From positions 1 to 23,809 of IMG/VR virus record IMGVR_UViG_3300020281_000129: 23,809 nt of DNA; one strand, given 5' to 3'. Made by a program: the position numbers and the translations under genes. Below the pieces are notes generated by a model. It searched no databases and was not told the DNA's origin. It saw only the letters and a list, made by a program, of their open reading frames with translations. Positions 1-23,809 of this stretch are shown here, one piece after another (within the stretch, counting starts at the first letter, position 1; the number at the start of each line of letters is the position of its first letter). Origin of the DNA: a virus.

Positions 1-752
1 TTGACTACAGAAAGTGGATTGGTTGTGCCAATACCAACATTAGATAAAGTATGAATACCAACACTATTTCTATTCCATGGAGTGCTTAAGTCATCTAACA
101 GACCAGCATTGGCATCAACCCACTGTGCGCTATCACCATCGTTGTAATATATTTTGAGACGACCTGTGTCACTTTCCCACCATAAATCACCACCATTAGG
201 ACTTGAAGGAGCGTCATCAGATATGGTTACTGTCTCACTACCACCAGAAGTTTCTACCCACTGAGCACTATCAGCATCAACATAGTAAATATAAAGCTCA
301 CCAAGATCACTATCCCACCACAAATCACCATTTACAGGTGATGGACTTGTTGGTGGGTTTTCAGATACTTTTACTCTAGCACTAGCAGCATCAATTGTAA
401 TTGTAGAAATAGTGCCACTAGCGGTGGCAGTAACACCAGCACCAACAAAATTAAGTTTTGATATACTATTTGCAACACCAATTAGAGTGCTTTCATCAAA
501 AACACTAATACCACCTGGTTGCAATCCAGGTTGTTGTTGCCAATATCTATCGTAAGTATCACCATTAGGAATGGTAATTAATTGATAGTATTGATTTGAT
601 AGGGGTATACTTTTTTCTCCAGGATATCCTAGATTTGGTTCTACCTCTCCTGGAGACACATAAAGATGTCGGTCAGTATGCAGACCGGCATTATTAACAA
701 TCTTAACTCTACCACTGAGATATCGCTGCGTCGGTTTTCTTGCGTCTGCCAT
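1..752 (-). CDS. Virion structural / tail-fibre-like protein, C-terminus outside window
   Basis: Open from an ATG at 752 to the left edge with no stop (250 codons visible), so the protein is partial at its C-terminus. An AAGAG sequence precedes the ATG, and the gene follows the stop of the 322-residue gene by 6 nt, so it is the most distal gene seen of the late tail operon. Residues 141-168 and 187-214 are two copies of a WW[DE]SD-x-G-x-L-x-IYY-x-D-x-DSAQWV module. Residues 224-247 carry a WNRNSVGIHT...NVGIGTTNP motif that recurs in modified form in the 1126-residue protein at 1737-5117. NVGIGT-type repeats are usual in trimeric phage fibre shafts. Function is inferred: a distal tail or fibre component. 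The exact fibre type cannot be named. Confidence 0.75.
   Translation of the reverse strand, partial: MADARKPTQRYLSGRVKIVNNAGLHTDRHLYVSPGEVEPNLGYPGEKSIPLSNQYYQLITIPNGDTYDRYWQQQPGLQPGGISVFDESTLIGVANSISKLNFVGAGVTATASGTISTITIDAASARVKVSENPPTSPSPVNGDLWWDSDLGELYIYYVDADSAQWVETSGGSETVTISDDAPSSPNGGDLWWESDTGRLKIYYNDGDSAQWVDANAGLLDDLSTPWNRNSVGIHTLSNVGIGTTNPLSVV
111..332 (-). repeat. Tandem WWDSD / DSAQWV protein module (two copies)
   Basis: Two related coding repeats of about 84 bp lie at 249-332 and 111-194. Both read GDLWW-[DE]-SD-x-G-x-L-x-IYY and end in DSAQWV. They are separated by a Ser/Pro/Asp-rich linker, as in beads of small beta domains on a fibre. Confidence 0.75.
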
Positions 753-758
753 CTCTTA

Positions 759-1727
759 TTAAGTTGTAGAGTTTTCAAGAATACTTGCGAGGAATTCCAT
801 CTGTAGTGGCGCGACCAATCCACCAGCAGTTGAAACGCCGACATAAACAGTAATAGTGTTTACAGTCGTAGCGCCGATGCCAGTTTGAATACCAGCAACA
901 GGATCTGTAGGTCTTGGGTATGCGTGCTCTGTAGAATTATTATCTTGAGTGCAAGTGAATACTAAAGAAGAAGTGGCGATACTTACAGTATTAGAGGTTG
1001 TAAGTCCATGAGAAGGCATAGTGAGAACTAAATTACCAGTCTTTCCGCTGTATTCTGCCGTGGTTGGCGTATATTTTGTACCATTATTATCTGTGATGGA
1101 CTCTGCCTTAGAACGCACAAAGTAGTGAATAGCAGGATTGAATATATGAACGTATCCAAGAGAACCACCAATAAATGTAGTAAATGTTCTTGAGGTTCCT
1201 ACATTATCAGTGATACTATCAACAGTATAGGACTGTTGAGGATCTGGGAATATCGTTGTCGTAATACCTGTGCTTCCAAGACAAGTGAATGCAAGTCCAG
1301 CGAGAGTGACTTGATCTCCTGCTTCAAATCCATGAGGATCCATAGTTGTGACAGTTGCCACACCAGCAGGTTCGTGATATTTTACATCATAGACTGTGCC
1401 TACACCAGTTTGTGTGGCAGTCATAAACAATCTATCAAACGTGGAAGCAGTCTTCTCTAAGACTAATCTACCATCAATCAAAATGGCAGCGTCATTAGGT
1501 GGAACTTCAATATCCTTAATTACTCTAATATCTCTCTGATTACCCGTGCTTCTTGATTCTCTTCTATGAATTAAAGTTGCTGTTGGATAAGTTCCTACTC
1601 CAACATTAGCAACTTGTGCATACAGCAAAATCGCAGAGGTCCCTGTGGGAACCTCATAAAGTTTCTGCTCTCCTGGTGCAACTGGAACAGCAATTGTAAT
1701 AAACTTATTAACTGGTGCGACTGCCAT
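759..1727 (-). CDS. Virion structural protein with duplicated HG-F-C domain
   Basis: 322 residues. A GGAGG Shine-Dalgarno lies inside the end of the upstream gene, and a 9-nt gap precedes this ATG. Residues 1-115 form a beta-rich N-terminal domain (MAVAPVNKF..., KLYEVPTGTSAILL). Two related segments follow. Residues about 124-180 hold DPHGFEAGDQVTLAG, AFTC and FPDP. Residues about 233-300 hold PSHGLTTSNTVSI, VFTC and YPRPTDP. The protein therefore looks like an N-terminal domain plus two diverged copies of one beta domain. It has no catalytic motif that I can see. Its place between two fibre-like genes suggests a virion or tail-fibre accessory protein. The specific role is unknown. Confidence 0.75.
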   Translation of the reverse strand: MAVAPVNKFITIAVPVAPGEQKLYEVPTGTSAILLYAQVANVGVGTYPTATLIHRRESRSTGNQRDIRVIKDIEVPPNDAAILIDGRLVLEKTASTFDRLFMTATQTGVGTVYDVKYHEPAGVATVTTMDPHGFEAGDQVTLAGLAFTCLGSTGITTTIFPDPQQSYTVDSITDNVGTSRTFTTFIGGSLGYVHIFNPAIHYFVRSKAESITDNNGTKYTPTTAEYSGKTGNLVLTMPSHGLTTSNTVSIATSSLVFTCTQDNNSTEHAYPRPTDPVAGIQTGIGATTVNTITVYVGVSTAGGLVAPLQMEFLASILENSTT

Positions 1728-1736
1728 CTTATCTTA

Positions 1737-4700
1737 TTATCCTCCCAGGGCAAGTATCAATGGTGTAAGGTTTGCTTGTATCGCTCTATTGAAATCTCTT
1801 CCAGCAATAGTTGATGTTGTTTGGTTGATAACCAGTCCTTGACCAATTTTAAAGTTGCCTTTTTGGTCTGTGCTTGTGAATGGAATTTGTCCACCATTGA
1901 TAGCGACAATTTCATTCTCAGGAATAGGTTCTCCACCCTGGAAGGGGTTTGCTCTATTTATGTCCGTGCCCGCACCGACGTATTCAAATGAGTGCGAACT
2001 GGTGATAATGCGACTGAGGCGGCGGAAACTCATACTTACACCAGTTCCTACAGCATAAGGGACAAATTCATTAAAAGTAACAGTTGATAATCCAGTATTA
2101 GTAGTAGGTTCGGTTGACTTATCAACCGTGAATAAAATTGGGTCAGTGACTGCCTCTGCTGCTGCTCCGCCACCACCAGAGAAAGTAATTGAAATGTTCT
2201 GCTGATTATTACCAGAACCAGCAGGTAAGAAGTTTCTACCACTAGCAATAACATCAACAGAACTTACAGTTCCAGCAGCACTAACATTAGCAGATAATTC
2301 TGCCAGAATTCCCTCAGGACCAAATGGTGAGGATACAGTAACTGATGGTGGTGCCGACTGACTGTATCCAGATCCACCGTTTGTGACTTTGATATTTCTT
2401 ATTACTCTGAGGGGTTCAGTAACAATACCCGTCTTAGTTCCAGTATCAGAGTAATCATCAAGGTTTATCTTGAAGAAAGCACCTTGACCGTCAAATGGTT
2501 TTCTGACATCAGCATTATCATCACGAACACCAAATACTTGGAAGGTATCAACGTCTGCCAGTTTAGCACCAGTGGTAATACCAGTAAATTCGTCGCCACT
2601 CGTGCCATCAGCGAAAAGACCGAAAACACCAAAAGAAGAATTGGAGTTTGTAAGGTCACACTGACCACCACCACCAGCAAATATAGCAATTTTGGAGTTG
2701 ATTGTGAAGATAGAAACCAACTGTGCATATCCTTTGTTGACTATTGAAACACCAATCCCATTCTGATTGTATTGAGTATAAGAGTCAACAACCATACTCT
2801 TAAGGTCTTGTCCCAGATTATTAGTTCCAGTAAATGCTGCATTAGCAAGATCACCATCCACTCTCATACCGATGCTATCAGTAGCAAAATTAGTGCAGTT
2901 ACGAACGTATGGAGATCTCCATCTACCACTTGGACCTTCATTGGCAGGTCCTGGGGCAACATACCCACTATTCTGATTAGCAGTCAGTGGTGGGAAAGCA
3001 ACCATCGCACCAGTGTATCCAATGGCAACACTGTTACCAGCGAAGTTCATATTCTCAATCAAACAACCGCGTCTAACATGGAACAGGTCCTCTGCTGGAT
3101 TATTAGGAACAACGGTTACAAGTCTGAGATCTTGACCAGAGATAGAAACATCAGTTCTAAGTCCGATAGGATTATTTTCAAAGTATGTTCCGGGTCTTAC
3201 ATATATGGTGTCTCCATCCAGAGCAACTGCTGCAGCACCACCAATTGTAGCTTTGGCATCACCTTCAAGTAGTCCAGAGTTTGAGTCATTTCCATCTTTG
3301 GTGACATATAAGATATTTGTTGTTTCAACACCAGGTGGTCTCCACGATACACCAGTTCCAACTGAAGATAATCTGTAATCAGTCTTACCGGTGGCGACAC
3401 TACCGTTAATATCAATCAGAGCATTATTAAGTTCTAATGAACCATCAAGGACAGTGTTTCCATCAACTTTGAGTGCATTGTGGATTGTAGTAGCACCACC
3501 AACTGTTAATCCACCACCAACATTGGCATCTAAATCAACTCTTAATGTATTGTGAATTGTTGTGGCACCACCAACTGTAAGACCACCACCAACAATAACA
3601 TTATCTCTTGATGGATTATATCTGAATCCGGCATCAACTCTTACGGTTTCAATACCTGTAGATGCAGAGTTTGCAACAAAAGGAATGAAAAACTCTTGAT
3701 CTGTAAGAGTTTCAACAGTTTCAATAAATGTAGCAATACCTGCTCTAGTAGCATTTGTTGCTAATCCTGCTACCGTAGCAAAACCAGATTGTTTGGCGAA
3801 GGTGGAGAAACCAGCAATTCTTGCAAATGTAGCAGCACCTGAAACGGTGGAGAATCCAGATTGATTAGCAAAGGTAGCAATACCAGCGACAGTAGCAAAT
3901 CCTGTCTGACTAGCAAAAGTAACAATACCTGCCCTTTGAGCAAAAGTAGCAGTTCCTGATACTGTAGAGAATCCTGACTGGTTAGCGAAGGTAGCAATAC
4001 CAGCAATCGTAGAGAATCCAGTTTGATTTGCAACTGTAGCGACACCAGCAGTCTGAGCGAATGTTGCAGCAAAAGCAACTCTTGAGAATGTAGATATTCC
4101 TGCAACTTGTGCGAATGTGGCTGCAGCAGCAACAGTCGCAAATCCTGTTCTCCTCGCAAAAGTGGCAACACCAGTAACTGATGTAAATGATGCGGCAAAA
4201 GCTACGGTAGAAACACCAGCGTTGTGTGCGTAGATTGCCGTTGTTGCCGTTCCAGTGATATTATTGTTATGAACCCTTAAAGGGGCATCAATCCTTACAG
4301 TGTTGCCAAAAGTCGCTACACCAACTATTCCAATATTACCTCTGAATAATGCAAACCCATCAACATCCAGAGGAACTTCTGGTGATACTTTGTTAATACC
4401 TACATTAACTGTTGTATGTAATCCAGCATTATTTTTATTCCAGTGATCTTTGATGCGAATATCAACAGTGGTTCCATTAGCAGTTGCTTGAACTACATCA
4501 CCACCAGTGTCAGTTCCAATCAGGTTCATCGTGGTGAATGAACCAACACCAACTAATACACCTTCATTTTGAACAAAGAATCCGTCAGTCTGAGCATCTG
4601 GTGCAGCATTGACCCAACGAATACCATTTACATCACGAGAGAGGTAGAATCCATTGGATCCTTGATTATTAACAGAGTCAAAAATATTACCAGTGACCCT

Positions 4701-5117
4701 AAGTTCACTAACATCCAGATCCCTATCGGGTAGTGTACTACCTATACCTACACTGCCAGCGCGAGGACCTGAAGCATGACCTACAAGATATTGTGTGCCA
4801 GTATCAGTAGTGAGTTCAAATCTTTCGCGAACTGTCGCAATTCCAACATCAATGTGATTTACATCAAGTAACCCAGTAACATTAACATTTGAAAGTGTCG
4901 CAGTAGATGCTATAGAAACAGTGCTTTGAAATACTGAGGCACCAGCAAAGGTTGAAAGACCAGAAACATACAGATTAGAAATATCTGCCTGTTTCGTGAT
5001 AGTAAGATTCTCAAAATCAATAAAATCATAGTAAAGTTTTCCATAGACATAAACGTCTTTTAGAAACTCAACTTTCTGAGTAAATGTTGATTGGTTGTTA
5101 AAAACTTGATCGCTCAT
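1737..5117 (-). CDS. Large tail-fibre-like protein with pectate-lyase-like beta-helix
   Basis: 1126 residues. The ATG overlaps the stop of the spike gene (ATGA). Visible regions in order: a head region (1-140); GIG/VGI beta repeats with WNKNNAGLHTTVNVGI (226-241); a long low-complexity region of [AST]GF[AS]TV / ATFA repeats (295-465); a 24-residue duplication of GGGLTVGGATTIHN (509-552); a region resembling a right-handed beta-helix (about 600-850; YVTKDGNDSNSG, GDTIYVRPGTYFEN, IENMNF) as in pectate-lyase-fold fibres; a GSGY segment (905-985); and a C-terminal domain with DQKGNFKIGQGLVINQTT (1084-1101). It is probably a trimeric tail-fibre or baseplate-associated fibre. Whether the beta-helix degrades polysaccharide cannot be judged from sequence. 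Confidence 0.8.
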   Translation of the reverse strand: MSDQVFNNQSTFTQKVEFLKDVYVYGKLYYDFIDFENLTITKQADISNLYVSGLSTFAGASVFQSTVSIASTATLSNVNVTGLLDVNHIDVGIATVRERFELTTDTGTQYLVGHASGPRAGSVGIGSTLPDRDLDVSELRVTGNIFDSVNNQGSNGFYLSRDVNGIRWVNAAPDAQTDGFFVQNEGVLVGVGSFTTMNLIGTDTGGDVVQATANGTTVDIRIKDHWNKNNAGLHTTVNVGINKVSPEVPLDVDGFALFRGNIGIVGVATFGNTVRIDAPLRVHNNNITGTATTAIYAHNAGVSTVAFAASFTSVTGVATFARRTGFATVAAAATFAQVAGISTFSRVAFAATFAQTAGVATVANQTGFSTIAGIATFANQSGFSTVSGTATFAQRAGIVTFASQTGFATVAGIATFANQSGFSTVSGAATFARIAGFSTFAKQSGFATVAGLATNATRAGIATFIETVETLTDQEFFIPFVANSASTGIETVRVDAGFRYNPSRDNVIVGGGLTVGGATTIHNTLRVDLDANVGGGLTVGGATTIHNALKVDGNTVLDGSLELNNALIDINGSVATGKTDYRLSSVGTGVSWRPPGVETTNILYVTKDGNDSNSGLLEGDAKATIGGAAAVALDGDTIYVRPGTYFENNPIGLRTDVSISGQDLRLVTVVPNNPAEDLFHVRRGCLIENMNFAGNSVAIGYTGAMVAFPPLTANQNSGYVAPGPANEGPSGRWRSPYVRNCTNFATDSIGMRVDGDLANAAFTGTNNLGQDLKSMVVDSYTQYNQNGIGVSIVNKGYAQLVSIFTINSKIAIFAGGGGQCDLTNSNSSFGVFGLFADGTSGDEFTGITTGAKLADVDTFQVFGVRDDNADVRKPFDGQGAFFKINLDDYSDTGTKTGIVTEPLRVIRNIKVTNGGSGYSQSAPPSVTVSSPFGPEGILAELSANVSAAGTVSSVDVIASGRNFLPAGSGNNQQNISITFSGGGGAAAEAVTDPILFTVDKSTEPTTNTGLSTVTFNEFVPYAVGTGVSMSFRRLSRIITSSHSFEYVGAGTDINRANPFQGGEPIPENEIVAINGGQIPFTSTDQKGNFKIGQGLVINQTTSTIAGRDFNRAIQANLTPLILALGG
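3462..3593 (-). repeat. Direct repeat encoding GGGLTVGGATTIHN (two copies)
   Basis: Residues 509-528 and 533-552 are near-identical copies (VGGGLTVGGATTIHN followed by [TA]L[RK]VD) offset by 24 residues (72 bp). The DNA is also similar, suggesting recent duplication of one shaft repeat. Confidence 0.75.
3723..4235 (-). repeat. Degenerate coding repeat, [AST]GFSTV / ATFA units
   Basis: Residues 295-465 of the fibre-like protein are built from units such as SGFSTVSG-x-ATFA alternating with AGI-x-TFA-x-Q, spaced by 15 and 9 residues. The composition is almost all Ala, Gly, Ser, Thr, Phe, Val and Ile. At the DNA level it appears as imperfect repeats of gtagcaaa / gtagagaatcc words. It looks like a fibrous beta shaft and is prone to unequal recombination. 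Confidence 0.8.
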
Positions 5118-5728
5118 GAGAAGAGACCGCCTATTGCCTTACCTACAAAACCACCAACAGGACCGCCGACAGCACCACCGATAACACTACCAGCGAATGA
5201 ACCATCAATTCCTACTTCACCACTTAAGAAATCAGTTCCTATTTGTGTTCCCGTGTAAATTCTACCAATGAATTGTTCCAAGAGTGGAGTTGCATTTCCA
5301 CTAAGAGATCTCACAGAATGATAGTTTGCTCTTATTTGAATATCATTCGATATCAAACGAATTCTTTTACCAGCTTCTAAATCAAGATTTTTAGAAGCAT
5401 GAACAATGATATTAGCACCAGATATACTTACATTACCGTTTCTGTCTGCCTTGATATTAACGTTTCCTCTTCTTGCTTGGATGTTAATATCAACGCCTTT
5501 ATCTTCATTATATTCACCAGCAGCGATTTCAATGCTCTTATCACTATGAATTTTAAGAGCACCAGACTCACTAAATCTTATTGACGACTTAAGGTCCTGG
5601 TCTGTTACGCCATAAAGTTGATATACCTGTCTACCGTCAATTCCCATCTGTTGGTCATTGACATAAATGCCAAATTTTGGACCGTAAAGTTCGGCAAATG
5701 ATTGTGTGAATACTTTTGGTTTTGCCAT
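5114..5728 (-). CDS. Putative tail spike / needle protein with gp5-C-like beta-helix
   Basis: 204 residues. Residues about 55-135 are a regular series of short beta repeats (GALKIHSDKSIEI, GVDINIQA, GNVNIKA, GNVSISG, NIIVHA, NLDLEA, RIRLIS, IQIRA). Their spacing is like the octad repeats of the trimeric beta-helix in T4 gp5C and VgrG needles. The C-terminal 40 residues are Gly-rich (GSFAGSVIGGAVGGPVGGFVGKAIGG), a glycine-zipper-like hydrophobic end. The gene lies directly downstream of gp5, whose product lacks such a helix. I infer it supplies the membrane-piercing spike as a separate polypeptide. An alternative is a general structural protein with a VgrG-like fold. It has its own upstream late-promoter-like box. 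Confidence 0.6.
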   Translation of the reverse strand: MAKPKVFTQSFAELYGPKFGIYVNDQQMGIDGRQVYQLYGVTDQDLKSSIRFSESGALKIHSDKSIEIAAGEYNEDKGVDINIQARRGNVNIKADRNGNVSISGANIIVHASKNLDLEAGKRIRLISNDIQIRANYHSVRSLSGNATPLLEQFIGRIYTGTQIGTDFLSGEVGIDGSFAGSVIGGAVGGPVGGFVGKAIGGLFS

Positions 5729-5759
5729 CTTATATGGTACAATCTATGACTTATTAACC

Positions 5760-5772
5760 TATTATTATTTAG
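5760..5772 (-). promoter_or_regulatory. Late-promoter-like box CTAAATAATAATA
   Basis: On the minus strand this 13-mer lies about 31 nt upstream of the spike-protein ATG, in the only sizeable gap (67 bp) of the structural operon. The same 13 bases occur before the gp54-like gene at 14864-14876. T4 late promoters use a TATAAATA -10 element, and cyanophage late genes carry related (N)ATAAATA / CTAAATA boxes. Confidence 0.55.
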
Positions 5773-5795
5773 TAACCAATAGGGAAATTGATATT

Positions 5796-8700
5796 TTATG
5801 CATAATCTTGAGAACCAAGATCAAAATTACCTTCGTCATCATAGAAGTCTAGTCCCAGATAATCATCATCGTCGCCGCCACCGCCGCCGCCACTTCCATC
5901 AAGATCAAGGTCATCTGCGCCAGGGTCGGGACCAAGGTCATAATTGGTATCATTAAAATCAACAATATTTCCATTTGCATCAACACATGCCGATAAACCA
6001 CATGTGACACCCTCAGGTAACCCGCTTCCGTAATCAGAAGGTCCTTGAAGACCATTTCCATCAGGGGGGAGTGGATCATATCCACTACCAGGCACAAACT
6101 GTGGTGTGGCACCAAGGAAGTTTCCATCTATGCCTTCAAACGAGTAAGTTTGAAATATTGGAGGATTTGTGGGAGGTCTGTAACGCCCCGGTGTTCTTTG
6201 TAATGCTCCAGGTTGGATATATTGTGTTGGTTTACGTTTATATGTGTATCGTCTATAGTATTCTGGTGGATAATAAACCCAAAATCTTTCTGGATACTGA
6301 TTACTAATACTACTTGAACTTGTTCTGTGAATATATTCACCACTACCACTATGATATTCACCTGTCATTGGATATCCATTGTGATAATGGAAATCTCCAT
6401 AGAAAGGTTCACCATTTACAAATCCAACTTGATCATCATCAATAACTTTGCTATCCTCTGAATCTGGCTCTCCTGTCATCTTCTTACCAGTTGTTTGATC
6501 AATGTGGAATTCACCTTCATAAGGTTCGCCATCAACATATCCAACTTGATCCCCTTTGTATACTGGTTTGAAATTATTATCTGGTGCGACTCCTGATAAC
6601 CTCTCACTTTCAGATTTACTTTCGTAAATGACTTGGGAATTTGGAGAAGGTGCTAATCCTGTCATCAGTCTTCCGCCTCCGCCGCCGGATCCTCCTTCAG
6701 AAATATGGGATGGTCCAGTATAAGGAATACCATTCACATATCCAACAATTTGTTTACGCTCTTCAGTGATATATTGTGATCTCTCCGAATGCGTTGCGCC
6801 AGTCATTAGTCTTCCCTCATGGATATGAGTTGGACCCCTATATGGTTGATTATCAACATATCCAACAATATTATCAACACCAATACAATCAATAACCTCC
6901 TCAACTGGTCCTCCCAATCCTCTCAGTCCAAGTTTAGGAATGAGAATAGCACCACTACCATTTACACTGGTAACAGTAATTATTGGCAGTTCAGTTGTTT
7001 CTACGGTAGTTCTAGGAATAACCTTAGTAATTAATCCATTAACAATATTTGCACTGTATACATTTCCAAGATTATCAGATACAATATCACCATCTTCATA
7101 ACCAGAACCTGGATTAACGATATCAACCCTACCCACAGTTAATGGTAATACTTCTTGAACAGGATAATTTTCACCAATAGAAGACAAATAAATTCTATCT
7201 ACTCTTCCATCCTTTACTGTTGCCCTAGCGATAGCACCATATCCTTGATTACAACTGTCAACAATTTGAACAAATGGTGGATACGTGTATCCATTTCCGG
7301 GATTTGTTATTTGAACATCAATAATGCTTGCTGTTCCAGTTTCAAAGTCTGGAAATCCGAAGAGTGGAGCGGCAGCAGCACCATCTCCTCCACCACCAAA
7401 TATTCTAATAATTGGTGGTCTACAGATTTGTGGTGGACCAGTATAACATCCACCTATATCACTGACAAATCCTGGTTTCTTAGAGTCTGGATTGAATATA
7501 TCAAAGGCACCAACCACACCCCTAACACCTTCAGCAACATCTTGAACACCTTCAAGATCAAGTCCTGCAACATTAGCAACATTTGTAGCTACCTTGGCAA
7601 TATTTGCATTATCAATAATTCCCCTTAAATCAGTTGGATCATTGAATGCTGGTCCAACACCCAAAATAGATTTACATGGACCCATTGCATCTTTCTCTTT
7701 TTGATCATTACAACCAGCAACACCAATCAGACCCAGAAGACCACCAATAGTGTTTCTCATCAAGTTCTCAACAAATTCTCCTGGACTACCAAAAGCGTTG
7801 ATAAACTGCATAATTTTATTAAGACCACCAAGGGCACTACTTAATCCATCTGCCGCCTGACCAATAACATCATTAACAAGAACTCCTACCGTTTGATCCG
7901 CTACACACTGAACAAAATTATCAACATTGTCAACAATTGAACTAAGAACACTCTCTACAGTGTTCCCAATCTTACCTAAAATTGAATTGACAATACAAGG
8001 TAATTGATCTTGCAGAAATTTGATTGGAACTGCCATAACTTGTTGTGCGGCAAGACCTGCTGCTCTAGCAATAGAATATACTCTTGTAGCAGCAAACACT
8101 AAATTAAATACTTTTTGATATAGCATTTCAAGTCCCTTTTTCATCAAAGGAATTACCTGCTCAGCAAAGTCAACAATCATACCATTGACAAAACCAGATG
8201 CTTGCCCAACTATTTGTTCTTTTCTAACTTTAATTTCTTGCTTGATCCAGTCTTTTACAAATTCAGAACCCTCATCAAAGTCAGCTTTTATTCTCTTAAC
8301 AGAGTCACTAAATTGCTCAACAGCATTTCTTATGTCTGTAAGATGTTGACTACCCTTAGCATCTTTAGGACTGTCATTACCGCCACAAGGATTTGTAATT
8401 TTAATTCCATCAGCGGATGATATTACTGGAGCATCAGTTTTAGTTGTATCGTTACTTTGTGGAGATGGTTGTTCTTGAATATCTGACGATTCTGATTGCG
8501 TTCTCACCTTTGCCGAAGGTGGTTTCATATCCTCATTATATCCAGTGAAATTTCCAAAGGGAAGTTTTTCACCATTTTTAGCAGCATACTTAGAATTACC
8601 CAAAGCACCCATAATAATTGGTTGCTGGGCATTCTCATTGTCAAGGAAAAAACCAATTACAGTATCTCCCTGGTTGAAATGAATTGTCTTTGACATGCCA

Positions 8701-8954
8701 GCAGAACCAGTTCCAGTTCCTGGAGGACGCATAACTAACGCCCAAGGAAGGTCTTCATCTCCAAGTTCTGCTGTAGTATAGGGATGATACCCCATAATGC
8801 GAACTTTATATCTTGGTGCACCCCAACTCTCACTACTATCAATCATGGAGTTCAGGGGATTGTCATCAGCATCCTTATAAGGAGCAATCTGCCCTATCCA
8901 CCAGGTAAAACCATCTCTGCCTAAAAAATTAGTATTAAAAGAAAAATCATCCAT
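5796..8954 (-). CDS. 5: Baseplate hub OB-fold protein, gp5-like, without lysozyme domain
   Basis: 1052 residues. The ATG overlaps the gp27-like stop (TAATG). Residues 1-125 match the T4 gp5 N-terminal OB-fold: FTWWIGQI, Y-K-V-R-I-M-G-Y-H-P, DLPWALVMRP, GDTVIGFFLDN, QQPIIMGALGN. No lysozyme-like domain follows. Instead there is a long helical region (about 200-480, several hydrophobic helices), Gly/Tyr beta repeats (NPGNGYTYPP at 551-560, NPGSGYEDGD at 614-623), four G[YF]V-[DN]-x-x-P[YF]...H...MTG repeats (698-875), a Pro/Tyr/Arg-rich stretch, and an Asp/Gly-rich acidic tail (about 1005-1050). The OB-fold supports a place at the tail tip with the gp27-like protein. The functions of the added regions are unknown. 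T4 gp5 is 575 residues, so this protein is nearly twice as long. Confidence 0.85.
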   Translation of the reverse strand: MDDFSFNTNFLGRDGFTWWIGQIAPYKDADDNPLNSMIDSSESWGAPRYKVRIMGYHPYTTAELGDEDLPWALVMRPPGTGTGSAGMSKTIHFNQGDTVIGFFLDNENAQQPIIMGALGNSKYAAKNGEKLPFGNFTGYNEDMKPPSAKVRTQSESSDIQEQPSPQSNDTTKTDAPVISSADGIKITNPCGGNDSPKDAKGSQHLTDIRNAVEQFSDSVKRIKADFDEGSEFVKDWIKQEIKVRKEQIVGQASGFVNGMIVDFAEQVIPLMKKGLEMLYQKVFNLVFAATRVYSIARAAGLAAQQVMAVPIKFLQDQLPCIVNSILGKIGNTVESVLSSIVDNVDNFVQCVADQTVGVLVNDVIGQAADGLSSALGGLNKIMQFINAFGSPGEFVENLMRNTIGGLLGLIGVAGCNDQKEKDAMGPCKSILGVGPAFNDPTDLRGIIDNANIAKVATNVANVAGLDLEGVQDVAEGVRGVVGAFDIFNPDSKKPGFVSDIGGCYTGPPQICRPPIIRIFGGGGDGAAAAPLFGFPDFETGTASIIDVQITNPGNGYTYPPFVQIVDSCNQGYGAIARATVKDGRVDRIYLSSIGENYPVQEVLPLTVGRVDIVNPGSGYEDGDIVSDNLGNVYSANIVNGLITKVIPRTTVETTELPIITVTSVNGSGAILIPKLGLRGLGGPVEEVIDCIGVDNIVGYVDNQPYRGPTHIHEGRLMTGATHSERSQYITEERKQIVGYVNGIPYTGPSHISEGGSGGGGGRLMTGLAPSPNSQVIYESKSESERLSGVAPDNNFKPVYKGDQVGYVDGEPYEGEFHIDQTTGKKMTGEPDSEDSKVIDDDQVGFVNGEPFYGDFHYHNGYPMTGEYHSGSGEYIHRTSSSSISNQYPERFWVYYPPEYYRRYTYKRKPTQYIQPGALQRTPGRYRPPTNPPIFQTYSFEGIDGNFLGATPQFVPGSGYDPLPPDGNGLQGPSDYGSGLPEGVTCGLSACVDANGNIVDFNDTNYDLGPDPGADDLDLDGSGGGGGGDDDDYLGLDFYDDEGNFDLGSQDYA
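6330..6863 (-). repeat. Four His/Met motif repeats in gp5
   Basis: Protein repeats at residues 698-729, 738-776, 805-838 and 844-875 share GYV-[DN]-x-x-PY-x-G-x-x-H-x-x-x-G-x-x-MTG followed by a Ser-containing end and a closing [VY]I. The second copy has a Gly-rich insert. Conserved His and Met could bind a ligand or metal. This is inference only. Confidence 0.75.
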
Positions 8955-10309
8955 TAGCTTGATCTTTTTGGTGAACCGTGAGTATCTCTAATCAATTTCA
9001 TTGAGGTTGTGGATTGCTCATTGTCAAAGTGATGACACAACTCTTTAATCATATATAGACCACTCAATTCAGGATCAAATTCTTTACTTTCCGAAGAGGT
9101 TTTAGGAAAGTTACACTTAATAACATCACCAACTTCAAGATTTGTATTGACCGGAACTTGAATATCTAACGTCTGCATAAACAAAAGGTTATATCTCATA
9201 ATAGATTGCCTCTGATTATCAAAACCATTTGCATTCACTACCGGGAGATTAGAATCTGTCTGTGGTACATAAGCATCCTTTTCCATGGTCCCAACATCAC
9301 CGACCATGGAAATGATTCTACTAGGCAAATTTGTCAATTTTGGAGAACCAAGGATTTGAGGTATCTTAAAATCTTCACCCAACTTTACTCTTGGTTCTTT
9401 TTCTTGGATACTATAAAGACCTTTTGAAACACTGGAAAATCCACCAGTAGCAGGATTGAATTCTACAAAGAAAGAAGAATACATGCCTCTTCTTAATTTT
9501 GAAATCAAGTCATGATTAAGCGTAATGCTATATCCAAGTATTAAATCATCCGTATATTCTAAAGGTCCTGGAGCAGCAGGTTTGTAACTATATTCTGATT
9601 TTGGTGAAGCAATTCCCTGCTGAATTAATGATGATACTGATTTGAATTTGAATCCCTTCTGTGTTTGATAGAAAAAATATCCTGCTTCTTTATTTTTATC
9701 CACTGCTTTTGATGCCAACCAAACCAATATATTAAAAGGTTTCTTCATATTCCCCATGAAACCATACTGATTAGAGGAATCATCAGAATCAATAACTTTA
9801 GACCCAAGTTTATCCTTTACTATAAGACCTACAGACGTTTGAATAGGCAAACTTCTAGGAAATTTTTCATGAACTCTTGAAATTTCATTTGCGATAGATT
9901 CTCTTGAAACTAAATCTAAGGTAATCATTTCTCTGTTACCCTGCTTGACTCCAGAGGTTATCTTTGAAACATAAAAGTATGTTTCAGCACTATTGAAATC
10001 TAATGCTGGATTACCACCACTGCCTATTGGTCTACCAAAAGGTTGAATTTTTATCGCCACTCTTTCCCCACCTCTGAGTGGAAGACCACTGTAAATTGAT
10101 TCTGCTTTCCCATCTTTACTATTATCCGCAACCACTACGTTACCACCATCAACTATAGTTAACTTGGCAGTTCTCGTTGGGGAAAACAAATCTTCGTAGT
10201 AATTAAAACTAATTACACCTTGACTAATATCAATAGTCTTATCAGGATTGAATGAAGATTCAATCGTGAAAACTTGATATGAAGATGTTTCTACTGCTTT
10301 TCCTGCCAT
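8954..10309 (-). CDS. 27: Putative baseplate hub protein, gp27-like
   Basis: 451 residues. Its ATG overlaps the upstream stop (TAATG) and its own stop overlaps the gp5 ATG, so the three genes are translationally coupled. The N-terminal part (ISQGVISFNYYEDLFSPTRTAKLTIVD at about 28-54, then TYFYVSKITSG) resembles the first barrel domain of tail-hub proteins of the gp27 / Mu gp44 type. The later part has TLDIQVPVNTNLEVGDVIKCNFP and SGLYMIKELCHHFDN, typical of the second hub barrel and its closing strand. Being adjacent to the gp5 OB-fold gene supports assignment as the hub trimer that gp5 docks into. T4 gp27 is 391 residues. The call rests on motif layout and neighbours, not on strong identity. 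Confidence 0.65.
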   Translation of the reverse strand: MAGKAVETSSYQVFTIESSFNPDKTIDISQGVISFNYYEDLFSPTRTAKLTIVDGGNVVVADNSKDGKAESIYSGLPLRGGERVAIKIQPFGRPIGSGGNPALDFNSAETYFYVSKITSGVKQGNREMITLDLVSRESIANEISRVHEKFPRSLPIQTSVGLIVKDKLGSKVIDSDDSSNQYGFMGNMKKPFNILVWLASKAVDKNKEAGYFFYQTQKGFKFKSVSSLIQQGIASPKSEYSYKPAAPGPLEYTDDLILGYSITLNHDLISKLRRGMYSSFFVEFNPATGGFSSVSKGLYSIQEKEPRVKLGEDFKIPQILGSPKLTNLPSRIISMVGDVGTMEKDAYVPQTDSNLPVVNANGFDNQRQSIMRYNLLFMQTLDIQVPVNTNLEVGDVIKCNFPKTSSESKEFDPELSGLYMIKELCHHFDNEQSTTSMKLIRDTHGSPKRSS

Positions 10310-11727
10310 TACGCTGATAAGGTATGTTCTTGCATCCTAAAAAATGTTTCCATACCACTATTTAACCTAGAAGTTGGGAAGGAAGCAATAGAAGACGCTC
10401 CTTGATTCATAGGAGTAGATCTTTGAGCTGGTTGTGGTGCACCATTAATAATAATATTATTTGTTGCCACAGTTTGTGTTTGTGGTTGACTAATGATACT
10501 GCTACGAGTTTGAAAATTGCGATTGAATCTTTGAAATAAATTTCCTCTCCCAGGAGGATCAAGTTCTTTAGGGGGTGTGATATTATCAGACTGACTCGTA
10601 GGAGGTTTTTGATACTTTGAAGAATCAAAATCAAAGTGTGTTGAATCTGGAGAATATGTATTGTATATGAATCCAAATTTAGAACCGTTAGCACGAATCC
10701 ATTCGTCACCAGGACCAGGATTCATCATATTAATATCAAAAGCATTTCCTGTAAGATGATTAGATCCCTCAACACCACCAACACCAGCATTCTTTTGTGG
10801 ATCTCTCAAAGAACTTGTAATATATGAACCAAGATTAGCAATACCATCTGCTTCTGCTGCCTCTGCCATAGCTTTGAATGCCTCAGCGGCAGCAGCAGAT
10901 AATTTAATTGGTCTACCTTTATAATCTTTATATCCAGTATCTACAGGTCCTGTAGTTGGTGGATCAGTAATTGGTTGTCCTTTACTATTAACAGGATATG
11001 TGGTGTTGTTATTATTTTCAAAATTTACTTGATTTGAGGGACTTTCTTCTCCAAATAATTTTGAAATATCAAAATCTTTCAAATCAATATTCATCTGCTG
11101 AAGAAGACCTTGAGAGTCCTGTGCCAACATTTGAATTCCTCTTTCTGTAGAAAGGACCATTCTTTTGAAGGCATCATTCATTTTTGCCGTGGAGTTCTCA
11201 ATAGAAGTTTTAAATGTTTCAAAATTGAGATTGGTAATACTAGTGAATATTCCACCTATACCTTCACCAAAAGCAGTGAATAAATCAATTGTTCCACCAA
11301 AGAAATCCCTAATTACTCCCGAATATTCTTGCAGTCTTCCCGAAAAATCCTCTATTGTTTTAATAATTTTTGGTAGATTTACAACTGCCCATCCAACAAG
11401 AAGAGTACCAACAAAATCCATGATTCTGCCAAGGAATCCCTTTGTGCTCCTAACAATACTATTGGAGGGTCTTGAAGCAATAGTCATTCTACTTGTGGAC
11501 GATGCTTCAAGGAGATCCTCTCGTTCTTTTTTTCTAACAGAGTCCCTTCTCATTTTAAAGAATTTTGAATCGCTTGAGATTCCTTTCTTTTTTTGAAGAT
11601 TACTGTCTCTCAAAGTCCTAAAGATTGATGACGCAGACTTTGTAGTTGCAGCAATACTCTTCTGCAATCCAGAAATGGAATCTCTTATACCACTAAGACT
11701 TCTACCCGAACCATATGCGTATGCCAT
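10309..11727 (-). CDS. Tail protein with M15 (VanY-like) peptidase domain
   Basis: 472 residues. Regions in order: a basic, helical N-terminus (1-95); a hydrophobic segment (FVGTLLVGWAVVNLP, 105-119); amphipathic helices to about 225; a Pro/Thr linker; and a domain at about 270-370 with the signature of zinc M15 D,D-peptidases. The latter shows SSLRD (305-309), SNHLTGNAFDIN (322-333; predicted zinc ligands His324 and Asp331), W343, KFGF, and DSTHFDF (361-367; predicted catalytic Asp361 and zinc ligand His364). A Gln/Pro-rich end with NNIIING follows. It lies between the tape-measure-like and hub genes, so I infer a virion-carried peptidoglycan hydrolase that opens the wall during injection, replacing the lysozyme domain missing from gp5. 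Confidence 0.75.
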   Translation of the reverse strand: MAYAYGSGRSLSGIRDSISGLQKSIAATTKSASSIFRTLRDSNLQKKKGISSDSKFFKMRRDSVRKKEREDLLEASSTSRMTIASRPSNSIVRSTKGFLGRIMDFVGTLLVGWAVVNLPKIIKTIEDFSGRLQEYSGVIRDFFGGTIDLFTAFGEGIGGIFTSITNLNFETFKTSIENSTAKMNDAFKRMVLSTERGIQMLAQDSQGLLQQMNIDLKDFDISKLFGEESPSNQVNFENNNNTTYPVNSKGQPITDPPTTGPVDTGYKDYKGRPIKLSAAAAEAFKAMAEAAEADGIANLGSYITSSLRDPQKNAGVGGVEGSNHLTGNAFDINMMNPGPGDEWIRANGSKFGFIYNTYSPDSTHFDFDSSKYQKPPTSQSDNITPPKELDPPGRGNLFQRFNRNFQTRSSIISQPQTQTVATNNIIINGAPQPAQRSTPMNQGASSIASFPTSRLNSGMETFFRMQEHTLSA

Positions 11728-13103
11728 TAGATTCCGATACCTCCAACATTATACTGGATATATGAATGCATCATATAAGGGTTGTCAGAATTGGTGCTAG
11801 GAATGAATACTATGTTGTTACCAGTTCCAGATCCTCCAGAAGTTGAAGTTTCTTCAACTTGTCCTTGACCACCACCAGCATTAACAATCAAATTATTCAC
11901 CCTCTGCTCATCCCGCTTTAAGTCTGCTTCACTCTTTGTTGCCCCACTAATTAAGGTACTGAGATCACCACCAACCAAGTCACTAAGTGTGGTATCTCCA
12001 CCAGGAACTTGTATCCCCGATTGGCGATATAATTCTGGAAGTAAAAAGGATCCTCCAAAACCACCAGCAAGTCCAAGTAATGGAGCCATTATGGGAGATG
12101 CTGGACCAGTAAGCATTCCAAGTCCAAATCCAATTTTACCACCTAAAGTCGCACCACCTCCAGCTAAAAGTGATTGATCTAGAGGTGCTCCAAAAAGAAA
12201 ATTCAGACCAGCAATACCTGCACCACCAGTCAATCCACGCAATAGTCTTGTACCAATATTACCTCTAGTCGGTGGAGTGGGTGAAGTGGGTCTTCCACCA
12301 GGTGTAGTGGTTTGCTGACCGCTAGGTGGATTAGGTCTTCCGCCAGATGTAGGTCTTCCTCCAGGTGTGGTCCCAGGAACTTGTGGAAGACCGCGAATTT
12401 TATTTACGATACCTGATAAAATGCCACCAGCAAGAGTAAACGCAGCTTGAATAGGTCTAAGTAGGAAGTTTCTGAGAGCAAAACCACCTAACCTAGCAGT
12501 TAAAGCACCTAATGTTCTTAATGCTAGTACAAATCCACCATTAAGACCTATGAATATTGCTGTTACTATCGCAAGGTCTTTTTTTATTCTGTCAAATAAA
12601 TTTCCAAGAGAAAATTTACCCTCAGAAGATAAATCACCAACTACTTTTAATATACGAGCACCTAAAGCACCACCTATTAAGATTTGGAAGAATCTACCAA
12701 GATTGAACAGAGACCTTTGTGCTTTACCACCTATCTTTTGTAATGGTGCGGCAAGAGCAGACTGTATTCTTTTTTCAATTAATCCTTCTTTCCCTTCGCG
12801 TATTCTCTGCGATGCTAATATTCTTTCTTGATTATCTTTCTGTCTTTGTTGTGCTTGCTCTAGTATTCTTGACTGCTCAATCTGAGCAGATATTGCCTGA
12901 AAAGAATTATTTAAACCTGCTATCTGGTTGGTGACATTAGCGAGAGATAGGTTGACACCTTGAAGTGCCATTTGATTTCTTCTTAACGCCGCTACAGTTT
13001 CAGGGTCTTGTACTGGTTGTTCAGGACGACCCATGATTGCGTTAGCAGGAATCATATTCCTCCTAACTCTCATTCCTAGTATTGGCGACGAAATCTCAGC
13101 CAT
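11727..13103 (-). CDS. Putative tape-measure-like tail protein
   Basis: 458 residues. The ATG lies inside the 3' end of the small ORF (8-nt overlap) and the stop overlaps the next gene (TAATG). Residues about 35-115 are a likely coiled coil rich in Gln, Arg and Glu. Residues 137-235 contain several hydrophobic stretches (FFQILIGGALGARIL, LAIVTAIFIGLNGGFVLALRTLGAL, AFTLAGGILSGIV). Residues 244-280 are a Pro/Gly/Thr linker with repeated TPGGRPTS. Residues 285-355 are Gly-rich and hydrophobic. The C-terminus has NNIVFIPSTNSDNPYMMHS. Helix plus membrane-like segments, and the position directly after the predicted gp26 frameshift, match tape-measure genes of long-tailed phages. At 458 residues it is short for a sole tape measure, so it may work with the next gene product. 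Confidence 0.55.
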   Translation of the reverse strand: MAEISSPILGMRVRRNMIPANAIMGRPEQPVQDPETVAALRRNQMALQGVNLSLANVTNQIAGLNNSFQAISAQIEQSRILEQAQQRQKDNQERILASQRIREGKEGLIEKRIQSALAAPLQKIGGKAQRSLFNLGRFFQILIGGALGARILKVVGDLSSEGKFSLGNLFDRIKKDLAIVTAIFIGLNGGFVLALRTLGALTARLGGFALRNFLLRPIQAAFTLAGGILSGIVNKIRGLPQVPGTTPGGRPTSGGRPNPPSGQQTTTPGGRPTSPTPPTRGNIGTRLLRGLTGGAGIAGLNFLFGAPLDQSLLAGGGATLGGKIGFGLGMLTGPASPIMAPLLGLAGGFGGSFLLPELYRQSGIQVPGGDTTLSDLVGGDLSTLISGATKSEADLKRDEQRVNNLIVNAGGGQGQVEETSTSGGSGTGNNIVFIPSTNSDNPYMMHSYIQYNVGGIGI

Positions 13104-13284
13104 TTAAGTTAGATTGTTGTGCTTTAAGATTTTCTTCTTCAATGTATTGCTGTAAGAATGTGAGATAGACTTCTCTTTCCCACGGTATCATGTTTTCAAT
13201 CTCTGTTAATGAGTATTTATGATGCTGAATCAAGGCAAAATTTGTTTTGAAGTATGACTCAAGGTCCTCATGAGCCATACTCAC
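13096..13284 (-). CDS. Small ORF, likely expressed as -1 frameshift extension of gp26
   Basis: Reading from GTG 13284 gives 62 residues; the in-frame ATG at 13278 gives 60. The peptide is acidic and helical with a conserved-looking core (LIQHHKYSLTEIENMIPWERE). No Shine-Dalgarno sits at a usable distance from GTG or ATG: GGAGGG ends 18 nt before the GTG, and the ATG falls inside a predicted hairpin. The frame is open back to a stop about 35 nt upstream of the gp26 stop, and a T TTT TTC heptamer lies in that shared stretch. I infer the ORF is mainly made as the C-terminal 63 residues of a gp26 fusion, although independent coupled initiation remains possible. By position it corresponds to T4 gene 51, but it is far shorter. 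Confidence 0.7.
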   Translation of the reverse strand: MSMAHEDLESYFKTNFALIQHHKYSLTEIENMIPWEREVYLTFLQQYIEEENLKAQQSNLNG

Positions 13285-13308
13285 GCGAAAAAAGCGTTTA
13301 GTCCCTCC
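13250..13308 (-). promoter_or_regulatory. Predicted -1 programmed ribosomal frameshift site
   Basis: Three elements are seen on the minus strand. GGAGGG lies at 13308-13303, with 9 nt to the heptamer. The slippery heptamer T TTT TTC is at 13293-13287, in the gp26 frame as TTT TTC. After 4 nt there is a hairpin with arms 13282-13271 and 13261-13250: 12 bp including two G-U pairs, with a 9-nt loop. The gp26 TGA follows the heptamer after one codon. A -1 slip leads straight into the 62-codon ORF. SD-like element, heptamer and hairpin have the same order and nearly the same spacing as in E. coli dnaX. Confidence 0.8.
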
Positions 13309-13997
13309 AGAAGGATTTCATTATCTACATCAGTATTAGGATTCTTGACCTTTACTGTATGTGATAACTTAGGCATTGTTTCAAAGAACTTTTCAATTTC
13401 TTTGAATTGCTTTGAACTTAACTGCTCAAGAAATTCATTCATCTCTTTAGGAGTGCAGTCAGCAGCAGACCAAGATTCCTCTTCATTAAAAACCTGTTCA
13501 ACACAAGAAGAGATCAAGTTAAACGTTCCTTCTACTGTAATCTCTTCACCACTAAAGTTGTTTTTGACAAACTCACTCATTGATGGATATTTCATTCTAA
13601 GTGTGAGATCACTATCTAAAACAATATCACGAGAGTGTCCCTCACCTTTCTGAACTTTGATATCATCAAGGTTGATTACAGTCGGAACTTGAGTCTTTCC
13701 ATCATCAGGACAAGTGACGAGAACTTCAACATCCTCACCAACAGACTTACCTCTGATGTTGAGGAAAAGATATTCAATATCAAATGTAGCAAGATCATCA
13801 ACCTTGACTCCACGAGTCAAGATACAATTCTTGATTACGTCTTTGACTGCAGAAGCAATCTGACGTTCATCCTCACTTTCCATGGCGATAATTAGAACCT
13901 TTTCTTCACGAACTAGAAAAGGTCTATACTTAATTTTTTTCCCCGTTGATGGCAAAACCAACTCATATGTTGGGGTAGAAATTCTTGGTAAAGGCAT
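13281..13997 (-). CDS. 26: Baseplate hub / tail assembly protein gp26
   Basis: 238 residues, with the typical start of the T4 gp26 baseplate family: TPTYELVLPSTGKKIKYRPFLVREEKVLIIAMESED (8-43). The middle has LFLNIRGKSVGEDVEV and the region after it is acidic. The 0-frame product ends at TGA 13283-13281. A predicted -1 frameshift at 13293-13287 would instead give a 300-residue protein: 237 gp26 residues plus 63 from the overlapping frame. In T4, gp26 is needed to build the central hub of the baseplate and is now thought more likely to help assembly than to be a major virion part. Here the position just before the tape-measure-like gene fits a tail-assembly chaperone. An ATAAATA box lies just upstream, across the end of the gp54-like gene. 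Confidence 0.85.
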   Translation of the reverse strand: MPLPRISTPTYELVLPSTGKKIKYRPFLVREEKVLIIAMESEDERQIASAVKDVIKNCILTRGVKVDDLATFDIEYLFLNIRGKSVGEDVEVLVTCPDDGKTQVPTVINLDDIKVQKGEGHSRDIVLDSDLTLRMKYPSMSEFVKNNFSGEEITVEGTFNLISSCVEQVFNEEESWSAADCTPKEMNEFLEQLSSKQFKEIEKFFETMPKLSHTVKVKNPNTDVDNEILLEGLNAFFA

Positions 13998-14017
13998 AAT
14001 ATGTTATTCAGTATTTT

Positions 14018-14026
14018 TATTTATTA
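14018..14026 (-). promoter_or_regulatory. Late-promoter-like box TAATAAATA
   Basis: The minus strand reads TAATAAATA at 14026-14018, 20 nt before the gp26 ATG, and includes the TAA stop of the upstream gene. It matches the T4-type late -10 element (TATAAATA) at seven of eight positions. It would allow gp26 and the following genes to be transcribed separately from the gp54-like gene. Confidence 0.5.
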
Positions 14027-14839
14027 GCTCAATCCTCTAGTTGAGTTTGGTAAAGAATCTGTTCTTGTATCGAGACCTCTCCACTTTAAAAATTCTTCTG
14101 CGTTCATAAAACTAGATCCATCTTGATTCTCCTCTTTAATCACACTATCCCTTGTATCTTGGAAGAAATTGTCTAGACCATTATATTCTATTTCATTTCC
14201 AGTCTTGTTACCCTCTCTACCTCTCGCCACCGAGAAACTATCGTATTTACCCATAAGATACCTATCAAAGCTAAAGGTAACAGTCGCTTTCAAGACTTCA
14301 GACTGTTCATATCTGACTGGAGTAGATGTTAAATCAATCGGAAATAGACCAATGAATTTATATTCTAACTCTTCATTATAATCTCTGTCAAATTTGATAA
14401 TTTTAGTTTCATCACATTTATAGGTATCAGGATACTCCATTCTTACATAATAATCTTTACTTGATTGACGATTTAATCTAGATGTTGATCCATTAGCAAT
14501 GAATTCCATCCAGTGCTCAAGGAACTTCAAAGTTTTATACTCATTATCCACATAGAACTCAAGTTGAATTTGAGTGAAGATTCTTGAGTGTGCCATCTTC
14601 TCTGAAACACCCATGCGGTTGCCAACAATATCTGCCGTGGCAAGTCTACTGCCAGGAAGCAGCGCACTATTACAGAGCAATCCAGCAGTCTCCGAAACAA
14701 ATCTACTGTTAAGACCTCTTACTCTAAGATGCTGTCTGAGCATGAGGGGCAGACCAGCAAAAAACACTTGATAGTGAGAAGTCTGTGCAAGATTGGTGAA
14801 GGTTGGTTTGAAGTCTGATATTCTGCGAGGTCTTACCAC
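14024..14839 (-). CDS. 54: Putative baseplate tail-tube initiator, gp54-like
   Basis: 271 residues from a GTG at 14839; no closer ATG fits the N-terminus. AGG about 8 nt upstream is a weak ribosome binding site. The protein reads like a tail-tube-fold protein: YQVFFAGLPLMLRQHL, a segment giving FVSETAGLLCNSALLPGSRLATADI (48-72), FTQIQLEFYVDNEYKTLKFLEHWMEFI, YYVRMEYPDT, and FIGLFPIDLTSTPVRYEQSEVLKATVTFSFDRY near the end. The SALLPGS...ADI and FIGLFPIDLTS...ATVTFSFDRY blocks recur in T4-type tube and tube-initiator proteins. As gp48 is recognised on the other strand and gp19 normally lies in the sheath region, I call this gp54-like. It is first in the leftward late operon. Confidence 0.6.
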   Translation of the reverse strand: MVRPRRISDFKPTFTNLAQTSHYQVFFAGLPLMLRQHLRVRGLNSRFVSETAGLLCNSALLPGSRLATADIVGNRMGVSEKMAHSRIFTQIQLEFYVDNEYKTLKFLEHWMEFIANGSTSRLNRQSSKDYYVRMEYPDTYKCDETKIIKFDRDYNEELEYKFIGLFPIDLTSTPVRYEQSEVLKATVTFSFDRYLMGKYDSFSVARGREGNKTGNEIEYNGLDNFFQDTRDSVIKEENQDGSSFMNAEEFLKWRGLDTRTDSLPNSTRGLS

Positions 14840-14840
14840 T

Positions 14841-14848
14841 CTAAATAC
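14841..14848 (+). promoter_or_regulatory. Late-promoter-like box CTAAATAC (rightward)
   Basis: The plus strand reads CTAAATAC, 28 nt before the gp4 ATG. The start site expected a few bases downstream would leave a leader of about 15-20 nt. No clear Shine-Dalgarno is seen before gp4. Confidence 0.5.
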
Positions 14849-14863
14849 CTAATATGATTCTGT

Positions 14864-14876
14864 TATTATTATTTAG
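14864..14876 (-). promoter_or_regulatory. Late-promoter-like box CTAAATAATAATA (leftward)
   Basis: Identical 13-mer to the one at 5760-5772. It ends 24 nt before the GTG of the gp54-like gene. It also touches the first base positions upstream of the gp4 ATG on the other strand. Confidence 0.55.
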
Positions 14877-15314
14877 ATGGCATATAAGGGTAAATATTCA
14901 CCGTCGTATCCTAGAAAGTATAAGGGAGACCCTACAAACATTGTATACCGTTCCCTCTGGGAGCGCAAGTTCATGGTTTACTGTGATTTGAATGAAAATA
15001 TTCTTGAGTGGGGCAGTGAAGAAATAGTTTTACCCTACAGATCACCTGTTGATGGAAGAGTGCATCGTTACTTCCCAGACTTTTACATCAAGGTAAAAGA
15101 ATCTACAGGAAGAATCAAGAAGATGATTATTGAAATCAAACCCAAGAGACAGTGTTCTCCACCATCAAAACCTAAAAAACAAACAAAAGGATATCTTCGT
15201 GAGGCATATGAATATGCCAAGAACCAAGCAAAGTGGGAAGCAGCATCAGAGTGGTGTAAAGACAGAGGATATATCTTCAAGGTCTTCACTGAAAAAGAAC
15301 TAGGTATCAAGTAA
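14877..15314 (+). CDS. 4: Head completion protein gp4 (TnsA-like nuclease fold)
   Basis: 145 residues. Strong resemblance to T4 gp4 (genes 4/50/65): YPRKYKGDPTNIVYRSLWERKF, YCDLNENILEWGSEEIVLPY, HRYFPDFYIKV, MIIEIKPKRQ. The family shares the PD-(D/E)XK fold of TnsA. The predicted acidic and basic active-site residues are present: Glu29, Asp68 in FPDF, and Glu86-x-Lys88 in EIKPK. In T4 gp4 is needed to complete DNA-filled heads before tail joining. The gene starts the rightward late block, and its TAA overlaps the next ATG (TAATG). The last 50 residues are basic and helical. Confidence 0.9.
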   Translation: MAYKGKYSPSYPRKYKGDPTNIVYRSLWERKFMVYCDLNENILEWGSEEIVLPYRSPVDGRVHRYFPDFYIKVKESTGRIKKMIIEIKPKRQCSPPSKPKKQTKGYLREAYEYAKNQAKWEAASEWCKDRGYIFKVFTEKELGIK

Positions 15315-15850
15315 TGGCAAGGAACATCAAATCTGGTGGACGACTTGGTAAAAAGTATTTCTACGTCTATGAGACTGGTGAAGTAACTTCCAGTAATGAT
15401 CCAGATATTGAAGTAGGTTCTAATGTCTATGATGATGGTGTCAGGAAGGACATCCGTGAAGAAGAAGATAGACCGACAGATACTGATGAAAATGTCAATA
15501 GAATTCGTGGAGTTGTTGACAGTCTAGGTAGAAGAAATAGAAGAATGCATCCAACTGATATAATGCAGGCACTCATCACTGCATTAGACCCTGTTGAAGG
15601 TATGCCTCAACCTGATAAATACTACACATACATATATAACGCAAAGACTCCTGGTATTCGTTATGATCAGCATCCGTTGGTGCTTGTATCCAGTGTAGGA
15701 ACTGAAGGGTTCACCGCTTTTAGTTTACACTGGAGGATGATGAGAAAATACACTTATCCAGAAATTGCAAGCAGTCTTTACGAAATTTATCCCTCGGAAG
15801 TAAGTGATGCCTTGAGACTTCCAACCGCTTACTATCTGACAAATAATTAA
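15314..15850 (+). CDS. Conserved phage protein of unknown function
   Basis: 178 residues. It is coupled to gp4 by a TAATG overlap and followed 8 nt later by gp48. The first 50 residues are polar (GGRLGKKYFYVYETGEVTSSNDPDIEVGSNVYDDG), followed by an acidic Asp/Glu/Arg stretch (68-80). The C-terminal half holds the most ordered part: YYTYIYNAKTPGIRYDQHPLVL and a GFTAFSLHWRMMRKYTY segment. No catalytic motif, membrane segment or coiled coil is evident. I do not recognise it. Its place between gp4 and gp48 in a late operon suggests a virion or assembly role. In T4 the DNA end protector gp2 neighbours gp4, but I see no clear similarity to gp2. Confidence 0.65.
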   Translation: MARNIKSGGRLGKKYFYVYETGEVTSSNDPDIEVGSNVYDDGVRKDIREEEDRPTDTDENVNRIRGVVDSLGRRNRRMHPTDIMQALITALDPVEGMPQPDKYYTYIYNAKTPGIRYDQHPLVLVSSVGTEGFTAFSLHWRMMRKYTYPEIASSLYEIYPSEVSDALRLPTAYYLTNN

Positions 15851-15858
15851 AGTATCTA

Positions 15859-16884
15859 ATGAGAGATATCAAAAGTAAAAGTAATTACACAAGTTTGAGA
15901 TATCCAAAAGATCGTCGCATTGAAAGCGACGTGGATTATTTGAGACTGCAGATTGCCAAGTATAAAGCTCCTTTTCAACTCGGTAGTGATAGTCCTCTTA
16001 CTGGATTAGTAACGGATGTTACGAAAAGAAAAAATGATAAAGGTGAAGAAACAGGTGAACTAGACATCAAATTTGGCACAAGTGGGTTGAGAGAAGTAGC
16101 AAAAAGAACAGGAACAAGATCAAATAGACAAAGCTTAAAAGAACCATTAGGACAAATCGTATTACCAATTCCACAACAACTATCAGACATTAGTGCGATT
16201 GACTGGACAGATGGTAAACTAAATCCAATTGAAGCGTATGGACTAGCAGCAACTGGTACTATAATTAAGGAGTTTGGTCAAGGAGGTATTGGTGGAGGAG
16301 TTGATGCTGTAAAACAAATATTCAATCAGATTGGATTAGATGCTAAAGCTGCTGCAGGAAACCCCCAAATACAAAATGCTGTTTTGGCAGCAATATCTGG
16401 AGCAGCAATCGGAAATCTTGGTGGAAATGTAACTGCTAATCAACTTGTTTCTAGAGCAACAGGACAAGTTTTCCAACCAAACTTAGAACTTCTCTTCAAC
16501 GGTGTCAACCTCAGAGTGTTCCCGTTTACTTTTGAATTTTTCCCAAGAAATAGGGATGAGGGTGTTGAAGTTAAAAGAATTATTAGACTATTGAAAGAGT
16601 CTATGCTTCCTAGTAAAGGTGGTGCTGAAGGAGTATTCATCTCTGCCCCACATATCTTCCAACTAACTTACATGAAGGGTGATGGATCTCATCCGTTCCT
16701 GAATAAGTTTTTACCCATGGCACTGACTAATATGTCTGTGAACTATACGGGTTCAAATACATATTCAACATTCTATGATGGGACACCAACCCACATCAAG
16801 GTTGAGGTACTATTCAAAGAACTCAACCCAATTTATAGAGAAGATTATGATGAACTTGGTGATGATTACTCAGTAGGATACTAA
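15859..16884 (+). CDS. 48: Baseplate tail-tube-cap protein gp48
   Basis: 341 residues. The N-terminus has the gp48-type YPKDRRIESDVDYLRLQIAKYKAP segment (15-38). A low-complexity Gly/Ala-rich middle follows (GQGGIGGGVDAVKQ, AAISGAAIGNLGGNV). The tube-fold C-terminal domain holds NLELLFNGVNLRVFPFTFEFFPRNRDEGVEVKRIIRLLK, GAEGVFISAPHIFQLTYM, FLPMALTNMSVNYT and PTHIKVEVLFKEL. In T4, gp48 (364 residues) sits on the baseplate with gp54 and templates the tail tube. The gene lies one base before gp53 in the same operon, and gp53 is another baseplate protein. Confidence 0.8.
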   Translation: MRDIKSKSNYTSLRYPKDRRIESDVDYLRLQIAKYKAPFQLGSDSPLTGLVTDVTKRKNDKGEETGELDIKFGTSGLREVAKRTGTRSNRQSLKEPLGQIVLPIPQQLSDISAIDWTDGKLNPIEAYGLAATGTIIKEFGQGGIGGGVDAVKQIFNQIGLDAKAAAGNPQIQNAVLAAISGAAIGNLGGNVTANQLVSRATGQVFQPNLELLFNGVNLRVFPFTFEFFPRNRDEGVEVKRIIRLLKESMLPSKGGAEGVFISAPHIFQLTYMKGDGSHPFLNKFLPMALTNMSVNYTGSNTYSTFYDGTPTHIKVEVLFKELNPIYREDYDELGDDYSVGY

Positions 16885-16885
16885 A

Positions 16886-17536
16886 ATGAGTTATTTCAGA
16901 GAACTACCAAACATATTCTATCAGTCACAATCAAAAGATAGAAACTCTTCAAATGATTATGTTTTGGTAAAAAACCTATTCAGAAGAACCAAGTTACGTG
17001 ATGATCTTCAAAGTGCGGTAACTATATTTAACAAGTATCAAATAGGGCAAGGAGAAAGACCTGATACCATCGCAGAGCAACTCTATGGAGATCCTGGTCT
17101 TGATTGGGTTGTTATGATGACTGCCAACATCATTAATGTCAGAGATCAGTGGCCATTATCCGATACAGAACTTTATAAGTATGCCGAAAATAAGTATGGA
17201 ACTAAATTGAATGATGTTCGTTTCTATGAGACTACTGAGGTAAAAGATTCTTTAGGAAGACTCATTTTACCTAAAGGAAAAATTGTTGACCAAGACTTCA
17301 AGATTCCAAATCCTTCAACACCAACAGCAGATTTAAATCCAGTTGTTTCTATAAGCAACTACGACTATGAAGTGAGAGAGAATGATGAAAAAAGATTGAT
17401 TTTTGTTCTTAAACCAGAGTATCTTGGTATGTTCCTTGAAGATATGAGAAATGAAATGAAATATGGTCGCTCTTCTGAATATATTAGTAGTAACGTAGCA
17501 GCAACCAGAAATACTAGAAACACTTCTGCAGAATAA
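16886..17536 (+). CDS. 53: Baseplate wedge protein gp53
   Basis: 216 residues. The family core is clear: YFRELPNIFYQ at the start, LFRRTKLRDDL (32-42), then GERPDTIAEQLYGDPGLDWVVMMTANI (56-82), matching the T4 gp53 block that ends in a LysM-like turn (ANAIYGNPQLYWVLLM in T4). The C-terminal part is less conserved, with YDYEVRENDEKRLIFVLKPEYLGMFLEDMRNEMKYG. gp53 closes the baseplate wedge and links wedges around the hub in T4. AGGA lies about 8 nt before the ATG. The TAA sits at the edge of the terminator hairpin shared with convergent gp32. Confidence 0.85.
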   Translation: MSYFRELPNIFYQSQSKDRNSSNDYVLVKNLFRRTKLRDDLQSAVTIFNKYQIGQGERPDTIAEQLYGDPGLDWVVMMTANIINVRDQWPLSDTELYKYAENKYGTKLNDVRFYETTEVKDSLGRLILPKGKIVDQDFKIPNPSTPTADLNPVVSISNYDYEVRENDEKRLIFVLKPEYLGMFLEDMRNEMKYGRSSEYISSNVAATRNTRNTSAE

Positions 17537-17557
17537 AAAGGGGGTCGTTAGACCCCC
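17535..17557 (-). terminator. Rho-independent terminator after gp32
   Basis: GGGGGTC at 17540-17546 pairs with GACCCCC at 17551-17557 around a 4-nt loop. Five A bases at 17535-17539 give a T tract on the minus strand, so it best serves gp32. On the plus strand the tail after the stem is only TTCTCT, so it may weakly terminate the gp53 operon as well. It overlaps the gp53 stop codon and ends 9 nt before the gp32 stop. Confidence 0.85.
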
Positions 17558-17566
17558 TTCTCTGTA

Positions 17567-18493
17567 TCAGTCTTCTGCCAGTTTGGCGAAGTATGACAGA
17601 GCATCGTCGTCATCTTCAGTTTTGTTTGACGACAGAGTGATGTCAGGATCGTTGAATCCAGCATCAGTTGTGGTGGTTGTAGTTTCACCACGGTTAGCAG
17701 CGCGGAACTCTTCTTCCTCTTGAACAGTCTCTTGGTCTTGGAAACGAGGGGTGCCCTTGTTACCCAGAACGTAGTCAAGACGCTTCTTCAGAGTGTCATA
17801 GTCCTTGAACTGGTCTGCAGCGACGAGTTCTGCCAGGGAGTATTCTTTCTTCCAGATTGCTTCCATAGCATCATCATCGTCCAGCAGGGCAGACTGGGCA
17901 GCGAACTCGGAGGAGTCATAGTTGCGATAACCAGCAACGTTCTTTGCCTTCAGTTTGAAATTGGCACCTTGCCAGAAGTCAAAGGGATCAATTGCTTCCT
18001 CATCTTCAAACTCAGGTTGCATGGCAGCAGTGAGTTTGTCAAAGATCTTCTTACCGAACTTGTACAGGAATACACCACCTTCATTAGCAGGGTTGGCAGG
18101 ATCCTTGACGACGTAGATGTTTGCCATGTAAGTCAGTTTACGCTTCTGCTTACGTGCCAGTTCCTTACCTGCATCGGTGCCGTTGTTCCACAGCATCGTG
18201 TTGTATTCGGACACAGGATCCTTCTGACCCAGAGTAGTCAGAGAGTTTTCAATGTACCAACCACCAGGACCCTGGAAGGCGTGAGAGTACAGTTTGACGA
18301 AGGGCAGATCTTCTCCATTGGGAGCAGGAAGGAAACGGATAACAGCATAACCGTTGCCGCTCTTATCACACTCAAGTTTCCAGAGACGCTCGTCTCCAGA
18401 ACTACCTGCTTTGTTCATCTTGTCAACTTCTTTGACCAGTTTGGCAGTCAAAGAACCCAGTTTGGATTGCTTCTTAAGATCAGCGAAAGACAT
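17567..18493 (-). CDS. 32: Single-stranded DNA-binding protein gp32
   Basis: 308 residues, similar along its length to T4 gp32: LWKLECDKSGNGYAVIRFLPAP (38-58), GGWYIEN (77-83), KQKRKLTYMANIYVVKDPANP (115-135, the basic LAST-like motif plus OB strand), YKFGKKIFDKL (144-154), WQGANFKLKAKNVAGYRNYDSS (174-195), and an acidic C-tail (EDDDDALSYF) that in T4 contacts gp59 and other partners. Unlike T4 gp32 it has one Cys only (Cys42): the region equivalent to the T4 zinc loop, after WYIEN, lacks the Cys ligands. Base use is visibly more GC-rich than in neighbours, as expected for a very highly expressed gene. It has its own sigma-70 promoter and a GAGGT ribosome binding site. Confidence 0.92.
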   Translation of the reverse strand: MSFADLKKQSKLGSLTAKLVKEVDKMNKAGSSGDERLWKLECDKSGNGYAVIRFLPAPNGEDLPFVKLYSHAFQGPGGWYIENSLTTLGQKDPVSEYNTMLWNNGTDAGKELARKQKRKLTYMANIYVVKDPANPANEGGVFLYKFGKKIFDKLTAAMQPEFEDEEAIDPFDFWQGANFKLKAKNVAGYRNYDSSEFAAQSALLDDDDAMEAIWKKEYSLAELVAADQFKDYDTLKKRLDYVLGNKGTPRFQDQETVQEEEEFRAANRGETTTTTTDAGFNDPDITLSSNKTEDDDDALSYFAKLAED

Positions 18494-18538
18494 TCGGATT
18501 ACCTCGGATTTGTTTGGATTTGGGAGATTTACTTGGAT
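18494..18538 (-). promoter_or_regulatory. gp32 leader, possible autogenous operator
   Basis: The minus-strand leader is A/C-rich, G-poor and has three AATCC words running into the GAGGT site. Little secondary structure is possible. T4 gp32 represses its own translation by binding an unstructured leader, so a similar role is plausible but unproven. Confidence 0.4.
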
Positions 18539-18567
18539 AGTATAACGAAGTTTTGCTCAGGTGTCAA
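18539..18567 (-). promoter_or_regulatory. Sigma-70 promoter for gp32
   Basis: Minus strand: TTGACA at 18567-18562, a 17-nt spacer, then TATACT at 18544-18539. This is a perfect -35 and a 5/6 -10 at ideal spacing. It overlaps the last codons of the upstream gene (the TTGACA spans Ile-Asp codons before the TGA). Expected start near 18532, about 38 nt before the ATG. Confidence 0.85.
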
Positions 18568-18889
18568 TGTAGTCTTTGAGCGATTCAATGGTCTTTGTCA
18601 TGCTATCAAACAAAGTCTTGATGTCTGTGGATGGAGGGAACCCCATCATCAGAACAGACTTCTGCAAGTTCTCTTTCATTTCAATCGCTTTAGGATCGTC
18701 TGAAAGAGAAACTCTAGTATACATCACCTGCTGCTTTTCTAGCAAGCTCTGTAACATTTCAATGTGTTCAATTTTGTCATCACGAGTCATAGTACCAAAA
18801 GACATTGCATTTGTATAGATCTGCTCCTGCAGATCATTAATTTCTTCCAATTCGTTTTTGATAATATCAGACTCAAAAAAATCACTCAT
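18557..18889 (-). CDS. DUF1825-like small protein
   Basis: 110 residues, mostly helical and charged. The pattern FFESDIIKNELEEINDLQEQIY, MTRDDKIEHIEMLQSLLEKQQVMYTRVSLSDDPKAIEMKENL, GFPPSTDIKTLFDSMTKTIE follows the layout of the cyanobacterial DUF1825 family, also carried by many cyanophages. I recall this from family knowledge and have not aligned it. The ATG overlaps the gp59 stop. It sits between gp59 and gp32, so it is co-transcribed with replication genes. Its function is not known. Its 3' end carries the -35 box of the gp32 promoter. Confidence 0.7.
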   Translation of the reverse strand: MSDFFESDIIKNELEEINDLQEQIYTNAMSFGTMTRDDKIEHIEMLQSLLEKQQVMYTRVSLSDDPKAIEMKENLQKSVLMMGFPPSTDIKTLFDSMTKTIESLKDYIDT

Positions 18890-19478
18890 TTACTATGTCC
18901 CTTAATAACTTCTTGTAGTTGAACACATCAATATTTATGAAGGGACCATATTTTTTAATTTTCAAACTGACGGTTTCCCACACTGGGTCAGTAAGTTTCT
19001 TGTCAAAGTCTTCACGAAAATGGAAGATTTTTTCGTAGATCACGAAGTTTTCTAGCGACAATCTCCCGCTTAGATACTCCTTGAGAATTTTTGGATGTCC
19101 TTTGGAGCAGTCGAATAGACTCTCCAATCCGTTCTCCGAGAGTAATTCGTTGCTTTGTTCTTTGAACAAGTAAGTTGAACTCTGCCGTCGTTTCATCCAC
19201 TCGGCGTATGTCCTTTCTCCAGAATTGATAATTTCTCCAATCCATAGGTTCTGTGGGTTGTCAGCAGCAGAAAAGTTAGATACAAGAAAGTCAACGACTT
19301 CACTGTCGTCATACTTACGGGAAGTTTTCTCAAACCAATACTTATCTTTCCTCTTATTAAAAGACGCCATGGATGCCCGTGATTTGGCACCATAGCGAAA
19401 GAAGTCGTACTTTGGGTTTGTGAAATGATTTTTTAGTGACAAATAATGTTTATAAGTTTCAAAGGGTGTCACGGTCAT
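18882..19478 (-). CDS. 59: Helicase loader gp59
   Basis: 198 residues from the ATG at 19478, which overlaps the gp33 stop as ATGA. The frame stays open upstream to a GTG at 19535, but that start would lie deep inside gp33. The family layout is clear: TPFETYKHYLSLKNHFTNPKYDFFRYGAKSRASMASFNKRKDKYWFEKTSRKY (T4: MNGKYDVIKYN...YQKRRDKYFFQKLSEKY), NLWIGEI, YLFKEQSNELL, HPKILKEYLSGRLSLENFVIYEKIF, DPVWETVSLKIKKYGPFINID. T4 gp59 (217 residues) binds fork DNA and gp32 and loads the gp41 helicase. It is grouped with gp33 and gp32 here as in T4. Confidence 0.9.
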   Translation of the reverse strand: MTVTPFETYKHYLSLKNHFTNPKYDFFRYGAKSRASMASFNKRKDKYWFEKTSRKYDDSEVVDFLVSNFSAADNPQNLWIGEIINSGERTYAEWMKRRQSSTYLFKEQSNELLSENGLESLFDCSKGHPKILKEYLSGRLSLENFVIYEKIFHFREDFDKKLTDPVWETVSLKIKKYGPFINIDVFNYKKLLRDIVNE

Positions 19479-19735
19479 AGAGGAAGTTTTGCTCGCGATG
19501 TTTTCTTCATGAAGTTGAGACGGATAGCGTCCCACTTCAAACGCTCTTTCAATGGTTTTGAAATGAGCTTCGTTACAGAGTCTACCTCAAGACTGTTAAT
19601 TTCGCAATAGTGACAGATTGCGTCAATATAATTAAATTGCTCTTCAGCGACAATCTTCTCAATCTCCAAGGCAAACTTGGAGGGAGTCAAGAATTTGCTC
19701 TCTATGACTTTTTCTAGTTCCTTATTTGGTTCCAT
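19475..19735 (-). CDS. 33: Late transcription coactivator gp33
   Basis: 86 residues from the ATG at 19735, which has a strong GGAGG 5 nt upstream. A longer open frame reaches 19840 but would overlap the exonuclease by over 100 nt without a better site. The core FALEIEKIVAEEQFNYIDAICHYCEINSLEVDSVTKLISKPLKERL parallels T4 gp33 (IIEKMVEEFGMSYLEATTAFLEEN). In T4, gp33 bridges RNA polymerase (beta-flap) and the gp45 sliding clamp to activate late promoters. The C-terminus here is AKLPL, short and hydrophobic like the T4 clamp-binding LDFLL tail but different in sequence. It is shorter than T4 gp33 (112 residues), missing mainly N-terminal sequence. Confidence 0.85.
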   Translation of the reverse strand: MEPNKELEKVIESKFLTPSKFALEIEKIVAEEQFNYIDAICHYCEINSLEVDSVTKLISKPLKERLKWDAIRLNFMKKTSRAKLPL

Positions 19736-20432
19736 ATTCCTCCAGTTTATCTCTAACAAACTTTCCAATGTACTCGGTAAGAAGTTTGATGTACTTTGAT
19801 TTGTCTCGTTCTTCATAGACGACGCATTCTCCATTTTCACAAGCCATGATGATTACAAGTTTTTTGACTGAGATGCCAGTCAGTTCGTATAGCATACAAC
19901 CATATGCCATACACTGAACAAAATAGTGTTCAATCCAACCCCGTGGTTTGGGTTTGGCGGATGTTTTGAAGTCAATTATTGCTAACTCGCCGTCATATTC
20001 AGCGATACAATCAACTGTCCCTGCTATACCGAGTTGTTTACTATACAGGGAACCTTCAAGGGCGTAAATATTATTTATACGTTTCAGATTTGCTTTAGAA
20101 ATCTTGAACAGAAAGTCAGAAATAGGAGGAACTTCAGGAAGTTCTTCATTCTTCATGTAATGTTCAACCAAAGTATGCATGTCAGTACCACGTTTTGTAG
20201 CACGCTTCGTGATACGATCTGCTTCTTCATCACCAACTCTTTTACGCCACTTTACAAAGATGTCTTTATTAAAATGACTTGTGACTGATGTAATTGAAAC
20301 TAACTTAAGTAGTTCCTCTTCATCAGGAACCGAATAATATCGGACACCATCAATAGTTTCCCTACTCAGTTTTGGAAGTTCAATATCAATGTGATTGAAG
20401 TTCGTTATGCCAGTGGACGTAAGTTCGCTCAT
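19722..20432 (-). CDS. PD-(D/E)XK exonuclease (RecB/MGME1-like)
   Basis: 236 residues from ATG 20432; an ATG 21 nt further up gives 243. Either start overlaps the oxygenase gene (47-68 nt). The motifs of RecB-like phage exonucleases are in order: VSITSVT (46-52), RGTDMHTLVEHY (81-92), GTVDCIAEYDGELAIIDFKTS (138-158; likely metal ligands Asp141 and Asp154 with Lys156), and a QCMAYGCMLYE (173-183) motif. Such proteins act on ssDNA or processed ends in phage replication, recombination or host DNA breakdown. Its 3' end holds the ribosome binding site of gp33, so the two are coupled. Which DNA end it prefers cannot be told. Confidence 0.8.
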   Translation of the reverse strand: MSELTSTGITNFNHIDIELPKLSRETIDGVRYYSVPDEEELLKLVSITSVTSHFNKDIFVKWRKRVGDEEADRITKRATKRGTDMHTLVEHYMKNEELPEVPPISDFLFKISKANLKRINNIYALEGSLYSKQLGIAGTVDCIAEYDGELAIIDFKTSAKPKPRGWIEHYFVQCMAYGCMLYELTGISVKKLVIIMACENGECVVYEERDKSKYIKLLTEYIGKFVRDKLEEYGTK

Positions 20433-21126
20433 AATATTCTTGGTTTGGTTCATCTACGAAGTAATACATTGCTATTGAGTATCTTTCAAAACCTTCAGGA
20501 CAATTCAGCGGAGCAGGATGCCCATGAACTGAATCATCAGATAGTGTGAAAATTACTGCTCTATTCATGATAGGAGCGATAATGTGCTCCCTTCTCTTTT
20601 CCTTTTTATTCCAGAGTTCAAGATGACCACGCCACTCATCTTCCCAGTTGGGATTGAGATAGAGTAGCATATTCAAGACTCTAAACTTTCTACTTCTAGG
20701 ATTGATGTTGTAATCAACGTGTAAATTAAGTCTACCACCATTTTCAATTTTATGGCATCCACCACCCCACAGATGTGGATCTGGAATCAAATTTGGAATG
20801 CCTGTTAGATCTTTGAGAAACTGGAGAAATATTGGTGAATTGAAATAACTTAGAACAGTAGAAACAGTTGGAGTCTCATACCTCAAATGTTCTACACTTT
20901 CATCATTCCAAGGAGTGAACCATTTATTGACCTGATTATCGGTCATGTAAGAGTTGTTATCAGTCTTCTCAGTGACCCAAAAGTTAGTATTCTTCAGTTC
21001 ACTGAAGCACTGCATAGCAACAACTGGATTGATGAAGTTGTCAATGATTATGTTTGGGAATGGTCTAGCATTCTGATAATGGAAGTTGAGTTTGGAACCC
21101 AAATCATAATCACTGAATATTTCCAT
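20386..21126 (-). CDS. 2OG-Fe(II) oxygenase (prolyl-4-hydroxylase-like)
   Basis: 246 residues from the ATG at 21126, which overlaps the PhoH stop (TGATG). The double-stranded beta-helix motifs are present: LHVDYN with His136 and Asp138 as iron ligands, RVLNMLLYLNPNW after it, then SVHGHP with His201 as third ligand and Arg215 for 2-oxoglutarate. The end (YSIAMYYF) is the usual closing strand. The enzyme would hydroxylate a substrate at the cost of 2-oxoglutarate and O2. The substrate is unknown: protein proline, another residue or a small molecule are all open. Genes of this family are frequent in T4-like cyanophages, where 2OG is also the host's nitrogen signal. Confidence 0.85.
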   Translation of the reverse strand: MEIFSDYDLGSKLNFHYQNARPFPNIIIDNFINPVVAMQCFSELKNTNFWVTEKTDNNSYMTDNQVNKWFTPWNDESVEHLRYETPTVSTVLSYFNSPIFLQFLKDLTGIPNLIPDPHLWGGGCHKIENGGRLNLHVDYNINPRSRKFRVLNMLLYLNPNWEDEWRGHLELWNKKEKRREHIIAPIMNRAVIFTLSDDSVHGHPAPLNCPEGFERYSIAMYYFVDEPNQEYYERTYVHWHNELQSH

Positions 21127-21884
21127 CAAAATCCTGCCTCTATTTTAGCTAAGATATACTCTTTGACAAGTCCAGAGCGAACAATATCATCCACTCCAAA
21201 TTCAATTATATCAAAAGAATTCATTTTACGCAACACGTTCATAAAATCAACGATACCATTACGTTCGTTAGTTTTATTCAAGTCAGACTGACGAGAGTCT
21301 CCACAGAAACAAATTCTAGTATTCTCACCAACACGAGTGATAATACTGTCAAGTTCATGGAAGTTCAAGTTCTGATATTCATCAACAATAACGATTGCAT
21401 TGTCAAGAGTTGTTCCACGTAAAAATGATGTACTCCAGAACTTAATCGTCTCTTGTGCTTTAAGATTGCCGTAAAGCATCTCAAAGTCAGCATCACTTGG
21501 CATCTGGAACATGTATTTCACCATGTTCTTATATGGGATCTGATAAATGTCTGCCTTATCCTCATGAGAACCAGGAAGGAAACCAATCTCTCTGGTAGCT
21601 ACAAGTGAGCGTACAAGATAGATTCTTTCATAAGGAGTTTTCTCATCCAGAACGTCTCTCAGGGCATTATACAGAGTAATAAAGGTCTTTCCCGTGCCCG
21701 CACAACCATAAGCAACAAGATGCTTGCCCTCTTTGTATGAATCAAAGAGTCGTTTCTGATTGTCAGTTAGAGGTTCAATATCAACAAGATACTCTTGACT
21801 TAGCGGTTTCTTCCGCTTCATCTGCTTTGTCGTGAGTCCAACCCCAATGGGTTGCTCTGCAGATGCTCTTTTTCTTCTTGCCAT
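21126..21884 (-). CDS. phoH: PhoH-like P-loop ATPase
   Basis: 252 residues. After a basic N-terminus (RRKRAS, KRKKP), the ATPase core begins at about residue 38: LTDNQKRLFDSYKEGKHLVAYGCAGTGKT with the Walker A motif at 60-67. It continues through RSLVATREIGFLPG (92-105), AIVIVDEYQN with Walker B (163-172), TRICFCGDSRQSDL (189-202), and GIVDFMNVL. This matches the C-terminal half of T4-like PhoH proteins. The role in phages is uncertain (RNA metabolism or nucleotide-linked); in host bacteria phoH responds to phosphate limitation. It is preceded by an AAGAAG-type weak ribosome binding site, 2 nt after the preceding gene. Confidence 0.88.
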   Translation of the reverse strand: MARRKRASAEQPIGVGLTTKQMKRKKPLSQEYLVDIEPLTDNQKRLFDSYKEGKHLVAYGCAGTGKTFITLYNALRDVLDEKTPYERIYLVRSLVATREIGFLPGSHEDKADIYQIPYKNMVKYMFQMPSDADFEMLYGNLKAQETIKFWSTSFLRGTTLDNAIVIVDEYQNLNFHELDSIITRVGENTRICFCGDSRQSDLNKTNERNGIVDFMNVLRKMNSFDIIEFGVDDIVRSGLVKEYILAKIEAGF

Positions 21885-21886
21885 AC

Positions 21887-22132
21887 TTAAATCTTCTTGA
21901 TAGTTGAACCAGGCATTTTCTGCGCTCTTTGAAGAACGTCATTCCATCCGGGTTTAGATTTACGAAGTTTATCCTTCCACTCGCCTACCTCACCAACACC
22001 TGGTGCGTTTTCTGGAGTGTAATATCTTTCCCAGTCAGGATTGTCTTCTTTCCACTGATCCCAGTCATGAACGCTCATAACAACGTCTTTCGTTTCACCA
22101 GTTTCCTTATGTTTTACTGGATATGTAGCCAT
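21887..22132 (-). CDS. Small FmdB-like protein without zinc ligands
   Basis: 81 residues. It starts MATYPVKHKETGETKDVVMSVHDWDQW and ends with KPGWNDVLQRAQKMPGSTIKKI. This layout (short beta hairpin, helix, GW-x-DVL, basic tail) is that of the small FmdB-like family seen in T4-like phages. The host FmdB zinc ribbons carry CxxC pairs, but this protein has no cysteine at all, so it cannot bind zinc that way. No Shine-Dalgarno is evident. A CTAAATAC box lies 20 nt upstream at the end of thyX. The function is unknown. Confidence 0.65.
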   Translation of the reverse strand: MATYPVKHKETGETKDVVMSVHDWDQWKEDNPDWERYYTPENAPGVGEVGEWKDKLRKSKPGWNDVLQRAQKMPGSTIKKI

Positions 22133-22152
22133 AGTTATAAATTCAATGTGTT

Positions 22153-22160
22153 GTATTTAG
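22153..22160 (-). promoter_or_regulatory. Late-promoter-like box CTAAATAC at thyX stop
   Basis: The minus strand reads CTAAATAC across the thyX TAA stop, 20 nt before the next ATG. It equals the rightward box before gp4. It may allow late expression of the downstream phoH group, or be a chance match since TAA stops often give TAAATA. Confidence 0.3.
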
Positions 22161-22792
22161 ACCCACTCAAGTGCTTCTGCACAGGTTGGAAATTGCTCTA
22201 CGAAGATCTTCTTACATGCCTCTGCAATCTCCATATGCTCCTTCTGAGTGCCGTTAGCAGACCTCAGAGTAATGTAGTGAATCCATGAGCGAACAGACCC
22301 CGACATGTACATTCTGGTGGGCGTGGCGAGGGGAAGCACGAAACGGGCACATTCCTTTGCGATTCCCATATCAAGCATAGATTGATACAATGTCATTGCT
22401 TCATCAAAGTGACGACGAATCTTGATTTCATACTCTTGCTTGACAAAATCATCAATATCGTCAATAGAGTTCTGACGATTTTTAGTATCCTGACGACGCA
22501 AGTCAAACATGGGAATAGACTCTGCCAACATAGAACTGTCGGCATACCGTTGCGACCACTCTTGATATGTAAATGAACGATGCCTCAAAATTTGAGCTGC
22601 CAGACCCCTGGTAGTCTCAATCTCAAGCGTCATAAATGCCTGCTCAAACACAGACCAGTGGTTATGTTTGATGCAGTATCCCAACAATTTGGCGTAATTA
22701 GGATTTTCTTGATTTTTTGGATTTGACACACGCGCCACATATGCCATCGTCTGCTCCGCATCGGGAGTTACACTGATCAGTTTAACGCTCAT
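22157..22792 (-). CDS. thyX: Flavin-dependent thymidylate synthase ThyX
   Basis: 211 residues. The ThyX signature RHRx7S is intact: R70-H71-R72, then FTYQEW, S80, followed by QRYAD. Other family features include the AARVS-like YVARVSNP (18-25), HNHWSVFEQAFMTLEIET (43-60), ARFVLPLATPTRMYMSGSVRSWIHYITLR (C-terminal FAD and dUMP part), and a closing HMEIAEACKKIF. It methylates dUMP with methylene-tetrahydrofolate and reduced FAD, giving dTMP for phage replication. GAGGA lies 6 nt before the ATG, which overlaps the upstream stop (ATGA). Cyanobacterial hosts in this group also use ThyX, so a host or phage origin cannot be decided here. Confidence 0.92.
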   Translation of the reverse strand: MSVKLISVTPDAEQTMAYVARVSNPKNQENPNYAKLLGYCIKHNHWSVFEQAFMTLEIETTRGLAAQILRHRSFTYQEWSQRYADSSMLAESIPMFDLRRQDTKNRQNSIDDIDDFVKQEYEIKIRRHFDEAMTLYQSMLDMGIAKECARFVLPLATPTRMYMSGSVRSWIHYITLRSANGTQKEHMEIAEACKKIFVEQFPTCAEALEWV

Positions 22793-22950
22793 TTGAATCC
22801 TCGTTTCTCCATAGCATCTAGTTCATTGAGTTGCTCTTTTACGGTTCGCAACTGCCTTTTAAGTTCTCTAATCTCATCTTGTGAATAAAGATGATCCTGT
22901 TTGATAAGACGCTCAAGCATCTTAACCAACTTCTTACCTCTGTTTGTCAT
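22789..22950 (-). CDS. Small coiled-coil protein, unknown
   Basis: 53 residues: basic start (MTNRGKKLVKMLERLIKQ), then a helix with leucine-type spacing (DEIRELKRQLRTVKEQLNELDAMEKRG). It overlaps its neighbours on both sides with ATGA, which supports it as a real translated gene in the operon before thyX. It is likely a short helical hairpin or coiled coil. I do not recognise a family. Confidence 0.65.
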   Translation of the reverse strand: MTNRGKKLVKMLERLIKQDHLYSQDEIRELKRQLRTVKEQLNELDAMEKRGFK

Positions 22951-23123
22951 CAGTCTGGATACCCATCGTCATCATCAAAGATTTCATCATAATCAACAGG
23001 TGCACCTGGATTGAATGATGGTTCTGGTTTGTATGCCTCAGGATCAGAGTAAACCTCTGCTTTAAGTCCGTCAACTAATAACTCAAGGTTCCTTACCAAA
23101 AGTTTTAATCGTTCTCTGTCCAT
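22950..23123 (-). CDS. Small acidic protein, unknown
   Basis: 57 residues, first gene of the thyX-phoH operon, about 22 nt after a predicted sigma-70 -10 box. The N-terminal helix RERLKLLVRNLELLVDGLKAEVY is amphipathic. A Pro/Tyr-rich turn (DPEAYKPEPSFNPGAPVDY) and an acidic end (DEIFDDDDGYPD) follow. Its TGA overlaps the next ATG (ATGA). Small acidic early phage proteins often bind host enzymes, but nothing in the sequence shows this here. Confidence 0.65.
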   Translation of the reverse strand: MDRERLKLLVRNLELLVDGLKAEVYSDPEAYKPEPSFNPGAPVDYDEIFDDDDGYPD

Positions 23124-23144
23124 AGTTCAATATGCACTCTTCCA

Positions 23145-23174
23145 ATTATAGCACAAAAAAAAGAGGGTGATCAA
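23145..23174 (-). promoter_or_regulatory. Sigma-70-like promoter inside terminator
   Basis: Minus strand: TTGATC at 23174-23169, an 18-nt spacer, and a perfect TATAAT at 23150-23145, 21 nt before the ATG at 23123. The -35 lies within the loop and stem of the preceding gene's terminator and the spacer contains its T tract. Confidence 0.7.
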
Positions 23175-23179
23175 CCCTC
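23155..23179 (-). terminator. Rho-independent terminator with 8-T tract
   Basis: GAGGGT (23163-23168) pairs with ACCCTC (23174-23179) around GATCA; eight A on the plus strand at 23155-23162 give the minus-strand T tract. The stop codon of the 59-residue gene (23173-23171) lies within the hairpin. Confidence 0.85.
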
Positions 23180-23350
23180 GGTGTTTAATAGAATTCTGCA
23201 GATTCGCTTACATGTTGCTTGGTCTTCATCGCATTCAATTAAGCAGTCAAAGTAATCGTTGACCAGATCTAATTCCTCATTACATCTGTTTAAGTTGGCG
23301 TCAATGTGTACCCATTCAGCTAATTGATTGCGAGACAGTAGATTGTGCAT
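23171..23350 (-). CDS. Small twin-CX3C protein, unknown
   Basis: 59 residues from the ATG at 23350, with a strong GGGAGG 4 nt upstream; a TTG one codon earlier is less likely. The protein is helical and acidic. Five cysteines are present: Cys23, then Cys36-x3-Cys40 and Cys47-x3-Cys51, the last four forming a twin CX3C pattern six residues apart, as in helical hairpins held by disulfides or a metal. It ends inside its own terminator. It is a single-gene unit between two terminators, so it is presumably expressed early from its own promoter. No family recognised. Confidence 0.7.
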   Translation of the reverse strand: MHNLLSRNQLAEWVHIDANLNRCNEELDLVNDYFDCLIECDEDQATCKRICRILLNTEG

Positions 23351-23353
23351 CAA

Positions 23354-23489
23354 ACCTCCCGCAATATTTTTGATTTGTAGAAGTCATAATAAAGAAGAAT
23401 TTCAAAGCATAAGCGGAATCCTTAATTCTGTAGTATGTAGTATAGTTTGTGTTAATTCACTAACATTTGTTAAAAAAACATAAAAGTAC
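23354..23489 (-). promoter_or_regulatory. Intergenic leader region with possible promoter
   Basis: 136 bp without a convincing ORF. The minus strand has TATACT at 23444-23439 as a possible -10, and the palindrome TAACAAATGTTA at 23472-23461 covers where a -35 would lie, though no good -35 is seen. The leader to the ATG at 23350 would be about 80 nt. Confidence 0.35.
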
Positions 23490-23516
23490 AAAAAAAGAGA
23501 GGTTGTGAAACCTCTC
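23490..23516 (-). terminator. Rho-independent terminator after 30-residue ORF
   Basis: GAGAGGTT (23497-23504) pairs with AACCTCTC (23509-23516) around a 4-nt loop. Seven A on the plus strand at 23490-23496 give the minus-strand T tract. It lies 6 nt after the stop of the 30-residue ORF. Confidence 0.85.
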
Positions 23517-23522
23517 TCTCAA

Positions 23523-23615
23523 TTATTTGGTGAGAACTTTAAGTTCTCCATATATCAGTGATAGAAATGCTACAGAACCAAGGGATACGATCCCAGCGAC
23601 TTGTAGTGCTCCCAT
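23523..23615 (-). CDS. 30-residue single-pass membrane peptide
   Basis: ATG at 23615, one base after the stop of the preceding gene, TAA at 23525-23523. The sequence is MGALQVAGIVSLGSVAFLS... ending YGELKVLTK: one hydrophobic helix of about 20 residues and a short charged tail. The close coupling and the terminator right behind support it as real. Size and form are like small thylakoid subunits (PetL, PsbX types), but I find no motif that identifies one. It may insert in the host thylakoid or plasma membrane. Confidence 0.6.
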   Translation of the reverse strand: MGALQVAGIVSLGSVAFLSLIYGELKVLTK

Positions 23616-23616
23616 A

Positions 23617-23781
23617 TCACTTTACGTAAGTACGACCACGATAGCAGTAGGTGCCGTGAGACTCCTTACCTGCCTTACGAACTTCACACTTTACACCACG
23701 ATATGCAGTGTGAGTGATCTGTGCGTCGTGAACAGCAGATGCTTTGTTGATCTGCTTCTTGATGATTTGAAGGGTGTTCAT
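23617..23781 (-). CDS. DUF4278-like small protein
   Basis: 54 residues from the ATG at 23781, with AGGAG 7 nt upstream. The basic N-terminus is helical (MNTLQIIKKQINKA). Two YRG motifs follow: HTAYRGVKCE (24-33) and YCYRGRTYVK (45-54), each next to a Cys (32, 46). The YRG...YRG layout is that of the small cyanobacterial DUF4278 family, which is also found in cyanophages. Function unknown. It is first of a two-gene unit with the membrane peptide. Its promoter probably lies beyond the right edge. Confidence 0.65.
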   Translation of the reverse strand: MNTLQIIKKQINKASAVHDAQITHTAYRGVKCEVRKAGKESHGTYCYRGRTYVK

Positions 23782-23809
23782 AAGTTTACTCCTGAAATAC
23801 TAGGGATTT

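Follow-up and report, generated by a model that had tools for sequence, protein, structure and literature searches.

Organization of the hub operon

The window analyzed here, which derives from a marine cyanobacterial virus, is a stretch of 23,809 nucleotides (positions 1-23,809 of IMG/VR record IMGVR_UViG_3300020281_000129), which carries on its minus strand a tail operon with a gp26-type protein, two ORFs of 458 and 472 amino acids, a gp27-type protein and a gp5-type protein (Table 1). The same gene order, gp26, (gp51), -2 protein, -1 protein, gp27, gp5, was found in the cyanomyovirus loci examined, and in some cyanomyoviruses a few small genes precede gp5. We refer to the two proteins encoded between gp26/gp51 and gp27 as the slot proteins. 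The 472-aa ORF (the -1 slot protein) is encoded in the tail module and contains an M15 domain fused to a structural part. Its N-terminus is homologous to PSSM2_017 of P-SSM2, and hydropathy analysis identified one hydrophobic segment in it (residues 98-116, positions 11380-11436). Helices were predicted at residues 7-211 with low confidence (the full-length model has a pLDDT of 52 and is poor outside the M15 domain). No hydrolase domain was recognized by Pfam in the -2 slot protein of the window, a protein in which some relatives have M15, GH19 or other domains, and neither Phage_lysozyme nor M23 was found in the 32-kb contig that holds the hub operon of the window.

Table 1. Genes, domains and active site residues of the hub operon.
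Feature	Position	Strand	Evidence
gp26-type baseplate hub assembly protein, operon anchor	13281..13997	-	PF12322, E 2e-74
458-aa -2 slot protein, three hydrophobic segments	11727..13103	-	Pfam, hydropathy
472-aa tail-operon protein (-1 slot), M15 carrier	10309..11727	-	ORF; position kept in all loci examined
Conserved N-terminal part, residues 1-200, long helices	11128..11727	-	alignment A7; helices predicted
M15 zinc-peptidase cassette, residues 263-372	10612..10941	-	Pfam PF08291; fold; limits from identity to L065 and L017
Arg308, conserved M15 arginine	10804..10806	-	invariant in 64/64
His324, zinc ligand 1	10756..10758	-	invariant in 64/64
Asp331, zinc ligand 2	10735..10737	-	invariant in 64/64
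Asp361, likely general base (DxxH)	10645..10647	-	position -3 to third ligand
His364, zinc ligand 3	10636..10638	-	invariant in all 63 rows reaching it
C-terminal linker and tail, residues 373-472	10312..10611	-	~40% identity to M23-bearing L007 and L017
gp27-type tail/hub protein	8954..10309	-	phrog_350, E 1e-91
gp5-type central spike, OB-fold, long C-terminal extension	5796..8954	-	PHROG, weak Gp5_OB

The 472-aa slot protein contains an M15 zinc-peptidase domain

A Pfam search of the whole 472-aa ORF identified Peptidase_M15_3 (PF08291) with 27.2 bits against a curated cut-off of 23.2 (E 4.5e-6), and the isolated domain gave 30.1 bits (E 5.7e-7). All 64 relatives matched the same family, and PHROG endolysin/peptidase families matched the ORF with E-values of 3e-8 to 1e-6. 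A PDB search using the single sequence of the whole protein gave no relevant match; the Zn D-Ala-D-Ala carboxypeptidase of Streptomyces albus (1LBU) was reached only with the profile of 64 M15 domain sequences (E 7e-7). The AlphaFold2 model of the domain (pLDDT 89.4, pTM 0.84) best matched the LdcB, VanY and VanXY carboxypeptidases (VIA Z 9-11, maximum 10.9; Foldseek probability 1.00); the next matches were 1LBU (Z 8.0) and Ply500, an endolysin of a phage (Z 7.9). The fold and zinc site of 1LBU and LdcB/VanY are the same as those of the window domain, whereas these proteins are secreted bacterial enzymes with about 20% identity to it. Residues 263-372 are thereby confirmed as an M15 zinc-peptidase domain with the M15/LAS fold, and a chance match is excluded.

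An earlier note on this DNA had read an M15 signature in this tail protein. The profile search against the Peptidase_M15 families, the confidently predicted LdcB/VanY-like fold and the conserved zinc ligands all bear this out. The residue numbers in that note are correct, but the interval assigned to the domain (10767-10926) corresponds to residues 268-321 and ends just before the zinc ligands; the zinc site spans 10636-10758. Strict back-translated M15 patterns, run against 84,980 genomes of bacteria and archaea, found no relative, a result that leaves room for a bacterial donor.

Wall hydrolases in the slot proteins of cyanomyoviruses

At least one recognized wall hydrolase was present in the two slot proteins in 68 of 78 non-redundant backbones. 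The Pfam domains found there are Peptidase_M23, Phage_lysozyme2, Peptidase_M15_3, VanY, glucosaminidase, SLT, GH24 Phage_lysozyme, Amidase_2 and GH19, and the slots often combine a glycosidase with a peptidase. For the 78 backbones, the hydrolase models used had no match in these loci outside the two slot proteins. M15 was found in the -1 protein of 27 backbones and in the -2 protein of 15, but these and the other cassette frequencies are counts within a sample that is enriched for M15, as part of it was fetched by M15. In every locus showing both gp26 and gp27, M15 lies between them. Scans with gp27 of S-RIM2 and of L089 added few new loci, and the label 'Mur', given to 14 backbones, is based on seeds picked by eye and not on Pfam. 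Ten of the 78 backbones [L002 (P-SSM2), L027-L029, L040, L041, L043, L045, L052 and L156] had no recognizable hydrolase in the two slot proteins, nor in gp5 in those cases in which it was scanned. Because these ten show none, a slot hydrolase may be dispensable, or some hydrolases may be beyond profile detection.

The presence of M15 in this slot is not new as a basic fact. In P-HM1 and P-HM2 it has been annotated as 'peptidase M15B and M15C', and in 2010 the P-HM pair was described as diverged peptidases in synteny (PMC3037559); the slot annotation of S-CREM1 reads 'M15 family metallopeptidase'. In these three phages M15 is located between gp26/gp51 and gp27 as in the window, but as a VanY-like domain in the -2 protein, whereas the window has an M15_3-like domain in the -1 protein. 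The slot proteins of S-RIM2 and P-SSM7 (annotated 'endolysin') contain the same M15_3 type (41-45% identity) at the same -1 position, but are much longer and have an additional glucosaminidase domain. Outside this group, the hub protein gp15 of cyanophage A-1(L) contains peptidase and endoglucanase domains that lyse Anabaena cells (PMC10966104). Like the window, A-1(L) is thus a cyanobacterial myophage with a peptidase domain in a tail hub, but it belongs to an unrelated myophage group and its domains lie within the hub protein itself.

Probable exchange of the hydrolase cassette in the window lineage

The backbones closest to the window, L007-L017, are more than 80% identical to it in gp26 and gp5 (82-85% for gp5) and 75-79% identical in gp27 (tblastn), and their slot carries M23. 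The M15 domains closest to that of the window (about 70% identity) are found in L064-L068, in which gp27 is about 45% (45-46% for L065 and L067) and the slot N-terminus 37% identical. Within the 472-aa protein, residues 1-200 share 34-40% identity with L065, residues 263-372 share 71% and residues 373-472 share 24%; for L017 the values of these three parts are 58%, 21% and 39%, respectively. The alignment indicates that the N-terminal 200 residues and the C-terminal tail are common to the relatives and that the middle differs. In a tree of gp26 and gp27, the window falls into a clade of nine backbones with strong support, where it alone has M15 and the other eight have M23, and the presence of M15 requires at least 12 changes on this tree. 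Since the closest backbones carry M23 and the closest M15 domains are found on diverged backbones, the sequences suggest that an M15 cassette probably replaced M23 in the window lineage by recombination inside the gene. On the simplest reading, the recent change looks like the exchange of one peptidase for another. A description of cassette exchange between two cyanomyovirus slot proteins was not found in the searchable literature.

The same distribution could have arisen if M15 were ancestral to the clade containing L065 and the window and if M23 had been swapped into the sister lineages. L065 and L067 are indeed within the same larger clade, and the example of L069-L070 indicates that M15 domains can remain highly identical despite divergence of gp27. 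However, this history requires separate gains of M23 in L018, in the L007/L008 pair and in the L010-L017 group, compared to a single change for the exchange. In addition, the M15 identity of 70% at a gp27 identity of about 45% has to be compared with a mean of 43% (SD 10) for backbone pairs this diverged, and the flanks within the same gene are about 25-40% identical. We therefore consider an ancestral M15 unlikely and a recent replacement of M23 by M15 the better explanation.

Cyanomyovirus gp5 lacks the lysozyme domain

A Phage_lysozyme domain was not found in gp5 of the window by Pfam, while the T4 gp5 control was positive (1.3e-12). The OB-fold is recognized through matches to PHROG gp5 families and a weak Gp5_OB match in Pfam, so that the description of gp5 in the earlier note, an OB-fold protein without lysozyme domain, is correct. 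The window protein consequently falls outside the T4 gp5-type tail lysozymes, taken as an OB-fold spike with Phage_lysozyme. The alignment of a profile of 26 cyanomyovirus gp5 proteins with T4 gp5 from the PDB was confined to the OB-fold (residues 9-90); Phage_lysozyme was detected in none of the 26 proteins and Gp5_OB in 18. Pelagibacter phage HTVC008M and Acidovorax phage ACP17 likewise have a gp5 with the OB-fold and without the lysozyme, and gp5 of Sinorhizobium phage phiM7 is also without lysozyme. The missing lysozyme is thus a trait of a wide group and not of the window phage alone. It may simply be that gp5 acquired its lysozyme in the T4 branch, a gain there being as likely as a loss elsewhere.

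These results bear on a further proposal of the earlier note, namely that a T4-type lysozyme had left gp5 and was replaced by a peptidase in another protein, with a switch from glycan to peptide cleavage. T4 gp5 does contain a GH24 lysozyme where window gp5 has none, and GH24, the Pfam family of the T4 gp5 lysozyme, is found in slot proteins of S-B68, S-CREM2, ACG-2014f and L038. Yet gp5 is lysozyme-free in every cyanomyovirus scanned as well as in HTVC008M, ACP17 and phiM7, which leaves the direction of any move undecided; the nearest relatives of the window have M23 and no glycosidase, and both chemistries often occur in the slots. A lysozyme that moved out of gp5 with a switch in chemistry is therefore very unlikely. 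Judged from sequence comparison, the M15 domain is one of several wall hydrolases that related viruses trade into and out of these tail proteins, so that it does not stand as a singular substitute for the T4 lysozyme.

Several other features of these loci were noted. The gp5 protein of the window is 1052 aa long, compared to 689-696 aa in L007 and L010, whose gp5 shares 82-85% identity with it, and its extra C-terminal part contains several repeats of the type 'GYVDGEPYxGxxHI...MTG'. Cyanomyovirus gp5 genes are labelled 'tail lysozyme' in public records (e.g., NC_020859.1, NC_015290.1, GU075905.1), and no lysozyme domain was detected in them. In phiM7 (L163, 2269-3831, minus strand), the gene adjoining the lysozyme-free gp5 encodes an M15_3 domain (E 8e-19), the same enzyme type at a different position.

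Active site of the M15 domain

The 472-aa ORF contains the motifs SNHLTGNAFD (residues 322-331) and DSTHFDF (residues 361-367), which fit the M15 zinc-ligand pattern HxxxxxxD plus a distal H with His324, Asp331 and His364. The earlier note had numbered these ligands correctly, and they are invariant in the family (Table 1). Ser322 and Asn313 are also invariant across the 64 M15 relatives. In M15 enzymes, for instance VanX, the enzyme of S. albus and the endolysin of T5, the third zinc ligand is usually preceded by an acid at a distance of three residues. At the corresponding position (residue 361) the 64 relatives have His (29), Asp (18), Gly (7), Gln (4), Glu (3) or Thr (3), so that an acid is kept in 21 of 64; the window protein keeps Asp361. 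Peptidase activity of the window domain is plausible from its sequence, but because the acid at this position varies, activity is not to be assumed for every relative.

This variation at the usual general-base position across the family would also be expected if the domain were catalytically dead or merely a peptidoglycan-binding module. Several observations oppose this: the 64 relatives show no variation at the three zinc ligands, at Ser322 or at Arg308, the aspartate of the DxxH motif is retained in the window protein, and relatives exchange M15 for hydrolases of active type (M23, GH24, amidase). An inactive domain is accordingly improbable in our view, and a functional peptidase is preferred for the window. 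As a separate observation, His (HGGH) replaces the expected catalytic acid in approximately half of the cyanophage M15 domains, possibly forming a variant active site (alignment A6).

Probable site of action of the slot proteins

Mass spectrometry of purified S-CREM2 virions detected both slot proteins of this phage, ORF208 (73 unique peptides) and ORF209 (71 unique peptides) (PMC10665884, Table 3). Both are encoded between gp26/gp51 and gp27, ORF208 with a GH19 and ORF209 with a GH24 domain, and they represent the homologous slot in a distant phage with different cassettes, not the window phage itself. The authors called the two proteins endolysins and suggested that they are encapsulated (PMC10665884). 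Because of the operon position, we consider the tail a more likely place than encapsulation.

An endolysin function, in which the M15 protein is made late and released with a holin for lysis, is suggested by the annotation: RefSeq names several homologues endolysin, and the M15 domain matches PHROG 894 'endolysin'. Such a function is difficult to combine with the position inside the hub operon, from gp26 to gp27, in all loci, with the fusion of M15 to an N-terminus that is conserved and helical and includes a hydrophobic segment, and with the abundance of the homologous slot proteins in S-CREM2 virions (PMC10665884). A lysis role is further disfavoured because S-H34 encodes an 'endolysin' separately, at a distance from the hub operon. 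The probability that the window protein serves lysis is therefore small, and action from within the virion is preferred.

We consider it likely that the 472-aa ORF encodes a tail protein with an exchangeable wall-hydrolase cassette, here M15, which opens the host wall at DNA entry. According to this model, the phage is a T4-like cyanophage and the ORF, located between gp26/gp51 and gp27, would encode a structural component of its tail. The conserved helical and partly hydrophobic N-terminus and the C-terminal tail are proposed to anchor the protein in the virion, with the cassette located between them. At DNA entry, the slot protein would most likely pass out of the tail tube together with the DNA or before it, a timing that we infer. 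The M15 domain is then expected to cleave the host peptidoglycan in its peptide stems or cross-links, activity and bond specificity being predicted from its family, and this cut would let the tail and DNA cross the wall. The window M15 would thus do the job of the T4 gp5 lysozyme domain, which presumably acts at the same step by opening the wall locally as the DNA enters; in T4 the enzyme is a GH24 glycosidase fused to the central spike, whereas in the window it is a zinc peptidase in a separate protein.

Slot proteins as candidate tape-measure proteins

Cyanomyoviruses are among the most abundant viruses of the ocean. Both the literature and public annotation name their gp5 the tail lysozyme, while gp5 was without a lysozyme domain in every case examined. 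One study interprets the diversity of gp5 as host-wall adaptation and reports that no tape measure protein could be recognized in cyanomyoviruses (PMC7029224). We tentatively suggest, as a possibility somewhat short of an even chance, that the slot proteins are unrecognized tape-measure or injection proteins with recombining hydrolase cassettes of at least nine types, located in either protein. If this is true, the slot proteins and not gp5 would be the site of host-wall adaptation, and the label 'tail lysozyme' on gp5 would be wrong in many records. With wall enzymes located in two neighbouring proteins and exchanged as cassettes, host-wall adaptation becomes testable by comparing cassettes between cyanophage-host pairs kept in the laboratory.

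Wall hydrolases in long helical tail proteins of varied architecture are known from mycobacteriophage TM4 and from enterococcal tail lysins (PMC1796659, PMC10194240); these tape measure proteins belong to other phage groups, whereas the slot proteins are only putative tape measures. The predicted helical N-terminus and the hydrophobic segment of the window protein are compatible with a protein ejected through the tail tube, and point weakly to a tape-measure-like function. We do not claim homology to the 'putative tail tape measure' of HTVC008M, for which a weak profile match over 50 columns was obtained with a probability of 7%. The slot proteins of S-CREM2 (L155, 4984-14055) have lengths of 1565 and 1456 aa and its tail measures 418 nm, and for S-H34 (L170, 17304-22321) the lengths are 936 and 735 aa with a tail of 129 nm. 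In these two cluster C phages, the only ones compared, the length of the slot proteins rises with tail length, which is the direction expected of a tape measure.

Follow-up and report, generated by a model that had tools for sequence, protein, structure and literature searches.

Evidence for a probable -1 programmed frameshift that joins gp26 to a gp51-type extension in T4-like phages

The gp26 gene of the marine T4-like phage described here very probably has a -1 programmed frameshift at its 3′ end, which would give rise to a short and a long tail assembly chaperone of the lambda G/GT type; that slippage takes place, how often it does so and that the products act as chaperones are our inferences. 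The DNA analyzed, termed the window, is IMG/VR virus record IMGVR_UViG_3300020281_000129 over its positions 1–23,809 (23,809 nt), and the features of interest are on its minus strand (Table 1). A previous sequence-only reading of the window had proposed that gp26 and its fusion are the T4-type equivalent of lambda G and GT. This proposal is supported by the conserved slippery heptamer and Shine-Dalgarno (SD)-like element, the always-open -1 frame, the stem, which displays covariation as well as constraint on synonymous codons, and the small open reading frame of relatives, which is without a start codon or an SD sequence. It is further supported by the gene order, by T4 gp51, which is homologous to the fusion over its whole length, and by a chaperone-like structural model of gp26.

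Layout of the gp26 junction

Inspection of the minus strand sequence shows that the elements of the junction agree base for base with the description given in the sequence-only reading. The sizes are also as it gave them: gp26 has a chain length of 238 aa, the -1 frame adds 63 codons, and the fusion has 237 + 63 = 300 residues. The stem consists of 12 bp, including two G-U pairs, encloses a 9-nt loop at positions 13262–13270 and begins 4 nt after the heptamer. The -1 open reading frame that follows the two Phe codons ends at position 13096, and in relatives the extension carries the annotation “gp51”.

Folding of an 86-nt RNA segment yields the 12-bp stem. The minimum free energy (MFE) of the whole segment is −22.8 kcal/mol (z = −2.23), and 8 of 200 shuffled sequences fold as well as the segment does. 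The sequences ACGC and GCGT flank the heptamer (window positions 13283–13297, minus strand), and pairing between them could place the heptamer in a hairpin loop. This small ACGC/GCGU helix of the MFE structure was discounted, as the alignment columns that form it are variable among relatives.

Table 1. Coordinates in the window of the gp26 junction and the neighboring genes
Feature	Position	Strand	Basis
Tail-tube-like gene directly upstream of gp26	14024..14839	-	PF23849, E 2e-16; phrog_45 tail tube, E 2e-43
gp26, putative short tail assembly chaperone (0-frame product), 238 aa	13281..13997	-	PF12322, phrog_150
Putative fusion, long tail assembly chaperone, 300 aa, T4 gp51 equivalent	13096..13997	-	T4 gp51 alignment
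GGAGGG, predicted SD-like stimulator within LEG codons, 9 nt before heptamer	13303..13308	-	sequence and junction counts
Slippery heptamer T TTT TTC, gp26 frame	13287..13293	-	335/338 loci vs 3.3% of controls
gp26 stop TGA, one codon (GCG) past heptamer	13281..13283	-	sequence
Stem 5′ arm	13271..13282	-	folding; clade A covariation and codon constraint
Stem 3′ arm	13250..13261	-	folding; clade A covariation and codon constraint
-1 extension, 63 codons after slip (RVSMAHEDLESYF...NG) and stop; predicted C-terminal domain of long form	13096..13287	-	phrog_634, phrog_150
Probable tape measure gene, 458 aa, immediately downstream	11727..13103	-	position and composition only

Conservation of the slip site and of the RNA elements

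Loci were sampled from IMG/VR scans and from named phages, and 338 of these have a readable gp26 and gp26 stop. An in-frame TTTTTTY is found near the gp26 stop in 335 of the 338 loci (320 TTTTTTC and 15 TTTTTTT); the loci are related to one another and the counts do not represent independent events. The heptamer is located one codon before the stop in 293 of the 335. In every one of these heptamer loci the -1 frame is open and, wherever the contig reaches that far, its stop codon is 56–73 codons on; the +1 frame is shut within 35 codons. For comparison, 633 further Phe-Phe pairs within the same loci were analyzed as controls. The codon pair TTT TTC makes up 6% of these, and T followed by TTTTTY is found at 3.3%. 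Besides cyanophages, the loci come from phages of Sinorhizobium, Vibrio, Aeromonas, Stenotrophomonas and Desulfovibrio, whose gp26 sequences have roughly 22%–40% identity to the gp26 of the window. A scan of IMG/VR contigs with the Desulfovibrio phage gp26 as query confirmed no relative.

The three loci that do not contain the heptamer are those of T4 and of Vibrio phages K364 and D533. Relatives without a heptamer in which the small open reading frame has a start, which the sequence-only reading had counted as evidence against itself, are limited to the two Vibrio phages. Their junctions (L086:3200–3260 and L186:2560–2600) show a TAATG overlap and retain the domain of the extension or the beginning of it; judged by their sequences, they look as if they have switched to reinitiation. 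A different arrangement is displayed by the MC09-type clade (L091, L093–L103), where the gp26 stop comes immediately after the heptamer (TTTTTTC TAG/TAA) and where stems are present in differing registers, i.e. GATGCAC/GTGCATC or CATAATAAT/ATTATTATG.

The sequence-only reading had called for the heptamer, SD-like element and stem to be compared across T4-like cyanophages. The heptamer and the SD-like element prove to be general, whereas the stem is confined to the clade of the window (clade A). Of 263 distinct junctions, 192 have GGAGGG, GAGGG or GAGG exactly 9 nt 5′ of the heptamer. The Glu codon within this element is GAG at 168 of 212 LEG sites, whereas GAG accounts for 31% of the Glu codons in the rest of gp26.

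In clade A, 79 distinct junctions have at least 8 of the 11 stem pairs tested. The top covarying column pair of the clade is a stem pair, which changes from U-A to G-C. In a gp26 tree built without the junction region this pair has switched 2–5 independent times; rigorously supported covariation events are few, namely two, on starred branches of the tree. Since the change on one side is a synonymous one at the third base of an Ala codon and the change on the other side turns Glu into Ala, the RNA pair outweighs the residue. Paired codons of clade A are frozen (GAG in 61 of 61 and TCA in 78 of 79), whereas a His codon whose third base is unpaired alternates between CAT and CAC. In a second clade a short GRTCC/GGAYC hairpin takes the place of the 12-bp stem, and no clear downstream structure was seen at the junctions of several other clades. 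A universal stem is thereby ruled out; the stem is specific to the clade.

Relation to T4 gp26 and gp51 and to tail assembly chaperones

The gp26 sequence matches PF12322, the T4 gp26/gp51 family, with an E-value of 2e-74 and 250 bits (curated cut-off 24.5). It also matches positions 5–232 of the 282 positions of phrog_150 (E = 1e-80). The extension matches phrog_634, “baseplate hub assembly catalyst” (E = 2e-27), and positions 238–278 of phrog_150. Thus the two open reading frames tile a single family model. T4 gp51, which is encoded by a single continuous gene (249 aa), covers phrog_150 positions 13–280, and T4 gp26 covers positions 14–235. A profile of the putative fusions aligns with T4 gp51 straight through the junction (conditional E = 4e-16) and with T4 gp26 only as far as the junction. 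These alignments indicate that in T4 a separate gene encodes each of the two forms, whereas the long form of the window needs both frames. T4 gp26 resembles the short form, and gp51 the whole fusion; unlike the window, T4 has two divergent, separate genes and the heptamer is absent. The T4 gp51 protein is essential and is missing from the finished particle (PMC3004832).

The gene order in the window is tail tube, gp26 with its extension, and putative tape measure, where the identity of the downstream gene is assigned by position and composition only. This 458-aa gene displays no Pfam family and no convincing PHROG match. It is followed by a gene of 472 aa, and homologues of the tandem pair are found in syntenic position in P-SSM2 and other close relatives. 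The two genes (window positions 10309–13103, minus strand) have a TAATG overlap and occupy a place that is taken by one long gene in several further T4-like phages. The 472-aa gene shows a weak match to peptidase M15, and also a weak match (E = 2e-4) to the homologue of the 458-aa gene in locus L022, hinting, at the sequence level, at an old duplication behind the tandem genes. Further along the window (positions 1737–5117, minus strand) a tail-fibre-like protein is encoded, in which short degenerate repeats of the type GIATFANQSGFSTVSGTATFA are numerous.

A structural model of gp26 was made from 28 sequences of the window and IMG/VR (pLDDT 88), and its residues 1–96 were compared with known structures by VIA. 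The best match is 2OB9, the tail assembly chaperone of HK97 (Z = 7.9, rmsd 4.0, 84 residues aligned), together with 3FGX (Z = 7.9, rmsd 4.0, 86 aligned) and YqbN 3KLU (Z = 7.1, rmsd 4.2, 86 aligned), a Z near 8 being the level at which the tool itself advises caution; the match that follows has Z = 5.0. Like 2OB9, 3FGX and 3KLU are tail assembly chaperones. Foldseek comparison of the model with the PDB gave no match with an E-value below 0.001, and the fold resemblance is therefore counted as supporting and not as proof. Sequence searches of the PDB with gp26 and the extension gave nothing relevant, and at the sequence level the gene 26/51 family (PF12322) showed no match to an HK97 chaperone. 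The predicted N-terminal domain of gp26 thus resembles a tail assembly chaperone, a likeness that supports a chaperone role but does not prove it.

Alternative explanations, known systems and proposed mechanism

That the heptamer is nothing more than Phe-Phe coding sequence, overlapped by an incidental open reading frame, can be practically dismissed. TTTTTTC by itself is common in the window (10 occurrences, 9.4 expected), so that the weight of the heptamer comes from its conservation; however it is present at 99% of the loci and at 3.3% of the control Phe-Phe pairs, and the -1 frame is universally open and encodes a conserved domain. This conservation is not due to chance. RNA polymerase slippage on the T run, giving an mRNA with one U less (or two more) that is then read normally, is highly improbable. 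The run is homopolymeric, and bacteria use transcriptional slippage to similar ends (PMC5009743), but the run is exactly six T long in 254 of 263 distinct junctions, a length that makes such slippage unlikely, and slippage in bacteria has been described on runs of nine A or T (PMC5009743). The fixed 9-nt spacing of the SD-like element and the stem also point to the ribosome.

An improbable alternative, yet the one with the most in its favor, is that the small open reading frame is a separate gene (“gp51”) with its own start, or with termination-reinitiation at the ATG 2 nt past the gp26 stop. It is annotated as its own coding sequence in P-SSM2, phiM7, nt-1 and P-RSM4, the ATG is present in 79 of 79 distinct clade A junctions and in 160 of 263 overall, and Vibrio phages K364 and D533 have TAATG with no heptamer. 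However at 75 of the 263 distinct junctions the first 12 extension codons include neither ATG nor GTG nor TTG, and separate initiation cannot account for these; they still encode the conserved peptide, e.g. RIALLHTNL. An SD sequence precedes the first ATG in 1 of 160 junctions, against 98 of 263 for the start of gp26 itself. The ATG lies within the stem, as the sequence-only reading had stated, and an independent start is ruled out for most relatives, where the start codon or the SD sequence is missing. A separate gene also leaves the near-invariant heptamer without an explanation, and T4 gp51 is one continuous protein over the junction. As regards annotation, the extension begins about 50 nt too far on in the S-RIM2 record (L185:2212–2399) and has no annotation in that of S-WAM1 (L092:3203–3393).

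A -1 frameshift in tail assembly chaperone genes is conserved in long-tailed phages, lambda gpG/gpGT included (reviewed in PMC5009743). The window resembles the lambda system in having a short protein and a -1 fusion encoded between a tail tube gene and a gene at the tape measure position, with the signal where the short gene ends and, in the gp26 model, a chaperone-like N-terminal fold. The slippery heptamer of lambda is a different one. Unlike lambda, the window has the heptamer U UUU UUC, a recognisable SD-like element and, in its clade, a stem. In these last features it resembles E. coli dnaX, which has an SD-like element, slippery heptamer and downstream stem-loop. The term “dnaX-type”, used in the sequence-only reading, thus fits the layout but not the identity of the heptamer, which is U UUU UUC and not A AAA AAG. 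Also, the dnaX frameshift yields a shorter product (PMC5009743), whereas that of the window would give a longer one.

A 2022 study by Vladimirov, Gautam and Davidson (Virology 566:9–15) reportedly identified the tail assembly chaperones of T4-like phages, and its title emphasizes a mechanism other than frameshifting. The PRFect paper (PMC10885494) cites it for the presence of a short and a long gene in some T4-like phages, and PMC12846349 credits it with poly-T slip sites that lie in the short chaperone gene of T4-like phages. As these papers present it, the locus and the assignment of short and long chaperones are the same as here. In the literature located, frameshifting at the gp26/extension locus was found only in such citations. 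The idea of a gp26 frameshift in T4-like phages is therefore probably for the most part not new and already in print, and with the G/GT frameshift also known, the window is, so far as the citing papers tell, a further and unusually clear instance. The RNA signals that would help the slip appear to be less studied than the T4-like frameshift itself; the stem, with its covariation and its restriction to one clade, may be new here, as may the quantification of the SD-like element.

In the proposed mechanism of -1 frameshifting, most ribosomes would reach the TGA and release the 238-aa short chaperone. In a fraction of cases both Phe-tRNAs would slip from UUU UUC to UUU UUU, aided by pairing of GGAGGG with the anti-SD of 16S rRNA and, in the clade of the window, also by the stem. 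The slipped ribosomes would continue for 63 codons and produce the 300-aa long chaperone as a minority product. Short and long proteins would act as gpG and gpGT do in lambda, covering the tape measure protein and recruiting tail tube subunits to it, and T4 would produce the same pair from separate genes, with gp26 as the short form and gp51 as the long.

On balance we favor, with some reserve, an evolutionary scheme in which the slip site and the SD-like element are old and near-universal in T4-related phages outside the T4-like coliphages, and in which the stem has been swapped or lost by clade, tuning the ratio of short to long form. T4 would then have split the pair into gp26 and gp51, and the “hub assembly catalyst” gp51 would be a GT-like chaperone. 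In this way the essential but unexplained gp51 of T4 would find a place in the tail assembly chaperone scheme at large. The analysis offers a testable account, at the level of single bases, of how abundant marine T4-like phages may make both forms of the chaperone, and shows that the extension is entered in records as a separate or truncated gene, or is left out of them. Through the clade-specific stems it becomes possible to test how phages adjust the balance of short and long form.
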